Below are positions 1-64,000 of a stretch of DNA of 64,000 bases, one piece after another. The notes below the pieces were generated by a model. The model did not search any database, was not told the DNA's origin, and saw nothing but the letters and a program-made list of their open reading frames with translations. The position numbers and the translations under genes were made by a program. Origin of the DNA: Terrabacter sp. Root181 (GTDB lineage: Bacteria; Actinomycetota; Actinomycetes; Actinomycetales; Dermatophilaceae); assembly GCF_001428505.1 (NCBI RefSeq), contig NZ_LMHU01000001.1, forward strand, positions 828,891 to 892,890, read 5' to 3'. Position 1 is the stretch's first letter, and every line of letters starts with the position of its first letter.

Positions 1-629
1 GCCCCAACACCGGTGGCATGGGCGCCTACTCGCCCCTCGACTGGGCGCCCGACGGGCTCGCCGACGACATCGTGCGACGCGTGGCCCAGCCGACCGTCGA
101 CGAGATGCGCCGCCGCGGCACGCCGTTCGTCGGTGTTCTCTACGTCGGCCTCGCCCTGACGTCACGGGGGCCGAGGGTGATCGAGTTCAACGCGCGCTTC
201 GGTGACCCCGACGGGCAGGCCTCGCTCGCACGCCTCGAGACGCCCTTCGCGCAGCTGCTCCTCGCCGCCGCCACGGGCGGGCTCGCCGAGTTCGGCCGGC
301 TGCGCTGGTCGGCGGACCACGCGGTGGTCGTGGTCGTGGCCTCCTCGGGCTATCCCACGTCGCCCCGCACCGGTGACCCCATCACGGGACTCGACGCCGC
401 GGCCGAGGTGCCCGGCACGGTGGTCCTCCACGCCGGCACGGCCCTCGACACCTCGGGTGCCCTCGTCTCGGCGGGCGGGCGCGTGCTCGACGTCGTCGCC
501 GTGGGCTCGTCCCTCGCCAAGGCGCGGCAGTCGGCCTACGACGCCGTCGCCGTCATCGAGCTCGACGGCTCACACCACCGCACCGACATCGCGCTCAAGG
601 CGGAGCAGGGCCAGATCGCGGTCGGCTGA
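1..629 (+). CDS. purD: Phosphoribosylamine-glycine ligase, C-terminal 208 residues (cut by window start)
   Basis: GAR synthetase joins glycine to phosphoribosylamine, an early step of IMP synthesis. The reading frame is open from base 3 and begins PNTGGMGAYSP, the ATP-grasp core motif of PurD. VIEFNARFGDPDGQA follows, with the metal-binding Glu and Asn. The C-terminal part carries the usual PurD C-domain (SSGYPTSPRTGD, then ARQSAYDAV). About half of a normal protein of some 420 residues lies outside the window. An ECF sigma gene starts 70 bases downstream, and purC lies beyond it. Confidence 0.95.
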   Translation, partial: PNTGGMGAYSPLDWAPDGLADDIVRRVAQPTVDEMRRRGTPFVGVLYVGLALTSRGPRVIEFNARFGDPDGQASLARLETPFAQLLLAAATGGLAEFGRLRWSADHAVVVVVASSGYPTSPRTGDPITGLDAAAEVPGTVVLHAGTALDTSGALVSAGGRVLDVVAVGSSLAKARQSAYDAVAVIELDGSHHRTDIALKAEQGQIAVG

Positions 630-698
630 GGCAAACCGACCCGGCCGATCCGGACTCTTCTTGGCATGAGCACCATGATCGCGAGCCGAGGAGGGGCG

Positions 699-1301
699 AT
701 GGCCGAGGCCGACCCGGCGGTCGACGACCGCCGGCTGTGGTCCCGGTTGGCCGAGGCGGACGACGCGGCGCTGACGGACCTGTACCGGCGCCACTGCGAT
801 GCCGTCTACAACTTCGCGTTCCGTCGCACGGCGTCCTGGGCGGCTGCGGAGGACGTCGTTCAGGCGACCTTCACCGCCGTCTGGCGACGGGCGCGAGCCG
901 GCACGGTGGACCCACTGCGGGCCGAGACCGCCCGCGCCGTGCTGCTCGTCATGGCGGGGCAGGAGTGCGCCAACGTCGCACGCTCGGCCCGGCGGCAGCG
1001 GCTCCTGCACGGTCGTATCGAGGCGGACTCCGGAGGCGCCGTGTCGCCCGACCACGCCGCCTCCACCGCGGTGCGCGTCGACGACGAGCGGCAGATGAGC
1101 GAGGTGCGCCGCGCCCTGAAGCTGATCCCGGCGGTGCAGCGCGAGGCGGTCGAGCTCGTCGTCTGGTCGCACTGCTCCATGGCGCAGGCGGCCGACGCGC
1201 TCGGCGTCTCGGAGGGGACCGTCAAGTCCCGGCTCCACCGGGCTCGTCAGAGCCTCGTCCACGTGATCGAGATCGATGCCCTCAAGGAGGCCCTGTCGTG
1301 A
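699..1301 (+). CDS. ECF-type RNA polymerase sigma factor (200 aa)
   Basis: A small sigma-70 family factor that would redirect RNA polymerase to a limited promoter set. Region 2 lies at about residues 25-90 (LTDLYRRHCDAVYNFAFRRT, then AEDVVQATF). Region 4 is at about 130-185, with the helix-turn-helix MAQAADALGVSEGTVKSRLH. I chose ATG 699 because GAGGAGGGG lies directly upstream; ATG 666 in the same frame would add 11 residues without a ribosome site. No anti-sigma gene follows. The stop overlaps a GTG (1298) that opens an in-frame lead-in to purC. Its target genes cannot be read from the window. Confidence 0.85.
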   Translation: MAEADPAVDDRRLWSRLAEADDAALTDLYRRHCDAVYNFAFRRTASWAAAEDVVQATFTAVWRRARAGTVDPLRAETARAVLLVMAGQECANVARSARRQRLLHGRIEADSGGAVSPDHAASTAVRVDDERQMSEVRRALKLIPAVQREAVELVVWSHCSMAQAADALGVSEGTVKSRLHRARQSLVHVIEIDALKEALS

Positions 1302-1363
1302 ACCTGCCCCTTCCGCCCGAGCGCGCCCTGCCCGATCGTCTGGCCAGGTGGCAGGCTGTGCGC
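1298..1363 (+). other. In-frame 22-codon lead-in between the sigma gene and purC
   Basis: GTG 1298 overlaps the sigma stop (GTGA) and has a strong Shine-Dalgarno (AAGGAGG, 1284-1290) seven bases upstream. The 22 codons read VNLPLPPERALPDRLARW and then run without a stop into the purC core. PurC proteins normally begin at the position corresponding to 1364. My inference is that this is the start of a small gene once translated with the sigma factor, now joined in frame to purC. If this start is used, PurC carries a 22-residue extension (321 aa). Confidence 0.5.
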
Positions 1364-2263
1364 GTGACCGATCTACCGCTCGAGCTGCCCGGCTACCTCC
1401 ACGTCTACTCCGGCAAGGTGCGCGACCTCTACGCGCCGCTGGCCGACGACGGTCAGGTGGTGGAGGACCAGCTGCTCCTCGTCGCCTCGAACCGGCTCTC
1501 GGCGTACGACTGGATGATGTCGCCCGAGATCCCCGACAAGGGCGCGGTGCTGACCCGGCTGTCGCTGTGGTGGTTCGACCAGCTCGCGGACCTCGTGCCC
1601 AACCACGTCGTGTCCACGGACGTGCCCGACGCCGTGGCGGGGCGTGGTGTGCTCGTGCGCAGGCTCGACATGCTCAAGGTCGAGGCCATCGCTCGCGCGT
1701 ACCTGACCGGTGGCGGGCTGGAGGAGTACCGCGAGAAGGGCTCCGTGTCCGGCGTGGTGCTGCCCGATGGACTCGTCGACGGGTCCAGGCTGCCGGAGCC
1801 GGTCTTCACGCCGACGACCAAGGCACCGGTCGGCGAGCACGACCTGCCGATGTCACCCGACGAGGTCGAGGCCGAGCTCGGCGCGGAGGTCGCAGCAGAG
1901 GTGTCTCGGCTGACCCGCGCCATCCTGGCCCGGGGCAACGAGATCGCGTCCGAGCGCGGCATCCTCATCGCCGACACGAAGGTCGAGTTCGGCCTCTCGC
2001 CCGACGGCACCGGTGGGCTCGTGCTCGCCGACGAGGTGCTGACCCCGGACTCGTCGCGCTTCTGGCCGGCCGAGCTGTGGGAGCCCGGACACTCGCAGCC
2101 GTCCTACGACAAGCAGTTCGTGCGTGACTGGCTGACCTCGTCCGAGTCGGGTTGGGACCGCAAGGCCGGTGGCCCGCCGCCGGAGCTGCCCCAGCACGTC
2201 GTCGAGCAGACCCGGGCGAAGTACGTCGAGGCCTACGAGCGCCTCACGGGGCAGACCTTCTGA
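1364..2263 (+). CDS. purC: Phosphoribosylaminoimidazole-succinocarboxamide synthase (SAICAR synthetase, 299 aa)
   Basis: Condenses CAIR with aspartate using ATP in IMP synthesis. The family's opening [11 protein letters not shown] lies at about residues 12-22, followed by [31 protein letters not shown] (substrate loop) and [10 protein letters not shown]. Length matches the actinobacterial form. GTG 1364 is the family start and is preceded by CAGGCT at 1352-1357 with a 6-base gap, like other predicted leaderless genes here. The upstream GTG 1298 has the better ribosome site, so an extended product is possible. A GNAT gene overlaps the stop. Confidence 0.95.
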
Positions 2264-2763
2264 ACGGCGACCGCACGGACACGTCGGCGGGGCGGCTCCG
2301 GGCCGCCACGGCGTCCGATCTCCCGCGACTGCTCTCCCTCTGGGCGCTCGTGTACGACGGGGGTAACAGCGTTGGCGGTCACGGTGCCGCCTGGCGACGG
2401 CACGCGCACGACTGGTTCGTACGCGTCGTCGATGACGGTGCGGTCGCTCGCTTCCCGGTGGTCGAGGTGGACGGCGTCGTCATCGCGGCGGCGATCGGCA
2501 CGCTCGAGCTCGGCGTACCCAACCCGCACTGCCCGCGCGGCCGCGCCGTGCGACTCGCCAACGTCATCACCGTGCCGGAGCATCGCGGGCGCGGGTTCGG
2601 GACCCTTCTCGTCGGCGACGTGGTCGAGTGGGCGCGCTCGATCGACGCGGATCGCGTGGACCTGTCCGCCACTCCCGAGGGGCGTCGCGTCTACGAACGT
2701 GCCGGCTTCACCCTGACGAGCGCGCCGAGGCTGAAGCTCGTGCTCTCGCGCGTCAGCCGATGA
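2260..2763 (+). CDS. GNAT-family N-acetyltransferase (about 167 aa)
   Basis: Acetyl-CoA-dependent transferase of unknown substrate. The acetyl-CoA motif [18 protein letters not shown] is followed by YERAGF near the C-terminus, as expected for the fold. The start is hard to place: between the in-frame ATG 2152 (deep inside purC) and GTG 2350 (inside the first helix) there is no ATG, GTG or TTG. CTG 2260, overlapping the purC stop as CTGA, matches where the domain begins ([12 protein letters not shown]). The 3' end overlaps the stop of the convergent HNH pseudogene. Confidence 0.8.
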
Positions 2764-4396
2764 GCTCGACCTCGACGTCGGTGCGCCGGTAGAGCTCGAG
2801 CTGGATGACCTCGGCGGACACGGCGGACACGGCGGACACGGCCGGCGCTCGTCGACCGGCTCGCGGTGGTGAGCCGGGTGGACGCGTCGGGAGCAGCGGG
2901 GGAGCGCTCGACGCATACCGGTGCCCGGTCGGCGTCGTGGTCCGCACCGTGTGGGGGCGAGCGCTGGTGAGGCCGAGGCCGTCGTGGAGCACCTCGGAGG
3001 TCCAGCCAGGCTCCTCCTTGACGAGGTTGCATCGCACGCACAGGCCTGGCCGTTGGCCGCGCTCGTCGGACCGCCTTCGGCGTGAGGTTGGACGTGGTCG
3101 GCGTGCGCGACCGCTGCGTCGCACCAGGGCGTGCGGCAGGTGCCGTCACGCGCGACGACGAAGCGGCGCAGTGCTGCCGGGAAGAGCCGCCTGGTGCTGT
3201 CCATCGCCACGCGAGCCGGTGGTCGGATGTGTGAAGAGCCGCCGCACCCACACGTTCGCCCTCACGTCGCCAGGACGGTCTTCAGACGGGCCGGGGGCGA
3301 GGAGCTCGCGAGCCCAGCGGGCCGGGACGGGGCCGTAGCCGGGCACGTGGGCCGGCATGTCGCCTCCCGCGAGCAGACCCCGGTCGGTGATGACGACCTG
3401 GACCTCGACCGGGACGTCATCGGCCACGGCCTGCCCGGTCACGAGCTCGACGAGCGCGTCGGCCATCAGCTGGCCCTTGCCGCGGTCGTCTCCGGCTGCC
3501 TTGCCGGACAGGGCGGCCCGAGTGAGCGCGGTGTGGACCGCGACGGCTTGCGCGACGGGGAGCAGCGCCGACACGACGGCCATCGCGTCGGGCACCGGAC
3601 GGATCGTGACCCGGCGCTCTCTCTCGGCGACCCGGCACCGCTCGACCGCGGCCGCGGCGTCGAGGCGGTCGGCGCACGCGCGGACGCGGCGCTCGAGCTC
3701 GCGGTCTCCCCAGGAACCGACGCCGCCCGGTGCGGTGGGATCGGTGAGGTCGAGGTGCGCCCCGACCACCTCGCTGTCGACCTGCGTCCTGAGCTCGGGG
3801 TCGAGGTGGCTCGTGCAGCGCACGACGATCTCGGCGCGACGCTCGTTGAGGACGCCGGCGGCCAGCGCATCCAGGGTGTGGTGCAGGTGCTGCACGAGGG
3901 CGAGCGACGCGTTCGCGAGTCGAGCACCCCGGGACGGTGACTCCCGTCGCGCGAGGCCGACCTGCGCCGACACCCCGGTGCGCGACAGCGTCATCCGACG
4001 GTCGGACCGCGCCGGGCGACGGTGCCTGCCGGGTGTCTCGGCCGCCACCGGCTCGAGCTCGAGGTCGCGCGCCCCGTCGCAGGCCGCCACCCAGCCGTCG
4101 AAGTCGCCGGCGTCGGAGCACGCCTGAGCCTCCGCCCGGAGGCGCGTCGCGGCCCGCGCCTGGGACTCGACGAAGTGTGCCGTCAGCCTGGCCTGGGCCG
4201 CGGCGCACGCAGCCTTGGCGCGTTCGAGCCGGTCGATGGCCGAGATGAGGTCGGCGTCGTCGAGGTCGTTGCCGTCGATGCCGGCGATGCCCGACACCTC
4301 GCGCAGCAGGGTGGACGCGGCGACGGCGGACGCGTGAACGGACTCGCCGAGGAGGTCGGCTCTCCCCACGTCTGCCGTGGTCGCGTGTTCGAACAT
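2753..4396 (-). pseudogene. DUF222/HNH endonuclease gene with two compensating frameshifts
   Basis: The DUF222 part runs to about 3210 (ending [13 protein letters not shown]). It continues in a second frame with [15 protein letters not shown] and [19 protein letters not shown], then returns to the first frame with [15 protein letters not shown]. Together these make the C..C-H.DH-GGPT-N-LC..CN core of an HNH nuclease. The breaks lie near 3209-3216 (one extra base) and 3041-3048 (one missing base). The first frame meets a stop at 3146-3148, between the two breaks, so full-length protein cannot be made. ATG 4396 fits a leaderless start below the promoter at 4404-4432. Two assembly errors are the alternative explanation. 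Confidence 0.85.
2812..2838. repeat. Three tandem copies of a 9-bp unit (CGGCGGACA)
   Basis: Perfect threefold 9-bp direct repeat in the 3' part of the HNH pseudogene. It encodes an AVS tripeptide repeat on the minus strand. Probably simple slippage expansion in a linker. Confidence 0.8.
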
Positions 4397-4403
4397 GTGT
4401 TCC

Positions 4404-4432
4404 ATCCTAGATGGTCGTCGCGCCTCCGACAA
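4404..4432 (-). promoter_or_regulatory. Promoter of the DUF222/HNH gene, leaderless type
   Basis: On the minus strand TTGTCG (4427-4432) and TAGGAT (4404-4409) are separated by 17 bases. The -10 ends seven bases before ATG 4396, so the transcript would begin at or next to the start codon. The intact promoter contrasts with the broken coding frame. Confidence 0.55.
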
Positions 4433-4514
4433 TGCTTGTCCACATCGAATTCACATGTCTGCCAAGGGTTCTCCCGCACCGGCCCATGTCGGTGGCGCCT
4501 GCGAGGATGGCCCC

Positions 4515-5084
4515 ATGTCGTCGCTTCCCGTGGCCGTCAGGGCCGGTGCCGTCAGTGGTCAGCCCCAGCCCGTCATCGATGCAGGCGGAGGGCTTCACCT
4601 GCGGCCGTTCGTCGAGGCCGATGCCGACGTCCTCGTCCGGGCGTACGCCGACCCCGCCATCGAGCGGTGGCACCGTCGCACCCTGACGGGTGATGAGGCC
4701 CTCGAGTGGGTCCGCGGGCGGGCGTGGCACCGCTGGCAGGCCGAGACCGGCGCCGAGTGGGCTGTGGTCGACGGCGGTGTCGTCGTCGGGCGCGTGGGCC
4801 TGCCCGTCCTGCACCTCGGTGAGGGTGTCGCCGAGGTGGGCTACTGGGTGCTGCCCGAGGGGCGTGGCCGCGGCGTGGCCGGTCGCGCCCTCACCGCCAT
4901 GACCGACTGGCTCTTCGTGCTGGGGCTCCACCGCATCGAGCTCATGCACTCGGTGCTCAACGAGCCCTCGTGCCGGGTCGCGGCCAAGAACGGCTTCGGG
5001 CTCGAGGGCACCCGCCGGTCGGCGCTGCTCCATCCCGACGGTTGGCACGACATGCACCTGCACGCCCGGCTGGCGCCCGACTGA
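4515..5084 (+). CDS. GNAT-family acetyltransferase, RimJ/RimL-like (189 aa)
   Basis: Acetyl-CoA-dependent transferase. The fold is typical of the RimJ/RimL branch: LHLRPFVEADADVLVRAYADP near the N-terminus, GYWVLPEGRGRGVAGRAL as the acetyl-CoA loop, then LHRIELMHSVLNEPSCRVAAKNGF and EGTRR at the end. The substrate (protein N-terminus, antibiotic or small amine) cannot be deduced. ATG 4515 was chosen over upstream in-frame starts because homology begins after it. GAGGAT lies six bases upstream as a possible leaderless -10. It is divergent from the HNH pseudogene and convergent with the fusion gene. Confidence 0.85.
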   Translation: MSSLPVAVRAGAVSGQPQPVIDAGGGLHLRPFVEADADVLVRAYADPAIERWHRRTLTGDEALEWVRGRAWHRWQAETGAEWAVVDGGVVVGRVGLPVLHLGEGVAEVGYWVLPEGRGRGVAGRALTAMTDWLFVLGLHRIELMHSVLNEPSCRVAAKNGFGLEGTRRSALLHPDGWHDMHLHARLAPD

Positions 5085-5093
5085 CCCCCCGGC

Positions 5094-6368
5094 TCAGGCT
5101 TCGACGCCCGCCGTGCTGTCGAGGACGGCGCGGCTGGTGCGCACGACGAAGGCACGGACCTCCTCGAACCGACCCTTCTCGTCGTCCGAGCCCCCGGCGT
5201 ACCACCAGTCGCCCGCCCACCGGACGAGGTCGGCCTCCTCCGGCCGCGCCGAGGCGAACTCGTCCGCGGCCGCCCGCTTCGACAGCTGCTCGCCTCGGAC
5301 CAGCGCGCACCACGCTCGGCACAGCGAGAGCACCGAGTACGACTGGGCGCCAACGGTCGTCATCCCCTCGACCCACGTCGGCCAGTCGCGCACGTGCTCG
5401 ATCAGAGCGTCGCGCGCGGTCTGTGCCGACACGGTCGGGAGCGCTTCGGCGGCCGTCGGCCCCACCAACGCCCGACCCGACCCACGAACCGTCGCCCAGG
5501 TGACGACGCGGTGCGACGTCGCCGGCAGGAGGTGCGGCGCCTCGCCGGGGCTGATCCGCATGATCGAGTCGGTCCGTGAGCCCTCCGGTCCGTCTGGCGG
5601 GCCGGACGCGTACGCCTCGACCGTCGAGCGTGCGACGGTCTCGACCTCGATGCGTCCTCGCCATGCCGGGTGCCGCTCCTCGAGCGCTGCGTGGACCGGT
5701 GCGACCGCCGCGAGCATCGCGTCGTCGGGTGGCCGCGCGACGACGGCGAGCAGGTCGAGGTCGCTGCGCGCGGGCGAGAAGTCGCCGGCCACGAGCGAGC
5801 CGTGGGCGTAGAGGCCCAGCAGGTCATCGCCGAGCGCGGAGCCCAGTCCGGTCGCGAGGTACTCGAGCACCGCGAGCGGCCCGACCGCGCGGCGCATGAC
5901 GACGCGTCGTCCCAGGGCGTCCAGCCCGAGCCGCCGCTCCGCGTCCCGAAGTGCGCGGAGCTGCGGACCGAGGTCGGTGAGCTCGACGAAACCGTTCCGG
6001 GCGTAGAAGGGGGCATTGAACGGCACGTCGGCGAACGTGCACAGCGTCACGGTCTCGCACCCCTGGAGTGCCGCCCACGTCGCGGCGGCCTCGACGAGCG
6101 CGGTGCCGACCCCTCGACGTCCTGCCGCCGGGTGCACGGCCAGCTGCTCCAGGTGGGCCTGCCCGTCGACGCGTTCCATCCGCGCGAAGCCGATGGCGGG
6201 GTCCCCGACGACGAGGACCGCCGCTGCCCGAGCGAGCTCGTCCGCGGTCGTCGTGACCGGCGGCAACGGTCCGATGCCCTGCGCGGCGAAGAGGCCGTCG
6301 GCGGCCGCCTCGAGGACGGGCAGCCCGTCGAGGTCGCGGGGGAGCGCGGGGCGGACGACATGGGGCAC
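5094..6368 (-). CDS. Fusion protein: GNAT acetyltransferase plus AadA-like nucleotidyltransferase (424 aa)
   Basis: Two enzyme domains in one chain. Residues 1-130 are a GNAT domain (LEQLAVHPAAGRRGVGTALV at 73-92, FYARNGFVEL at 121-130). From about 160 to the end is a nucleotidyltransferase resembling aminoglycoside adenylyltransferases of the AadA/ANT type: GS at 190-191, DxD at 203-205, then an all-helical C-terminal region with WATVRGSGRAL. Each family includes aminoglycoside-modifying enzymes, but others act on unrelated substrates, so resistance is only inference. The GTG start has a CAGGGT -10-like element six bases upstream. It ends 10 bases from the convergent GNAT gene. Confidence 0.85.
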   Translation of the reverse strand: MPHVVRPALPRDLDGLPVLEAAADGLFAAQGIGPLPPVTTTADELARAAAVLVVGDPAIGFARMERVDGQAHLEQLAVHPAAGRRGVGTALVEAAATWAALQGCETVTLCTFADVPFNAPFYARNGFVELTDLGPQLRALRDAERRLGLDALGRRVVMRRAVGPLAVLEYLATGLGSALGDDLLGLYAHGSLVAGDFSPARSDLDLLAVVARPPDDAMLAAVAPVHAALEERHPAWRGRIEVETVARSTVEAYASGPPDGPEGSRTDSIMRISPGEAPHLLPATSHRVVTWATVRGSGRALVGPTAAEALPTVSAQTARDALIEHVRDWPTWVEGMTTVGAQSYSVLSLCRAWCALVRGEQLSKRAAADEFASARPEEADLVRWAGDWWYAGGSDDEKGRFEEVRAFVVRTSRAVLDSTAGVEA

Positions 6369-6498
6369 CCGGCCACCCTGCCAGCCCGTCCCGGGCGTTG
6401 TCGTATGCGTGTGCGCGCCTCAGCGAGCACGCGCGGCGGGCGCCGGGCCGGGCGGCATACGCCATCGGCCGGGACGGCCGCTGTGGCACGCTGGGCGC

Positions 6499-7128
6499 AT
6501 GACCGAGCCCGTCGCCGACGCCCTCTCCGACGTCCCCGTCGAGCGCTACCTGCTGCGCCAGAAGCTGACCATGATGGTCAACCGCTACGAGATCGTCCGA
6601 CAGGACGAGTCCGGCAAGGAGCTCGGCCTGCTCTGCTTCGCCGAGCAGAAGCGGATGGCGGCCAAGGAGCAGGTCACCTTCTACACGGACTCGGCAAAGA
6701 CGCACCCGCTGTTCGGGTTCAAGGCCCGCAAGCGCATCGACCTCAGGTCGACCTACGACGTCACGGACAGCCAGGGTCAGCCGATCGGCTGGTTCAGGAA
6801 GCAGTTCACCGCCTCGCTCGTGAACTCCACGTGGCTGCTCGGGCTGCCGGACGGACGCGAGCTCGTCGGCCGCGAGCGCAACGCGAAGGTCGCCGTGGCG
6901 CGCCGGCTGTGGGACGTGGTCCCCGTCCTCGGCGACCTCCCCGGGCCGTTCCTCTTCCACTTCGACTTCGTGACACCGGACGGTGCCGTCGGGCTCAGCT
7001 CGACGAAGAGGGCCGGAGTCAAGGACGTCTACCACGTGGCCCTCCCGGCGCTGGCCGACGGCAAGCCGATCGACTGGCGCGTCGGCATGGCGATGGCGGT
7101 CGCGCTCGACGCCCTGCAGTCCCGCTGA
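6499..7128 (+). CDS. LURP-one/tubby-fold protein of unknown function (209 aa)
   Basis: Soluble protein with no signal peptide or membrane segment. The pattern YLLRQKLTMMVNRYEIV, followed by repeated beta-strand segments (FGFKARKRIDLRSTYDV, PIGWFRKQF), resembles the bacterial LURP-one-related family. That family shares the tubby-like barrel with phospholipid scramblases and is thought to bind lipids or membranes. No catalytic residues can be named. It sits alone just upstream of purSQL, separated by 94 bases that probably hold the purS promoter. Family assignment is moderately sure; role unknown. Confidence 0.65.
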   Translation: MTEPVADALSDVPVERYLLRQKLTMMVNRYEIVRQDESGKELGLLCFAEQKRMAAKEQVTFYTDSAKTHPLFGFKARKRIDLRSTYDVTDSQGQPIGWFRKQFTASLVNSTWLLGLPDGRELVGRERNAKVAVARRLWDVVPVLGDLPGPFLFHFDFVTPDGAVGLSSTKRAGVKDVYHVALPALADGKPIDWRVGMAMAVALDALQSR

Positions 7129-7132
7129 GACA

Positions 7133-7165
7133 TTGTCAAGGTGCCCTCGTGGCGCCCGATAGACT
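7133..7165 (+). promoter_or_regulatory. Possible promoter of purSQL
   Basis: TTGTCA (7133-7138) is followed by the actinobacterial -10-like GATAGACT (7158-7165) in the gap before purS. Spacing is long (19-21 bases) depending on which hexamer is chosen, so the call is weak. A purine-rich GGGAGAAG just before ATG 7223 would serve as ribosome site. Confidence 0.35.
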
Positions 7166-7222
7166 CGGGCCGTCCCGCGGGGACGCCTCCACCCCCCACC
7201 AGCGCAGGGAGAAGCACCACTG

Positions 7223-7576
7223 ATGGGAAGCATCGTCGTCGACGTCATGCTCAAGCCCGAGATCCTCGACCCCCAGGGACAGGCCGTCGGTGGCGCCCTG
7301 CCGCGGCTCGGGTTCAACGGTTTCACCGACGTCCGCCAGGGCAAGCGCTTCGTGCTCACCGTCGACGGTGACGTCACGGACGAGCACCTCTCCGCCGCCC
7401 GCGAGGCCGCCGAGACCCTCCTGTCCAACCCCGTCATCGAGGACGTCGTCTCGGTGCACGTGGTCGACGAGAGTGAGCAGGACGAGAGCGAGTCCGGCGA
7501 GAGCGAGTCCGGCGAGACGGGCCAGGCCGACGAGACCGACGGCGAGTCGCGCGAGGCGGAGGACGACGAGCAGTGA
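7223..7576 (+). CDS. purS: FGAM synthase subunit PurS with acidic C-terminal tail (117 aa)
   Basis: PurS bridges PurQ and PurL so that ammonia released from glutamine reaches FGAR. The first 80 or so residues are the canonical fold ([14 protein letters not shown], then [14 protein letters not shown]). Residues beyond about 85 form an unusual tail almost entirely of Glu, Asp, Ser and Gly, containing a tandem duplication. PurS is usually about 80-90 residues, so the tail is an addition. The gene opens the purS-purQ-purL unit, and its stop overlaps the purQ start (GTGA). Confidence 0.93.
7484..7513. repeat. Perfect 15-bp tandem duplication inside purS
   Basis: Two adjacent identical copies of GAGAGCGAGTCCGGC encode the ESGES-type repeat of the acidic PurS tail. 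The duplication keeps the reading frame and lengthens the tail by five residues. Confidence 0.85.
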
Positions 7577-8268
7577 GGGTCGGCGTCGTCACGTTCCCCG
7601 GCTCGCTCGACGACCGTGACGCGGCGCGTGCCGTGCGGGAGTGCGGCGGCGAGGCCGTTGCGCTCTGGCACGGTGACGCGGACCTCAAGGGCGTCGACGC
7701 GGTCATCCTGCCCGGAGGCTTCTCCTACGGCGACTACCTCCGGTGCGGCGCCATCGCGCGCTTCGCGCCGGTCATGGACGCCCTCGTGCCGGCTGCCCGG
7801 GGCGGCCTGCCCGTCCTCGGCATCTGCAACGGCTTCCAGGTGCTCACCGAGAGCCACCTGCTGCCCGGCGCGCTGATCCGCAACGACCACCGCAAGTTCA
7901 ACTGTGTCGACCAGCGGCTCGTCGTCGAGAACGCCTCCACCGCATGGACGTCCGACTTCGAGGCCGGCCAGGAGATCACCATCGTCCTCAAGAACGGCGA
8001 GGGCGGTTTCGTCGCCGACGAGAAGACGCTCGACACGCTGGAGGGTGAGGGGCGGGTCGTCTTCCGCTACGTCCCCGACGCCGAGGGGCGCAACCCCAAC
8101 GGCTCCTACCGCCACATCGCCGGCATCACCAACGAGCGCGGCAACGTCGTCGGCCTGATGCCGCACCCGGAGCACGCGGTCGAGGAGGGCTACGGCCCGA
8201 GCCTCGACGGTCGCGGCTTCTTCACCTCGATCATCAAGCAGACCCTCGAGAGCGCAGCCACCGCATGA
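7573..8268 (+). CDS. purQ: FGAM synthase glutaminase subunit (231 aa)
   Basis: Class I glutamine amidotransferase that supplies ammonia to PurL for conversion of FGAR to FGAM. The nucleophile is Cys85 in LGICNGFQ; His198 and Glu200 of MPHPEH complete the triad. [15 protein letters not shown] at 46-60 is typical of PurQ. The GTG start overlaps the purS stop by one codon step, and the stop overlaps purL as ATGA, so all three subunits are probably translated in step. Confidence 0.97.
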
Positions 8269-10565
8269 GCGACATCCAGACCGCGCCCCTGCTCGACACC
8301 GTCGAGCACGCCGCGTCGACGCCCGACGTCGAGCAGCCGTGGGCCGAGCTCGGCCTCAAGGTCGACGAGTACGCCAACATCCGCGAGATCATCGGGCGCC
8401 GTCCGACCATCGCCGAGCTCGCGATGTACTCCGTCATGTGGAGCGAGCACTGCTCCTACAAGTCGAGCAAGATCCACTTCTCCCTGTGGGGCGAGAACAC
8501 CACCGACGAGATGCGCGAGAAGCTCCTCGTCGGCATCGGTGAGAACGCCGGCGTCGTCGACATCGGTGACGGCTGGGCGGTGACGTTCAAGGTCGAGTCG
8601 CACAACCACCCGTCCTACGTCGAGCCCTACCAGGGCGCCGCGACCGGGGTCGGCGGCATCATCCGCGACATCATGTCGATGGGTGCCCGCCCGATCGCCG
8701 TCATGGACCCGCTCCGCTTCGGCAACCTCCACCACCCGGACACCCAGCGCGTCCTGCCGGGCGTCGTCGCGGGCGTCGGTGGCTACGGCAACTGCATCGG
8801 TCTGCCCAACATCGGCGGCGAGGTCGTCTTCGACGACTGCTACCAGGGCAACCCGCTCGTCAACGCCCTCTGCGTCGGCGCCATGCGGGTCGAGGACATC
8901 CACCTGGCCAGGGCGTCCGGTGTCGGCAACAAGGTCATCCTCTTCGGCGCCAAGACCGGCGGCGACGGCATCGGCGGCGTCTCCGTGCTCGCGTCAGAGA
9001 CGTTCGACGAGGGTGGCCCGACCAAGCGCCCCGCCGTCCAGGTCGGCGACCCGTTCGCCGAGAAGGTGCTCATCGAGTGCTGCCTCGACCTCTACGCGGC
9101 CGGCGTCGTCGACGGCATCCAGGACCTCGGCGGTGCCGGGCTCTCCTGTGCCACCAGCGAGCTCGCCTCCAACGGCGACGGCGGCATGCAGGTCGAGCTC
9201 TCGCTCGTCCCGCTGCGCGACGCGAGCCTGCAGCCGCAGGAGATCCTCATGTCGGAGTCGCAGGAGCGCATGATGGCCGTCGTCGAGCCGAAGCACCTCG
9301 ACGAGTTCATGGCCATCACCGAGAAGTGGGACGTCGAGGCCACCGTGATCGGTGAGGTCACCGACGGCGACCACCTCGTCATCACCTGGCACGGCGAGGT
9401 CATCGTCGACGTGCCGCCGCGCTCGGTCGCCCACGAGGGCCCGACGTACGACCGCCCACTGGCCCGGCCGGCATACCTCGACGGTCTCAACGCGGCGGGC
9501 ACCGCCGAGCTGGCCAAGCCCGAGTCGGGCGACGAGATCCGCGCCCAGCTGCTGACGCTCCTCGGTTCGCCCAACCTCTGCGACAAGTCGTGGATCACCG
9601 ACCAGTACGACCGCTACGTCCTCGGCAACACCGCGCTCGCCCAGCCCGACGACTCGGGTGTCGTGCGCGTCGACGAGGAGACGGGGCGCGGCGTGGCGGT
9701 GTCGACCGACTGCAACGGCCGCTTCGCCAAGCTCGACCCGTATGCCGGTGCCCAGCTCGCGCTCGCCGAGGCCTACCGCAACGTCGCCACGGCCGGGGCC
9801 GCCCCGCTCGCCGTCACCGACTGCCTCAACTTCGGCTCGCCCGAGGACCCGGGCGTCATGTGGCAGTTCCGCGAGGCCATCCGCGGCATCGCCGAGGGGT
9901 GCCGGTTCCTCGGGATCCCCGTCACCGGCGGCAACGTGTCGTTCTACAACCAGACCGGCGACGTCGCGATCCACCCGACCCCCGTCATCGGCGTGCTCGG
10001 GGTCATGGAGGACGTCTCCAAGCGGTCCGGCTCGGGCTTCCGCAGCGACGACGCGCACGTCTACCTCCTCGGCACGACGCGCGACGAGCTCGACGGGTCC
10101 GAGTGGGCGCACGTCATCCACAAGCACCTCGGTGGACTCCCGCCGATGGTCGACCTCGCGGCCGAGCAGTCCCTCGGCCGGGTGCTCGTCGAGGCGGCCC
10201 GCACCGGTGTCGTCGAGGCGGCGCACGACCTGTCCGAGGGTGGGCTCGCCATCGCGCTCGCCGAGGCGTGCATGCGCCACGGCGTCGGCGTGACGGTCGA
10301 CGGGCTCGACCAGGTCGGTGCCGACGCGGAGGGCAACCCGCTCGACGCGTTCACGGCGCTCTTCTCCGAGTCGAGCGCCCGGGCCCTCGTCGCGGTGCCC
10401 GCCGGTCACGCCGCCGAGTTCGAGGCGATGCTCGGAGAGGTGCCGCACGCCCGCATCGGTGTCACGGGTGGACGCGACCTCGAGGTCGTCGGCCACTTCT
10501 CCGTGTCCGTGGCGGAGCTGAAGTCGGCGCACGAGTTCACGCTCCCGGCGGTCTTCGGCGCCTGA
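8265..10565 (+). CDS. purL: FGAM synthase large subunit, small-type PurL (766 aa)
   Basis: Uses ATP and PurQ-derived ammonia to make FGAM. The length identifies the form that needs separate PurS and Pur[10 protein letters not shown] at 60-68 and the ESHNHPS active-site segment at 111-117 (with the catalytic His) are intact, as are [15 protein letters not shown] and the second-half [11 protein letters not shown]. It is the last gene of purSQL. A strong hairpin at 10589-10626 follows 23 bases after the stop. Confidence 0.97.
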
Positions 10566-10583
10566 GCGACCGACCTCACGGTC

Positions 10584-11402
10584 TCAGCGAGCCCGCCACC
10601 TCCCCGCCTCGGGAGGTGGCGGGCTCTGCATTCCCGTGTCGTCGAAGGGCCTCGCGCCGGCGAGCAGCCGTGTCAGGGCGGGCCCCTCACGCAGGCCGGT
10701 CGGGAGGTTGGCGCGAGCGACGTCGCGGCGCAGTGCCTCCAGCGGCAGCGGGGACGCGCTGGCGAGGAGCACCGAGTTGCCGAACCGACGACCCTTGAGC
10801 ACCTCGTGCGTCGCGACGAGCGCGACGTGGGGCAGGCTCGTGGCCACGGTCGCGACGACCCTTGCGACCCAATGCATTCCGGGCTCGTCGGCGAGGTTCC
10901 AGAGGGCGAGGCCCGTCGGCTTGAGCACCCGTGCGACGTCGCGGGCGTATGCCGTCCCGACGAGCTCCGCGGGCACGCGGCCTCCGGCGTAGGCGTCGGT
11001 CACGACGACGTCGGCGGAGGCGTCCTTGAGCGCTCGGACGCCGGTCAGCCCGTCGACGGGGCGGACACGGATGCGGTGCCGGCGGGGGAGCGGGACCTCG
11101 CGACGGACGAGCTCGGTGAGGGCCTCGTCCGGCTCGCACACGATCTGCGGCGACCCCGGGCGGGTGGCCTCGACCCACCGAGGCAGCGTCAGCCCCGCCC
11201 CGCCGACGTGCGTGACGCCGAGCGGACCCGGGGGCATCGAGTCGATGGCGATCGCGAGGTGCTGGACGTACTCGAAGACGAGGAGGGTCGGGTCGTCGGG
11301 CTGGACGTGCGACTGAGGGGACCCGTCCATGTGCACCGTGACGCCGCCGCGCTCGTCCCACTCGAGCGAGACGTGCTGCGCCGCAGGCGATCCCGCGCTC
11401 AC
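10584..11402 (-). CDS. Spermidine synthase-like methyltransferase-fold protein (272 aa)
   Basis: Rossmann-fold protein of the spermidine synthase/SpeE-like group. The nucleotide-binding segment THVGGAGLTLPRW is followed by an acidic residue (IVCEPDEALTELVRR), then ADVVVTDAYAGGRVPAEL, where polyamine synthases hold their catalytic Asp. Whether it really transfers aminopropyl groups is uncertain; many actinobacterial members are called fused or orphan spermidine synthases without a known product. The GTG start overlaps the stop of the upstream GNAT gene (GTGA), suggesting coupled translation. The last dozen codons are written by the terminator hairpin. Confidence 0.75.
   Translation of the reverse strand: MSAGSPAAQHVSLEWDERGGVTVHMDGSPQSHVQPDDPTLLVFEYVQHLAIAIDSMPPGPLGVTHVGGAGLTLPRWVEATRPGSPQIVCEPDEALTELVRREVPLPRRHRIRVRPVDGLTGVRALKDASADVVVTDAYAGGRVPAELVGTAYARDVARVLKPTGLALWNLADEPGMHWVARVVATVATSLPHVALVATHEVLKGRRFGNSVLLASASPLPLEALRRDVARANLPTGLREGPALTRLLAGARPFDDTGMQSPPPPEAGRWRAR
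10589..10626. terminator. Bidirectional terminator with perfect 16-bp stem
   Basis: GAGCCCGCCACCTCCC (10589-10604) and its exact complement (10611-10626) flank a 6-base loop. It lies between convergent purL and the methyltransferase gene and can stop both transcripts. It also encodes part of the last residues of the minus-strand protein. Confidence 0.8.
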
Positions 11403-12190
11403 GCGAGGTCCAGGACGAGCGTGCGCTCCTCGCCGTAGCGAGTGAAGCCGATCCGCCGCAGGATCGGCGACGACGTGTCGACGACCCCGTGGGTGAGGGC
11501 CAGCGTCGCCCCGGCGGCGCGAGCGGTGTCGAGGCGGGCGGCGAGGACGGCGCGGTAGGCCCCACGGCCACGCAAGGTGCCGTGGGTCCCACCGCCCCAG
11601 AGACGGCATACGTCGTCGGCGAGCGTGTAGCCGCCCGTGCCCGCGGGACGTCCGTCGACGTAGGCCACCCAGCGTCCGCCGGAGTCGTCGTCGAGACCGC
11701 GCTCGACCTCGGCCAGCGACGAGGCGACCTGTTCGTCGGTCGGCTCCTCGCCGCCGAAGGCGTCGTTGCCGACGACGATCGCGTCGCGCACCGTCTGCGC
11801 GTCCGTCACCCGGCGGACCTCGACGTCGTCGGGCACCGCCAGGTCGGGCACGCCGCTTCCGAGCGGCAGGGCGAGGACGTCCATCCGGTCCACGAGCGTC
11901 GCGCCGCGCCGGACGAGCTCGGGCTCGAGCCCCTCGGGGCGCGTGAGCTCCGAGAGCCGCCACCAGAGGCGGTCGCGGCCGAACCGCTGTGCGATCTCGG
12001 CGATCTCGTCGGCGAGCTCGGAGGCGTCGCGCTCCGATCCGAAGACGCGCGCCGACGTCGGCGTCAGGAAGTGGTCGGGATAGGCGACGACGAGGTACTC
12101 GTCGTTCCGCACGTGAGGTGCGCCCTCCGGCACCCACGACCACTCGTTCGAGGCGGCGAGCACGGCCTCTGCGTCCCAGTTCGTCGTCAC
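11399..12190 (-). CDS. GNAT-family acetyltransferase (263 aa)
   Basis: C-terminal GNAT domain with RWVAYVDGRPAGTGGYTL, then GTHGTLRGRGAYRAVLAARLDTARAAG as the acetyl-CoA binding part, and LRRIGFTRYGEER at the end. Residues 1-115 form an N-terminal region rich in Trp and Asp with no clear motif, perhaps a second degenerate GNAT half. Substrate unknown. It forms a two-gene minus-strand unit with the SpeE-like gene. The GTG start has TAGCCT six bases upstream, sharing the 22-bp gap with the divergent oxidoreductase gene. Confidence 0.8.
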   Translation of the reverse strand: MTTNWDAEAVLAASNEWSWVPEGAPHVRNDEYLVVAYPDHFLTPTSARVFGSERDASELADEIAEIAQRFGRDRLWWRLSELTRPEGLEPELVRRGATLVDRMDVLALPLGSGVPDLAVPDDVEVRRVTDAQTVRDAIVVGNDAFGGEEPTDEQVASSLAEVERGLDDDSGGRWVAYVDGRPAGTGGYTLADDVCRLWGGGTHGTLRGRGAYRAVLAARLDTARAAGATLALTHGVVDTSSPILRRIGFTRYGEERTLVLDLA

Positions 12191-12212
12191 CCCGACAGGC
12201 TACGGTCGTGGC
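12191..12212. promoter_or_regulatory. 22-bp divergent gap with overlapping -10 elements
   Basis: For the minus-strand GNAT gene the -10 reads TAGCCT (12197-12202), six bases before its GTG. For the plus-strand oxidoreductase it reads TACGGT (12201-12206), six bases before ATG 12213. The two hexamers share two bases, so both genes would be leaderless and compete for the same DNA. The -35 regions would lie inside the opposite genes. Confidence 0.5.
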
Positions 12213-13094
12213 ATGCGATTCGGTCTGGCGATCCTGCCCGAGCACCCGTGGTCCGATGCCGAGCCCATGTGGCGCGAGGCCGAGCAGATGGGCTTCGACC
12301 ATGCCTGGACCTTCGACCACGTGACGTGGGGCGGGCTTCCCGAGTCACCGTGGTTCGCTGCGGTGCCGACCCTCGCCGCGGCCGCCGCCGTCACCGAACG
12401 CATCGGGCTCGGCACCTTCGTCTCCTCGCCCAACAACCACCACCCGGTGCAGTTCATGCGCGAGGTGCTCGCCCTCGACGACATCTCCGGCGGGCGTTTC
12501 CTCCTCGGCATCGGCACGGGCGGCGACCTCGACTCCCGCATCACGGGCGAGGACCTCCCGTTGCGCGACCGCGTCGCCCGCTTCCACGAGTTCACCGGCC
12601 TGCTCGACCGCCTCCTCCGTGACGACCACGTCACCGTCGACGGCCGTTTCTACGCCGCCCGCGACGTGCGCACCCTCCCGGGACCGGTCCGTGGTGGCGA
12701 CACCGGCAGCCGGGTGCCGCTCGTCATCGCGGCCAACGGACCCAGGTCGATCGCCCTCGCCGTCGAGCGTGGCGACGGGTGGATGACCTATGGCGGCAAC
12801 GCCGACACCGACGAGGAGTGGTGGGCGCTGGTGGCCGGCCACAGCCGGCGGGTCGACGAGGCGCTCGACGCGGCTGGTCGTGACTCCGACGGCTTCACCC
12901 GCTACCTCAACCTCGACTCCGCCCCGACCTTCTCGCTGTCGAGCGCCGCGACGTTCGAGCAGGCCGTGGGTCGCGCGGCCGACCTGGGCTTCACCGACGT
13001 CATCACCCACTGGCCACGCCCGACCGAGCCGTTCCTCGGCACGCGTGACGTCCTCGACGAGGTCGTCGCCGACGTCATCCCGCGCCTGCGCTGA
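12213..13094 (+). CDS. LLM-class (luciferase-like) flavin oxidoreductase (293 aa)
   Basis: TIM-barrel oxidoreductase of the luciferase-like monooxygenase superfamily, which in actinobacteria often uses coenzyme F420. Typical segments are MRFGLAILPEHPW at the start, LGTFVSSPNNHHPVQF, LDDISGGRFLLGIGTGGD, and PLVIAANGPRSIALAVERGDGW. Chain length is normal. The substrate is unknown. It is transcribed away from the GNAT gene and followed 61 bases later by the sterol-carrier gene, which has its own -10. Confidence 0.85.
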   Translation: MRFGLAILPEHPWSDAEPMWREAEQMGFDHAWTFDHVTWGGLPESPWFAAVPTLAAAAAVTERIGLGTFVSSPNNHHPVQFMREVLALDDISGGRFLLGIGTGGDLDSRITGEDLPLRDRVARFHEFTGLLDRLLRDDHVTVDGRFYAARDVRTLPGPVRGGDTGSRVPLVIAANGPRSIALAVERGDGWMTYGGNADTDEEWWALVAGHSRRVDEALDAAGRDSDGFTRYLNLDSAPTFSLSSAATFEQAVGRAADLGFTDVITHWPRPTEPFLGTRDVLDEVVADVIPRLR

Positions 13095-13155
13095 CGGCCG
13101 GGCATGGTCCCGGGGCCCCTGCTCGTCGTCGGCGGCCGCGGATAGCCTGCGAGGT

Positions 13156-13536
13156 ATGCCGCCACGCCGCCGTACTCCTGTCGCCGAGGGCCATGCCGCC
13201 CTCGTCGCCTGCCGCGAGGCCGGCTGGGCCGCCGACCGCCGCACCACGGCGACGGCGGTGCGCTACACCCTCGAGGAGCTGGCGACCATCGCACCCGGTC
13301 GGACCGTCGAGGTGCGCGTGCCCCCGCACGGGGCCGTGCAGTGCATCGAGGGGCCGGTCCACACGCGCGGCACCCCGCCCAACGTCATCGAGACCGATGC
13401 TGCGACGTGGCTGCGCCTCGCCGTCGGCGACCTGGCGTGGGAGTCGGCGCTGGACGGTGCGCTCGTGCGGGCGAGCGGCCAGCGGGCCCACCTCGACGGC
13501 CTCCTGCCGCTCACCTCGCTTAGGCTGGACTCGTGA
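13156..13536 (+). CDS. Sterol carrier family (bacterial SCP orthologue) protein (126 aa)
   Basis: Small soluble protein of the bacterial sterol-carrier orthologue group, which commonly lies beside purF in Actinobacteria. Visible landmarks are RTPVAEGHAAL, GRTVEVRVPPHGAVQCIEGP, TRGTPPNVIETDAATWLRLAVG and the closing LPL. Such proteins are thought to bind lipids or other hydrophobic ligands; here that is family knowledge only. ATG 13156 has TAGCCT (13143-13148) seven bases upstream. The stop overlaps the next GTG (GTGA), starting a tightly packed run of four genes. Confidence 0.75.
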   Translation: MPPRRRTPVAEGHAALVACREAGWAADRRTTATAVRYTLEELATIAPGRTVEVRVPPHGAVQCIEGPVHTRGTPPNVIETDAATWLRLAVGDLAWESALDGALVRASGQRAHLDGLLPLTSLRLDS

Positions 13537-13781
13537 CCCAGCCCTCGCCGACCACCCGCCCCGAGCGTCCCCGTATCCCGAACTTCAAGCGCTTCCTCAT
13601 CACCGGCGCCGTCCTGGGCTTCATCGTGGGCGCGGCCGTCTCGATCCTGGGCGACGAGGTGCAGGGCTACACGACGACCACCGGTGCTCTCTACATCGGC
13701 GCCCTGGGTGCCTTCCTCGGCACCGGCCTCGCCGGCGTGCTCGGCATCCTCCTCGACCGGTCCGGTCGCGACCAGTCGTGA
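13533..13781 (+). CDS. Small two-span membrane protein (82 aa)
   Basis: After a proline-rich cytoplasmic stretch of about 20 residues come two hydrophobic helices: FLITGAVLGFIVGAAVSIL and, after a short loop, ALYIGALGAFLGTGLAGVLG, ending in a charged tail. No family or function can be assigned. Starts and stops overlap both neighbours (GTGA each side), so it is translated with the sterol-carrier and CoA-transferase genes. TAGGCT six bases before the GTG could also give an internal leaderless transcript. Confidence 0.7.
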   Translation: MTQPSPTTRPERPRIPNFKRFLITGAVLGFIVGAAVSILGDEVQGYTTTTGALYIGALGAFLGTGLAGVLGILLDRSGRDQS

Positions 13782-14962
13782 CCCCGCCGGCCGGCGACGG
13801 TGAGGGCGCCACGGGCGCACGCCCGGGACCGCTCGCCGGCGTCCGCGTCGTCGAGCTGGCCGGCATCGGTCCCGCGCCGTTCGCGGCGATGCTCCTCGCC
13901 GACCTGGGCGCCGACGTCATCCGCGTCGACCGCCCCGGCGAGCCCTCGCTCCCGGTGCCGCTGCCGCCGGAGTCCGACCTGCTGCGCCGGGGCCGCCCCT
14001 CCGTCGCCCTCGACCTCAAGCACCCCGACGGGCTCGCGACGACGCTCGACCTCGTCGAGCAGGCCGACGTCCTCCTCGAGGGCTACCGCCCCGGCGTGGC
14101 GGAGCGCCTCGGTCTCGGTCCCGACGACTGTCTCGCCCGCAACCCCCGTCTCGTCTACGGCCGGATGACCGGCTGGGGCCAGGACGGCCCGCTCGCGCAC
14201 TCGGCCGGGCACGACATCGGCTACGTCGCCGTCACCGGTGCCCTGCACGCCATCGGCCGGGCGGGTGGACCTCCGCAGGTCCCGGTCAACCTCGTCGGCG
14301 ACTTCGGTGGCGGGGCGCTCTACCTCGTCGTCGGTGTCCTCGCCGCCCTCCTCGAGGCCCGCACGAGCGGCCGCGGCCAGGTCGTCGACGCCGCGATCGT
14401 CGACGGCACGGCCCACCTGTCGTCGCTCGTCGTCGGGCTCGCCTCGGCCGGCCTGTGGTCCGACCGGCGCGGCACCAACCTCCTCGACACCGGCGCCCCC
14501 TTCTACGACGTCTACGAGACGAGCGACGGCGGCTGGCTGGCGGTCGGCCCCCTCGAGCCGGCCTTCTACGCCGAGCTCCTGCACCTGCTCGACCTCACCG
14601 ACGCCGCGCCCGACCGCCTCGACCCCGCCCAGTGGCCCGCCCTGCGGACCCTCCTCGCCGACGCGTTCCGGACCCGGACCCGCGACGCGTGGACCGCCGT
14701 CTTCGAGGGCACCGACGCGTGCGTCGAGCCGGTGCTCAGCTATGCCGAGGCGCCCGCGCACCCGCACCTCGCGGCCCGCGGCACCTACGTCGAGCACCAC
14801 GGCATCGTCCAGCCCGCCCCGGCGCCGCGCTTCTCGCGCACGCCCGCGGTCCTCGGCGCCCCTCCGTCCACGCCCGGTGCCGACACCCGCGCCGCCCTCG
14901 CCGCCTGGGGCGTCGACGACGTCGACGCGCTCATCGCCTCGGGCGCCGCGTTCGCGCCATGA
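13778..14962 (+). CDS. CaiB/BaiF-type CoA transferase, alpha-methylacyl-CoA racemase-like (394 aa)
   Basis: Family III CoA transferase or acyl-CoA racemase. Diagnostic parts: LAGVRVVELAGIGPAPFAAMLLADLGADVIRVDRP near the N-terminus, DLLLEGYRPGVAERLG-like segment, and SAGHDIGYVAVTGALHAIGR with the catalytic Asp. The later LLDTGAPFYDVYETSDGGWLAVG is typical of alpha-methylacyl-CoA racemases, which invert branched 2-methylacyl-CoAs before beta-oxidation. Slightly longer than the shortest members but normal. GTG start overlaps the upstream membrane gene; stop overlaps the RNA ligase gene (ATGA). Confidence 0.85.
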   Translation: MTPPAGDGEGATGARPGPLAGVRVVELAGIGPAPFAAMLLADLGADVIRVDRPGEPSLPVPLPPESDLLRRGRPSVALDLKHPDGLATTLDLVEQADVLLEGYRPGVAERLGLGPDDCLARNPRLVYGRMTGWGQDGPLAHSAGHDIGYVAVTGALHAIGRAGGPPQVPVNLVGDFGGGALYLVVGVLAALLEARTSGRGQVVDAAIVDGTAHLSSLVVGLASAGLWSDRRGTNLLDTGAPFYDVYETSDGGWLAVGPLEPAFYAELLHLLDLTDAAPDRLDPAQWPALRTLLADAFRTRTRDAWTAVFEGTDACVEPVLSYAEAPAHPHLAARGTYVEHHGIVQPAPAPRFSRTPAVLGAPPSTPGADTRAALAAWGVDDVDALIASGAAFAP

Positions 14963-15519
14963 GGCTCTTCGTCGCCGTCGTCCCACCCGACGGCGTCCTC
15001 GACGACCTCGAGGAGCACGTCGGCCCGCGCCGCGAGGCCGGGCCCGAGATCCGCTGGACCGACCGCCACCAGTGGCACGTCACCCTCGCCTTCCTCGGCG
15101 CCGTCCCCGAGGCACGCCTCGACGCCCTGACCGAGGCGCTCGCCCGGTCCGCCGTACGCCGTGACCCGCTCGTCCTGCGGCTCGCCGGAGCCGGCGCCTT
15201 CCCGAACCCGTATGCCGCCCGGGTCCTCTGGGCAGGCATCGAACAGGTGCGCGGTGACCTCGGGAAGGTGGCGGGCGGCATACGCCATGCGTCGACGTCG
15301 GCAGGGGCGACGCCCGACGGCACGCGCTTCCACCCGCACCTGACGCTCGGTCGCTTCCACCGCGCCACCGAGGCCACCCGCTGGATCCGTGCGCTCGACG
15401 CGTGGGAGGGGCCCGCCTGGCGCGTCGACCACCTCGCGCTCGTCGAGTCGCACCTCGGCGAGGGACGGGGACGTCGACCGCGCTACGAGGTGCTCGCGGA
15501 GCTGCCGCTGCGGTCCTGA
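14959..15519 (+). CDS. thpR: RNA 2',3'-cyclic phosphodiesterase / 2'-5' RNA ligase family (186 aa)
   Basis: Two-histidine phosphoesterase: the paired HxT motifs are HVTLAFLG (about residue 40) and HPHLTLGRF (about residue 128). MRLFVAVVPPDGVLDDL opens the protein as usual. Bacterial members open 2',3'-cyclic phosphates and can join tRNA halves in vitro; the physiological role is unclear. It is last in the four-gene overlapping run; purF starts 42 bases later. Gly-Gly-Ile-Arg at about 107 uses the rare ATA codon because it lies across a GGCATAC word. Confidence 0.85.
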   Translation: MRLFVAVVPPDGVLDDLEEHVGPRREAGPEIRWTDRHQWHVTLAFLGAVPEARLDALTEALARSAVRRDPLVLRLAGAGAFPNPYAARVLWAGIEQVRGDLGKVAGGIRHASTSAGATPDGTRFHPHLTLGRFHRATEATRWIRALDAWEGPAWRVDHLALVESHLGEGRGRRPRYEVLAELPLRS

Positions 15520-15561
15520 GCCGCGGACGGATCGCCCATCGGCGTGTGCGACACTGGCGCT

Positions 15562-17124
15562 GTGGCACGTGGCGACGGTCGTTTGAACCATGACCTCATC
15601 CCCGGCGAGAAAGGCCCGCAGGACGCCTGCGGGGTCTTCGGCGTCTGGGCTCCCGGAGAGGACGTCGCGAAGCTGACGTACTTCGGGCTCTATGCGTTGC
15701 AGCACCGCGGGCAGGAGTCGGCCGGCATCGCGACCGGTGACGGCGAGAAGATCCTCGTCTACAAGGACATGGGCCTCGTGTCGCAGGTCTTCGACGAGAC
15801 CGCGCTCAGCTCGCTCCGTGGCCACATCGCCATCGGCCACACGCGCTACTCCACGACCGGCGGCTCCACCTGGGAGAACGCCCAGCCCACCCTCGGCGGC
15901 ACGGGGCACAGCACGCTGGCGCTCGCCCACAACGGCAACCTCATCAACACGGTCGAGCTCAAGGCCCTCGTCGACGAGCACTTCGGCGGCACCCGCATCA
16001 CCGGCGAGCTGGCCCGCGGCAACACGTCCGACACCGCCCTCGTCACGACACTGCTCGCGGCCGACGAGGACCGCACGCCCGAGCAGGCCGCCCTCGAGCT
16101 GCTGCCCAAGCTCAAGGGCGCGTTCTCCTTCGTCTTCATGGACGAGACGACGTTGTATGCCGCCCGCGACCCGTGGGGCGTGCGTCCCCTCGCGCTCGGC
16201 CGCCTCGAGCGGGGCTGGGTCGTCGCGTCCGAGACCGCGGCCCTGCAGACGATCGGCGCGGCCGTCATCCGCGAGGTCGAGCCGGGCGAGCTCATCGTCA
16301 TCGACGAGGACGGCCTGCGCTCGCACAAGTTCGCCGAGCCGCAGCCCAAGGGCTGTGTGTTCGAGTACGTCTACCTCGCCCGCCCCGACGCCGTGATCCG
16401 CGGCCGGGTCGTGCACGAGGCCCGCGTCGAGATGGGCCGGGTCCTCGCGCGCGAGCACCCGGTCGACGCCGACCTCGTCATCGGTGTCCCGGAGTCGGGT
16501 GTGCCTGCGGCCGTTGGCTACTCGCAGGAGTCGGGCATCCCGTTCGGCCAGGGCTTCGTCAAGAACGCCTACGTCGGCCGCACCTTCATCCAGCCGTCGC
16601 AGACGCTGCGCCAGCTGGGCATCCGGCTCAAGCTCAACCCGCTCGAGCACACGATCCGCGGCAAGCGCCTCGTCGTCGTCGACGACTCGATCGTGCGCGG
16701 CAACACCCAGCGCGCGCAGATCCGGATGCTCCGCGAGGCCGGGGCCGCCGAGGTGCACGTGCGCATCAGCTCGCCGCCGGTGCAGTGGCCCTGCTTCTAC
16801 GGCATCGACTTCGCGACGCGTGCCGAGCTCATCGCCACCGGCCTCGGTGTCGAGGAGATCCGCGCCTCGATCGGCGCCGACTCGCTCGGCTACATCTCCG
16901 AGGAGGGGATGATCGGCGCGACCAACCAGCCCGCCGACGAGCTGTGCTCGGCCTGCTTCACCGGGAAGTACCCCATCGAGCTGCCCGAGGACGGCCGGAT
17001 CGGCAAGCACGTCCTCGAGACGCTGCCGCTCACGGTGCGCACCGGCCACGACCGCTCCGTCGACGTCGAGGGCGTCAGCCTCGGGGTCGGCCTCGGCGGC
17101 GAGAGCGCCCTCCAGCACCCCTGA
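15562..17124 (+). CDS. purF: Amidophosphoribosyltransferase (520 aa)
   Basis: Makes phosphoribosylamine from PRPP and glutamine, the first committed step of purine synthesis. After a short propeptide, Cys23 of DACGVFG becomes the N-terminal nucleophile. LYALQHRGQESAGIA and the GHTRYSTTG segment complete the glutaminase half, and LVVVDDSIVRGNT is the PRPP site. GTG 15562 matches the family start (ARGDGRLNHDL); GTG 15544 is upstream in frame but adds atypical residues. GACACT lies six bases upstream. Five bases after the stop begins a 48-bp palindrome. purM, often the next gene in actinobacteria, is displaced by the nuclease unit. Confidence 0.96.
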   Translation: MARGDGRLNHDLIPGEKGPQDACGVFGVWAPGEDVAKLTYFGLYALQHRGQESAGIATGDGEKILVYKDMGLVSQVFDETALSSLRGHIAIGHTRYSTTGGSTWENAQPTLGGTGHSTLALAHNGNLINTVELKALVDEHFGGTRITGELARGNTSDTALVTTLLAADEDRTPEQAALELLPKLKGAFSFVFMDETTLYAARDPWGVRPLALGRLERGWVVASETAALQTIGAAVIREVEPGELIVIDEDGLRSHKFAEPQPKGCVFEYVYLARPDAVIRGRVVHEARVEMGRVLAREHPVDADLVIGVPESGVPAAVGYSQESGIPFGQGFVKNAYVGRTFIQPSQTLRQLGIRLKLNPLEHTIRGKRLVVVDDSIVRGNTQRAQIRMLREAGAAEVHVRISSPPVQWPCFYGIDFATRAELIATGLGVEEIRASIGADSLGYISEEGMIGATNQPADELCSACFTGKYPIELPEDGRIGKHVLETLPLTVRTGHDRSVDVEGVSLGVGLGGESALQHP

Positions 17125-17129
17125 CCCGC

Positions 17130-17177
17130 GGTTCGATGTATTCCACGATCACCGGTGACCGTGAGATACATCGAACC
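17130..17177. repeat. Left 48-bp palindrome
   Basis: Begins GGTTCGATGTAT and ends ATACATCGAACC. The 24-base arms pair at 21 of 24 positions around the centre TCACCGGTGA. It matches the right copy (18184-18231) at 40 of 48 positions, with both 12-base ends identical. The stop codon and last residues of the DUF559 gene lie inside it. It could also terminate purF transcription. Confidence 0.9.
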
Positions 17178-18087
17178 GGCAGCGTGAGGGATGGTGCCCC
17201 GCCGCGACCTGCTGCAGGAACAGCTCGGCTTCGAGCCGCAGTCCGACGACGCTGATGCGGAGCACCCGATCACCCGCCAGGACGAGGGCGTTCTGGCGAA
17301 GGTTGTCGAGCATGACGTTGAGTCCGGCTCTGTGCTGCGCGCCGTCGATCTCCACCACGAGGTCGCAGCAGCTCCACCGGACATCGAGGTAGATGCGTCC
17401 TCGAGGGCCGCGCCGGACCACTTGGCGGTCGGGCTCCGGCAGGCCCTTGAGGCGGCACAGCCGGGCGAAGTCGAGCTCACCCAAGGACTCGACGCCGAAG
17501 GCGATGTCCCGCACGACTCCGCGCACGAACGCGCGACGGGTTCTGCCACGGACCTCACGTTGTGCCCGGGCCAGGACACGGGGCGTCGTGAGGTCCTGCT
17601 GGACAGCCATGAGCAGCACGAGCGCCGCCTGACGGTCGGACACGGCCCAGTGTGCGGCTCGGATGGCCGCGACGGCAGGGCGCACCCGAGGCAGGCCCAC
17701 GCCCACGACCTCGTCGGGAACGCGGCGGATCACCTTGTGCACCGTCACGCCATCGACGACCGAGGTGTTGTGGTGGTGCCTGGCGGAGACGTGGATGCGG
17801 TCGTCCTCGTAGCCCTTGAGGCCTGCAGCCTGCAGAGCGGTCGCGCCGTCGATGGCCGCGATCGCCTCCCCGACCTCCCACACGCCGCGCCAGCGACGAG
17901 CGACGACGTCGAGCGGTGCAGTGTGGACCGCCACGGTCTGCCTGCCGTGCATCTGCCAGCGGCCCGACTCGACGGCTCGGCGCACGTGGGTCTCGGTCAT
18001 GCCCGCGGCATACAGCTGTCGGCGGGATGCCACGCCGCCCTGCGCCTCGGCGATGCGGCGAGCGAGGAGAAGTCGTTCGCGGTCCAT
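17149..18087 (-). CDS. DUF559 (VSR-like fold) protein with N-terminal AbiEi-like winged helix (312 aa)
   Basis: Residues 1-70 (MDRERLLLARRIAEAQ, then RRQLYAAGMTETHVRRAV) resemble the winged-helix lead of AbiEi-type/transcriptional antitoxin proteins. The C-terminal 100 residues form a restriction-endonuclease-like DUF559 domain (DFARLCRLKGLPEPDRQV, YLDVRWSCCDLVVEIDGAQHRAG) with acidic catalytic candidates Asp and Glu-Ile-Asp. DUF559 relates to very-short-patch repair nucleases, but activity is unproven. ATG 18087 was chosen where homology begins. It lies opposite to and between purF and purM, bracketed by palindromes whose left copy supplies its last codons. Confidence 0.75.
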   Translation of the reverse strand: MDRERLLLARRIAEAQGGVASRRQLYAAGMTETHVRRAVESGRWQMHGRQTVAVHTAPLDVVARRWRGVWEVGEAIAAIDGATALQAAGLKGYEDDRIHVSARHHHNTSVVDGVTVHKVIRRVPDEVVGVGLPRVRPAVAAIRAAHWAVSDRQAALVLLMAVQQDLTTPRVLARAQREVRGRTRRAFVRGVVRDIAFGVESLGELDFARLCRLKGLPEPDRQVVRRGPRGRIYLDVRWSCCDLVVEIDGAQHRAGLNVMLDNLRQNALVLAGDRVLRISVVGLRLEAELFLQQVAAGHHPSRCRFDVSHGHR

Positions 18088-18183
18088 GGCCCGAGGCTCG
18101 CCGCCGTCCGCCGCGCCGTCACCAGGGCGGCACGCTTCTGTGGATGAGCGCCACGACCGGCCGGGACCTGTGGACGGTCCCCT

Positions 18184-18231
18184 GGTTCGATGTATGGCGC
18201 GGTCACGGGCGACCGTGGAATACATCGAACC
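18184..18231. repeat. Right 48-bp palindrome
   Basis: Same length and same 12-base ends as the left copy (17130-17177); eight internal differences, several of which preserve pairing. It lies 97 bases upstream of the DUF559 start and 57 bases upstream of purM, so it cannot be a terminator of either gene. No third copy was seen in the window. Confidence 0.9.
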
Positions 18232-18288
18232 GGGGAGGGGTCGTGGGGGTGGGGGAGGGGTGCTCGTGGCGCCGGTAGGCTGGGGCGT

Positions 18289-19419
18289 GTGAGCGATGCC
18301 CCCATCACCTATGCCTCGGCCGGAGTCGACGTCGAAGCAGGTGACAAGGCCGTCGAGCTGATGAAGGCATCGGTGCGGCGCGCCACCAGGCCCGAGGTCG
18401 TCGGCGGACTCGGCGGCTTCGCCGGCATGTTCGACGCGAGCGCGATCGCCCGGATGACCCGGCCGATCCTCGCCACGAGCACCGACGGCGTCGGCACCAA
18501 GGTCGCCATCGCCCAGGCCCTCGACGTGCACGACACCATCGGCTTCGACCTCGTCGGCATGGTCGTCGACGACATCGTGGTGTGCGGGGCCGAGCCGCTC
18601 TTCATGACCGACTACATCGCCACCGGCAAGGTCGTGCCCGAGCGCATCGCCGCGATCGTCGGCGGAATCGCCCGCGCGTGCGAGGAGGCCGGCGTCGCCC
18701 TCGTCGGCGGCGAGACCGCGGAGCACCCCGGGCTGCTCGAGCCCGACGAGTACGACGTCGCCGGCGCCGCCACCGGCGTCGTGGAGTATGCCGCCGTGCT
18801 GGGTCCGCAGCGCGTCGCCGACGGTGACGTCGTGGTGGCGCTCGCCAGCAGCGGCCTGCACAGCAACGGCTACAGCCTCGTGCGGCGCGTCGTCGCCAGC
18901 GCCGGCTGGCAGCTCGACCGCCACGTCGACGACTTCGGCCGCACGCTCGGCGAGGAGCTGCTCGAGCCGACCCGCATCTACACCAGGCCGCTGCTCGAGC
19001 TGATCGCCGCCGACGGCGTCGACGTGCACGCCCTGAGCCACGTCACCGGTGGTGGGCTCGCCGCGAACCTCGCACGGGTGCTCCCGACCGGCACCTTCGC
19101 CCGCGTCGACCGCTCGACGTGGACGCCTCCGGCCGTCTTCCGCACGGTCCAGGACCTCGGGCGCGTGCCGCAGGCCGACATCGAGCGCACCCTCAACCAG
19201 GGCATCGGCTTCGTCGCCGTGCTGCCCGAGGCCCAGGCCGAGCGCGCCATCGAGCTGAGCGAGGCGCGCGGCATCCGTGCGTGGCGTCTCGGCGACGTCG
19301 CCACCGAGGAGCGGGCGCACGCCGACGGGCTCGTCGCGGGCGACGTCGAGATCGTGCGGGGGGCCAAGGGCGTCGACGGGGGCGCCGTGCAGGTCGTCGG
19401 GCAGCACCCGACCGCCTGA
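18289..19419 (+). CDS. purM: Phosphoribosylformylglycinamidine cyclo-ligase (AIR synthetase, 376 aa)
   Basis: Closes the imidazole ring of FGAM with ATP. Typical parts: YASAGVDVEAGDKAVELMK at the start, STDGVGTKVAIA, GFDLVGMVVDDI, VGGETAEHPG, and SHVTGGGLAANLARVLP near the C-terminus. GTG 18289 gives the family N-terminus. TAGGCT seven bases upstream could make a leaderless transcript starting just after the right palindrome, which would keep purM expressed despite separation from purF. A G-rich stretch upstream is the alternative ribosome site. Confidence 0.96.
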   Translation: MSDAPITYASAGVDVEAGDKAVELMKASVRRATRPEVVGGLGGFAGMFDASAIARMTRPILATSTDGVGTKVAIAQALDVHDTIGFDLVGMVVDDIVVCGAEPLFMTDYIATGKVVPERIAAIVGGIARACEEAGVALVGGETAEHPGLLEPDEYDVAGAATGVVEYAAVLGPQRVADGDVVVALASSGLHSNGYSLVRRVVASAGWQLDRHVDDFGRTLGEELLEPTRIYTRPLLELIAADGVDVHALSHVTGGGLAANLARVLPTGTFARVDRSTWTPPAVFRTVQDLGRVPQADIERTLNQGIGFVAVLPEAQAERAIELSEARGIRAWRLGDVATEERAHADGLVAGDVEIVRGAKGVDGGAVQVVGQHPTA

Positions 19420-19733
19420 GGCCCGCCACCGCGGCACCTTCAGCGGTCTCCGTTCACTGGTCACGGTCCACGCCCCTCGCGTGCGGGACCGGGCGACCCG
19501 GCGCACCCGGAACACTCCAGACCCGGCGACACGGCATACCCCGCGTGACACGGCAGACCCCGGGTACGACGAAGCCCGCAGCGCCCCGGGGGGTGTGCGG
19601 GCGTCGATGCGTCCCCCGACGGGACCCCGGACACGCGTGCCCGGGACGTCGGCTGCCTCGAGGGCAGCACCGATCGCACGCCGGGTGTGAACACCCGACG
19701 CACGAGGTGCAGACGGAAGAGGGAAGGGAGAGC
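19420..19733. other. Intergenic region with several hairpins between purM and the DUF3073 gene
   Basis: No coding region. It holds three hairpins: 19574-19602, 19652-19668 (GCTGCC, 5-base loop, GGCAGC) and 19682-19697 (CGGGTGT, 2 bases, ACACCCG). It also has one GGCATAC word. With convergent neighbours, a double terminator region is the simplest reading. Confidence 0.6.
19574..19602. terminator. Probable terminator of purM
   Basis: GCCCGCA and TGCGGGC arms enclose an inner CCCC/GGGG pairing region. It lies 155 bases after the purM stop, in the convergent gap with the DUF3073 gene, and may act both ways. Confidence 0.5.
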
Positions 19734-19928
19734 TCAGCGCCCGCCCGAAGCCCACTTCCCGTATTCGTCGTACTCGTCGTCGTCGACGGATCGTGGCTGG
19801 TTGGACACGTCGCGTTGCGACGGCCCGTGCAGCTCACGCTCCAGCGCGCTCAAGTCCGTGTCAGGTGTGTAGTACTTGAGCTGCCGTGCGACCTTGGTCT
19901 GCTTGGCTTTGGCTCGGCCGCGCCCCAT
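19734..19928 (-). CDS. DUF3073 family protein (64 aa)
   Basis: Small basic-then-acidic protein: MGRGRAKAKQTKVARQLKYY at the N-terminus, then an acidic segment (VDDDEYDEYGKW). DUF3073 proteins are widespread in Actinobacteria, almost always next to purM and bldC, as here. Function is unknown; the basic start suggests nucleic-acid or ribosome contact, which is inference. ATG 19928 was chosen over an upstream in-frame ATG because the conserved sequence starts there. Confidence 0.88.
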   Translation of the reverse strand: MGRGRAKAKQTKVARQLKYYTPDTDLSALERELHGPSQRDVSNQPRSVDDDEYDEYGKWASGGR

Positions 19929-20307
19929 GGCGTGACCCCCTCGTGCGTCGTGCCGGGACGGCATCGCTCCTCGGAGAACCGGGTGGCTCTTCGATGTCCG
20001 CGTAGCGGCCCCGGGAATGTGTGTGTTCTCGTGGTGCTAACGCTACATGAGTGAGGCAAATCCCGCGCCTGCCGCACCCCCTCGACCGGCGGCGCGTCGC
20101 GACTCGGCCGGCCAGGGTGCACCCTGCTGTCACCGCGCGGCCCGGTCGATCCCCTCGTCGTATACACCCGGTGTCTCGGAAGCGGGACGATTTGACTCTT
20201 TTCAGTGTTTAACCGCCATTCGAACGGCCGAGACTTTACCCTTGCTTTACTGAGCCCCGATTGGGGCGCATGCGTGTCGCTGCACCTAGCGACAGGGTGG
20301 TGGGGAT
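19929..20307. promoter_or_regulatory. Divergent control region of the DUF3073 gene and bldC
   Basis: A 379-bp non-coding gap with the lowest GC of the window at about 20180-20260. TTGACT at 20192-20197 is a possible -35 for bldC, though no well-spaced -10 stands out. The long leader before bldC (over 50 bases from any candidate start) suggests regulation by developmental factors. No riboswitch fold was recognised. Confidence 0.4.
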
Positions 20308-20505
20308 ATGACAATGACGACTCAGGATCGACATGAGACCGAGAAGCTGCTGACTCCTGCCGAGGTTGCGGCCCTCTTCCGGGTGGACCCGAAGACGGTC
20401 ACTCGCTGGGCCAAGGCAGGAAAGCTGACTTCGATCCGGACCCTTGGTGGGCACCGGAGGTATCGCGAGTCAGAGGTGCGCGACCTTCTGGGTGGCGGAC
20501 ACTGA
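20308..20505 (+). CDS. bldC: BldC, small MerR-type developmental regulator (65 aa)
   Basis: Winged-helix DNA-binding protein of only one domain: LLTPAEVAALFRVDPKTVTRWAKAGKL, then the wing SIRTLGGHRRYRESEVRDLL. The match to Streptomyces BldC, which binds cooperatively to direct repeats and delays development, is nearly complete. In non-sporulating actinobacteria its targets are less known. ATG 20308 follows a G-rich ribosome site (GGTGGTGGGG); ATG 20314 is possible. A strong hairpin follows the gene. Confidence 0.93.
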   Translation: MTMTTQDRHETEKLLTPAEVAALFRVDPKTVTRWAKAGKLTSIRTLGGHRRYRESEVRDLLGGGH

Positions 20506-20540
20506 CTTCGGGGACATTTGGGGGGTAAACCGGTCAGATC

Positions 20541-20578
20541 GTCGGGGGAGGAACACCACACGGTGTCCCTCCCCCGAC
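20541..20578. terminator. Bidirectional terminator after bldC
   Basis: GTCGGGGGAGG (20541-20551) pairs exactly with CCTCCCCCGAC (20568-20578), with an inner ACACC/GGTGT stem and a 4-base loop. It lies between convergent bldC and the secreted-protein gene. Confidence 0.85.
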
Positions 20579-20606
20579 TGCTACCCCCGGTTGCGCTGGG
20601 AGCCGC

Positions 20607-21074
20607 TCAGCCCTGACCGTGGGGGACAGGGTTGACCGTGCACACGAAGTACTTCACGACGCCGCCGTCGACCAGGGCTCCGGCGTCGATGGCGGCCTGC
20701 ACCTCGTCGGCGGCGTCGAGCACGCCGTCACCGTCGTGGTCGCCGGCGGCCAGCGCTGCGGCATACGTGCCGGTGAGCGACACGGCGTGCACCTGCCAGC
20801 GCCCCCCGTTGAAGCCGGGGTCACCCGGCGCCGCGGTCGCGACGCTGCGCTGCACGGCGCCGAAGCTGTAGATCGTGTCCCACGACTGCGCGGGTGCGCC
20901 CGTGCCGCTGAGGTCGGTCGGCGTCGCGACCGTCCGGTAGAGCTGGTGGTCGACGTAGAACGCGGGACCCGAGACGCGTCCTGCGTGGGCGGAGGTGCCC
21001 GCGACGAGGGCTGGGAGGGCGACCGCGGCGACGCCCAGCGAGCGAAGGATCCCGCGAGTCAGCTTGTGAGACAT
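20607..21074 (-). CDS. Secreted protein with one EF-hand/dockerin-like calcium loop (155 aa)
   Basis: A Sec signal peptide (basic MSHKLTRGILR, a hydrophobic core, then TSAHA cleavage at about residue 31) leads to an export-destined protein of about 124 residues. Near the C-terminus DHDGDGVLDAADEVQAAID is a clear calcium-binding loop followed by a helix. The middle has no family motif I recognise, and a single Cys sits in the last strand. Probably an extracellular calcium-binding protein of unknown role. A perfect 7-bp inverted repeat lies 18 bases upstream of the start. Confidence 0.7.
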   Translation of the reverse strand: MSHKLTRGILRSLGVAAVALPALVAGTSAHAGRVSGPAFYVDHQLYRTVATPTDLSGTGAPAQSWDTIYSFGAVQRSVATAAPGDPGFNGGRWQVHAVSLTGTYAAALAAGDHDGDGVLDAADEVQAAIDAGALVDGGVVKYFVCTVNPVPHGQG

Positions 21075-21091
21075 GGCTTTCCACCTTTCGT

Positions 21092-21108
21092 CCGGTCACC
21101 CTGACCGG
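21092..21108. promoter_or_regulatory. Perfect inverted repeat upstream of the secreted-protein gene
   Basis: CCGGTCA, three bases, TGACCGG. It lies between 18 and 34 bases before ATG 21074 (minus strand), in the leader or promoter. It could be an operator or a small mRNA hairpin. Confidence 0.4.
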
Positions 21109-21211
21109 CTCACCCCCGAGTCAAGACCCGCGAGGGCCCGCACTCCATGACGTAGGGGTTATCCGGTCCTTACGGCTCGGCGACGTCGGTGGGGCGTCCT
21201 ATCGTGGCGGG

Positions 21212-21655
21212 ATGACGACCCCACCCGAGATCACCGCCATCACCCTCGGCGTCCGTGACGTCGAGCGCTCACGGGCCTTCTACGTCGACGGGCTCGGCTT
21301 CCGCTCCGTGCTCCATCTCCCCGACATCACCTTCGTCCAGGGCGCCCCCGGGCAGCTGCTCGCGCTCTGGGACGTCACGCAGATGCCGAGCGAGTACGGC
21401 GACGTCGCGCACGGCTCGTCCGCGCCGCCCGTGTCGCTGGGCCACAACGTCACCGAGGTCGGGCAGGTCGAGGCGTTGTATGCCGCCGCGCTGGCTGCCG
21501 GTGCGACCTCCGTCTCGGCCCCGACCGAGCGCGAGTGGGGCGGGGTCAGTGCGTGCGTGGCCGACCCGGACGGCTTCCGGTGGGACCTCGTGCACAACCC
21601 GAACTTCCGGGTGGACGAAGACGGCACGGTCCACCTGGGCGAGGCGCCTGCCTAG
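21212..21655 (+). CDS. VOC (glyoxalase/bleomycin-resistance) family protein (147 aa)
   Basis: Paired beta-alpha-beta-beta-beta modules: ITAITLGVRDVERSRAFYVDGLGF opens the first, and SLGHNVTEVGQVEALYAAALAAGA with ACVADPDGFRWDLVHNP forms the second. The fold covers glyoxalases, dioxygenases and drug-binding proteins; without clear metal ligands the activity is open. TATCGT lies six bases before ATG 21212, so a leaderless transcript is likely. The stop overlaps the convergent nucleotidyltransferase stop through CTAG. Confidence 0.85.
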   Translation: MTTPPEITAITLGVRDVERSRAFYVDGLGFRSVLHLPDITFVQGAPGQLLALWDVTQMPSEYGDVAHGSSAPPVSLGHNVTEVGQVEALYAAALAAGATSVSAPTEREWGGVSACVADPDGFRWDLVHNPNFRVDEDGTVHLGEAPA

Positions 21656-22119
21656 GCGCCCCCCCGTACCCCGTCCAGGCGAGCCCGCCACGGATGGTCG
21701 GCCGGCTGGGCGTCGACGACCCGCCGGAGCACCGCGACCTGGGCGGCACCGAGCAGGGGGAGCGCGTGCTCGCGGACCCAGATCTGGCCGGAGTCCTCTG
21801 GCACGTCCCGTCCCGGCCGCAGGTGCAGCAGGCCCGAGTCGCCGGCGGACCACAGGTGCCAGTGCCGCTCGAGGTGGGCCCGGATCGCGCCGACGTCGCG
21901 ACGGAGCACCGAGACGTCGATGTCCTCGTGGTCGCGGGCGACCCCGGTGAACGCCTCGACGGCCCACCCGCCGGCCACCCACCACGGCACCCCGAGGCCA
22001 CGGAGCAGCTCGCGGACCTCGACCGGGGTCCAGGAGCGTTGCGGGCCGTAGATGCGCTCGAACTCGGCCGGTGCGAGCCACTGCTGCCCGCCGGTCGTCA
22101 CCGCGTCCTGCTCGTCCAC
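21652..22119 (-). CDS. AadB/ANT(2'')-like nucleotidyltransferase, short form (155 aa)
   Basis: VPWWVAGGWAVEAFTGVARDHEDIDVSVLRRD is the nucleotidyltransferase signature (G[GW], then DxD) of the ANT(2'')-like group, many members of which are not resistance enzymes. Related proteins usually continue with more strands after the HWHLWSAGDSGLL part; here the chain ends soon after in LGAAQVAVLRRVVDAQPADH, so it may be truncated or rearranged at its 3' end. GTG 22119 has TAGCGT six bases upstream. It runs opposite to the VOC gene. Confidence 0.7.
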   Translation of the reverse strand: MDEQDAVTTGGQQWLAPAEFERIYGPQRSWTPVEVRELLRGLGVPWWVAGGWAVEAFTGVARDHEDIDVSVLRRDVGAIRAHLERHWHLWSAGDSGLLHLRPGRDVPEDSGQIWVREHALPLLGAAQVAVLRRVVDAQPADHPWRARLDGVRGGA

Positions 22120-22147
22120 GACCCCACGCTAGCGGCGGCGGCCCGTC

Positions 22148-23782
22148 TCAGTGGCCGAGCGCGCGCAGCTGCAGGCGCAGGGCCAGCCGGGTCTCGGGGT
22201 CGTGCAGGTCGAGGTCGACGACGTCCGACAGCCGCTGCATCCGGTAGCGGAGCGTGTTGGGGTGTACGTGGACGCGCGCCGCGGCCGCCCGTGGGTCTCC
22301 CGGATGGTCGAGCCACGCGGCGACCGTCTCGAGGTATGCCGTGTGGTGGGCCTCGTCGTGCTCGCGCAGGGCGGCGACCGGACCGAGCAGCTCCTCGGTC
22401 CAGATGCCGCCGAGGGCGCGGGCGTTGGTGACGGCGGCCCAGGCGTCCTCGACCGTGGTCGTCGTGCCCGTGACCCGACCGACGTCGCGCAGGCGCTGCA
22501 CCTCGGTGGCCTCGCGTCGCGACCGGTCGAGGTCGACCGTCCGGGAGACCCGGCCCCCGGCGCTCGCCGTGGCCGTCGGGGTGACCCCCGCGACCTCCTC
22601 GACGACGCCGAGCAGCCACTCCCACGTGCCCGGGGAGGCGTCGCCGGGCACGTCGCGCACGAGGGTCAGGGCGACGCCGTCGAAGATCGCGAGGAGCGGC
22701 TGGCGCCAGGACCGGCGGCGCGCGGCCGACTCCCACACGTCGAGCTCGCGTTCGGTGTCGCGCGGTGCGGCCTCACGGGTGGGGTCGGTGCGGGCGCGGT
22801 GGGCGCCGGCGAGCACGACGACCCGCCACGGTGCCGCCGGCAGCCAGCCCTCGGCCTCGAGCGTGTCGCCGCTGAGGACGGCTCGCAGCCGGTCGGCCGA
22901 GACCCGTCGGGCGAGGTCTGCCTGCGAGCGCAGACGCAGCAGGTGCAGGGCCACGACCGAGGCGGTCTGGGCGAGCGAGCCCATGACCTGCTCCGGTGGC
23001 TCCTCGTCGACGACGGCCCAGATCGAGCCGAGCCACTCGATGCCGGCCCGCACCGGGACGACGACGCGGGCTCGCAGGCCGCGACCGGCAGGGACGAAGA
23101 AGGGCTCGTCCGAGCGGGCCAGCCGACGGAACACCCCTCGTCCGCGGAGGTTGGCCATGACCTCGTCGGGCACGCGGCGTCCGACGATCGTCGAGACGCG
23201 CGCGGGGTCGGCGACATCCTGGGTCGAGGAGTAGGCGAGCACCCGCGACTGGGTGTCCTCGATGGTGATCGGGGCCGCGACGAGGGCCGCGCACGCGTCG
23301 GCGAGCGCGAAGAGCTCGTCGAGCACTGGACCCTCGGCGCGCAGGGCCGGCCCGCTCGCGGCGCGGTCGAGCACGCCCCGCAGCAGCCACACGACGTGCG
23401 CCCACGAGGCGTGGTCGGCGAGCTCGACGAGGCTGACGCCGAAGCGGGCCGCCGCGGCGCGGACCTGCGGGTCGCGCGCGGCGGCGCGTCTCAGCACGAC
23501 GGCGCCGGTGTCCACCGCGGCGGCGCCCTCGAGCAGCGCTGCCGCCTCGGCCGGACGCTCCACCCCGACGCCGAGGAGCAGGTCGCCGGCCTGGCCGAAG
23601 ACGCCGGAGCCGGGCTCGGCGAGCGTCACGTCGTCGACGGCCGGACCGCCGACGTCGACGACGACCGTGAGCAGGCCGCCCCCGAGGGTGCCGACGAGCT
23701 GCGCGATCGGCAGGCCGACCGGTGTGGTCGAGGAGGTACGGGTCGCAGAGCGCCGCTTCGAGCGCGACGGGGCGGACGGCAT
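22148..23782 (-). CDS. PucR-family transcriptional regulator (544 aa)
   Basis: Three parts: an N-terminal PucR-type domain (about 20-150), a central GAF-like region (about 170-310, ITIEDTQSRVLAYSS), and the C-terminal PucR helix-turn-helix (TVAAWLDHPGDPRAAAARVHVHPNTLRYRMQRL). Such regulators respond to metabolites and often control the gene across from them, here a D-amino-acid dehydrogenase. ATG 23782 has CACAAT six bases upstream, and a perfect inverted repeat (23805-23817) overlaps the -35 region, pointing to autoregulation. The ligand is unknown. Confidence 0.88.
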   Translation of the reverse strand: MPSAPSRSKRRSATRTSSTTPVGLPIAQLVGTLGGGLLTVVVDVGGPAVDDVTLAEPGSGVFGQAGDLLLGVGVERPAEAAALLEGAAAVDTGAVVLRRAAARDPQVRAAAARFGVSLVELADHASWAHVVWLLRGVLDRAASGPALRAEGPVLDELFALADACAALVAAPITIEDTQSRVLAYSSTQDVADPARVSTIVGRRVPDEVMANLRGRGVFRRLARSDEPFFVPAGRGLRARVVVPVRAGIEWLGSIWAVVDEEPPEQVMGSLAQTASVVALHLLRLRSQADLARRVSADRLRAVLSGDTLEAEGWLPAAPWRVVVLAGAHRARTDPTREAAPRDTERELDVWESAARRRSWRQPLLAIFDGVALTLVRDVPGDASPGTWEWLLGVVEEVAGVTPTATASAGGRVSRTVDLDRSRREATEVQRLRDVGRVTGTTTTVEDAWAAVTNARALGGIWTEELLGPVAALREHDEAHHTAYLETVAAWLDHPGDPRAAAARVHVHPNTLRYRMQRLSDVVDLDLHDPETRLALRLQLRALGH

Positions 23783-23804
23783 ACAACCATTGTGACGGTC
23801 TTTA

Positions 23805-23817
23805 GTGCTCTCAGCAC
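23805..23817. promoter_or_regulatory. Candidate operator between the PucR gene and dadA
   Basis: Perfect palindrome GTGCT, CTC, AGCAC, nested in a wider TTGTG...CACAA dyad (23790-23819). It sits in the 143-bp divergent gap, closer to the regulator gene. Confidence 0.5.
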
Positions 23818-23925
23818 AACAGACGGAGGAAACGTTGGCTGTGCAGCACCACGGGGGCGGCGGCTGGCGCCGCCACCATGGAGACAAGGCACCACCTCGA
23901 ACAGACAGACCCAGGAGTCGATCGC

Positions 23926-25194
23926 ATGTCCGCTGTGACCCCCGCCGGTACCCCCGCCCCCGAGCGCGTCGCCGTCGTCGGCGCCGGCATGGTCGGTCTC
24001 GCCACCGCCTGGTTCCTCCAGGAGCGCGGCGTCGAGGTCACCGTCATCGACCGCGACGGTGTCGCCGCCGGTGCGTCCTGGGGCAACGCCGGCTGGCTGA
24101 CGCCCGGCATCGCGACGCCGCTGCCCGAGCCCGCCGTGCTGAAGTACGGCCTGCGCGCCGTGCTCAGCCCCAGCTCGCCGGTCTACGTGCCGCCGAGCGC
24201 CCGACCGGACTTCCTCCGCTTCGTCACCGGCTTCACGCGCCACAGCACCATGACGGCGTGGAAGAAGGCCATGGGCGCCCTCGTGCCCGTCAACGACCTG
24301 TCGCTGCAGAGCTTCGACCTCCTCAAGGCCGGCGGGGTCGACGCCGACACCTACGAGGCGAAGTCGTTCACGGCCGCCTACCGCACGGCCGAGGAGCGCC
24401 AGACCCTGCTCGAGGAGATCGAGCACATCCACGCCTCGGGCGGCGACATCACCTTCGACGTTCTCACCGGCGACGAGGCCCGCGCCATCGAGCCGGCCCT
24501 CTCCGGCGAGATCGGCGCCGCGATCGTGCTCCACGGCCAGCGCTTCATCAACCCCGGCGCCTACGTCGCCGCGCTCGCCGACTCGGTCACGGCTCGTGGC
24601 GGCAAGATCGTCACCGGCAGCGCCGTCCAGCGCATCACCGACACCCCGACCGGCGTGCTCGTCACGAACGACTTCGGCCAGGCCGAGCACTACGACTCCG
24701 TCGTCGTCGCGACCGGCGCATGGCTCGGCAAGCTGGCTCGCGAGTTCGGCGTCAAGCGCGTCGTCCAGGCCGGCCGCGGCTACTCCTTCAGCGTCGCCGT
24801 CGACGACCTGCCCAACGGTCCCGTCTACTTCCCGGCCGAGCGCGTCGCCTGCACGCCCGTCGGCGACCGCCTCCGCGTCGCCGGCATGATGGAGTTCCGC
24901 CGGCCCGAGGCCGCCCTCGACCCGCGCCGGATCCAGGCCATCGTCGAGTCGGCCCGCCCGCTGCTCCAGGGCGCCGACCTCGACCACCGCCAGGACGAGT
25001 GGGTCGGCTCGCGTCCCTGCACCGTCGACGGCCTGCCGCTCATCGGCGCCTCGCGCAACCCCAAGGTCTTCGTCGCCGGCGGTCACGGCATGTGGGGGAT
25101 CACTCTGGGCCCCGTGACCGGTCGCCTGCTCGCCGAGCAGATCGTGACCGGCCGTGCGCCCGAGCAGCTGGCCCCCTTCAACCCGCTGCGCTGA
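23926..25194 (+). CDS. dadA: FAD-dependent D-amino-acid dehydrogenase (422 aa)
   Basis: Oxidises D-amino acids to 2-oxo acids and passes electrons to the respiratory chain. The dinucleotide site VAVVGAGMVGLATAWFLQERG is followed by an acidic VIDRD, then the DadA signature GASWGNAGWLTPG. Near the end GGHGMWGITLGPVTGRLLAEQ closes the FAD site. ATG 23926 has CCAGGAG upstream and matches the family start; ATG 23878 in frame adds an atypical tail. Divergent from the PucR gene, its likely regulator. The gene symbol is by similarity only. Confidence 0.85.
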   Translation: MSAVTPAGTPAPERVAVVGAGMVGLATAWFLQERGVEVTVIDRDGVAAGASWGNAGWLTPGIATPLPEPAVLKYGLRAVLSPSSPVYVPPSARPDFLRFVTGFTRHSTMTAWKKAMGALVPVNDLSLQSFDLLKAGGVDADTYEAKSFTAAYRTAEERQTLLEEIEHIHASGGDITFDVLTGDEARAIEPALSGEIGAAIVLHGQRFINPGAYVAALADSVTARGGKIVTGSAVQRITDTPTGVLVTNDFGQAEHYDSVVVATGAWLGKLAREFGVKRVVQAGRGYSFSVAVDDLPNGPVYFPAERVACTPVGDRLRVAGMMEFRRPEAALDPRRIQAIVESARPLLQGADLDHRQDEWVGSRPCTVDGLPLIGASRNPKVFVAGGHGMWGITLGPVTGRLLAEQIVTGRAPEQLAPFNPLR

Positions 25195-25197
25195 GTC

Positions 25198-25242
25198 GCT
25201 GCCGGAGGCGGCCGCCGCCGGACCCCTCAGTGCGGCGGCAGC
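25198..25242. terminator. Possible bidirectional terminator after dadA
   Basis: GCTGCCG (25198-25204) pairs with CGGCAGC (25236-25242); within it a second GC-rich hairpin (25202-25221) can form. It lies between convergent dadA and the DM13 gene. Confidence 0.45.
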
Positions 25243-25264
25243 CGTCACCCGTGCTTCGGAGGCG

Positions 25265-25837
25265 TCACGCCGATCGGATGGGAGCCGATCCGAAGGCGAC
25301 GTCGAAGCGGTCGCACCAGATGACGACGGAGGTGAGCTCCGTCAGGTCGGTGCCGGCCGGGACGGCGTAGTTCTGGTTGCCGTCCGTGGCCTTGAGCGCG
25401 CCGAGGGGGACGGACTGCCCGTCGTCGTAGCGGTGCCAGTCGTCGTCCCCGGCCGGCTGGTCGGTGAGCCAGACCACGACGTCCGGGCCGTCGCTCGTCG
25501 AGAACCCCTCGAGGCGCACGACGCGTGAGCCGTCGGCCAGCTCGAGCACGCGGGCGGTGCCGGACGTGGCGTGCTCCCCGTCGACGAAGCGACCCTCGCC
25601 GAGCACGCGCGGAGCCGCTGCCGCGGCCGAGGGCGTATGCCGTCCGGTCGCGGCCGCGCTCCCCGTGGCCGTGCCGCTCGGGCCGGGGCTCTCGGCGGAG
25701 ACCGCGGTGGCGGTCGGCAGCGCCTCGTCGACGGTGCTGCGGGTGAGCAGCCGCCATGGCTGGAAGAGGGCGAGCGCGACGACGAGCCCGACGACGGCGG
25801 TGACGACGGCGGCGGCGATCCAGGGGCGTCGGTTCAT
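25265..25837 (-). CDS. Membrane-anchored DM13-domain protein (190 aa)
   Basis: MNRRPWIAAAVVTAVVGLVVALALF is an uncleaved anchor or signal segment, followed by a Ser/Thr/Ala/Pro-rich linker to about residue 75. The rest is a DM13 domain (RFVDGEHATSGTARVLEL, RLEGFSTSDGPDVVVWLTD, GNQNYAVPAG, VIWCDRFDVAFGSA) with the single conserved Cys in the last strands. DM13 domains are proposed electron-transfer or redox modules. Presumably faces the cell exterior. Downstream of the GH13 gene on the same strand, with 68 bases between. Confidence 0.8.
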   Translation of the reverse strand: MNRRPWIAAAVVTAVVGLVVALALFQPWRLLTRSTVDEALPTATAVSAESPGPSGTATGSAAATGRHTPSAAAAAPRVLGEGRFVDGEHATSGTARVLELADGSRVVRLEGFSTSDGPDVVVWLTDQPAGDDDWHRYDDGQSVPLGALKATDGNQNYAVPAGTDLTELTSVVIWCDRFDVAFGSAPIRSA

Positions 25838-25905
25838 GCGTCCAGTGGACCGGTCGCGCGCCGCCGGCACCAGGACGCGACCCTTACGAAACGGTGACGC
25901 GCGCG

Positions 25906-27675
25906 TCAGGCAGGCGTGAGGACGACGAGGGTGTAGGCGCCGACCGAGACCGTGCCGCTTGCGGGCTGGTGGTCGAGCGGCTTGGGCGCCGCGTCCACGT
26001 CGTGGCTGTCGTGCCCCGCGAAGAGGGCGCTGTAGGTGGACGCGTCCGAGTTGAAGCGCACCGCCCACGGCCCGGCGGACGGCATACCCGTCGTGATGGC
26101 GCGGGCCTCGGCGCTCGCGTTGACGACGACCACGGCGACGTCGTCGCCCGAGCTCCGCGCCCACGCGAGGGCCTTCGCCTCGTCGTCGAGGTGGAGCACC
26201 TCGAAGCCCTCGCCGCGCAGCCCCCGCGAGACGCCGTCGACGTCGCGGCGCAGGTGGATGAGGTCGCGGCCGAGGCGCACGATGTCGCGGAACTGCTCGG
26301 CCCGCTCCCAGTCGAGCGGCACGTCGTCGCGGAACCACTCGTCCTCGAGGAACTCCTGGCCCTGGAAGAGCATCGGGATGCCCGGCGTCGTCAGGGCGAT
26401 GGCGAAGCCGAGGGTCGCGCGCTTCTGCGCCGCCCAGCCGCTGGGGTCGCCGCCGTCGATCTCGTGGGGGACCCGCAGCTTGCCGTTGGCCACCTCGTCG
26501 TGGCTCTCGGTGTAGACGATGCGCCGGAACGGCTCGTCGACGCCACGCAGCGCCTCGGCGAGCGCGGTCATGGAGCGGTCGGCGTCGTCGACGGCCGTCA
26601 GCAGGCGCCGCACCGGGTGGACGAAGCTCGTGTCCCACTGCGCGTGGAAGCCGGCGCCGCCCTTGTCGTCGGAGGTGATCGCCGGGTCGGCCTGGAGGTC
26701 CTCGGCGATGAGGATCTTGTCGGGGTGCCGCTCGCGGATGGTCGCCGTGATCGACTGCAGGAGGTCCCAGCCCTCGGGCAGGTCGCCCGTGCCGAGGCCG
26801 TCGATGGTGCGCACGTAGAGCGTCGCGTCGAACCGCAGGCCGTCGAGGTGGAACTCCTCGAGCCACATGAGGGCGTTGTCGTGGAGGTAGGCGCGCACCT
26901 CCTCGCGGCCGTAGTCGGGGCGGGTGTCGCCCCACGGGGTCGCGGAGCGCTCGTCGTTGTAGAAGTAGATGCCGCCCTTGCCGTCCTCGCTCCAGCCGTC
27001 GAACTGCCACAGGGACAGGTCGCTCGGGCCGTAGTGGTTGATGACGACGTCGAGGATGACGGCGATGCCGTGCCGGTGGGCCTCCTTGACGAAGCCCTTC
27101 AGCGCGTCGGCGCCGCCGTAGCCGCTCTCGACCGCGAAGGGGTTCGACGGGTTGTAGCCCCACGAGTAGTCGCCGGCGAACTCGGCGACGGGCATGAGCT
27201 CGACGGCGTTGATGCCGAGCTCGGCGAGGTAGCCGAGCTTGCCGGCCAGGCCGCCGAGGTCGCCGGCGTCACCCTCGGTCGCGACGAACGAGCCGATGTG
27301 GGTCTCGTAGATGACGAGCTCGTCGTGGGGCGGGCAGCCGAACGTGTCGCCGGCCCAGTCGAAGGCGTCGCGGTCGTAGACGACGGCGTTGCCCGACGAG
27401 TTCGTGACGACGCGGGCGCGCGGGTCGATGCGCATGAGCCGCTGCTCGCCGTGGGTGATGACGAACTGGTACTCGTCGCCGGGGTGCGCGCCGTCGACGT
27501 CGGCGTACCAGTGGCCGTTGTCCTCGGAGACCATCGCGTGGCCGTCGCCGGACCACCCGGTGAAGCTGCCGGTGACCGCGACGGCGTCGGCGTTCGGGGC
27601 CCACACGCGGAAGGCCGTGCCGCCGTCGTGGGGCATCGACCCGAGTCCGGGGCGGTGGGCGTCGTGCTCGGACAT
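25906..27675 (-). CDS. GH13 glycosyl hydrolase, branching-enzyme-like, with N-terminal CBM48 (589 aa)
   Basis: Alpha-glucan enzyme without a signal peptide, so cytoplasmic. Residues 15-105 are a CBM48-type sandwich (FRVWAPNADAVAVTGSFTGW). The catalytic barrel has VIYETHIGSF, INAVELMPVAEF, LDVVINHYGP, LDGLRFDATLYV (Asp nucleophile), ILIAEDLQ (acid/base Glu) and YTESHDE (third Asp). Closest by eye to 1,4-alpha-glucan branching and trehalohydrolase-type GH13 proteins; shorter than classic GlgB. Exact reaction unsure. It lies 96 bases downstream of the murein-salvage kinase, after a hairpin. Confidence 0.8.
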   Translation of the reverse strand: MSEHDAHRPGLGSMPHDGGTAFRVWAPNADAVAVTGSFTGWSGDGHAMVSEDNGHWYADVDGAHPGDEYQFVITHGEQRLMRIDPRARVVTNSSGNAVVYDRDAFDWAGDTFGCPPHDELVIYETHIGSFVATEGDAGDLGGLAGKLGYLAELGINAVELMPVAEFAGDYSWGYNPSNPFAVESGYGGADALKGFVKEAHRHGIAVILDVVINHYGPSDLSLWQFDGWSEDGKGGIYFYNDERSATPWGDTRPDYGREEVRAYLHDNALMWLEEFHLDGLRFDATLYVRTIDGLGTGDLPEGWDLLQSITATIRERHPDKILIAEDLQADPAITSDDKGGAGFHAQWDTSFVHPVRRLLTAVDDADRSMTALAEALRGVDEPFRRIVYTESHDEVANGKLRVPHEIDGGDPSGWAAQKRATLGFAIALTTPGIPMLFQGQEFLEDEWFRDDVPLDWERAEQFRDIVRLGRDLIHLRRDVDGVSRGLRGEGFEVLHLDDEAKALAWARSSGDDVAVVVVNASAEARAITTGMPSAGPWAVRFNSDASTYSALFAGHDSHDVDAAPKPLDHQPASGTVSVGAYTLVVLTPA

Positions 27676-27700
27676 GCGGGCTCCAGTCGGCTCGTGAGGG

Positions 27701-27728
27701 GGCAGCCCCGAGCGTAGACCGGGCTGCC
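27701..27728 (-). terminator. Possible terminator of the murein-salvage operon
   Basis: GGCAGCCC and GGGCTGCC (8-bp perfect stem) with a 12-base loop, located between the kinase stop (27772) and the GH13 start (27675) on the same strand. Confidence 0.4.
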
Positions 27729-27771
27729 GGGGCCGACCGGAGACGTACCCGATCGGCCACCGGGGCCCGCG

Positions 27772-28722
27772 TCAGCCGACGAGGAGGTATGCCGGGTGCT
27801 CGGGGAGCGCTCCGGTGTCCCGCAGGTGCCGGGCCAGCAGGAGGGCGCCGTCGAGCGCCCCGCCGCGGGCGGGAGTGCGCCGGGCGCCGGCGTCGGCGAG
27901 CCGGGCGTCGAGGGCGTCGGCCACGGGGGCGGCGCTGAGCAGCCCACCGGTCGCGGCGAGGACCGGGTCGGTCAGGCCCTCCGCCGCGCGGAGCAGGGAG
28001 TCGGCGAGGTCGGTGCCCGAGCGGACGCACAGGGCGTGGGCGACGGGGTCGCCGGCCGCAGCGGCCGTGACGAGCGGCGCCACCGAGGCCAGACGCTCGG
28101 GCGCGTCTCGGCTCGTCATGACGAGCCGCGGCCAGCCCTCGGGCGGTCCGAGCAGGTCGGTGGCCGCCGACAGGAGGGCCGGCGAACCGCCGGGGAGGCC
28201 GTCGTGGGCGCGCAGGGCCGCCCGGAGGCCGGCCATGCCGAGCGTCGCCGCCGACCCGGCGTCGCCGAGCACGTGCCCCCAGCCGTCGACGCGGCGCCAC
28301 TGCCGGTCGAAGTCGGTGCCGAAGGCGACCGCGCCGGTGCCCGCCGCGACGACCGCGCCCGGACCGATCCGACCCGTCGCGCCCACGAGGTTGGCGACGG
28401 CGTCGCTGACGACGACGGTGCGCTCGGCGCCCAGGCCTTCGGCCACCGTGCGGAGCACGTCGGTCCGGTCGGCGAGGAAGAGCAGGCCGCGCATCGACCA
28501 CACGACCACCTCGGGAGGCACTGCGCCGGAAGCGGACTCGGCCGCGGCTCTCGCCGACAGCGACCGCGCATCGGCGACGAGAGCAGCCACGTCGATCCCG
28601 CCCGACCCGACCCGCACCCCCGGTGCGGTGAGCACGGGACCAGGGCTGCTGGCAAACGTGGTCAGCCGAAGGCCCGAACCGCCGACGTCGACGGCGACGA
28701 CGGCCCCGGCGCGCTCGCTCAC
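27772..28722 (-). CDS. BadF/BadG-type sugar kinase, GlcNAc/MurNAc kinase-like (316 aa)
   Basis: ATPase of the sugar kinase/Hsp70/actin superfamily. AVDVGGSGLRLTTF is the phosphate-1 loop, VVSDAVANLVG follows, VVAAGTGAVAFG is phosphate-2 and LAATGGLLSAAPV the adenosine part. The family includes GlcNAc kinase and MurK of Clostridium acetobutylicum, which phosphorylates MurNAc and GlcNAc at O6. Beside murQ and an ABC importer, the parsimonious role is to make MurNAc 6-phosphate for MurQ. Last gene of the operon; GTG start 13 bases after the permease stop. Confidence 0.75.
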   Translation of the reverse strand: MSERAGAVVAVDVGGSGLRLTTFASSPGPVLTAPGVRVGSGGIDVAALVADARSLSARAAAESASGAVPPEVVVWSMRGLLFLADRTDVLRTVAEGLGAERTVVVSDAVANLVGATGRIGPGAVVAAGTGAVAFGTDFDRQWRRVDGWGHVLGDAGSAATLGMAGLRAALRAHDGLPGGSPALLSAATDLLGPPEGWPRLVMTSRDAPERLASVAPLVTAAAAGDPVAHALCVRSGTDLADSLLRAAEGLTDPVLAATGGLLSAAPVADALDARLADAGARRTPARGGALDGALLLARHLRDTGALPEHPAYLLVG

Positions 28723-28735
28723 GCGAGCGAGCCGA

Positions 28736-29644
28736 TCACTTCGCCATGCCGGCGGTCAAGCCCGCGACGATCTGCTTCGTGGCGACGAGGAAGAGCACGA
28801 TGAGCGGGATCGTCGTGATGACGAGCCCGGCGAAGACGGCCGAGTAGTTCGTCGCGTTCTCCCCGAAGAAGCTCGTGAGGCCGACCGGGAGGGTGTACTT
28901 GTCCTCGCTGCGCAGCAGCACGAGGGGGAAGAGGAAGTCGTTCCAGATCGGCACGAAGCGGAAGACCGCGACCGTCGCCAGGGCCGGGCGCACGAGCGGC
29001 ACCATGATCCGCCAGAACGTCTGCCAGTGGCTCGCCCCGTCGAGCGCGGCGGCCTCCTCGAGCTCCTCCGGCAGCTGCCGGAAGAACGTCATGAGGACGA
29101 AGATCGAGAACGGGACGCCCGACGCGGCGTACATGAGCATGAGGCCGAGACGCGAGTCGATGAGCCCGAGCCCGTCGAAGAGGTAGAAGATCGGCAGGAT
29201 CGCGAGGTGGATCGGCAGCATGAGGCCCGAGAGGAAGAGCGCCTCGAGCCAGCGGAAGATCCGAGACCGGCCGCGGGCCAGCGCGTAGGCGGCCATCGTC
29301 GCGACCGCCGTCGAGATCGCGACCGCGCCGACCGTGACGGCGAGCGAGTTGGCGAAGTACGTCGCGAAGTTGCCGGTGGTCCACGCCTCGACGTAGCTCG
29401 CCGTCGTCGGGGGAGTGGGCAGGCCGAGCGGGTCGGTGATGAGGTCGGAGTTGGTGCGGAAGCTGTTGCTCACCATGAGCAGCAGCGGCACGAGCGCCAG
29501 GGCGGCATACCCCCAGAGCAGCACGCTGGCACCGGCGCCGCCCACGGGACCGTTGACCCGCGGCGGGCGCCGACGACCGCTCGGGACGGGACGGGCCGCG
29601 GCCTGCTCCTGCGGCGACTCGGTGGTGACGACGGCCGTGGTCAT
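28736..29644 (-). CDS. Sugar ABC transporter permease, MalG type (302 aa)
   Basis: Inner-membrane permease with about six spans. The EAA loop that contacts the ATPase reads EELEEAAALDGASHWQTFWRIMVPLVRPAL. The N-terminal 35 residues are a proline/arginine-rich cytoplasmic lead. Its ATG overlaps the stop of the partner permease (ATGA), so the two are made in equal amounts. No ATPase gene is in the locus; a shared MsiK-type ATPase from elsewhere, common in actinobacteria, is presumably used. Confidence 0.9.
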   Translation of the reverse strand: MTTAVVTTESPQEQAAARPVPSGRRRPPRVNGPVGGAGASVLLWGYAALALVPLLLMVSNSFRTNSDLITDPLGLPTPPTTASYVEAWTTGNFATYFANSLAVTVGAVAISTAVATMAAYALARGRSRIFRWLEALFLSGLMLPIHLAILPIFYLFDGLGLIDSRLGLMLMYAASGVPFSIFVLMTFFRQLPEELEEAAALDGASHWQTFWRIMVPLVRPALATVAVFRFVPIWNDFLFPLVLLRSEDKYTLPVGLTSFFGENATNYSAVFAGLVITTIPLIVLFLVATKQIVAGLTAGMAK

Positions 29645-30540
29645 GCGGTGATCCTCCGCTCGTGACGGCGCAGCACGGCCGTGGCGGCGTAGGCGCCGCC
29701 GAAGATGATGACGAAGAGCAGGGTGGCGAGCGCCGACGAGCTGCCGATGGCATCGGTCGCGCCCGAGTCGAAGGCCGTGCGGTAGAAGAGCAACGACACG
29801 AAGTCCGTTGCGCCTGCAGGGTTCCCGGTCGATCCGCCGAACGCGTAGGGCAGGGCGAAGGCCTCCATCGCGAAGATGAACGTCAGGACCGACACCGTGC
29901 CGATGGCCGGGACGAGCAGCGGGAGGGTGATCTTGAAGAACGCCTGCCGGTTGCTCGCGCCGTCGACGCGGGCGGCCTCGGTCAGCTCCTCCGGGACACC
30001 GCCGAGGGCGGCGCCGTAGAGCAGGACCGGGAAGCCGATCCACTGCCACACGCTGACGAGGATGACGACCCAGATCGCCGTCTTCGGGTCGCCGAGCCAC
30101 GGCAGCGCCCACGACTCGAGACCGATCTTCGTCAGCAGCGTGTTGACCGGCCCGAACGTCGGCGAGAGCAGCAGCGTCCAGAGGTAGCCGATGACGATCG
30201 GGCTCACGAGGTAGGGCATCGCGTAGAGCGTCTGCAGCATCCGGCGGCTGCGCGGACGCGTGTAGAGCAGGTACGCGATCGTGAGACCGAACGTGTTCTG
30301 GATGAGCATCGTGCCGACGAAGAAGAGCACGTTGTGCATCAACGCTCGTGGCAGGTCGGTCGTGAACGGCGCCCTCGTGAAGAGCGTCGCGAAGTTCTCG
30401 AGCCCGGCGAACGCCCCGCGGGTCGTGCCCTGCCACTGGAAGAAGGCGTAGGAGAACGCCGTCACCATCGGGTAGAGCACGAACACCGCGAAGAGGGCGA
30501 GCGCCGGGGCGACGAAGACAAGGCCGGTGCGGCGCCTCAT
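29641..30540 (-). CDS. Sugar ABC transporter permease, MalF type (299 aa)
   Basis: First of the permease pair. LVFVAPALALFAVFVLYPMVTAFSYAFF is the first span, and EELTEAARVDGASNRQAFFKITLPLLVPAI is the EAA loop. It lies 10 bases downstream of the binding-protein stop and overlaps the second permease. Together they form the channel for a solute delivered by the neighbouring lipoprotein. Confidence 0.9.
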   Translation of the reverse strand: MRRRTGLVFVAPALALFAVFVLYPMVTAFSYAFFQWQGTTRGAFAGLENFATLFTRAPFTTDLPRALMHNVLFFVGTMLIQNTFGLTIAYLLYTRPRSRRMLQTLYAMPYLVSPIVIGYLWTLLLSPTFGPVNTLLTKIGLESWALPWLGDPKTAIWVVILVSVWQWIGFPVLLYGAALGGVPEELTEAARVDGASNRQAFFKITLPLLVPAIGTVSVLTFIFAMEAFALPYAFGGSTGNPAGATDFVSLLFYRTAFDSGATDAIGSSSALATLLFVIIFGGAYAATAVLRRHERRITA

Positions 30541-30550
30541 GCAGGAACCG

Positions 30551-31870
30551 TCACGCGCTCGGCTTGAACCAGGTCTTGACGCCGGTCTCGAGGTCCTGGC
30601 TCACCGCGGTGGCGTCCTTGGAGCCGAGCAGCAGCTCCTGCAGGCCCTTGCCGAGCAGGTCGGTGCCCGTCGGTGAGCCGTAGCGGAAGTCGGTGAGCAG
30701 CAGGTACGGCGACCCGGAGTCCGTGTAGTTCTGGCTCATCTGCTTGAGCAGCGGGTCGGTGGGCTCGACCCCGGGCACGGCCGAGATCTGCCTGATGTCG
30801 TCGGTGACCATCTGGCCGAACTCCTTCGTGGTCATCCACTTCACGAGCTCGGTGGCCTCGGTGGGGTGCTTCGACCTGGCGGAGACGCCGAAGTTGCCAT
30901 CGGCCCATCCTGCCGTCGTCGCGGCCGAACCGCTCGGCGACCCGGGGGCCGGCGGCACCTGGAAGATGCCGATCTTCATGGCCGGGTTGGCCTTCTGGAA
31001 GACGGAGAGGTCGAAGCTGCCGCCGGGGATCATCGCGGCCTTCTCGGCCGAGAAGAGCGTCTGGGCGTCGGTCTGCGCCACGCCGGTGGAGTTCTTGGGC
31101 AGGTACTTCTCGAGGTCGCTCACCACCTGCACCGATCCGACCCAGTCGGGGTCGGTGAAGGACTTCTGGCCCGAGAGCACCTCGCTCTGGAAGGCCTTGC
31201 CGCCGAAGCGCGGGGCAGCGAGCACCTCGTGGACGATCGGGAGCGTCCAGTCGTCCTTGGCGCCGATGGCGATCGGCGTGACGCCGGCCGCCATGAGCTT
31301 GTCGTTGGCGGCGATGAACTCGGCCCACGTGGTGGGGGCCTTGATGCCGCTCTTGTCGAAGAGGCCCTGGTTGTAGAACATCTGGACGGTCTGGCGCGCG
31401 AGCGGCACGGAGTACGTCTTGCCGTCCTCCTTGCCCTTGGCGCTCGCGACGACGTTCTCGTCCCAGCCGGCGAGGTCGACCTTGCCGTCGAGCGGCAGCA
31501 GGGACTTGCTGGCGACGGTGCCCTGGAGCTGGCCGTAGGAGCGGACCTGCGGCACGTCCGGGCCGCTCGAGCCGGCGAGGCCGGTCGCGAGGATCTTGTT
31601 GTACTCCGTCGCCTTGAACGCCTTGAAGTCGATGCTGACGCCGGGGTGGGCCTTCTCGTACGCGTCGAAGATCTTGGTGTATGCCGCCTCGTCCTCGACG
31701 CGCCACGACCACACCGTCAGGGTGACCTTGCCGTCGTCACCGGTGCTCGAGGAGCCCGAGGAGGAGGGCGAGCAGGCGGTCACGACGAGCGCTCCGGAGA
31801 GCGCGGCGATCGTGAGGACCGTGCGGCGTGCGCGCCGCGACGAGCCGGGGAGGCGTGAGGCGAACGTCAT
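30551..31870 (-). CDS. Sugar ABC transporter substrate-binding lipoprotein (439 aa)
   Basis: Family 1 extracellular binding protein. The signal ends in a lipobox (GALVVTAC), so the mature protein is anchored through Cys33 or thereabouts. A Ser/Gly linker is followed by VTLTVWSWRVEDEAAYTKIFDAYEKAHPGVSIDF and later YNQGLFDKSGIKAPTTWAEF, both typical of carbohydrate binders. In this locus the ligand is probably MurNAc, GlcNAc-MurNAc or a muropeptide-derived sugar, replacing the PTS uptake used by Bacillus. Directly upstream of the permeases. Confidence 0.9.
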   Translation of the reverse strand: MTFASRLPGSSRRARRTVLTIAALSGALVVTACSPSSSGSSSTGDDGKVTLTVWSWRVEDEAAYTKIFDAYEKAHPGVSIDFKAFKATEYNKILATGLAGSSGPDVPQVRSYGQLQGTVASKSLLPLDGKVDLAGWDENVVASAKGKEDGKTYSVPLARQTVQMFYNQGLFDKSGIKAPTTWAEFIAANDKLMAAGVTPIAIGAKDDWTLPIVHEVLAAPRFGGKAFQSEVLSGQKSFTDPDWVGSVQVVSDLEKYLPKNSTGVAQTDAQTLFSAEKAAMIPGGSFDLSVFQKANPAMKIGIFQVPPAPGSPSGSAATTAGWADGNFGVSARSKHPTEATELVKWMTTKEFGQMVTDDIRQISAVPGVEPTDPLLKQMSQNYTDSGSPYLLLTDFRYGSPTGTDLLGKGLQELLLGSKDATAVSQDLETGVKTWFKPSA

Positions 31871-31938
31871 GGTGGTGCTCCTGTCGGGTTCTGCTCGGTG
31901 CCTGGGGGTCGGCACGTGGGGGTGGGAGGGTGGTGGGT

Positions 31939-32898
31939 TCAGCGTTCGGGGGTGGGGGCGGCCGGGGCAGCGCGGGCGGCCGGGGCGGCCACCTGGCCGC
32001 CGAGGGACGCGAGCGCGTGGGCCACGGAGCCGTCGTGGGCGGCGATCGCGTCGCGCGCCGTGCCGGCGTCGACGCCCGCGAGCATCGAGAGCAGGGCGGG
32101 CTTGAGCTCGCCGTCGGCGTCGTCGAGGGCCCGGCGGGCCTGCTCGGCGTCGGCGCCCGTCGCCTCCTGCAGGATGCGCACGACGCGGCCGCGGAGCTTG
32201 GCGTTCGTCGCGACGACGTCGACCATGAGGTTGCTCCACGTGCGCCCGAGCCGGATCATCACGGCGGTCGAGAACGAGTTGAGGACGAGCTTCTGGGCGG
32301 TGCCGGCCTTGAGCCGGGTCGAGCCGGTCAGGGCCTCGGGGCCGGTGCGCACGGCGAGGAGGAGGTCGGCGTGGACGGCGACCTCGGCGTGCGGGTTGGC
32401 CGTGACGAGGGCCGTGACGGCCCCCAGCTCGCGAGCCCGCGCGAGAGCGCCGGCCACGAACGGCGTACGCCCTGAGGCCGTGAGGCCGATGGCGATGTCC
32501 CCGGGACGCAGCACGTCGGCTTCTGCGCGACCGAGGTCGACGTCGTCCTCGACGTTCTCGACGGCCTCGAGCAGGGCGGCGGGGCCGCCGGCGTGGTGGG
32601 CCACGACGAGCCCGGCCGGGGCGTTGAAGGTGGGGCGCAGCTCGGCGGCGTCGAGCACGGCGAGTCGGCCCGACGTGCCGGCGCCGAAGTAGTGCACGGC
32701 TCCGCCCGCGCGGAGCGACTCGACGGCGCGGTCGACGAGACGAGCCAGGTCGGGGAGGATCACGCTCACGGCGCCGGCCACGGTCGCGTCCTCGGCGTTG
32801 AGCGCCCTGAGGATGTCGAGGGAGGTGTGGGTGTCGATGGACGTCGTCCCCGGATGGCGCTCCTCGGTGGGGGCGTCCACGGTCACCTCGCTGCTCAC
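31939..32898 (-). CDS. murQ: N-acetylmuramic acid 6-phosphate etherase (319 aa)
   Basis: Splits the lactyl ether of MurNAc 6-phosphate to give GlcNAc 6-phosphate and D-lactate. The SIS domain shows HYFGAGTSGRLAVLDAAELRPTF and IGLTASGRTPFVAGAL. KAGTAQKLVLNSFSTAVMIRLG is the MurQ signature near residue 220. The C-terminus is an Ala/Pro-rich tail of about 20 residues. GTG 32898 lies seven bases after a -10 (promoter at 32906-32934), so it can be transcribed apart from murR upstream. Confidence 0.93.
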   Translation of the reverse strand: MSSEVTVDAPTEERHPGTTSIDTHTSLDILRALNAEDATVAGAVSVILPDLARLVDRAVESLRAGGAVHYFGAGTSGRLAVLDAAELRPTFNAPAGLVVAHHAGGPAALLEAVENVEDDVDLGRAEADVLRPGDIAIGLTASGRTPFVAGALARARELGAVTALVTANPHAEVAVHADLLLAVRTGPEALTGSTRLKAGTAQKLVLNSFSTAVMIRLGRTWSNLMVDVVATNAKLRGRVVRILQEATGADAEQARRALDDADGELKPALLSMLAGVDAGTARDAIAAHDGSVAHALASLGGQVAAPAARAAPAAPTPER

Positions 32899-32905
32899 CC
32901 GTGCG

Positions 32906-32934
32906 AGGTTAGTTTCCTACGCCGTCAGCGTCAA
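32906..32934 (-). promoter_or_regulatory. murQ promoter with putative MurR half-site
   Basis: On the minus strand TTGACG (32929-32934), 17-base spacer, TAACCT (32906-32911), then seven bases to GTG 32898. The spacer contains a TTTCCTACG word (plus strand 32913-32921), which matches an arm of the inverted repeat upstream of nagZ. Confidence 0.55.
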
Positions 32935-33013
32935 TGCCGTAAATGAGTAACATTCCCGTCACGGTCCCCCGACCACCCCCGTCCCTCGAGTGGGGGAGGG
33001 GGCGCTTGACGGG

Positions 33014-33913
33014 TCAGTCGGTGACGTGGTGGCCGGCGACGGCCTCGCGCGTCTCGGCAACCGCCTTGCGCACCCGGCGCAGGTTGCGCTGGGCGACCGC
33101 GATGTAGAGGCAGTCGACGACCGTGAGGGCCGCGATGCGGCTCGCCGTCGCGCCCGAGCGCAGGCTCGTCTCGCGCGCGGCGGTCGTGAGCAGGTAGTCG
33201 ACGCCCGAGGCCAGCCGCGACAGCGGGAAGTTCGTGATGGCCAGGGTCTTGGCCCCGGTCGAGCGCGCGGCCGCGAGCGCCTCGATGGTCTCCGTGGTCG
33301 TGCCGGAGTGCGAGATGCCGATGGCGATGTCACCCGGGCCGAGCAGCGTGGCGCTCGTCAGGGCGAGGTGCGCGTCGTTCCAGACGAAGGCGACGATGCC
33401 CATGCGGTGCAGCTTCTGCTGGAGGTCGGCGCCGACGACGGCGCTCGCGGCCACACCGTAGATGTCGACGCGTCCGGCCTTGGCGATGAAGGCGGCTGCC
33501 TCGGACAGCGCCTCGCGGTCGAGCTGCTGGGCGGTCTCCTCGACCGCGCTCGCATCGGTGAAGGCGACCTTGGCGATGATGTCGTCGATCGTGTCCTTGG
33601 CGCTGATGTCGGTGCCGCTGCGGCTCATCGTGCGCGGCTGGGCCGACTCCTCGGCGAGCGCGAGGCGCAGCTGCGGGTAGCCCGGCAGCCCGAGCCGCCG
33701 GCAGAAGCGCAGCACCGTCGTCTCGGACGTGCGCGCCGCCGTGGCGAGCTCGCTGATGGTCAGGCCGGCGGCACGGCGCGCGTCGGCGAGGACGATGTCG
33801 GCGACACGGTCCTCGGCGGGCGACAGCGAGGGCTTGATCCCCCGCAGGCGGATGAGCAGCGATGCGCTCGCGGCACCTGCGGGGGACGAGGCCCCGTCCT
33901 CGGTCCTGGGCAT
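33014..33913 (-). CDS. murR: MurR/RpiR-family transcriptional regulator (299 aa)
   Basis: N-terminal helix-turn-helix (SPAEDRVADIVLADARRAAGLTISELATAARTSETTVLRFCRRLG) and C-terminal SIS domain (VDIYGVAASAVVGADLQQKLHRMG, then IGISHSGTTTETIEAL) that senses a phosphosugar, in this setting most likely MurNAc 6-phosphate. It lies in the middle of the salvage locus, 4 bases after the serine hydrolase. The likely targets are the nagZ and murQ promoters. Symbol by context and family. Confidence 0.8.
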   Translation of the reverse strand: MPRTEDGASSPAGAASASLLIRLRGIKPSLSPAEDRVADIVLADARRAAGLTISELATAARTSETTVLRFCRRLGLPGYPQLRLALAEESAQPRTMSRSGTDISAKDTIDDIIAKVAFTDASAVEETAQQLDREALSEAAAFIAKAGRVDIYGVAASAVVGADLQQKLHRMGIVAFVWNDAHLALTSATLLGPGDIAIGISHSGTTTETIEALAAARSTGAKTLAITNFPLSRLASGVDYLLTTAARETSLRSGATASRIAALTVVDCLYIAVAQRNLRRVRKAVAETREAVAGHHVTD

Positions 33914-33917
33914 GGGC

Positions 33918-35660
33918 CTACGCTACGGCGTCGCGGCCCGCGAGCCGCCACCCGTCCGCCGTGAAGGCGTCAGGGGTCTTCTCACCGTCGAGCAGGACGC
34001 CGCCCGGGCCCTGGACGATGACGTCGTCCACGGCGACGCCCCGACCGAGGTAGCCGCCGTCGGTCGTGTGCCGCCAGCGCAGCTGCTGCGCCCCGGCCGG
34101 CAGGTCGGCCCGCACCTGCACCCAGCGCCTCGTGCCGGAGCCGGAGATGACGCCGTCGGCCGTCTCGGTCTGGCCCCGGTCGACGACGGCGAACGGCAGG
34201 GCCGCCCACGTCGCGCCGCCGTCCGTGGAGCGCTCGAGGTGGAGCAGGTCCGTCTCCTCGGTGTCGAGGAAGAGGTCGAAGCCGAGGCGCCCACCCCCGA
34301 CGCCCACCGGGAGCGGCGTCGTCGTCAGGGTGGTGGTCGTCGCGTTGTCCGAGCCGGTGAACCAGGCCGTGTCACCGTGACGCGGCCGGATGCCCATGGA
34401 CGCCGCGAGGCCGTGGGCCCACTCGCGGCGGGCGATGTTGATCGAGCCCCAGCTGCGCGACGGGTGCACCCGGTTGGTGAGCAGGACGGCGAAGGACCGC
34501 GACGTGAAGTCGATGACGATCGACGTCCCGGTGTAGCCGGTGTGGCCTGCGGTGCGGGGTCCGGACAGGGCGTCCATGTACCAGCGCTGGTCGAGCTCGA
34601 AGCCGAGACCGTGCGAGTCGCCGGGGAAGTCGCCGTTGAAGTTGGTGATGAGGGCCTCGACGCTCTTGCGGCTGAGGATGCGCTCTCCGCGGTAGGTGCC
34701 GCCGTTGAGCAGGGCCTGCGACAGGACCGCGAGGTCGTCGACGGTGGAGAAGACGCCCGCGTGCCCGGCGACCCCGCCCAGCGACCAGGCGTTCTCGTCG
34801 TGGACCTCGCCGCGCACCATGCCGCGCGGCGGCGCCGTCTGGTACTCGGTCGCCGCGGTGCGGGCCTTGTCGGCCGGGTTGTAGCCGGTGTCGGTCATGC
34901 CGAGCGGCGCCGTGATGCGGTCGTGGACGACGGCGTCGAGCGGCTCGCCCCGCAGCTTCTCGACCATGACGCCGAGGGTGATGAGGTTGAGGTCGCTGTA
35001 GAGGTAGGTGGTGCCGGGCGCGTTGGTGAGCGGCTGGTCCATGACCGCCTTGATGCGTGACACCTTGTCGGGCCACTTGCTCCACAGCGGCAGCCACGAG
35101 GTGAAGCCCGACGTGTGCGTCAGCAGCTGGCGCACCGTCACGGACTCCTTGCCGTTGGCGGCGAACTCGGGGAGGTAGGTCGCGACGGGGCTCTCGAGCG
35201 CGACGCGCCCCTCCTCGATGAGCTGGACGACGGCGATCGAGGTGAAGAGCTTCGAGACCGAGGCGAGGTCGAAGATCGTGTCGGTCCGCATCGGCTCCCA
35301 CTGGTCGCGCGGCAGCTCGGTCGTGGCGTCGGCGTAGCGCAGCGCCCAGCCGCTCGCGTCGCGCTCGACGATGCGGCCCTCGTGGCCCATGATCCCGACG
35401 GCGCCCGCGAAGAGGGGGTGGCCGCTCGCGTCGACCTGCTCGTGGGCGTGGATCTGCGCCACCGACTCCGCGATCGGCGCCGGATCGAGCCCCACCGACG
35501 TCGGGCTCGCGTCGGACAGGACGGTGTTGGCCGGGGCGAAACCGCGGTCGGGCTTGCTGAAGTCGTCGGCCGTCGCGGAGCCGACGGGCCCGGCGGTCAC
35601 GAGACTCCCCGCGAGGGCGAGGCTGCCGAGGGCAGCAGGGACGAGGGTGCGCAGGCGCAT
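33918..35660 (-). CDS. Secreted serine hydrolase, AmiE/class C beta-lactamase-like, with extra C-terminal domain (580 aa)
   Basis: A Sec signal (MRLRTLVPAALGSLALAGSL, cleavage near residue 30) precedes a penicillin-binding-protein/beta-lactamase-fold domain: Ser134-x-x-Lys137 in LASVSKLF, YSDLN as the second motif and HTGYTG as the third. In Bacillus the equivalent AmiE removes the peptide from MurNAc in the same gene set. From about residue 435 there is an added beta-rich module (LGFDLFLDTEETDLLHLERSTDGG) resembling immune-inhibitor-A/MAM-like sandwiches, perhaps for wall binding. Follows namZ by 55 bases. Confidence 0.8.
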   Translation of the reverse strand: MRLRTLVPAALGSLALAGSLVTAGPVGSATADDFSKPDRGFAPANTVLSDASPTSVGLDPAPIAESVAQIHAHEQVDASGHPLFAGAVGIMGHEGRIVERDASGWALRYADATTELPRDQWEPMRTDTIFDLASVSKLFTSIAVVQLIEEGRVALESPVATYLPEFAANGKESVTVRQLLTHTSGFTSWLPLWSKWPDKVSRIKAVMDQPLTNAPGTTYLYSDLNLITLGVMVEKLRGEPLDAVVHDRITAPLGMTDTGYNPADKARTAATEYQTAPPRGMVRGEVHDENAWSLGGVAGHAGVFSTVDDLAVLSQALLNGGTYRGERILSRKSVEALITNFNGDFPGDSHGLGFELDQRWYMDALSGPRTAGHTGYTGTSIVIDFTSRSFAVLLTNRVHPSRSWGSINIARREWAHGLAASMGIRPRHGDTAWFTGSDNATTTTLTTTPLPVGVGGGRLGFDLFLDTEETDLLHLERSTDGGATWAALPFAVVDRGQTETADGVISGSGTRRWVQVRADLPAGAQQLRWRHTTDGGYLGRGVAVDDVIVQGPGGVLLDGEKTPDAFTADGWRLAGRDAVA

Positions 35661-35715
35661 GTCACTCCTAGATCGTGCAACAGGTCGAGCAGCGGGTGGC
35701 GAGCCGGTGGACAGG

Positions 35716-37038
35716 TCAGTTCGAGGGGCCGCGGTAGATGAGGTACTGCTGGCGCCGGGCGTCGAAGGCCGCGAGCTCGTCGCGCCATGCGCCGACGACC
35801 TCAGCGGCGGGCGCACCGGCCGAGATCTGGGTGCGCAGCCGCTGGGAGCCGGTCAGCTTGTCGATCCAGTAGGGCCGCGCCGGGTCGTAGGAGTCGTAGC
35901 GCCAGGCGAAGTCGCTGTAGAGCGCCCTGGCCGCCACGAGCATCTCGACGGTCGAGCGGATCGGGTCGAAGGTGGACGGGTCGGTGACGTGCAGCTGGAC
36001 GCCGCCGCAGACGAGGCCGGTGTGCTTGCTGAACGTGGGGGAGAAGTAGGCCTCGCGGAAGCCGACGCCCGGAAGGTCCAGCGCCGCAAGGCGTTCGGCC
36101 CACCTGTAGTCCACGTAGGGCGCGCCGATGAGCTCGAACGGCCGCGTCGTGCCGCGGCCCTCGGACAGGTTGGTCCCCTCGAACATCCCCGTGCCGGGGT
36201 AGACGAGCGCCGTGTCGGGAGTCGGCATGTTGGGACTCGGCATGACCCACGGGAGCCCGGTGACGGCATACGGCACGTCGCGGCGCCAGCCCTTGACCTC
36301 GACGACGCTGAGGTCGGTGAGCTGGCCACCTGCGTCGGCGGTGAGGAACTCGCCGTCGAAATAGCGGGCGAGCTCGCCCACGGTCATGCCGTGCGCCTGA
36401 ACGATCTCCTTGGCGCCGACGCCAGAGGTCCACGGCGTCGTCATCATCGGCCCGATCGCCTTGCCGCCGATGGGGTTCGGGCGGTCGAGGACGACGAAAC
36501 GGGCTCCGACGGCGACGGCCGCACGCATCGCCGTGTACATCGTCCAGATGTAGGTGTAGAAGCGCGACCCGACGTCCTGGATGTCGAAGACGACCGTCTC
36601 GACGCCGGCCGTCCGGAAGAGCGTCGTCATCTTCGCCGCGTTGGCGCCGTAGGCGTCGTAGACCATGAGGCCCGTGCGCGGGTCGGTGTGGTTGCCCTCG
36701 GAGTCACCGGCCTGGGCCGTGCCGCGGAAGCCGTGCTCGGGCCCGAAGACGCCGACGATGTCGACGGCGCCGGACTCGTGCATCTCATCGACGATGGTGC
36801 GCAGGTTGGTGAGGATGCCGGTCGGGTTCGTGATGACGCCGACCTTCTGCCCCGACAGGACGGACCAGTCGGCCGCGGCCGCGCTCTGGGCGCCGGTCGT
36901 CACGGGGTTGTTCGGGTAGCTGCTTGCGTATGCCGTCGGGCCGGCCTGCGCTGCAACGGAACCCGCCGCGGTGGCGGGGATGGCGACGGCGCCGAGGGCG
37001 CCGGCGGTGAGCAGCTGCCTGCGGTTGAGGTTGGTCAT
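35716..37038 (-). CDS. namZ: Exo-beta-N-acetylmuramidase NamZ (DUF1343), Tat-exported (440 aa)
   Basis: DUF1343 proteins were shown in Bacillus to release MurNAc from the end of glycan chains. NRRQLLTAGALGAVAI is a twin-arginine signal. The mature part has VGVITNPTGI, GVFGPEHGFRGTAQAGDS (with catalytic Glu candidate), GLMVYDAYG, VFDIQDVGSRFYTY and LDRPNPIGG. Length is normal. The start overlaps the EEP gene stop (ATGA). With NagZ it would degrade muropeptide glycans outside the membrane. Symbol by homology. Confidence 0.88.
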   Translation of the reverse strand: MTNLNRRQLLTAGALGAVAIPATAAGSVAAQAGPTAYASSYPNNPVTTGAQSAAAADWSVLSGQKVGVITNPTGILTNLRTIVDEMHESGAVDIVGVFGPEHGFRGTAQAGDSEGNHTDPRTGLMVYDAYGANAAKMTTLFRTAGVETVVFDIQDVGSRFYTYIWTMYTAMRAAVAVGARFVVLDRPNPIGGKAIGPMMTTPWTSGVGAKEIVQAHGMTVGELARYFDGEFLTADAGGQLTDLSVVEVKGWRRDVPYAVTGLPWVMPSPNMPTPDTALVYPGTGMFEGTNLSEGRGTTRPFELIGAPYVDYRWAERLAALDLPGVGFREAYFSPTFSKHTGLVCGGVQLHVTDPSTFDPIRSTVEMLVAARALYSDFAWRYDSYDPARPYWIDKLTGSQRLRTQISAGAPAAEVVGAWRDELAAFDARRQQYLIYRGPSN

Positions 37039-37952
37039 CTGGAGGTCTCCGATCCTTGGTCGAGCAGGACGGTCGCGGCGACTGCACGGTGGTCGCTCGC
37101 GCCGACGAGGGCGGGGTCATGGGCGGTGCTGGCGTGCACGACGTCGATGCCGGGGGAGACGGCGACGAGGTCGATGCGCTTGGTCGGGTCGATCGCGGGG
37201 TAGCTGAGTCCGGGCTCGCCGTCGCGGGTCGGGGCCACGGCCCAGGCGTCGCGCAGGCGGGTCCAGAGGCCGGCCAGCTCAGGTGCGCCGGCGTCGGCGT
37301 TGAGGTCGCCGAGGAGCACCTGGTCGGCGCCGGGCGGGTCCTGGTCGAGGATCGCCACGGTGTCGGCGACCTGGAGGCGGCGGACGGTCGGGTCGCCGCG
37401 GTAGTCGAGGTGGGTGACGTAGACGTGGGCGCGGGCCCCGCCGATCTGGACCGTGGCCTCGAGGAAGCCGGGAGCCGGTGCCGGGACGGGGTTCGGGTCC
37501 TGGGTCGAGAGCCGGGTCAGGTCGTGGTTCTCGACGGCGACGATGGGGTGACGTGAGAGCAGGGCGAGGCCGAACTCGCGCCGAGGCGCACCGGCTGTCA
37601 GTGGGTCGAGGCTGTAGATCGGGGCGAAGGCGGTGCGCATCCCGAGCCGGCGTCCGAGCTCGGCGACGGTGTCGTCGAAGCGGCTGCGCTCGCCCCAGTG
37701 GACGTCGGCCTCCTCGAGCCCGACGACGTCGGCGTCGAGGGCCCGGATCGCGGCGGCGGTGCGGTCGAGGTCGTACACGTTGTCGCTGCCCGCGCCCGCG
37801 TGGATGTTGTACGTCGCGACGACGGCGCGCACGGGTGGCACGGGTGGGACGGCCGGCACGGCGGCTTCGGCGCCCGCCGGGGCGACCGCGGTGGCAGTGG
37901 CCGCGGCGGCGACGAGAGCCGCCGCCGCGACCATCCGGTGCAGGGCGCCCAT
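37035..37952 (-). CDS. Secreted endonuclease/exonuclease/phosphatase family hydrolase (305 aa)
   Basis: A signal peptide (hydrophobic, Ala-rich, to about residue 30) and a Pro/Val linker lead to an EEP metal-dependent domain: ATYNIHAG, VVGLEEAD (metal Glu), VYVTHLD, VLLGDLNAD, and GASDHRAV at the end with the catalytic Asp-His. The family covers DNases, sphingomyelinases and sugar/lipid phosphatases. Its place, overlapping namZ and one base after nagZ, suggests a phosphodiester or phosphate in wall or teichoic-acid material as substrate; that is inference. Confidence 0.8.
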   Translation of the reverse strand: MGALHRMVAAAALVAAAATATAVAPAGAEAAVPAVPPVPPVRAVVATYNIHAGAGSDNVYDLDRTAAAIRALDADVVGLEEADVHWGERSRFDDTVAELGRRLGMRTAFAPIYSLDPLTAGAPRREFGLALLSRHPIVAVENHDLTRLSTQDPNPVPAPAPGFLEATVQIGGARAHVYVTHLDYRGDPTVRRLQVADTVAILDQDPPGADQVLLGDLNADAGAPELAGLWTRLRDAWAVAPTRDGEPGLSYPAIDPTKRIDLVAVSPGIDVVHASTAHDPALVGASDHRAVAATVLLDQGSETSR

Positions 37953-37953
37953 C

Positions 37954-39771
37954 TCAGTAGGTCAGCCCGTGACCGAACGGGTAGAGCACCGTGGCCGGGT
38001 CGCCGGCGACGGGGATGTCGACCGGCAGCGACGCCGTCGGCGCCACGTCCCCGACGATGACCCGTGCGGCCGCCTCGATGGCGACCGGGCTGTAGGAGTA
38101 GGTCGCGACGTACGTCGGCGCCGCCGTGAAGTACGCGATGTCGTAGGGGTCGCGCACGGCGACCACGACGACGGGCTTCCCGGTCGCGAGCAGCTGCTTG
38201 ACGAGCTTCTGCTGGCCGCCGCGGGTGTCGGTGACGCTCGTGTCCCACGCCTTCATCGTCGTGACGACCACGACGTCCTTGTCGGCGGCTGCCGCGACGG
38301 CGGATGCCACCGCGGTGTCGGTGGGCGACGCGCCGGTCTGGACGGTCTGCACCGTCGCGCCCTTGGCGGTCAGGGCGGCCGCGAGGGTGGCGGTCGTCGA
38401 GACGCCGTAGCCCGTGACGAGGATCTTCGTGCCGCTCGGGGCGATCGGCAGGGCCTTGGCGTCGTTCTTGACGAGCGTCGTCGTGCGGTCGGTGACCGTG
38501 GCGGCCGACGCGAGGTGGGCCGGGGTCCCGACGACCGAGGCGACGGCGGTCGGGTCGGCGTACGGTCGGGCCACGATCCCGCGGCGGTACTTGAGGCCCA
38601 GCACGCGGCGTACCTTGGCGTCGAGCTCGCTCGGGTGGATCCGGTGGCTGCGCACGGCGGCGATGACGGCGGCGTACGCGTCGTCCATGGCGGGCGTCAT
38701 GAGCAGCTGGTCGACGCCGGCGAGGAGCGCGCGCACGGCCACCTCGGCGTCGCCGTAGAGGTCGCGGACGCCCTGCATGGCGAGCGAGTCGGTGACGATG
38801 ACGCCCTCGTAGCCGAGCTCCTCGCGCAGCACGCCGGTCATGATCGGCTTGCTCAGGGTGGCCGGGTTGCCCGAGTCGTCGAGGGCCGGGAACGACAGGT
38901 GCGCCGTCATGATCATGTCGATCTGCTCGTTGATCGCGGCCTTGAAGGGCGGGGCGTCGATGGTCTCCCACTGCTCCCGCGTGTGGGTGATGATCGGGAA
39001 GGCGACGTGGCTGTCGGTCGCGGTGTCGCCGTGGCCCGGGAAGTGCTTGGCCGACGAGGCGACGCCACCGTCGCGCTGGTAGCCGGCGACCTGGGCGGCC
39101 GCCAGCTCGGCGGCGAGCGCGGCGCGCGAGGAGAAGGACCGCGTGCCGATGACGGGATTGAGCGGGTTGACGTTGACGTCGCAGTCGGGCGCGAAGTTCG
39201 TGTTGACGCCCATGGCGAGCAGCTCACGGCCCGTGATCGCGGCGGCCGTGCGCGCGTCGGGGGCGCTGCGGCCGGCACCGAGGGCCATGGACCCCGGGAA
39301 CTGCGTGGCAGGCGGCCCGATGCGCGTCACGACCCCCTGCTCCTGGTCGGTCGCGATCTGGAGCGGGATGTGGACCTTGCTCTGCTGCGTCAGGGCAGCC
39401 TTCTGCAGGCCGTTTGAGAGGCCGACGATCTGGTCGGGGTTCTGCACGCTGTCGGTCCAGGCGAAGTAGATGACACCGCCGAGGTGGTACTTCTGCACGA
39501 CCTCCGCGGGGCTCGCGACGCCGTAGAGCGGGAGGTTGCGGCTGTCGGGGGTCGTCGCGTCCTTGCCGTAGACGTTCTGGATGAAGAGCTGACCGACCTT
39601 CTCCTCCAACGACATCCGGTTGATCGTTGCGGTGATCCAGCCATCCTCGCCGGTCACGGCTGCCGTGGATGCGCTCGAGGCGGCGCGGGCGCTCCCGGCC
39701 GTGGCACCCGCTGCTGCGGCGGCGATGCCACCTGCGATCACCGAGCGGCGGGAGAGTTCGGACATGGACAT
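37954..39771 (-). CDS. nagZ: NagZ-like beta-N-acetylglucosaminidase (GH3), Tat-exported (605 aa)
   Basis: Removes terminal GlcNAc from muropeptides. SRRSVIAGG begins a twin-arginine signal. The GH3 core has the NagZ-specific loop KHFPGHGDTATDSH at 242-255 with the catalytic His, and Asp328 in VIVTDSLAM as nucleophile. A second domain (about 440-605) as in Bacillus NagZ follows, ending VLYPFGHGLTY. First gene of the minus-strand locus; CTGGAGG before ATG 39771 is the ribosome site. A promoter and inverted repeat lie at 39820-39848. Confidence 0.9.
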   Translation of the reverse strand: MSMSELSRRSVIAGGIAAAAAGATAGSARAASSASTAAVTGEDGWITATINRMSLEEKVGQLFIQNVYGKDATTPDSRNLPLYGVASPAEVVQKYHLGGVIYFAWTDSVQNPDQIVGLSNGLQKAALTQQSKVHIPLQIATDQEQGVVTRIGPPATQFPGSMALGAGRSAPDARTAAAITGRELLAMGVNTNFAPDCDVNVNPLNPVIGTRSFSSRAALAAELAAAQVAGYQRDGGVASSAKHFPGHGDTATDSHVAFPIITHTREQWETIDAPPFKAAINEQIDMIMTAHLSFPALDDSGNPATLSKPIMTGVLREELGYEGVIVTDSLAMQGVRDLYGDAEVAVRALLAGVDQLLMTPAMDDAYAAVIAAVRSHRIHPSELDAKVRRVLGLKYRRGIVARPYADPTAVASVVGTPAHLASAATVTDRTTTLVKNDAKALPIAPSGTKILVTGYGVSTTATLAAALTAKGATVQTVQTGASPTDTAVASAVAAAADKDVVVVTTMKAWDTSVTDTRGGQQKLVKQLLATGKPVVVVAVRDPYDIAYFTAAPTYVATYSYSPVAIEAAARVIVGDVAPTASLPVDIPVAGDPATVLYPFGHGLTY

Positions 39772-39819
39772 GGTGCCTCCAGGAGTGTGAAGAATTCACG
39801 CGATCTGCCTTCGGGCCGG

Positions 39820-39848
39820 AACTTACCTACGTACTGTGGCGTAGGCAA
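39820..39848 (-). promoter_or_regulatory. nagZ promoter overlapped by a 26-bp inverted repeat (candidate MurR operator)
   Basis: Minus strand: TTGCCT (39843-39848), 17-base spacer, TAAGTT (39820-39825). Across it lies TTACCTACG (39823-39831), 8 bases, CGTAGGCAA (39840-39848), arms matching at eight of nine positions. The same word occurs once in the murQ promoter. Repressor binding here would block polymerase. Confidence 0.55.
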
Positions 39849-39893
39849 CAGATAGCGGCGTGCCGTCTCACGACGCGCCGACGCCGCTCGGGC

Positions 39894-41471
39894 TCACCAG
39901 CCGGCGAGCGACCGCACGGTCTGCACGGTGTCGATCTCGGCGACCGGCTTGTCGTCGCGGTAGCGCAGCACGCGGGCGAACCGCAGCGCCATGCCGCCGG
40001 GGTAGCGCGACGACCTCTGCACGCCGTCGAAGGCGATCTCGACGACCTGCTGGGGGCGCAGCGGGACGACGCCCCACTGTTGGCCCGACCGGCCTGCCCC
40101 GACATCCGCCGGGTCGAGCGCCAGCTCGCTGAACCGCTCGGTCTGCCAGGCGAGCATCTCGTCGGTCATCCCCTTGAACGTCTTGCCGAGCATGACGAGG
40201 TCACCGGTGTCGGCGTCGCGCGCGCCGAGGTGGATGTTGGAGAGCCACCCCTGGCGGCGTCCGCTGCCCCACTCGACGGCCAGGACGACGAGGTCGAGGG
40301 TGTGCCGCGGCTTGACCTTGACCCACCCCGGGCCCCGGCGGCCGGCGGCATACGGCAGGGCGGGATCCTTGACGACGACGCCCTCGTGCCCGGCTGCGAC
40401 GAGGTCTGCGAAGAACCGCTGGGCCTGCTCGGGGTCGTCGGTGAGCTCGCGCGGCACCATCCACGCGGGCGGCACGGTGCGGGCGAGTCGCTCCCATCGC
40501 ACGTGGGCCGGCTCGTCGAGGAGGTCGTCGCCGTCGAGGTGGAGCAGGTCGAAGAAGAACGGTGTCAGGGGCACCTCCGCGCGCAGCCGGTCGACGTCGG
40601 CGCTGCTGGCCGTGCGGGCTCCCGTCACCTGGAACGGCTGGGGCCGGCCACCCTCGCCGAGTGCGATGACCTCGCCGTCGAGCACGAGGGTCTCGACGTC
40701 GAGGGTCGCCAGCGCCTCGGTGATCTCGGGCATCCGGTCGGTGACCTCGTCGAGCGTCCGGGTGAAGAGGCGCACGCTGCCCGGGCTAGTCCGGTTGTCG
40801 ACGTGTGCCTGCAGGCGTATGCCGTCCAGCTTGGTCTCGACGACGACCTCGCCTCCCAGCGTGGCCAGTGCCGCGGCGACGTCGGGGGCCGAGCCGGCGA
40901 GCATGGGCCGCAGCGGGCGTCCCACCTCGAGCGTCAGGGCGTCGAGCGCCTCGGCGCCACCGGTGAGGGCGGCGCGCGCGACCGGGCCCGCGAAGCCGGC
41001 GAGCATGACGGCCCGGCGCACCGCGGCGTCGGGCACGTCGGCGGCCTTGGCGACGGCCTGGAGCATGACGCCGTCGCCCGCGCCCTGACGGGTCTCGCCC
41101 GTGATGAGGCCACGCAGCCACGCCTGCTCGTCGGCGGTGGCGCGCGAGAAGAGCTCGCGGACGGCGGCGGTGCGGGCGGCGGCCGAGCCGGAGCCGCCGA
41201 TCGCGGCGATCGTGGTGGCCGCGGCGTCGACCTCCTCGACGGTCAGGGTCGAGGTCTCCGCCGGGTCGGGCAGTCCCTGGAGGCCGCGCCAGCTGACCCC
41301 GAGGCGCCGCTGGGGGAGCGTGCCCGACAGCTGGGCCGTGACGACCTCGACCACGTCGGGACCGTCGTCGGCCGCACGACGCAGGCACGCCGCCAGCGCC
41401 TCGACCTTCGCGGTGCGCGACGACGTGGCGGCGACGGTGTGCGAGGTGGCGACGACGTCGGAGAGCTGCAT
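39894..41471 (-). CDS. ligB: ATP-dependent DNA ligase (525 aa)
   Basis: Seals nicks using ATP; accessory to the NAD-dependent LigA in actinobacteria. Residues 1-170 are the DNA-binding domain (LFSRATADEQAWLRGLITGETRQGA-like). The adenylylation motif ETKLDGIRLQ puts the active Lys at 214. Later motifs: VLDGEVIALGEG, FFFDLLHLDG, HEGVVVKDP and WVKVKP. The C-terminal oligonucleotide-binding fold follows. Resembles mycobacterial LigB. The Ile of motif I uses the rare codon ATA within a GTATGCC word. Isolated gene, next to nagZ but probably separate. Confidence 0.9.
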   Translation of the reverse strand: MQLSDVVATSHTVAATSSRTAKVEALAACLRRAADDGPDVVEVVTAQLSGTLPQRRLGVSWRGLQGLPDPAETSTLTVEEVDAAATTIAAIGGSGSAAARTAAVRELFSRATADEQAWLRGLITGETRQGAGDGVMLQAVAKAADVPDAAVRRAVMLAGFAGPVARAALTGGAEALDALTLEVGRPLRPMLAGSAPDVAAALATLGGEVVVETKLDGIRLQAHVDNRTSPGSVRLFTRTLDEVTDRMPEITEALATLDVETLVLDGEVIALGEGGRPQPFQVTGARTASSADVDRLRAEVPLTPFFFDLLHLDGDDLLDEPAHVRWERLARTVPPAWMVPRELTDDPEQAQRFFADLVAAGHEGVVVKDPALPYAAGRRGPGWVKVKPRHTLDLVVLAVEWGSGRRQGWLSNIHLGARDADTGDLVMLGKTFKGMTDEMLAWQTERFSELALDPADVGAGRSGQQWGVVPLRPQQVVEIAFDGVQRSSRYPGGMALRFARVLRYRDDKPVAEIDTVQTVRSLAGW

Positions 41472-41555
41472 GACCCGATCCTGCCCCGCCCCGCCGACAC
41501 CCACCAGCCACCGTCGAGAGGCCACGTGTGGCCGTGTCCCGACTAGATTCGCCGC

Positions 41556-42566
41556 ATGGGTGGCATCGTCGACCGGACTCGCGGTCTCGCGCGGACGGCC
41601 GCGCTCGGCGTGGCGACGGCCGCCGGGGCGCTCCTCGTCGCCGCGCGGACGACGCCCTGGCCCTCGGCCCTGCTCGTCCGCGCCGTCTTCGGCCGGGGCG
41701 CCGCACGCGCGAGCGGCGCCCTCGAGAAGCATGTCCCGGGCGATCTCGTCGAGGTCGTCGACGAGGCGTACGACGTCTCGTCCCCGGACGGGAGGCTCGA
41801 CGTCTTCAGGCCGGCGCGCGAAGCGGCGTTGCCGACGGTCGTCTGGGTCCACGGCGGTGCGTTCGTGTCCGGGTCGAAGGGTGACGTCGCCAACTACCTT
41901 CGGGTCCTGGCCGGGCGCGGTCTCACGACGGTCGGCGTCGACTACTCGATCGCCCCGGGTGCGCGCTACCCGACGCCCGTCAAGCAGGTGGTGGCCGCGC
42001 TCGCGCACCTCGTCGACCACGCCGACCGGCTCGGCATCGACCCCGGGCGGGTCGTCCTGGCCGGCGACTCGGCCGGCGCCCAGATCGCGGCGCAGGTGGC
42101 GCTGCTCGTCACCGACGAGGACTACGCCCGCGAGGTGGGGATCGACGTCGAGCTGCCGCCCTCCTCGCTGAGCGGTCTCGTGCTCTTCTGCGGTGCCTAC
42201 GACTTCACGCTCGCGCAGGGGTCGACCCGGCTGGGCAGCTGGCTGGTCGACACGGCGATCTGGTCGTACCTCGGGTCGAGCCGGCGCCACGACGAACGCA
42301 TCACCCGGCAGGGCTCGGTGCCGGTCCACGTCACGCCGTCGTTCCCGCCCTCGTTCGTCTCGGCCGGCAACGGCGACCCGTTGCTCCCGCACACGCTCGC
42401 GCTCGTCGACGCCCTGGAGCGGCACGACGTCGACCACGACGTCCTGCTCTTCGACGACGACCACGAGCCGCGGCTCGACCACGAGTACCAGTTCGACCTC
42501 GACACCCCGGACGGGCGCGAGGCCCTCGATCGGGCTGTCGCCTTCATCGAGCGCGTCACCGGCTGA
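41556..42566 (+). CDS. Alpha/beta-hydrolase, HSL-type esterase (336 aa)
   Basis: Hormone-sensitive-lipase family: VVWVHGGAFVSGS forms the oxyanion hole, AGDSAGAQIAAQ holds the nucleophilic Ser. SAGNGDPLLPHT provides the Asp and a late DHEPRLDHEYQF the His. A hydrophobic N-terminal stretch (residues 10-35) may associate with the membrane. Substrate unknown, probably short acyl esters. TAGATT lies six bases before ATG 41556. The 97-bp gap downstream carries the control region of the lipid operon. Confidence 0.85.
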   Translation: MGGIVDRTRGLARTAALGVATAAGALLVAARTTPWPSALLVRAVFGRGAARASGALEKHVPGDLVEVVDEAYDVSSPDGRLDVFRPAREAALPTVVWVHGGAFVSGSKGDVANYLRVLAGRGLTTVGVDYSIAPGARYPTPVKQVVAALAHLVDHADRLGIDPGRVVLAGDSAGAQIAAQVALLVTDEDYAREVGIDVELPPSSLSGLVLFCGAYDFTLAQGSTRLGSWLVDTAIWSYLGSSRRHDERITRQGSVPVHVTPSFPPSFVSAGNGDPLLPHTLALVDALERHDVDHDVLLFDDDHEPRLDHEYQFDLDTPDGREALDRAVAFIERVTG

Positions 42567-42600
42567 GGGGCCGGACGTGGCCTCTCGACGGGTGGGGTCA

Positions 42601-42650
42601 CTTGACGTGGGGGGCACCTTGTCGTCAAGGTAAGCAAGCGCTTAGTCCAT
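42601..42650 (+). promoter_or_regulatory. Control region of the acyl-CoA operon with TetR-type operator core
   Basis: TTGTCG (42619-42624), 17 bases, TTAGTC (42642-42647) is a possible promoter. Over it lies TAAGCAAGCGCTTAG, whose core AAGCGCTT (42636-42643) is palindromic and resembles operators of actinobacterial TetR repressors of fatty-acid use. CTTGACG and CGTCAAG (42601-42629) make a second inverted repeat. Confidence 0.45.
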
Positions 42651-42663
42651 CGCGAGGAGCAGC

Positions 42664-43449
42664 ATGCCCGACACCGCCGTCGTCACCGGAGCAGCCCGGG
42701 GGATCGGCCGCGCCATCGCCACCCGTCTGGCCCGCGAGGGCCGGCAGGTCGTCGTGGCAGACCTCGACGCCGCCGAGCTCTCGGCGACGGCCGAGGCGAT
42801 CGGCGCCCTCGCCGTCCCCGGCGACACGTCGACCGACGCCGGCGTGCGCCACCTCGTCGACACGGCATACGAGACCTTCGGGAGCGTCGACGTCTTCTTC
42901 GCCAACGCGGGGATCGGGACGCTGGCCGGGCTCGACGCCTCCGACGAGGAGTGGGCCCGCACCCTCGAGACCAACGTCCTCGCGCACGTGCGCGCCGCCC
43001 GGCACCTCGTGCCCCGCTGGCTCGACGCCGGCGGAGGCCGGCTCGTCGTCACCGCGTCGGCGGCCGGGCTGCTGACGATGCTCGGCGACGCGCCCTACTC
43101 CGTGAGCAAGCACGGCGCCGTCGCCTTCGCCGAGTGGTTGAGCGCGACCTACCGCCACCGCGGGATCGTCGTCCAGGCGATCTGCCCGCAGGGCGTGCAG
43201 ACCCGCATGCTCGACGGTTCCGGCCCGCTCAAGGACCTGCTCACCCTCGACGCGACGCTGACCGCCGACGAGGTCGCCGAGGCCGCGTGGCGGGCGCTCG
43301 CGACCGACGACTTCTACGTGCTCCCGCACCCCGAGGTGCGCGACTACTACGCGCTGCGCGCCGCCCACCCCGACGCCTGGCTCGCCGGCATGAACCGGCT
43401 CCAGCAGAAGCTCGACCACCAGACCGCCGACCAGCAGGAGAACGCATGA
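42664..43449 (+). CDS. Short-chain dehydrogenase/reductase (261 aa)
   Basis: NAD(P)-dependent SDR. TGAARGIGRAIA is the cofactor loop, VADLD the acidic residue that favours NAD, FANAGIGT the structural motif, and YSVSKHG the catalytic Tyr-x-x-x-Lys, with Ser in VVTASAAG. The C-terminal extension (LAGMNRLQQKLD) is typical of SDRs in actinobacterial lipid-degradation operons. First gene of five; GCGAGGAGC before ATG is the ribosome site. Likely oxidises or reduces a hydroxyacyl-CoA or related alcohol. Confidence 0.88.
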   Translation: MPDTAVVTGAARGIGRAIATRLAREGRQVVVADLDAAELSATAEAIGALAVPGDTSTDAGVRHLVDTAYETFGSVDVFFANAGIGTLAGLDASDEEWARTLETNVLAHVRAARHLVPRWLDAGGGRLVVTASAAGLLTMLGDAPYSVSKHGAVAFAEWLSATYRHRGIVVQAICPQGVQTRMLDGSGPLKDLLTLDATLTADEVAEAAWRALATDDFYVLPHPEVRDYYALRAAHPDAWLAGMNRLQQKLDHQTADQQENA

Positions 43450-44216
43450 CCGACCAGCCGAACACCTCCCAGCGCACCGCCATCGTCACCGGGGCCGCGC
43501 GCGGCATCGGCGCCGCGGTGGCCAAGCGGCTCGCCTCCGACGGGTTTGCCGTCGCCGTCCTCGACCTCGACGAGTCCGCCTGTGCCGCAGTCGTCTCCGA
43601 GATCGAGGCTGCGGGTGGCAAGGGCCTCGCCGTCGCCGTCGACGTGTCGGACGAGGCGGCCGTGCAGGCGGCCGTCGACCGCGTCGCCTCCGAGCTCGGC
43701 GCCCCGACGGTGCTCGTCAACAACGCCGGCATCATCCGCGACAACATGCTCTTCAAGATGAGCGCCGACGACTGGGACGCCGTCATGAACGTCCACCTCC
43801 GCGGCTCGTTCCTCATGACGCGGGCGACCCAGAAGCACATGATCGACGCGACGTTCGGCCGCATCGTCAACCTCAGCTCGACCTCGGCCCTCGGCAACCG
43901 CGGCCAGGCCAACTACTCCGCCGCCAAGGCGGGCCTCCAGGGCTTCACGAAGACCCTCGCCATCGAGCTCGGCAAGTTCGGCGTCACGGCCAACGCCATC
44001 GCCCCCGGCTTCATCGCCACCGACATGACGCGCCAGACGGCCGAGCGCATGGGCATCACCTTCGAGCAGTTCCTCGAGGGTGCGGCCAAGGAGATCCCGG
44101 TCGCCCGCGTCGGCCAGCCCGAGGACATCGCCGCCACGACCTCCTTCCTCGTGCGCGACGAGGCCGGCTTCGTCTCCGGCCAGGTCATCTACGTCGCCGG
44201 CGGGCCGAAGGACTGA
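43446..44216 (+). CDS. Short-chain dehydrogenase, FabG-like 3-oxoacyl reductase (256 aa)
   Basis: Second SDR, closest to FabG. TGAARGIGAAVAKRLA, VNNAGIIRDNMLFKM, LSSTSALGNRGQANYSAAKAG (Ser, Tyr, Lys) and the FabG-like tail PVARVGQPEDIAATTSFLVRDEAGFVSGQVIYVAGGP. Acts on 3-hydroxy/3-oxoacyl thioesters by family. Start overlaps the previous stop (ATGA), so both are made together; the kinase gene begins one base after its stop. Confidence 0.9.
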   Translation: MTDQPNTSQRTAIVTGAARGIGAAVAKRLASDGFAVAVLDLDESACAAVVSEIEAAGGKGLAVAVDVSDEAAVQAAVDRVASELGAPTVLVNNAGIIRDNMLFKMSADDWDAVMNVHLRGSFLMTRATQKHMIDATFGRIVNLSSTSALGNRGQANYSAAKAGLQGFTKTLAIELGKFGVTANAIAPGFIATDMTRQTAERMGITFEQFLEGAAKEIPVARVGQPEDIAATTSFLVRDEAGFVSGQVIYVAGGPKD

Positions 44217-44217
44217 C

Positions 44218-45264
44218 GTGACCGACGCCCGCGACACCGCCCCCGACGGGGACCCGCCCGGCCTTCCGCTCGACCGGCTCCGGGACTTCCTCGCCGACGC
44301 GGCCCCCGACCTGCTCGAGGGACCGCTCACGGGGCGGGTCGTCGCGGGCGGCAAGTCCAACCTCACGTACGAGGTGGGCGACGGCACGAGCACCGTCATC
44401 GTGCGGCGGCCGCCGCTCGGTCACGTGCTCGCCACCGCCCACGACATGGGGCGCGAGCACCGCGTCATCACGGCCCTGCGCGACACCGCCGTCCCCGTCC
44501 CGACGACGTATGCCGTGTGCGACGACCCCGACGTCATCGGGGCGCCGTTCTACGTCATGGAGCGCGTCGCGGGCACCCCCTACCGCTTCGAGGCACAGCT
44601 CCAGCCCCTCGGCGCGGAGCGGGTGCGCGCCATCAGCGAGCGCATGGTCGACACCCTCGTCGCGCTGCACGCCGTCGAGCCCGCGTCGGTCGGTCTCGGT
44701 GACTTCGGACGTCCCGACGGCTTCCTCGAGCGCCAGGTGCGCCGGTGGAAGCAGCAGCTCGACGCATCCCGCAGCCGCGACCTCCCGGGCATCGACGAGC
44801 TGCACGAGCGGCTCGCGGGATCCGTTCCCGCGCAAGACGATCCGACGATCGTTCATGGTGACTTCCGACTCGACAACCTGCTCGTCACGAGCGACGACGA
44901 GGTGTCGGCCGTGCTCGACTGGGAGATGGCCACGCTCGGGGACCCGCTCACCGACGTCGCCCTGCTCGAGGCGTACCAGACGCTCCCGCTCATGATGGAC
45001 AGCGTCGCCGTCTCCGACGTCTCGCGGACGCCGGGCTTCATCAGCGGGCCCGAGCTGCGCCAGCGGTACGCCGCCGCGAGCGGGCGCGACCTCGGCCACC
45101 TCTCGTTCCACCTCGGGCTCGCCTACTTCAAGCTCGCGGTCATCCTCGAGGGCATCCACTACCGCTACACCCAGGGCCAGACGGTCGGCAGCGGCTTCGC
45201 CAGCATCGGCGAGGCCACCGTCCCGCTCGTCACGGCCGGTCTCGCCGCCGTCAAGGAGAGCTGA
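44218..45264 (+). CDS. APH-fold phosphotransferase, ACAD10/11 kinase-domain type (348 aa)
   Basis: Protein-kinase-like fold: [10 protein letters not shown] glycine-rich part, IVRRPP with the ATP-binding strand, HGDFRLDN at 213-220 (catalytic Asp) and [12 protein letters not shown] (metal Asp). This is the group fused to the dehydrogenase in human ACAD10/11 and stand-alone as LvaA in levulinate catabolism, where it phosphorylates a 4-hydroxyacyl-CoA. Here the dehydrogenase is the next gene, two bases away, so the same two-step removal of a hydroxyl group is the best guess. Antibiotic phosphorylation is unlikely. Confidence 0.85.
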
Positions 45265-45266
45265 AC

Positions 45267-46487
45267 ATGGACTTCGGATTCGATGCCCGCACCGAGGAGC
45301 TGCGCCAGGAGCTGCTCGGCTTCATGGACGAGCGCATCGTGCCGTCGCTGCCCGTCTTCGACGAGCAGGTCTCGGCCCCGCCCGACCCGTGGGCGTGGAG
45401 CACCGCCCCCGTCCTGCAGGACCTCCGGCAGGAGGCCCGGGACCTCGGCCTGTGGAACGTCTTCCTCCCCGGCCAGCACGGCGCCGGTCTGACGAACCTC
45501 CAGTACGCGCCGCTCGCCGAGATCACCGGCCGCTCCATCCGCCTCGCGCCGGCGGTCCTCAACTGCGCTGCCCCCGACACCGGCAACATGGAGGTGCTCG
45601 CCCAGTTCGGCAACGCCGAGCAGCAGGAGCGCTGGCTGAAACCCTTGCTGCGCGGCGAGATCCGCTCGGCGTTCGCGATGACCGAGCCCGACGTCGCGAG
45701 CAGCGACGCCACCAACATCGGCACGAGCATCCGCCGCGACGGCGACGACTACGTCATCAACGGGCGCAAGTGGTGGATCACCGGGGCGATGAACCCCGAG
45801 TGCGAGGTCCTCATCGTCATGGGCAAGACCGACCCCGAGGCCGACCGGCACCGCCAGCAGTCGATGGTCCTCGTCCCGCGCGACGCGCCCGGCGTCGAGG
45901 TCGTCCGCGGCATGGAGGTCTTCGGCTACGACGACCACGACCACGGCGGGCACGCCGAGCTGCGCTTCACGGACGTGCGCGTGCCCGCGAGCAACCTCAT
46001 CGGCGAGGAGGGCACCGGCTTCGCCATCGCGCAGGCCCGGCTCGGGCCGGGCCGCATCCACCACTGCATGCGCTCGATCGGTCTCGCCGAGGTCGCCATC
46101 GAGGCCATGTGCCGCCGGGCGTCCGAGCGCGTCGCCTTCGGCCGGCCCATCGCCGAGCAGGGCGTCGTTCGCGACTGGATCGCCGAGTCCCGGGTGCGCA
46201 TCGAGCAGCTGCGCCTGCTCGTCCTCAAGACCGCCTGGCTCATGGACACCGTCGGCAACAAGGGCGCGCACACCGAGATCCAGGCGATCAAGATCGCGAC
46301 GCCCAAGACCGTCGAGTGGATCCTCGACAAGGCCATCCAGACCCACGGCGCCGCCGGCCTCAGCCAGGACACCGAGCTCGCCGCCGCCTTCGCCGGCATC
46401 CGCACGCTGCGCTTCGCCGACGGACCCGACGAGGTGCACAAGAACGCCCTCGCCAAGGCCGAGCTGCGGAGGTATGCCGCCCGCTGA
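45267..46487 (+). CDS. Acyl-CoA dehydrogenase, ACAD11-like (406 aa)
   Basis: FAD enzyme. [46 protein letters not shown] and [17 protein letters not shown] are signature segments of the ACAD10/11 branch rather than ordinary chain-shortening dehydrogenases. By family knowledge such proteins, with the kinase, turn phosphorylated 4-hydroxyacyl-CoA into an enoyl-CoA. Tightly behind the kinase gene; a 95-base gap follows. Confidence 0.9.
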
Positions 46488-46582
46488 CCGCGCGGGACGG
46501 CATACACCCCGCACTCGTCACGGCACGACACCCCGCACGTCACCCGCACGACCCACCCGACCGCACGACGAAGGGACCGACG

Positions 46583-47752
46583 ATGGACTTCGACCTCAGC
46601 GCCGAGGAGCGCGAGATCCGCGACTGGGTGCGCACCTTCGTGCGCAAGGAGATCGTGCCGCTCGAGCCGCAGGTGCTCGAGCGCGAGCGACGGAACGAGC
46701 GTGGCCTCACCGCCGAGGAGCTGAAGGGCCTTCAGGACAAGGCCCGCTCGTCCGGCTTCTTCGGCATCCAGACGCCCGAGAGCCACGGCGGCATGGGGCA
46801 GGGCGCCGTCGTCGCGGCGCTCATCGAGATCGAGCTCGGCCGGTCGTTCGTGCCGTTCCGCTTCGCCGGCGAGGCCGACAACATCCTCTTCTCGGCCACC
46901 GAGGAGCAGCAGGACACCTACCTCCGCCCGACGATCGAGGGCACCCGGAGGTCGTGCTTCGCGATCACCGAGCCCGGCGCCGGCTCCGACGCACGCGCCA
47001 TCCGCACGAGCGCCCGACGCGAGGGCGACGAGTGGGTCATCAACGGGGAGAAGACCTTCATCACCGGCGGCAACGAGGCCGACTTCGTCATGGTGTTCGC
47101 CGTGACGGACAAGGAGAAGGGCGCCGACGGTGGCGTCACGTGCTTCCTCGTCGACCGCGACCGCGGCTGGACGAGCACCCCGATCGACACGATGGGCGAG
47201 TGGGGACCTGCCGCGCTCGTCTTCGAGGACGTCCGGGTGCCGCACTCGGCGATCCTCGGCGAGGAGGGCACGGGCTTCGACCTCGCGATGCGGTGGATCG
47301 GCAAGGGCCGCTACATGCTGCCGGCCCACGCCCTCGGGTCGTGCGAGCGGCTCGTCGAGATGGGCATGGAGTGGGCCCGCAACCGCGTCACCTTCGGCCA
47401 GCCGATCGCCGAGCGCCAGGCCATCCAGTGGATGGTCGCCGACTCCGCCGTCGAGATCGAGGCCCTGCGCTGGCTCGTGCTGACCGCCGCCTGGCAGGTC
47501 GACCGCGGCCTCGACTCGCGCCAGTCGCAGTCGATGGCCAAGCTGTACGGCGGCGTCAAGGCCAACGAGATCGTCGACCGCGTGCTCCAGATGCACGGCG
47601 GGATGGGCTACACCCGCGAGCTGCCCGTCGAGCGGTGGTACCGCGAGCTGCGGCTGCTGCGCATCTACGAGGGCACCGACGAGATCCAGCGCCGCACCAT
47701 CGCGCGCAACCTGCTCAAGGGGCACGTGTCGGTCCGCGGGCACCTGGGCTGA
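46583..47752 (+). CDS. Acyl-CoA dehydrogenase (389 aa)
   Basis: Classical acyl-CoA dehydrogenase fold: FAITEPGAGSDARAIRTSARR binds FAD/substrate, INGEKTFITGGNEADF follows, then LGEEGTGFDLAMRWIGKGRYMLPA, QMHGGMGYTRELPVERWYR and LLRIYEGTDEIQRRTIARNLL at the end, where a Glu acts as base. Substrate unknown; it probably works in the same acyl-CoA pathway as the preceding genes. GAAGGGACC before ATG 46583 is the ribosome site. Confidence 0.9.
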   Translation: MDFDLSAEEREIRDWVRTFVRKEIVPLEPQVLERERRNERGLTAEELKGLQDKARSSGFFGIQTPESHGGMGQGAVVAALIEIELGRSFVPFRFAGEADNILFSATEEQQDTYLRPTIEGTRRSCFAITEPGAGSDARAIRTSARREGDEWVINGEKTFITGGNEADFVMVFAVTDKEKGADGGVTCFLVDRDRGWTSTPIDTMGEWGPAALVFEDVRVPHSAILGEEGTGFDLAMRWIGKGRYMLPAHALGSCERLVEMGMEWARNRVTFGQPIAERQAIQWMVADSAVEIEALRWLVLTAAWQVDRGLDSRQSQSMAKLYGGVKANEIVDRVLQMHGGMGYTRELPVERWYRELRLLRIYEGTDEIQRRTIARNLLKGHVSVRGHLG

Positions 47753-47844
47753 CGGGCGGCGGACCCGGCCCGTCGGCATACGTCCTCGGCATACGTCCGC
47801 GGCAAAGGGCCCATGGCGGGGCTCGCGAGGAGCATGCTGAGGGC

Positions 47845-48258
47845 ATGGCAGGCCCACCCGCATCCGCGAAGCAGTTCAACAAGGTCGCCGTCCGGCTCGC
47901 CGGGCACCGCTTCTTCCCGCTCTGGGCGGTGCTGCGCCACCAGGGCCGCTCGAGCGGCAAGGACTACTCCACGCCGATCGCCGTCATCCCCACGCCGACG
48001 ACCTTCGTCATCGGCCTGCCGTGGGGGCGCGGCACCGACTGGGTCCGCAACGTGCGTGCGGCGGACGGCTGCACCATCCGGTGGAAGGGGCGCGAGTTCA
48101 CGTGCACCGACCCCACGTTCGTCGACAAGACCGTCGCCCTGGCCGCGGCGAAGGGACTGACGCGGCGCGTCATCGAGCGGCGCGACATGCCCGGGGGCTT
48201 CCTCCAGCTGACCCGCACCCCCGCCCCCGAGCACTCGGCCATGCAGTCCGGCTGGTGA
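47845..48258 (+). CDS. Deazaflavin-dependent nitroreductase (DDN) family protein (137 aa)
   Basis: Split beta-barrel protein of the F420-binding DDN group: HRFFPLWAVLRHQGRSSGKDYSTPIAV matches the usual beta-strand pair, IGLPWGRGTDWVRNVRAADGCTIRWKGRE the cofactor-facing loop. Substrate unknown; members reduce quinones or nitro compounds with F420H2. ATG 47845 was taken because homology starts just after it. The 92-bp gap upstream holds two GGCATAC words 13 bases apart. Confidence 0.8.
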   Translation: MAGPPASAKQFNKVAVRLAGHRFFPLWAVLRHQGRSSGKDYSTPIAVIPTPTTFVIGLPWGRGTDWVRNVRAADGCTIRWKGREFTCTDPTFVDKTVALAAAKGLTRRVIERRDMPGGFLQLTRTPAPEHSAMQSGW

Positions 48259-48357
48259 CCCCGGCGCCACACCGCCCGCGACACGTGGTGTGAAAAGTCC
48301 CTTGTGCCGGATTGACGCCCGCTCTGCGACATCAGTGAGTCACTGAGGTCCGCGGAG

Positions 48358-48807
48358 ATGGCTGCAGCCCGTGCTGCGCGTCGGCTGGAGCACGTCGAGC
48401 TGCTCCGGCAGGAGCCCGACGGCAACGGCGACCGGTCACTCGGGGTCATCGAGCGCAACACCGAGCCGCTGCAGAGCCTCACCGACGACCGGCTGACCCT
48501 CTCGCGGGTCAGCGACCCCGACCGGGGCCATGCCCGAGGCCGACGTCGACCTCGAGGAGCGGCTGCCGCTCGTCCGTGGCAGCGCCGGGGACCTGGAGCG
48601 GGTCGTGCAGAACCTCGTCAGCAACGCCGTGAAGCGGAGTTCTTCCGCGGGACCAACCCGCAGGCCCTCCAGGTTCCGGGCACCGGTCTCGGCCTCAGCA
48701 TCGCGCAGCGTGTCGTGACGAGGCACGGTGGGCGGATCGACGTCGAGTCCGAGCTCGGCCGGGGGACGAGCATCAGGCTCCTGCTACCGGCTCACGGACG
48801 CGCCTGA
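48358..48807 (+). pseudogene. Remnant of a sensor histidine kinase
   Basis: Pieces of the kinase core in two frames: [21 protein letters not shown] (dimerisation region) in one, [15 protein letters not shown] (N box) in another (about 48580-48635), then [26 protein letters not shown] (G2 box) and [16 protein letters not shown] back in the first. The stretch that should lie between the N and G boxes is missing, and the conserved phospho-acceptor His region is incomplete. No response regulator lies nearby. A decayed gene rather than a working kinase. Confidence 0.75.
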
Positions 48808-48819
48808 GAGGCTGGTCCC

Positions 48820-51222
48820 ATGACCGACGACACCGACCTGGACGCCCGCATCACCGCGCTCGACCTGGAGGCCAAGGTGCGCCTGCTGACCGGCGCCACG
48901 ATGTTCACGCTGCAGGGCGACGACTCCATCGGCCTCGGCACGATGGCCTTCTCCGACGGGCCGACCGGAGTTCGTGGTCTCGAGTTCGTCGGTGGTGACG
49001 AGGTGGCGCTGATGCCCAACGCCACCCTCATCGCCTCCGCGTGGGACGAGGACCTCGCCCACGAGGTCGGCCAGGTGCTGGCCGAGGAGGCGGAGCGACA
49101 GCACATCCACGTCGTGCTCGGCCCGACCATCAACCTGCACCGCTCGCCCCTCGGGGGCCGTCTCTTCGAGGCGTACTCGGAGGACCCGCTGCTCACTGGA
49201 CGGCTCGCTGCGGCATACGTGAAAGGCTTGCAGGGCAACGGTATCGGCGCGTGTCTCAAGCATCTCGTGGCCAACGAGTCCGAGACGGAACGACACACGG
49301 TCAACAGCGTCGTGGACGAGTCGACGCTCCGCGAGCTCTACCTGCTGCCTTTCGAGATCGCCGTCGAGGACTCCCACCCCTGGTCGATCATGGCCGCCTA
49401 CAACGACGTCAACGGCGTGCCCGCGACCGAGCAGGACGCCGTCAACAACGGCATCGTCAAGGGGGAGTGGGGCTGGGACGGCCTCCTCATGTCCGACTGG
49501 TTCGCCACGAAGTCGGCCGCCGCGGCCGCCAACGGTGGCCTCGACCTCGTCATGCCCGGGCCCGACGGGCCTTGGGGCGCAGCGCTCGTCGCCGCCGTCG
49601 AGAGCGGCGACGTGGACGAGTCCACCATCGACGACCACCTTCGCCGGCTGCTCCGACTCGCAGGTCGGGTCGGGGCCCTCGACGGTGGCCGCGCGTGGTC
49701 GACGGACTGCCCGCCGCCGACCGACCCCGTGCGCCGGCAGCAGCTCGAGAGGCTCGCTGCGCGAGGGATGACGGTCGTGCGGAACGACGGCAGCCTGCCC
49801 CTGGACAGGGCGACACGGGTCGCGCTGATCGGGCGACACGCGACCCGGACCATCGACATGGGTGGCGGCTCCGCCCAGGTGAGGCCGCCGCATCAGATCA
49901 GCGTGGCCGAGGCGCTGGCGGCCCGCCTCGCCGACGTCGACGTCGTCGACGGCGTCGAGGTGCGATCGCGTCCTGTGCCGGCCGACCTCGACGTCGTGAC
50001 CGACCCCCAGGGCGGCGCGGCGGGCATCCACTTCACCGCGACGACCGCCGACGGCGTGGTCGTCGTCGACCGCCACGTCGATGACGCGACGGTCTCGTTC
50101 GGCTTCGACGACGGGTTGCCCGAGGTCCCGGCCGTGATCCGGCTCGAGGCGGTCGTCGCGGGCAACGGGCCCCGCGAGGTCGGCGTCGTGGGCGTCGGCG
50201 CGTGGACGGTGCGCGTCGACGGCGTCGCGCATGACGTCACGCTCGGTCTGTCGAGCGGCGACGTCGGCGAGGCGCTCCTGACCCCGCCCGGCTGGACGAC
50301 GGTCGTCGACTCCGCCGGCCCGGTCGAGCTGGTGGCCGAACGACGGTCGACCGGCGCGCCGTTCGGCCGGCTCTCTGTCGTGGCCCGCCAGGCGCCGCGC
50401 CCGGCCAGCGACGTCATTGCCGACGCGGCGGCCGCTGCGGCGGCGGCCGAGGTCGCGGTGGTCGTCGTGGGACTGACCGAGGAGCAGGAGACCGAGGCCG
50501 TCGACAAGACCACGCTTGCCCTCCCGGGACGTCAGGACGACCTCGTCGCCGCCGTCGCGGCGGTGGCGAGTCGGACCGTCGTGGTCGTCAACGCAGCCAC
50601 CCCCGTGCTGATGCCGTGGTTCGGCGAGGTGGACGCCGTCCTCGTCGCCGGCATCCCGGGTCAGGAGGGCGGTCATGCCGTGGCCTCGGCCCTGGTCGGT
50701 GACATCGAGCCCTCGGGGCGGCTCGTCACGTCCTACCCCGCGGCCGACGGCGCCTCTCCGGCATGGGGCGTCACCCCGGTCGACGGGGCGGTGGAGTACG
50801 CCGAGGGCCCCTTCGTCGGGTACCGCGGACACCACGCGGGCCGGGCTCCCGCACCGACCCTCTGGTTCGGCCACGGCCTGGGATACGGGGCGTGGGACTA
50901 CTCCGACGTCGCCGTGTCCTCCACCGAGGACGCCGCTGTCGTGGTCTCGGCGACCGTCACCAACACCTCGGACCGCACCTCCCGCGAGGTCGTGCAGGTC
51001 TACCTCGAGCCCGGCGACCCCACCCAGCCGGTGCGACTCGTCGGCTGGTCCGCCGTCGAGGTCGACTCCGGTGCCAGCGCGACCGTGGACGTGCGGTGCG
51101 ACGAACGGATGTGGCGTCGCTGGGACGCCACCTCGGGATCCTGGGCTCGCCTCGAGGGCGGGGGGACCGTGCTCGTCGCGCGCGGTCTCGGGGACGTCAG
51201 AGCCCGCCTGCCATGGCGCTGA
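48820..51222 (+). CDS. GH3 beta-glucosidase-like glycosidase, no signal peptide (800 aa)
   Basis: Cytoplasmic GH3 enzyme. The barrel has SDGPTGVRG, VLGPTINLHRSPLGGRLFEAYSEDP, KHLVANESETERHTVNSV and GLLMSDWFA with the nucleophilic Asp. The second domain (about 370-640) holds the acid/base Glu, and a fibronectin-III-like domain closes the chain (SDRTSREVVQVYLEPG). Unlike the NagZ-like protein it lacks the KHFPGHG loop, so it acts on beta-glucosides or similar. GAGGCT six bases before ATG is a weak -10. Independent of its neighbours. Confidence 0.88.
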   Translation: MTDDTDLDARITALDLEAKVRLLTGATMFTLQGDDSIGLGTMAFSDGPTGVRGLEFVGGDEVALMPNATLIASAWDEDLAHEVGQVLAEEAERQHIHVVLGPTINLHRSPLGGRLFEAYSEDPLLTGRLAAAYVKGLQGNGIGACLKHLVANESETERHTVNSVVDESTLRELYLLPFEIAVEDSHPWSIMAAYNDVNGVPATEQDAVNNGIVKGEWGWDGLLMSDWFATKSAAAAANGGLDLVMPGPDGPWGAALVAAVESGDVDESTIDDHLRRLLRLAGRVGALDGGRAWSTDCPPPTDPVRRQQLERLAARGMTVVRNDGSLPLDRATRVALIGRHATRTIDMGGGSAQVRPPHQISVAEALAARLADVDVVDGVEVRSRPVPADLDVVTDPQGGAAGIHFTATTADGVVVVDRHVDDATVSFGFDDGLPEVPAVIRLEAVVAGNGPREVGVVGVGAWTVRVDGVAHDVTLGLSSGDVGEALLTPPGWTTVVDSAGPVELVAERRSTGAPFGRLSVVARQAPRPASDVIADAAAAAAAAEVAVVVVGLTEEQETEAVDKTTLALPGRQDDLVAAVAAVASRTVVVVNAATPVLMPWFGEVDAVLVAGIPGQEGGHAVASALVGDIEPSGRLVTSYPAADGASPAWGVTPVDGAVEYAEGPFVGYRGHHAGRAPAPTLWFGHGLGYGAWDYSDVAVSSTEDAAVVVSATVTNTSDRTSREVVQVYLEPGDPTQPVRLVGWSAVEVDSGASATVDVRCDERMWRRWDATSGSWARLEGGGTVLVARGLGDVRARLPWR

Positions 51223-51249
51223 GCCTGGTCGAGGAAGGGTCCTCCGGCG

Positions 51250-52437
51250 TCATGGTCCCCCGGCCGAGCCGCTGACCTGGGCCGCGCCCCGACCGGCGAG
51301 GGCCGCGACGATCAGCGCCAGGCCGGCGACGACGGCGAGCAGGATCGTCCAGCCGGTGCCGAGATCGCCGGCGAAGACCACGACGAGGACGCAGAGGACG
51401 GCGACCCCGATGGCGACCGGGATCGCGAGGGGCGTGCCGGCGGCGCGGTCCATCCCGCCCCGCGCACCGTCCCAGCCGGCGACGGCCAGTGACCGCACCC
51501 GGCGGGCCCCGCGCGACGGGCCCACGACGAGCGCGACGAGCACCATCACGAGGAAGAAGGCGACGACGACGCGCACCATCTGGCGCAGCCCTTCGGTGAG
51601 GGTGTCGATGATGGAGACCGCGGCTGCGGAGGCCCCGGGCGGCAGGCTGCTCGCCACGTGCGAGCGGGCGAACGACAGCCCCAGCACGAGCACGACGCAG
51701 GCGACGGCGGCACCGAGCCCCACGCGTACCAGTGCTCGTCGGCGGTCGCGTGCCATCGCGACCCCGCCCGCGATGAACGCGATGGCCAGCAGCGGCAGCG
51801 CGACTCCGCCGACGCGCAGGGCGTTGTAGGCGGTACGCGCGGTGTCGAGGTCGCTGCTGGGCAGCAGGGGGACCGAGACGGTGATCGGCGGCAGCTTGTC
51901 GACGAGCGGGACCCCTGCGGCGACGAGACGCTGCTCGATGGGCTCGACGATGTTGCCGATGTCGATGCTGACGTCGGTCCCGTTGTCGACGATGGCGCCG
52001 TCGGGTGACCGCGAGAGCACGGCGACGAGCTGGGCGTGCGAGACCTGGTTGGCGGCGACCCAGACCGTGGCGAACTGGTCGCTCCCGACGACGGCGGTGA
52101 CGACACGGCGCACGACCTGCTCGACCTGGGCCGCGAGGGGAGCTTTGAGCAGCCCGAGTGCTCGTGCTGCGACCGGTCGGCCTCCGGCCTCGAGCGCCTC
52201 CAGGGCTCGGTCGACCAGGTGCTGGTCGCTGATGGCGACCAGGACGCGTGCCGTCGCACGGTCCTCGACGAACGCGGTCACGGCCGGGTCGGTGGCGAGC
52301 GGTGTCACGGTCTCGACCCAGTTGTCGGTGTCGGTCACCGTCGTGCGCAGCCACGTCGCCGTCACCCCGACGGGCACGAGCACGACGCCGATGACGATGA
52401 GCACGGCTGCCAGCACCGAGCGCAGGCGTGCAGGCAT
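51250..52437 (-). CDS. Polytopic membrane protein of unknown function (395 aa)
   Basis: One N-terminal span (LRSVLAAVLIVIGVVLVPVGV), then about 180 residues outside the membrane (WVETVTPLATDPAVTAFVEDRAT, VEQVVRRVVTAVV), then several spans (GVALPLLAIAFIAGGVAM, VGLGAAVACVVLVLGLSF, VVVAFFLVMVLVALVV, and two near the C-terminus). The layout is common in actinobacterial hypothetical membrane proteins, but no function is known. Convergent with the GH3 gene; 96 bases upstream lies another membrane gene. Confidence 0.75.
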   Translation of the reverse strand: MPARLRSVLAAVLIVIGVVLVPVGVTATWLRTTVTDTDNWVETVTPLATDPAVTAFVEDRATARVLVAISDQHLVDRALEALEAGGRPVAARALGLLKAPLAAQVEQVVRRVVTAVVGSDQFATVWVAANQVSHAQLVAVLSRSPDGAIVDNGTDVSIDIGNIVEPIEQRLVAAGVPLVDKLPPITVSVPLLPSSDLDTARTAYNALRVGGVALPLLAIAFIAGGVAMARDRRRALVRVGLGAAVACVVLVLGLSFARSHVASSLPPGASAAAVSIIDTLTEGLRQMVRVVVAFFLVMVLVALVVGPSRGARRVRSLAVAGWDGARGGMDRAAGTPLAIPVAIGVAVLCVLVVVFAGDLGTGWTILLAVVAGLALIVAALAGRGAAQVSGSAGGP

Positions 52438-52533
52438 GTCGACCTCCGGGACTCTCGCGATGCAGGCGTCAGGCCTGTCTGTCGAGCGTCCCGTGGCGCC
52501 GACCCCGCACGCATCCCCCGATGCGGGTGAGCC

Positions 52534-52923
52534 TCAGGCCGGGTGGCGCTTGGCCGGGCGGGCCAGCTGCGGGGTCACCGATCGACCGCGCAGCAGCAGG
52601 AGGCCGCCCACGACGATGCAGACGACCTCGGCCACGGCCGCCGTCCAGACCGATCCGCCCGCCCAGACGGTGTGCACGCCGAGCAGCCCGACGGTGGAGG
52701 CGATGATGAAGGCCCCGAGCGTCGCGGCCCCGAAACCGGCGGTGAGGAAGGCGGGCACCCAGTGCTCCCAGCGGAGCAGCAGGATCGCGATGACCACACC
52801 GGCGACGACGTTGATGAGGAACATCGGCCCAACGGTCTGGTTGCGCACCCCGTCGAACCACAGGTAGAGGTGCACTCCGGCGGAGACGAGCAACGCCACC
52901 GCTCCCACGCCTCGGAGTCTCAT
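52534..52923 (-). CDS. Small four-span membrane protein (129 aa)
   Basis: Four predicted helices: GAVALLVSAGVHLYLWF, MFLINVVAGVVIAILLL, AFLTAGFGAATLGAFIIAS and AAVAEVVCIVVGGLLLL, with a basic tail. The pattern HLYLWFDGVRNQTVGPMFLIN recurs in actinobacterial proteins of unknown role. It is upstream of the larger membrane gene on the same strand and may share its transcript. Confidence 0.7.
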   Translation of the reverse strand: MRLRGVGAVALLVSAGVHLYLWFDGVRNQTVGPMFLINVVAGVVIAILLLRWEHWVPAFLTAGFGAATLGAFIIASTVGLLGVHTVWAGGSVWTAAVAEVVCIVVGGLLLLRGRSVTPQLARPAKRHPA

Positions 52924-53019
52924 GATGCGCTCCTGTCGTCCGGGTCGCGCCGCGGCGTCCCGTTGGCGTCGCGGTGTTGGACTCCCTTCCCCTGAAGACG
53001 TCTCGACGGGGGGAGAGGT

Positions 53020-54726
53020 TCAGCCTCCGGCGCCGGGCCCGTAGGCGGTGAGGAAACGGTCGCGGAAGCGGTCCATCGGCCAGACCGGCGCGGTGGGGCC
53101 GGGCCGCAGCCCGTCCTGCCAGCCCCACCTGGAGATGCGGTCGAGCACGGCCGGGTCCCGGGAGACGATGCTGACGGGCACGTCGTGCCCGGCGTGGTCA
53201 CCGGAGACGATGCTGACCGGCTGGTGGTCGCCCAGCACGACGACGACGAGGTCGTCGTCGTGGGTCCCGCGCAGGAACGACACGACGCTGTCGAGGGAGT
53301 AGGCGACGGTCTGGCCGTATGCCGTCCGCACCCCGGCGGTGCTGCTCCACACGGCGTCGCGTGGCCGGGCCTGTCCGGCTTGGGCGAGGAAGGTGGAGCC
53401 GTCGCCGACGGCGGCCCAGTCGACGAGCCGGGGCAGCGGGGCCCACGGGACGTGGCTCGTCACGAGGTCGATCTCGGCCATGACGGGAGGGCGGCCGCCC
53501 GGTGGGCGACTCTCGAGCTCCAGCCGGTCGAAGGCCGACAGGGTGTACTGGTCGGGCATGGGTGCGTAGCCGAAGCCCGGCCCGGCATAGCCCAGGGTGC
53601 GCGCGTCGTAGACGGCGTCGTAGCCGTAGAAGGCCTTGCCCTCGGGCCAGTCGTGGCGGTTGGCCGGGATGACGTCGACGGTGCGCCAACCGGCGCGTGA
53701 GAAGGCCTCGGCCAGGGTGAGGCGTCGGGAGGCCGACGTGGCGGTGTCGAGCAGCTGGTCGTAGCGCTGCTGGCTGCTCACCCAGAGGCCCGACTGGAGG
53801 GTCGAGTGGGCGAGCCAGCTGATCCCGCCGAACGTCGGGGACGTGAGCCAGGCGCTGCGCGTCGTGTAGCCGGAGGCCTCGAGCCCGCTCGTCCCGGCTG
53901 CGAGCGCCCTTGCCACGTCAGGGCTCTCGTCGACGGCGACCTTGCCGTAGCTCTCGACGAAGACGACGACGACGTCCTTGCCGCGCAGCGCGGTCAGCAG
54001 GTCGCCCGGAGGGGTGTCGTGGAACGGGTCGACGGCGATCTGGGCGGCGAAGACGTCCTGGTCGTGCAGGCCGTCGCGCACGGACGTGATCTCGCGGGCG
54101 GCGAGGGCCACGGTGCTCGACGAGGCCACGGGCAGGTCGGTGGTGGCACCGAGTCCCAAAGAGGCGCAGACGAGCCAGGCGACGGTCGCGGCCCCGAGGG
54201 CTCGCAGCGCGCCCGTGCGGTGCCGGTCGACGAGCAGCCCGACCCGTCGCACGGCCAGCGGGGTCAGGGCGACCAGCGCGATCAGGACCAGCCCGGCCGC
54301 GACGGCGGCCAGCACCGCGGTCACGGGACCGGTCGACTCGCCGAGGAGGTCGGTGGCGGAGCCGGCGTAGCGCCAGTCGGTCAGCGGGTTGAACGCCCGG
54401 TAGAGCGTGGCGAGGAAGGCCGCGTCGAGGACCCGCACGACGAGGAGTACTCCGAGGACGAGCCCGACGACGATCGCGAACCACCGCGCGGCGGTTCCGC
54501 GCAGGGCGAGGAGTACGGCGACGAGGAGCAGGGCCTCGACGGGGACACGCAGGAGCGCGAGCGGCGTCGGCGTCCAGCCCACCGCCGGGTTCGGTGCCAC
54601 GAGCGCCACCCACACGAGCAGGACCGCGAGCCCGGTCAGGGCGTGGCCGGCCGCTCGTCGCGTCGTCGCGCGACTGATGCGCGGGGTGGGCGCCGTGTGC
54701 GTCGTGCGCGTCGTCGGCGCGGTCAC
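53020..54726 (-). CDS. Membrane sulfatase/alkaline-phosphatase-fold enzyme, LtaS-like layout (568 aa)
   Basis: About five spans in the first 230 residues (LTGLAVLLVWVALVAPN, LLLVAVLLALRG, FAIVVGLVLGVLLVVRVL, AVLAAVAAGLVLIALVAL) anchor an outward catalytic domain. VVVVFVESYGK carries the first metal ligand, LTSPTFGGISWLAHST the probable nucleophile region and VVVLGDHQPV another metal pair. Such enzymes move phospho-alcohol groups (lipoteichoic acid synthase, phosphoethanolamine transferases) or cut sulfates. GTG start overlaps the CDP-alcohol gene stop, so both act on the same lipid, I infer. Confidence 0.8.
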   Translation of the reverse strand: MTAPTTRTTHTAPTPRISRATTRRAAGHALTGLAVLLVWVALVAPNPAVGWTPTPLALLRVPVEALLLVAVLLALRGTAARWFAIVVGLVLGVLLVVRVLDAAFLATLYRAFNPLTDWRYAGSATDLLGESTGPVTAVLAAVAAGLVLIALVALTPLAVRRVGLLVDRHRTGALRALGAATVAWLVCASLGLGATTDLPVASSSTVALAAREITSVRDGLHDQDVFAAQIAVDPFHDTPPGDLLTALRGKDVVVVFVESYGKVAVDESPDVARALAAGTSGLEASGYTTRSAWLTSPTFGGISWLAHSTLQSGLWVSSQQRYDQLLDTATSASRRLTLAEAFSRAGWRTVDVIPANRHDWPEGKAFYGYDAVYDARTLGYAGPGFGYAPMPDQYTLSAFDRLELESRPPGGRPPVMAEIDLVTSHVPWAPLPRLVDWAAVGDGSTFLAQAGQARPRDAVWSSTAGVRTAYGQTVAYSLDSVVSFLRGTHDDDLVVVVLGDHQPVSIVSGDHAGHDVPVSIVSRDPAVLDRISRWGWQDGLRPGPTAPVWPMDRFRDRFLTAYGPGAGG

Positions 54727-55544
54727 GGCAGCACGCGCGCGTCGACGGCGCTCGGCCCGACGCCCGGCCAGGCAGCGAGGGTCTCGACCTCCGTCGGCCG
54801 GGGCAGCGACAGCCGCCGCAGCGTCACGATCTCGGTGCCGAACGAGACGGCGAGCAGTCCCAGCCCGGTGCCGACAGCGAGCGAGGCGACGGCCGCCGGG
54901 AGGATGCCGGCAGCGGCCACCGTGAGCACGATGCCCTGGTAGGCCGCGACGACCTTGCGCCAGAGCAGCGCCGGGACCTGCCCACGCAGCCACGGCGCCC
55001 AGCGCGCGGCGAGGGCGACGAGCAGCAGGAGGTAACGGGCCGCCCCGACGCCCATCACCCACCACCCGAGGTCCCGCGCGACGTATGCGCTGAGGACGAG
55101 GATGAGGAAGGCGTCGGTCTCCATGTCGAAGCGGGCTCCGAGGGGGTGCACGGTGCCGGTGCGGCGCGCGACGCGGCCGTCCACGGCGTCGAGGACGAGG
55201 GCGACCGCGGCCAGGGCCACCAGGACGCCGGTGGTCTCGTGGGTGCCGGCGGGTTGAGCGACGGTGTCCGCGACCAGAGCCGCGACGCCGCACACGAGGA
55301 CCGCCCGAGACAGGGTGACCCGGTCGGCGGGCAGGAGGCGAGGACGCGAGGCGCGGACGAGCCCGGCACCGAGCAGGACGCACAGCGCCACGCCGCACGC
55401 CAGGCCGACGGCCCAGCCGACGGCACCCAAATCGCCGCCCCGGTCCAGGACGGCGAGCAGGGTCAGCACGCCGACGAGCCCGAGGAACGGGCCGTGAGGG
55501 GTCACGTGACGCACTGCGCCTCCACCGTGCTTGAGAGGTTTCAT
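54723..55544 (-). CDS. CDP-alcohol phosphatidyltransferase-family membrane protein (273 aa)
   Basis: Transfers a phospho-group from a CDP-linked lipid or alcohol to an acceptor. The full family motif is present: D-x2-DG-x2-AR-x8-G-x3-D-x3-D within LDAVDGRVARRTG and HPLGARFDMETD (about residues 117-143). Six or more spans surround it. The acceptor is unknown (glycerol phosphate, inositol or a special head group). First of a two-gene minus unit, 53 bases from the divergent dehydrogenase gene of the same locus. Confidence 0.88.
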   Translation of the reverse strand: MKPLKHGGGAVRHVTPHGPFLGLVGVLTLLAVLDRGGDLGAVGWAVGLACGVALCVLLGAGLVRASRPRLLPADRVTLSRAVLVCGVAALVADTVAQPAGTHETTGVLVALAAVALVLDAVDGRVARRTGTVHPLGARFDMETDAFLILVLSAYVARDLGWWVMGVGAARYLLLLVALAARWAPWLRGQVPALLWRKVVAAYQGIVLTVAAAGILPAAVASLAVGTGLGLLAVSFGTEIVTLRRLSLPRPTEVETLAAWPGVGPSAVDARVLP

Positions 55545-55597
55545 CCAAGGACGCCGTCGTCACCGTCGGAGTTCACGGACAGCCCTAGTCTGGTCGC

Positions 55598-56590
55598 GTG
55601 TCCACCGATGCGCGGGCGTTCTGGGTGGTCGAGCCCGGCAGGGGCGAGATCCGGCCGGTCACCGTGCCCGCACCCGGTTCCGGCGAGGTGCTCGTGCGGG
55701 CGCTGCACTCGGGGGTGAGCCGTGGCACCGAGACCATCGTCTTCCGTGGCGCCGTGCCCGAGGACCAGTACGCCGTCATGCGCGCCCCGCACCAGGAGGG
55801 CGACTTCCCCGGTCCGGTGAAGTACGGCTACCTCGGTGTCGGCGTCGTCGACGAGGGGCCTTCGGCGCTCCTCGGGCGGACGGTCTTCTGCCTGCACCCG
55901 CACCAGACGGCATACGTCGTGCCGGTCGAGTCGGTGGTCGTCGTGCCCGACGACGTGCCGGCACGGCGGGCCGTGCTCGCGGGCACGGTCGAGACGGCCG
56001 TCAACGCGCTCTGGGACGCCGCCCCCCGAATCGGTGACCGGGTGGCCGTCGTCGGGGCGGGGATGGTCGGATGCTGCGTCGCGCGCCTGCTCGCCGCGAT
56101 CCCCGGCTGCCGGGTGACCCTCGTCGACGTGGACCCGGCCCGCGAGCCGGTGGCCGCGCGTCTCGGTGTCGCCTTCGCGCGACCCGACGACCTCGCGGAC
56201 GCGCACGGAGACCACGACCTCGTCGTCCACACCAGCGCGACGGGCGCGGGGCTCCAGCTCTCGCTCGACCTCCTCGCGCCGGAGGCGACCGTGCTCGACC
56301 TCAGCTGGTACGGCGACACGCGGGTCGGGCTGTCGCTCGGTGGGTCGTTCCACTCGTCGCGGCTCCGCATCCGTGCCAGTCAGGTCGGTTCCGTTGCGGC
56401 AGCGCGGCGCTCGCGCTACTCGTATGCCGAGCGCCTGACGCTCGCCGTCGGCCTCCTGCGCGATCCCGCCTTCGATGCCCTGCTGACCGGTGACTCGCCG
56501 TTCGAGGAGCTGCCCGCCCTCATGCCTCGTCTCGCGGACGGCACCCTGCCGGCCATCTGCCACACCATCTCCTACCGACCCACCGACTGA
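55598..56590 (+). CDS. Medium-chain dehydrogenase/reductase, BchC-like, zinc-independent (330 aa)
   Basis: Alcohol-dehydrogenase fold: VLVRALHSGVSRGTETIVFRG and KYGYLGVGVV in the first domain, VAVVGAGMVGCCVARLLAAIPG then TLVDVD as the NAD site. The usual catalytic zinc Cys and His ligands are not evident. Nearest in pattern to the bacteriochlorophyllide dehydrogenase BchC and related enzymes of biosynthetic clusters. TAGTCT six bases before GTG 55598 suggests a leaderless start of the whole plus-strand operon (to 60506). Confidence 0.8.
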   Translation: MSTDARAFWVVEPGRGEIRPVTVPAPGSGEVLVRALHSGVSRGTETIVFRGAVPEDQYAVMRAPHQEGDFPGPVKYGYLGVGVVDEGPSALLGRTVFCLHPHQTAYVVPVESVVVVPDDVPARRAVLAGTVETAVNALWDAAPRIGDRVAVVGAGMVGCCVARLLAAIPGCRVTLVDVDPAREPVAARLGVAFARPDDLADAHGDHDLVVHTSATGAGLQLSLDLLAPEATVLDLSWYGDTRVGLSLGGSFHSSRLRIRASQVGSVAAARRSRYSYAERLTLAVGLLRDPAFDALLTGDSPFEELPALMPRLADGTLPAICHTISYRPTD

Positions 56591-56602
56591 AGCGGGGAGC
56601 CG

Positions 56603-57001
56603 ATGTTCAGCGTGACCGTCCGGGACCACATGATGATCGCGCACAGCTTCCGCGGGGAGGTGTTCGGCCCGGCCCAGCGGCTGCACGGGGCGACGTTCGT
56701 CGTCGACGTGACCTTCCGTGGACCCGAGCTCGACCGCGATGACATCCTCGTCGACATCGGCCTGGCGACCCGGCACGTCCGCGAGGTCGTCGGTGCCCTC
56801 GGCTACCGCAACCTCGACGACGATCCGGACTTCGCGGGCGTCAACACCTCGACCGAGGTGCTGGCCCGCACGATCGCCGAGCGGGTCGCGGACCGGGTGC
56901 GCGCCGGCGACCTCGGCGGCGCCACCGACCAGGTGACCGGGCTCGTCGTGACGCTCCACGAGTCGCACGTCGCGTGGGCGAGCTACGAGTGCGACCTCTG
57001 A
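56603..57001 (+). CDS. 6-pyruvoyl-tetrahydropterin synthase/QueD-fold protein with altered active site (132 aa)
   Basis: Fold markers: [28 protein letters not shown], then [15 protein letters not shown] and [16 protein letters not shown] and QueD enzymes use a zinc held by three His and a catalytic Cys. Here the LHGH pattern reads LHGA (Ala30) and no Cys lies before it; the only Cys is third from the end. So it probably does not do the standard reaction. It may bind a pterin or carry a new activity. Lies 12 bases after the dehydrogenase. Confidence 0.82.
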
Positions 57002-58050
57002 GCGAGGTCCACGCGGTCGTCCCGGACGGGATCGACGACCCCACCCGCCCGAGCGGGGGAAACACCTACGACCGCAGGGTGATCGACGGGTTGAGGACCG
57101 CGGGCCGGGTGGTGACCGAGCATGCGGTGCCCGGAGCCTGGCCGCGACCGGACGCGGCGGCTCTGGCGCGTCTGGCCGAGGTCGTCGATGCGGTCCCCGC
57201 GGACGCCGTGCTGCTCGTCGACGGTCTCGTCGCGTGCGCCGCCGACGAGGTCCTCGTGCCGGCGGCGGACCGCGTCCGTCTCGTCGTGCTCGTGCACCTG
57301 CCGCTCGGGTCGGCCGACGCCGCAGCGGCCGCGGGGGAGCAGCGGGTGCTCTCGGTGGCGACGGCCGTCGTCACGACGAGTGCCTGGACGCGAGACGTGC
57401 TGCTCGACGCGTACGCCCTCCCTCCCGGGCTCGTGCACGTCGCCCGACCCGGGGTCGACCGTGCGCCCCTGGCCGCGGGCTCGCGCGACGGCGGGCGCCT
57501 GTTGTGCGTCGGTGCCGTGACCGCGCTCAAGGGGCAGGCCGAGCTCGTGGTGGCGCTCGCCCTCGTGCGCGACCTGACGTGGTCGTGCGTCCTGGCCGGC
57601 GCACTCACGCGTGAGCCGGCGCTCGTCCACGGACTGCGTCGACGGCTCGCGGCGTCGGGGCTCACCGATCGCGTGCGCCTCGTGGGCCCCCTCGGTGGCG
57701 CGGACCTCGAGGAGGCGTATGCCGCCGCCGACCTCCTCGTGCTGCCCTCCCTCGTCGAGACGTACGGGATGGTCGTGACCGAGGCCCTCGCTCGTGGTGT
57801 CCCGGTGCTGGCCTCTCACGTCGGCGGGGTGTCCGAGGCGCTCGGGGAGGCCGGCGACGGCCCGCCGGGCCTGCTCGTGCCGGCCGGTCGTCCCGGCGCG
57901 CTGGCGGCCGCCCTCCGGTCCTGGCTGACCGACGGCGACCTGCGTGAGCGGTTGCGACGACGGGCGGTCGCGCGATGCGAGACCCTTGTGCCGTGGTCGG
58001 ACACGGTGGACCACGTCTCGGCCGTGCTCGACGGGGTACGGGCCGGCTGA
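56989..58050 (+). CDS. Glycosyltransferase family 4 (GT-B fold, about 353 aa)
   Basis: Retaining GT-B enzyme: [21 protein letters not shown] at the acceptor-side N-terminus, [21 protein letters not shown] (start of the donor domain), and [31 protein letters not shown] (donor sugar site). GTG 56989 overlaps the PTPS gene by 13 bases; CTG 56998, overlapping as CTGA, is the alternative. It presumably adds a sugar to the product of this locus, lipid or pterin-like; the acceptor is unknown. Confidence 0.85.
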
Positions 58051-58133
58051 ACCCGATCGTCGACACGGACGTCGTCACCATCAGGGGGTCCCGGGCAGAC
58101 CCCCGGCAGACCCGGGCAGAAAGGGCGGAGGAG

Positions 58134-59144
58134 ATGCGACCCGACCGATCCTGGCTGCGCCCCGTCGCGGGGCTCGCGATCCTCGGTGTCCTCGTATGGC
58201 GCATCGGTGGCGAGGCCTTCGTCGACGGACTGCGCCATGTCGACGCGTGGTCGGTCGCCGCCGCGGCTGCGATCGCGGTCGTGACGACCGTGTGCGGGGC
58301 CTGGCGGTGGGTCCTCGTTTCGCGGGGGCTCGGGACCGAGCTGTCCCTGCGCTCGGCCGTCGCAGCGTGCTACCGGTCGCAGTTCCTCAACGTGACCCTC
58401 CCCGGCGGGGTGCTCGGCGACGTGCACCGCGGTGTGCGCCACGGCCGCCGGGGCGGCGACCTGGGCCGCGGGCTGCGGTCCGTCGTGTGGGAGCGGGCGG
58501 CGGGTCAGGTCGTCCTCGTCGTGCTGACCGTCGGTGCCGTGCTGCTCCTGCCGTCGCCGGTGTCGTCGCTGCCGGAGGGCGAATCGCCTCTTCCGACAGT
58601 GCTTCTCGTCGCTGCCGCACTAGCGGTCGTCGCCGCCCTGGCCGTCGTGGTGGCGCGAGGGCGCCGTGTGTCGGGGAAGCGCCCGACGGTTCGAGTCGCT
58701 CGCGACGCGCGGGTCCCGCGGGTCTCGCGGGCCGGGCAGGTCGCGGTGGCCGACCTGCGAGCGGGACTGCTGGGACGGCATACGTGGCCGGGAGTCGTCG
58801 CGGTCTCCACGGTCGTCGTCGTCGGACACGTGGCGACCTTCGTGCTCGCAGCCAGGAGCGCCGGGGTCACCGCGTCGGTGGGCGACCTGGTGCCGCTTGC
58901 ACTCGTGGTGCTCGTCGCGATGGCCGTGCCCCTCAACGTCGCCGGGTGGGGACCCCGTGAAGGGGTCGCGGCGTGGGCGTTCGGGGTCGCCGGCCTCGGG
59001 GTCGCCGGGGGAGTGGGGACCGCCGTCGTCTACGGCGTCATGTCGTTCGTCGCCGCCCTCCCCGGCGCGGCGCTGCTCGTCACCTCGCGGCGCGAGACCC
59101 ACCGCGCCACGGGCGTCGCTGCGGAAGGAGCTGTCAGTGGCTGA
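58134..59144 (+). CDS. Flippase-like membrane protein, lysylphosphatidylglycerol-synthase TM region family (336 aa)
   Basis: Seven or eight spans. FLNVTLPGGVLGDVHRGVR and VWERAAGQVVLVVL are the hallmarks of the UPF0104/AglD-like group, which includes MprF flippase regions and proteins proposed to move glycolipids. MAVPLNVAGWGPREGVAAWAF is another signature. No synthase domain is attached. GGAGGAG is directly before ATG 58134; three imperfect 10-11 bp repeats (58091-58121) lie in the leader. It may flip the lipid built by the neighbouring enzymes. Confidence 0.82.
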   Translation: MRPDRSWLRPVAGLAILGVLVWRIGGEAFVDGLRHVDAWSVAAAAAIAVVTTVCGAWRWVLVSRGLGTELSLRSAVAACYRSQFLNVTLPGGVLGDVHRGVRHGRRGGDLGRGLRSVVWERAAGQVVLVVLTVGAVLLLPSPVSSLPEGESPLPTVLLVAAALAVVAALAVVVARGRRVSGKRPTVRVARDARVPRVSRAGQVAVADLRAGLLGRHTWPGVVAVSTVVVVGHVATFVLAARSAGVTASVGDLVPLALVVLVAMAVPLNVAGWGPREGVAAWAFGVAGLGVAGGVGTAVVYGVMSFVAALPGAALLVTSRRETHRATGVAAEGAVSG

Positions 59145-59832
59145 CCGTCCGTACACCCTGCTCAGCTGCGGCATGTCGATCGACGGCTACCTCAGTGCCG
59201 GCACCTCGACCCGCCTCATGCTGTCCAACGACGCCGACTTCGACCGCGTCGACGGCGAGCGGGCCGCCAGCGACGCGATCCTCGTGGGCGCGAGCACGAT
59301 CCGCCACGACAACCCGCGCCTGCTCGTCCGCTCGGCCGAGCGCCGCGCCGCGCGCGTGGCCCGCGGGCTCACCCCGTCGCCCACGAAGGTGACGGTTACG
59401 AGGCGTGCCGAGCTCGACTGTGCCGCAAGCTTCTTCGCGGCCGACGGTGCCGACAAGCTCGTCTACTGCCCGACCGACGTGGTGCCCGAGGCCCGCGAGC
59501 GGCTCGGCGCCGCAGCGGCCGTCGTCGACGCCGGCCGTCCGGCGACGATGCGCCGGGTCTGCGAGGACCTCGGCGACCGCGGCGTGCAGCGGCTCATGGT
59601 CGAGGGCGGTGGGACCGTGCACACCCAGCTGCTCACCGACGACCTCGCCGACGAGCTCCAGCTCGTCGTGGCGCCCTTCTTCGTCGGGGACTCGGCCGCG
59701 TGCCGGTTCGTCGGGGACGGGCGCTATCCGTGGAACGCCGGCCGTCGCGCGACCCTCGCCGAGGTGCGCCAGATCGGCGACGTGGTCCTGCTGAGGTATG
59801 CGTTGTCGCCGCGTTTCCGGGAGGGCGCATGA
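59137..59832 (+). CDS. RibD C-terminal-type pyrimidine/pterin reductase (231 aa)
   Basis: NADPH-dependent reductase with the DHFR-like fold: LLSCGMSIDGYLSAG, SDAILVGASTIRHDNPRLLVR, then RLMVEGGGTVHTQLL and FVGDSAACRF. In riboflavin synthesis this domain reduces the ribose side chain of the deaminated pyrimidine. Here the deaminase half of RibD is absent, so it works alone on a GTP cyclohydrolase product. GTG 59137 overlaps the preceding gene by 8 bases; stop overlaps the cyclohydrolase gene (ATGA). Confidence 0.88.
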   Translation: MADRPYTLLSCGMSIDGYLSAGTSTRLMLSNDADFDRVDGERAASDAILVGASTIRHDNPRLLVRSAERRAARVARGLTPSPTKVTVTRRAELDCAASFFAADGADKLVYCPTDVVPEARERLGAAAAVVDAGRPATMRRVCEDLGDRGVQRLMVEGGGTVHTQLLTDDLADELQLVVAPFFVGDSAACRFVGDGRYPWNAGRRATLAEVRQIGDVVLLRYALSPRFREGA

Positions 59833-60506
59833 CCTCCGCGGCGCCGGACCCCACCCCGGCGACACCTCCCCCGGCCCGGATCCGCACCCACGTGCTCGTG
59901 CCGGTCGGGTTCGCCGACGGCTTCGAGACGACGGCGCGCGTCTTCACCTTCGACGGCCTCGCCGACGGGCGCGAGCACCTCGCGCTGGGTCTCGGCGACC
60001 GCGCCGCGTCCCCGGGCGCCGGCGCGTGTGACCGCGACCCGACGCCCACGCGGCTGCACAGCGAGTGCCTGACCGGCGACGTCTTCGGCAGCCGGCGGTG
60101 TGACTGCGGCGCCCAGCTGCGCGAGTCCGTCGAGCGCCTCGACGCAAGCGGTGGGTTCCTGCTCTACCTGCGGCAGGAGGGGCGCGGCATCGGCCTCTAT
60201 CCCAAGCTCGACGCGTACGTGCTCCAGGACGCGGGGCTCGACACCTACGAGGCGAACGTCGCGCTCGGCTACGGCGAGGACGAGCGGGACTACACCGTGG
60301 CCGCCCAGATGCTCGGCGCGCTCGGGGTCAGCCGGGTCGCCCTGCTCAGCAACAACCCCGACAAGGCCGAGCAGCTGCGGGCCCTCGGGGTCACGGTGGT
60401 CCGCCGCGTGCCGACGGGGGTCCACCTCTCCGACGCGAACGCCCACTACCTCGCGACGAAGGTCGTGCGCGGCGCGCACACCCTCGACCTGCGCGTCCAG
60501 CCCTGA
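59829..60506 (+). CDS. ribA: GTP cyclohydrolase II (225 aa)
   Basis: Opens the imidazole ring of GTP and releases pyrophosphate, giving the 2,5-diaminopyrimidine. Zinc ligands Cys80, Cys91 and Cys93 (C-x10-C-x-C) are intact, LLYLRQEGRGIGL supplies the catalytic Tyr and Arg, and LLSNNPDK the distal part. No DHBP synthase domain is fused. As other riboflavin genes are missing, this is more likely a paralogue for a special product. About 25 extra N-terminal residues are Pro/Ala-rich. Last gene of the plus-strand operon. Confidence 0.9.
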   Translation: MTSAAPDPTPATPPPARIRTHVLVPVGFADGFETTARVFTFDGLADGREHLALGLGDRAASPGAGACDRDPTPTRLHSECLTGDVFGSRRCDCGAQLRESVERLDASGGFLLYLRQEGRGIGLYPKLDAYVLQDAGLDTYEANVALGYGEDERDYTVAAQMLGALGVSRVALLSNNPDKAEQLRALGVTVVRRVPTGVHLSDANAHYLATKVVRGAHTLDLRVQP

Positions 60507-60560
60507 TTGACCGCGGCGCCCGGCGGTGCATCATGGGTCAGTGGACGACGGGACTTTCGG

Positions 60561-62027
60561 ATGACGCCGGAGCAGCCTCTCTCGGTGACGGTCAACGGCG
60601 CCGAGCTCGACCTGGCGGGCACCGACCCTGCGACCAATGCCCTCGACTGGCTGCGAGGGCAGGGGCTCACCGGGGCCAAGGAGGGGTGCGCCGAGGGAGA
60701 GTGCGGCGCCTGCGCGGTCCTCGTGGCCCGCCCCGACGGTGGGTCGGGCACCGAGTGGACGGCCGTCAATGCCTGTCTCCTGCCGGCCGCCTCGTTGGAC
60801 GGCCAGGAGGTCGTCACGGCCGAGGGACTGGGGACGCCGGGGCACCTGCACCCGGTGCAGCACGAGATGGCGGTGCGAGGCGGGTCGCAGTGCGGCTACT
60901 GCACGCCCGGTTTCGTCTGCTCCATGGCTGCCGAGTACTACCGCGCCGACCGGCAGGACGACGGTGCCCGTGTGGGCGGGGACGCGGACAGGCACGAGTC
61001 GGGGCCCAACGGGTTCCGTCTCGGAGCGCTCTCAGGCAACCTGTGCCGGTGCACCGGCTACCGGCCCATCCGGGACGCGGCCTTCGCGCTCGAGTCCCCG
61101 GCAGCCGACGACAGGCTCGCCGCGCGGCGCTCGGACGCGCCGCCACCTCCGGTCGGGACCCGGCTCTCGGGGGCGACCGGCACGTATGCCCGTGCGGCCG
61201 ACCTCGACGAGGCGCTCGACCTGCTCGCGGGCCATCCGGGCGCGGCGGTCGTCGCCGGCTCGACCGACTGGGGCGTCGACGTGAATCTCCGTGGCACCCG
61301 AGCGCCGTTCGTCATCGGCATCGACCGTCTGCCCGAGCTGCGCCGCCTCGAGATCGGTGACGAGGCCGTCGAGATCGGCGCCGCGTTGACCCTCACCGAG
61401 GTGCAGCGCGAGCTGGCGGGGCGGATCCCCCTGCTCGACCAGGTGTTCCCCCAGTTCGGCTCCCGACTCATCCGCAACGGTGCGACCGTCGGCGGCAACC
61501 TCGGCACGGGCTCCCCGATCGGTGACCTGCCGCCCGCGCTGCTCGCGCTCGAGGCCGTCGTCGTGCTCGCGAGCCCCGACGGCGACCGCCAGGTGCCGCT
61601 CGCCGACTACTACACCGGCTACCGGCGGAGCGTGCGCCGGCCCGACGAGCTCATCCGTGCGGTGCGGATCCCCTTGCCGCTCAGCCCGACCACGGCCTTC
61701 CACAAGATCGCCAAGCGCCGCTACGACGACATCTCCAGCGTCGCCGTCGCCGTGGCCCTCGACGTCGTCGACGGCTCCGTCCGGAGGGCGCGCATCGGTC
61801 TCGGCGGCGTGGCAGCCACCCCCGTCAGGGCGCTCGCCACCGAAGCAGCCCTGGAGGGCCGGGCCTGGACCGCGGCGACGGTGCAGGCCGCCGCAGAGGT
61901 GATGCGGGGGGAGGGCACCCCGCTCGACGACCACCGGGCGAGCGCGGCCTACCGCAGCGCTGTGCTGGGCACCTCGCTCCTTCGCCTCCATGCGGACGAG
62001 CAGCCCGAGGACGGGGTGGGTGCATGA
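60561..62027 (+). CDS. xdhA: Xanthine dehydrogenase small subunit: 2Fe-2S and FAD domains (488 aa)
   Basis: Carries electrons from the molybdenum subunit to NAD. First plant-type 2Fe-2S cluster: Cys43, Cys48, Cys51 and Cys72 (EGCAEGECGACAVL). Second cluster: QCGYCTPGF and CRCTGYRP. The FAD domain begins near residue 200 (AVVAGSTDWGVDVNLRG) and contains RLIRNGATVGGNLGTGSPIGDLPPALLAL. ATG 60561 gives the normal N-terminus; a TTG at 60507 would add 18 residues. The stop overlaps xdhB (ATGA). Purine catabolism. Confidence 0.93.
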   Translation: MTPEQPLSVTVNGAELDLAGTDPATNALDWLRGQGLTGAKEGCAEGECGACAVLVARPDGGSGTEWTAVNACLLPAASLDGQEVVTAEGLGTPGHLHPVQHEMAVRGGSQCGYCTPGFVCSMAAEYYRADRQDDGARVGGDADRHESGPNGFRLGALSGNLCRCTGYRPIRDAAFALESPAADDRLAARRSDAPPPPVGTRLSGATGTYARAADLDEALDLLAGHPGAAVVAGSTDWGVDVNLRGTRAPFVIGIDRLPELRRLEIGDEAVEIGAALTLTEVQRELAGRIPLLDQVFPQFGSRLIRNGATVGGNLGTGSPIGDLPPALLALEAVVVLASPDGDRQVPLADYYTGYRRSVRRPDELIRAVRIPLPLSPTTAFHKIAKRRYDDISSVAVAVALDVVDGSVRRARIGLGGVAATPVRALATEAALEGRAWTAATVQAAAEVMRGEGTPLDDHRASAAYRSAVLGTSLLRLHADEQPEDGVGA

Positions 62028-64000
62028 CGTCCCTGTCCCGCCGGCCTGCCGATCCCGTTGTCGGACAGTCGATCCCGCATGAGTCCGCCGCCCTTCACGT
62101 CACGGGCACGGCGCTCTACACCGACGACCTCACGACGCGCACGCACGGTCTGCTCCACGCCCACCCCGTCCAGGCACCGCACGCCCACGCCCGCGTGACG
62201 CGGCTGGACCCCGTCCCCGCGCTCGCCGTCCCGGGCGTCGTGCGCGTCCTCACCGCCGCCGACGTGCCCGGCGTCAACGATGCCGGCGTCAAGCACGACG
62301 AGCCCCTCTTCCCGTCCGAGGTGATGTTCTTCGGGCACGCCGTGTGCTGGGTACTGGCCGACACCCTCGAGGCGGCCCGGCTCGGGGCGCTGGCCGTCGA
62401 GGTGGACTACGAGCCGCTGCCCTCGGTCGTCACCGTCCGCGAGGCGATCGAGGCAGGCAGCTTCCAGGGCGGCCAGCCCAGGCTCGAGCGCGGTGATGTC
62501 GACGAGGCCTTCGGCGCGGCCGAGCACGTGTTCAGCGGCGAGCTCGATCTCGCCGGCCAGGAGCACTTCTACCTCGAGACGCACTGCTCGCTCGCGCACG
62601 TCGACGAGAGCGGACAGGTCTTCGTCCAGAGCAGCACCCAGCACCCGACGGAGACCCAGCAGATCGTGGCGCACGTGCTGGGTCTGGCGAGCCACGGCGT
62701 CACGGTCCAGTGTCTGCGGATGGGAGGAGGCTTCGGTGGCAAGGAGATGCAGCCGCACGGCTACGCGGCCGTGGCCGCGCTGGGAGCCGTCCTGACCGGG
62801 CGGCCGGTGCGTCTGCGCCTCACCCGGACCCAGGACCTGACGATGACGGGCAAGCGACACGGCTTCCACGCCCAGTGGCGCGCCGCCTTCGACGGCGATG
62901 GCCGCATCCGCGCGCTCGACGCCACCCTGACCTCCGACGGCGGCTGGAGCCTCGACCTCTCCGAGCCCGTGCTGGCGCGGGCGCTCTGTCACGTCGACAA
63001 CGCATACTGGATCCCCCACCTGCGGGTCGACGGACGGATCGCCCGGACCCACAAGACGTCCCAGACGGCGTTCCGCGGGTTCGGCGGACCCCAGGGGATG
63101 CTCGTCATCGAGGACGTCCTCGGCCGCTGCGCACCGCTGCTCGGGATCGACCCCGTGGAGCTGCGGCGGCTCAACTTCTACGCAGAGGGTCAGGACACGC
63201 CATACGGTCAGGTCGTCCGTCACCCCGAGCGGGCCGTCGCGTGCTGGGAGCAGGTGCTGACCACCGGCGAGATCGCGGAGCGCTCCGCGGCGATCGCCGC
63301 GTACAACACGTCCCACGAGCACACGAAGCGGGCCCTGGCCGTCACGCCGGTGAAGTTCGGGATCTCCTTCAACTTCACCGCCTTCAACCAGGCCGGGGCG
63401 CTCGTGCACGTCTACAAGGACGGCTCGGTCCTCGTCACGCACGGTGGGACCGAGATGGGCCAGGGCCTGCACACGAAGATGCTGCAGGTGGCTGCCACGT
63501 CGCTAGCCGTCCCCCTGTCGCTCGTCCGGCTGGCACCGACGCGCACCGACAAGGTGCCCAACACGTCCGCGACCGCAGCGAGCTCGGGAGCCGACCTCAA
63601 CGGTGCAGCGGTCAAGGACGCCTGCGAGCAGATCCTGGGCCGGCTCCGCGCCGTGGCCGCTGCCCGGCTGGGCATCCCCGGCGAGGACGTGCGGTTCGAG
63701 GACGGGTGCGCGCGAGCGGCGCAGGGAGCGGCGTCGGAAGCGGGGTCGGGCGCAGCGGAGGTGGCTTGGGCCGATCTCGTGGGCGAGGCCTACTACCAAC
63801 GGGTCCAGCTCTGGGCGGCCGGTTTCTACCGCACCGAGGGACTCCACTGGGACTCGACGAGAATGCACGGCTCGCCGTTCAAGTACTTCTCCTACGGCGC
63901 TGCGGCGGCCGAGGTCGAGGTCGACGGCTTCACCGGTGCCTACCGGCTGCGCCGGGTCGACATCGTGCACGACGTGGGTGACTCGCTCTCCCCACTCGTC
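62024..64000 (+). CDS. xdhB: Xanthine dehydrogenase molybdopterin-binding subunit, first 659 residues (cut by window end)
   Basis: Oxidises hypoxanthine and xanthine at the molybdenum centre. The frame is open to the last base. Start: PVVGQSIPHESAALHVTGTALYTDDL, as in bacterial XdhB. MGGGFGGKEMQPHG and FRGFGGPQGMLVIEDVL are molybdopterin contacts, HGGTEMGQGLHTKMLQVA and NTSATAASSGADLNGAAV lie further on. The catalytic Glu region beyond residue 659 is missing. Overlaps xdhA; an XdhC chaperone gene may follow outside. Confidence 0.93.
   Translation, partial: MTSLSRRPADPVVGQSIPHESAALHVTGTALYTDDLTTRTHGLLHAHPVQAPHAHARVTRLDPVPALAVPGVVRVLTAADVPGVNDAGVKHDEPLFPSEVMFFGHAVCWVLADTLEAARLGALAVEVDYEPLPSVVTVREAIEAGSFQGGQPRLERGDVDEAFGAAEHVFSGELDLAGQEHFYLETHCSLAHVDESGQVFVQSSTQHPTETQQIVAHVLGLASHGVTVQCLRMGGGFGGKEMQPHGYAAVAALGAVLTGRPVRLRLTRTQDLTMTGKRHGFHAQWRAAFDGDGRIRALDATLTSDGGWSLDLSEPVLARALCHVDNAYWIPHLRVDGRIARTHKTSQTAFRGFGGPQGMLVIEDVLGRCAPLLGIDPVELRRLNFYAEGQDTPYGQVVRHPERAVACWEQVLTTGEIAERSAAIAAYNTSHEHTKRALAVTPVKFGISFNFTAFNQAGALVHVYKDGSVLVTHGGTEMGQGLHTKMLQVAATSLAVPLSLVRLAPTRTDKVPNTSATAASSGADLNGAAVKDACEQILGRLRAVAAARLGIPGEDVRFEDGCARAAQGAASEAGSGAAEVAWADLVGEAYYQRVQLWAAGFYRTEGLHWDSTRMHGSPFKYFSYGAAAAEVEVDGFTGAYRLRRVDIVHDVGDSLSPLV

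Follow-up and report, generated by a model that had tools for sequence, protein, structure and literature searches.

Why should a single locus bring GTP cyclohydrolase II (GCH II) and a RibD_C reductase, both riboflavin families, together with a glycosyltransferase and enzymes of membrane lipids? The locus in question occupies positions 53020–60506 of a 64,000-nucleotide stretch from Terrabacter sp. Root181, referred to here as the window. With a probability of about 0.6, we read it as a variant of a conserved pathway of actinobacteria that begins with GTP, runs apart from riboflavin synthesis and leads to a pyrimidine- or pterin-like glycoside that is maybe membrane-linked.

All eight families named by the first-pass annotation are present, arranged as described in two divergent units. 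The minus strand encodes an LtaS/EptA-like sulfatase-fold membrane enzyme (53020–54726), which starts with GTG and has five hydrophobic segments followed by a catalytic domain, and a CDP-alcohol phosphotransferase (54723–55544; PF01066, 2.1e-11) with six hydrophobic segments. The 53 bp between the units (55545–55597) are presumed, from the coordinates alone, to be a shared control region, and no promoter-like match was found within them. The plus strand carries a medium-chain, BchC-like dehydrogenase (ADH; 55598–56590), a PTPS-IV tunnelling-fold protein (56603–57001; PF01242, 7.5e-24), a GT4-type glycosyltransferase (56974–58050 from its first possible start; PF00534, 9.7e-28), a flippase-like LPG_synthase_TM protein (approximately 58131–59144, with an uncertain start in a frame open from 57975; PF03706, 1.9e-33), a stand-alone RibD_C reductase without deaminase domain (59137–59832; PF01872, 5.6e-35) and GCH II (59829–60506; PF00925, 1.8e-52). 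Three junctions overlap by 4, 8 and 4 bases, and the PTPS and GT4 genes by 13 or 28 bases, depending on the GTG chosen as GT4 start (the alternative at 56989 gives 13). The ADH and PTPS genes do not overlap, nor do the GT4 and flippase genes with the flippase start chosen here; an earlier start would overlap. From 60507 on, xanthine dehydrogenase-like genes and then an amidohydrolase follow; these resemble purine breakdown, and the xanthine dehydrogenase-like genes were set aside as pathway members. Five Streptomyces loci have molybdenum-hydroxylase genes nearby, with only a weak match.

The neighbourhood was surveyed in the loci that matched the window best, with genes called by homology; GC3-based gene calling is unreliable there. 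Of the loci surveyed, 63 are flanked by 8 kb or more on each side. ADH and GT4 are present in all 63, the flippase in 62, GCH II in 60, the CDP-alcohol enzyme in 59 and a methyltransferase in 57; RibD_C occurs in 41, of which 27 have one type and 14 a second. A class sample returned the same set in other families and other gene orders, and the cluster is common to many soil actinobacteria, with rearrangements. The two units thus co-occur far beyond close relatives. This recurrence, together with the small number of CDP-alcohol and flippase-like matches in the 4.94-Mb Terrabacter genome (only 7 and 4, respectively), argues that the set is not due to chance. The eight genes therefore stand as a real set, to which relatives add a methyltransferase and a creatininase, both absent from the locus; a search of the Terrabacter genome, run without a positive control, found no methyltransferase copy elsewhere. 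At least 588 stretches encode a relative, and the pathway probably exists in hundreds of species. In the phylum sample, many weak PTPS matches fell outside the PTPS-IV subfamily, and 10 of the 20 fetched loci hold the cluster.

The GCH II of the window keeps the zinc-binding Cys54/65/67 as well as Tyr105, Asp126 and Arg128 (E. coli numbering), and from Tyr105 we infer that it would convert GTP to 2,5-diamino-6-ribosylamino-4(3H)-pyrimidinone 5'-phosphate (APy). The best NCBIfam model for the RibD_C protein is TIGR01508, the archaeal-type 2,5-diamino-6-ribosylamino-pyrimidinone 5'-phosphate reductase, at 124.4 bits (3.5e-36) and under the curated cut-off of 186.45; the protein also finds PDB 5xv5 and 6p8c. 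In three other loci (L047, L164 and L180), the general RibD_C model gives the RibD_C part a higher score than the archaeal model does. GCH II and RibD_C are fused into one protein in three loci (L040, L043 and L180), which supports consecutive steps.

Residue 105 divides the loci into two types. Those of the window type always combine Tyr105 with a RibD_C gene nearby; in the second type, Met, His, Leu, Cys or Gln takes this position and a creatininase-family gene is present. This rule held in 88 of 88 loci and then in 28 of 29 class-sample loci (115 of 116 in the overall count), and the creatininase of the single exception lies 3.4 kb past the fetched stretch, some 13 kb from the PTPS gene. 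RibD_C was nearby in every Tyr-type locus (46 of 46 without creatininase, then 9 of 9 in the class sample). It is missing from the stretch in 28 of 43 creatininase-type loci, so reduction to a ribityl compound is perhaps not obligatory. On the GCH II tree the split comes down to a single change, on the ADH+PTPS tree to two; the agreement thus reflects one or two evolutionary switches and not many independent tests, and an independent-pairs test of the link yielded one pair only, with no significance. Reportedly, in work by Spoonamore from 2006, SCO6655 of Streptomyces coelicolor makes FAPy through a Met-for-Tyr switch. The creatininase-family enzyme BrbF is a proven formamidase for AFRPP (= FAPy), according to an excerpt of PMC9478397. 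Taken with a formamidase within this family and the FAPy product reported for SCO6655, the agreement between residue 105 and creatininase points to one shared diaminopyrimidine intermediate: the Tyr-less GCH II probably stops at FAPy, a formyl compound, and the creatininase-family formamidase would then finish APy. The creatininases tested have MftE as their best model and reach 34–39 bits against ArfB, all below cut-off. Judged from sequence, the pathway has two interchangeable entry modules, which are new here.

The BchC label of the dehydrogenase denotes resemblance only (39.5 bits against a curated cut-off of 291). At the site where related dehydrogenases carry the zinc motif GxCG(S/T)D it reads VSRGTE, a variant shared by at least 95% of 101 rows. 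The PTPS-fold protein, an ortholog of SCO6650 (PDB 3D7J), reads FGPAQ.LHGAT, and all 15 aligned rows, the window among them, share FGPAQ; six related loci of another class have FGPA with HGHTY instead. An excerpt of PMC5445326 gives FGPAQ as the signature of the PTPS-IV subfamily of COG0720, so the protein, which had been singled out as altered, belongs to a subfamily that already has a name and is functionally unsettled. The QueD/PTPS-I motif CxxxHGH (as given in an excerpt of PMC5041015) is replaced by PAQRLHGAT, without the Cys and with the second His changed to Ala, and neither the PTPS-II (CxxxxxHGH) nor the PTPS-III (ExxHGH) motif is present. Compared with QueD, the window protein lacks the Cys and two His residues, one of them a zinc His, and retains the conserved Glu; with these losses, its chemistry cannot be read off the sequence.

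On the membrane side, the CDP-alcohol protein has the complete motif D..DG..AR........G...D...D of CDP-alcohol phosphotransferases. The sulfatase-fold protein found no match in Pfam or NCBIfam at E<=0.01, and its family profile gives a weak match to LtaP (4uop), with E 0.0015 over the full sequence and 0.11 over the best stretch; ESYG, TSPT.GG, SH.PW and GDHQP are invariant in 13 aligned rows. Its predicted model has five membrane helices and a sulfatase-fold domain, the architecture of LtaS/EptA phosphotransferases, and matches LtaP, LtaS and EptA/MCR-type folds in Foldseek (E from 7.6e-10). An LtaS-like gene is present in only 17 of the 63 full loci and 16 of 40 class-sample loci. Our own family profiles had missed a methyltransferase (in L167) that Pfam found, and absence of the CDP-alcohol and flippase families was hence checked with Pfam: in seven of seven related-cluster genomes of other classes, neither gives a match up to 20 kb from the PTPS gene, and in one of these genomes (G153) the contig ends near the cluster. 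With these figures, attachment of the product to a lipid, one of the options in the first-pass annotation, is no more than a possibility; what stands of its reading is a pathway from GTP outside riboflavin synthesis, with a dedicated GCH II and reductase, linked units and conserved glycosyl and membrane functions.

In the pathway that we favour, GCH II would convert GTP to APy or, in Streptomyces, Actinomadura and their kin, a Tyr-less GCH II stopping at FAPy would be followed by the creatininase-family formamidase. RibD_C would reduce APy before deamination, as in the archaeal pathway, yielding a ribityl compound. The conserved Glu of PTPS-IV may then hold the 2-amino-4-oxo ring while the protein and the dehydrogenase together remodel or close that ring to a pterin-like compound or a modified pyrimidine. 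GT4 would glycosylate this product, and in relatives the methyltransferase would methylate it. Last and most weakly founded is a membrane step, in which the CDP-alcohol phosphotransferase and the flippase-like protein, along with the LtaS-like enzyme in some lineages, might carry the product over the membrane or link it to the head group of a phospholipid. That the product is a membrane-anchored or exported glycosylated pterin-like lipid derived from a riboflavin-pathway intermediate, made in Streptomyces during aerial growth and sporulation, is a tentative extension that we rather doubt. If true, the envelope would hold a redox or light-absorbing molecule of a new class.

Could the locus instead serve a known cofactor? 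A second supply of riboflavin, redundant or regulated, would account for GCH II and RibD_C, but a complete ribD-ribE-ribBA-ribH operon lies elsewhere in the genome (contig C6), which rules out a second riboflavin operon here. As had been noted at first pass, deaminase, DHBP synthase, RibH and RibE domains are absent from the eight genes (Pfam). All are found in that operon, including a full RibD where the locus has PF01872 alone, and the conserved neighbours are not riboflavin genes, leaving this supply very improbable. The locus is thus not the only ribA/ribD of its genome, just as its units are not confined to close relatives, and neither of the two grounds named at first pass for discarding its reading applies. 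Scarcely credible is a link to F420, for which a statement in the excerpt of PMC5041015 speaks: CofG/FbiC marks F420 biosynthesis, and CofG has no match at E<=0.001 in the Terrabacter genome, for which this link is thereby rejected; the same search was positive in 11 of 14 control genomes, with three over the cut-off.

The remaining alternatives concern the order of steps and the unity of the locus. The enzymes could form a split GTP cyclohydrolase I, in which GCH II makes APy, PTPS-IV carries out the Amadori rearrangement and ring closure to a dihydroneopterin-type pterin, RibD_C reduces this to a tetrahydropterin, the dehydrogenase acts on the side chain and GT4 forms a pterin glycoside. PTPS and GTP cyclohydrolase I share a fold, RibD_C has the dihydrofolate-reductase fold, pterin glycosides occur in cyanobacteria, PTPS-IV retains its Glu, and the many creatininase-type loci without RibD_C would fit a late or replaceable reductase. 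We consider it unlikely, since the GCH II–RibD_C fusions and the archaeal-type match favour a reduction that follows GCH II directly and would prevent the Amadori rearrangement, and actinomycete PTPS-IV is without the full zinc triad. A pterin-type core (ADH, PTPS-IV, GT4, methyltransferase, RibD_C and GCH II) and a lipid module (CDP-alcohol, LtaS-like and flippase) might also be separate neighbouring systems that merely travel together, as the seven clusters without CDP-alcohol and flippase genes and the 46 of 63 full loci without an LtaS-like gene would allow. Yet the CDP-alcohol and flippase genes persist in nearly all full loci through different gene orders, and their families are sparse in the genome, so we regard such a pairing as quite improbable.

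A GTP-derived glycoside of this kind would extend GTP/flavin/pterin metabolism by a new branch. The cluster joins three loose facts, namely the solved 3D7J/SCO6650 structure, the reported halt of SCO6655 at FAPy and the PTPS-IV neighbourhood, and offers an explanation of why a Streptomyces GCH II homologue stops half-way.

Among known systems, vicine and convicine are glucosides of plants. Their enzyme VC1 likewise starts a pyrimidine pathway with riboflavin-pathway chemistry but is bifunctional, and the excerpt of PMC12202586 describes no bacterial cluster. For the pseudoiodinine (psd) cluster and the toxoflavin pathway that it resembles, an excerpt of PMC9911603 describes specialised products whose routes are proposed to leave riboflavin synthesis at GCH II and RibD and to use methyltransferases; as given there, psd includes neither a PTPS or GT4 nor a flippase or CDP-alcohol enzyme, and the WD40 and sulfatase-modifying-factor proteins proposed for its N–N bond formation are absent by Pfam from the eight window genes. 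BrbF, first annotated as a creatininase, converts AFRPP to DARoPP (= APy) in alphaproteobacteria and serves riboflavin, and the excerpt of PMC9478397 leaves the AFRPP-making enzyme there unassigned. The first-pass statement that no pathway with this set is described agrees with our search of open-licence papers (CC0, CC BY, CC BY-SA), which found no description of the pathway; parts of it are in print all the same. The AGeNNT study (PMC5445326, in excerpt) reports a PTPS-IV cluster with FGPAQ and with PF00925 and PF01872 as conserved neighbours, as at the window. It calls PF00925 FolE2, and the excerpt names no pathway and does not discuss the GT4, lipid, flippase, methyltransferase and creatininase partners that the window or its relatives carry.

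The closest counterpart is in Streptomyces. By inference from sequence, the locus family would include SCO6650–SCO6655 of S. coelicolor: SCO6650 matches the PTPS-IV profile at E 4.4e-65, and the order in S. tendae (PTPS, GT4, methyltransferase, flippase, creatininase, GCH II; L069) fits the SCO numbering, in which SCO6655 is GCH II. SCO6652, by position the methyltransferase gene, is up by about 4 log2 units in aerial growth and sporulation. SCO6654, again by position, would be the creatininase and is the predicted formamidase partner of SCO6655. Unlike the window, the Streptomyces form has a methyltransferase and a creatininase, and its GCH II is of the Met type; the window has RibD_C and a Tyr-type GCH II instead.

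The eight genes claimed for the locus (window 53020–60506) in the first-pass annotation are all present in the order it stated, in two diverging units separated by a 53-bp gap. The plus unit encodes, in order, a BchC-like medium-chain dehydrogenase (ADH), a PTPS protein, a GT4 glycosyltransferase, a flippase-like protein, a stand-alone reductase domain (RibD_C), and GTP cyclohydrolase II (GCH II); the minus unit encodes a CDP-alcohol phosphotransferase followed by a sulfatase-fold (LtaS-like) membrane enzyme. In 10 of the 20 relatives fetched, the gene for a small protein with four hydrophobic segments (52534–52923 in the window) adjoins that for the LtaS-like enzyme; it may be a member of the minus unit in this group. 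Searches of Pfam and NCBIfam with a 395-residue protein with six hydrophobic segments (51250–52437) gave zero matches at E ≤ 0.01. Directly downstream of the locus (60507–64000), and also in the related locus L181, xanthine dehydrogenase-like genes are followed by an amidohydrolase gene, an arrangement that looks like purine breakdown.

Of the genome's two GCH II genes, one lies in the locus and the other on a different contig (C6), in an operon that encodes RibD (deaminase and reductase), RibE (lumazine-binding), a DHBP synthase–GCH II fusion, and RibH. A separate complete rib operon, the presence of which had been left to be checked, thus exists, so that the locus genes are extra and riboflavin synthesis is very unlikely to be their role. 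With this operon on C6 and a recurring gene set, the predicted class of chemistry (GTP-derived, of the GCH II/RibD_C/PTPS type) stands. RibD_C by itself carries little information because the genome has 13 matches; its position adjoining GCH II here, and the fusion of the two in other loci, are more telling.

The PTPS protein is present in 21 of 58 relatives: 9/9 in the genus (own genome included), 6/27 in other genera of the family, and 6/22 in other families of the order. At least 588 stretches in named genomes encode a relative, and the best 80 were kept for comparison, yielding 63 full loci flanked by 8 kb or more on each side. Among these 63, drawn from the best 80 of at least 588, the PTPS protein (subfamily PTPS-IV), ADH, and GT4 occur in all 63, GCH II in 60, methyltransferase in 57, RibD_C in 41, creatininase in 35, and LtaS-like in 17. 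The claim that the two units belong together is borne out by the CDP-alcohol (59/63) and flippase (62/63) genes of the same full loci; with 7 and 4 matches to these families in the own genome, chance presence within 20 kb is about 3% and 2%. Of 394 genomes sampled evenly across the class, 57 match. The 40 loci fetched from this sample, one of which duplicates L109 and some of which end at contig edges, include CDP-alcohol in 34, flippase in 34, and LtaS-like in 16, adjoining the CDP-alcohol gene in 15 of the 16. Gene order differs among loci, and five contigs appear twice across two locus collections (L026/L045, L027/L044, L028/L097, L031/L048, L033/L076). The genome G455 has two PTPS-IV clusters, each on its own contig (L183, L206). 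We regard the locus as a real conserved pathway, present in the window in a compact Tyr/RibD_C form; a search of openly licensed papers found no description of it.

The CDP-alcohol phosphotransferase motif is complete in the window protein. The sulfatase-fold protein combines five hydrophobic segments with conserved ESYG, TSPT, SH.PW, and GDHQP stretches, and its predicted model (mean pLDDT 78) matches LtaP, LtaS, EptA, and MCR-type transferases, which act outside the membrane on phospholipid-derived groups. TM scores by target length reach 0.50 for LtaP and no more than 0.59 among the matches listed, those by query length 0.28–0.39, so the modelled resemblance is one of fold only. The flippase-like family takes its name from a lipid flippase domain; together, these features make a lipid-linked or exported product plausible.

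The FGPAQ signature of the window PTPS marks PTPS-IV, a named subfamily whose function is not established. Its described neighbourhood includes PF00925 and PF01872 (PMC5445326), and in archaea an F420 role has been mentioned, as unpublished, in a review (PMC5041015); CofG was looked for in the own genome and not found. Relative to QueD, the window protein retains the Glu, the first zinc His, and the HGH motif's first His, whereas the motif's second His, the Cys, and the LDH-type His are missing. Six loci from another class, perhaps Acidimicrobiia at a guess (family f34, L164–L169), have the order RibD_C–ADH–PTPS–GT4, with the HGH motif intact and the Cys missing; L167, the one tested, has a methyltransferase after GT4. 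In L180, a seventh locus, a GCH II-RibD_C fusion diverges from ADH–PTPS–GT4. No CDP-alcohol or flippase match lies within 20 kb of the cluster in any of the seven genomes, and these clusters look to be an older core that lacks the membrane genes. Divergent genes beside the cluster encode FolB in L164 and an acyltransferase and MFS protein in L167.

In Streptomyces, Actinomadura, and their kin, GCH II is of another lineage, and a gene of the creatininase family adjoins the cluster. At the site equivalent to E. coli Tyr105, Tyr is found in 44/44 GCH II proteins without creatininase (window included) and Met, His, or Cys in 41/41 with it; adding L161, L162, and L163 gives agreement in 88/88 (45 without, 43 with), L180 not being among the rows of the underlying GCH II tree. 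Of 29 class-sample loci with GCH II, 9 have Tyr and lack creatininase, 19 have another residue and carry it, and one has Leu with no creatininase inside the fetched stretch, the gene lying 3.4 kb past it and roughly 13 kb away from that for PTPS. Over 116 loci (one duplicate removed; four Tyr-type pairs still duplicates) the residue is Tyr in 54, Met in 43, His in 11, Leu in 6, Cys in 1, and Gln in 1. Their tree requires a single switch between Tyr and non-Tyr, and the exact residue changes six times; on the ADH+PTPS tree the creatininase state changes twice. The agreement thus amounts to one or two entry-module replacements, with drift of residue 105 once the second enzyme was present, rather than to many independent tests. 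L188 has two creatininase-family genes, one of which lies at its outer end, across the cluster from the other.

Every Tyr-type locus carries RibD_C: 46/46 that encode GCH II but not creatininase, and 9/9 in the class sample. It forms a single protein with GCH II in L040 (12359–13708), L043 (13199–14587), and L180 (11179–12720), which also have ADH, PTPS-IV, and GT4 genes. The window RibD_C scores highest as the archaeal-type reductase, an enzyme acting on the undeaminated compound; for the RibD_C parts of L047, L164, and L180 the general model outscores the archaeal-type one. RibD_C is missing from the stretch in 28 of 43 creatininase-type loci, so the reductase step may be replaceable. The products of PTPS-IV, ADH, GT4, and the methyltransferase can only be inferred; a search of the own genome for the relatives' methyltransferase, run without a positive control, found none.

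The nearest solved structure to the window PTPS is 3D7J, “Uncharacterized protein SCO6650,” from the putative Streptomyces coelicolor counterpart of the locus. Four gene numbers lie between SCO6650 and SCO6655, which fits the GT4, methyltransferase, flippase, and creatininase of the S. tendae locus L069. SCO6652, by position the methyltransferase gene, rises by 0.8, 4.3, and 4.1 log2 at 24, 48, and 72 h relative to the first mycelium (PMC3610822), a pattern that suggests a role in aerial growth and spores. PMC2853524 lists SCO6655 as GCH II and counts it among the genes whose expression opposes the predicted flux of riboflavin metabolism (r −0.61). BrbF, an enzyme that initially carried a creatininase annotation, removes the formyl group from 2-amino-5-formylamino-6-ribosylamino-pyrimidinone 5′-phosphate, yielding the diamino compound (PMC9478397). 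For the two cluster creatininases tested, MftE gave the best scores (142.7 and 131 bits; cut-off 172) and ArfB weak ones (39 and 34 bits; cut-off 180); with both below the cut-offs, sequence does not settle their activity. SCO6655 itself reportedly makes the formyl compound (FAPy) because Met120 replaces Tyr (Spoonamore et al., 2006). If SCO6655 stops at FAPy, SCO6654 would complete its reaction, and the window GCH II, with Tyr, would carry out both steps alone. Both modules would then yield the same diamino compound, on the best reading the substrate of the rest of the pathway.
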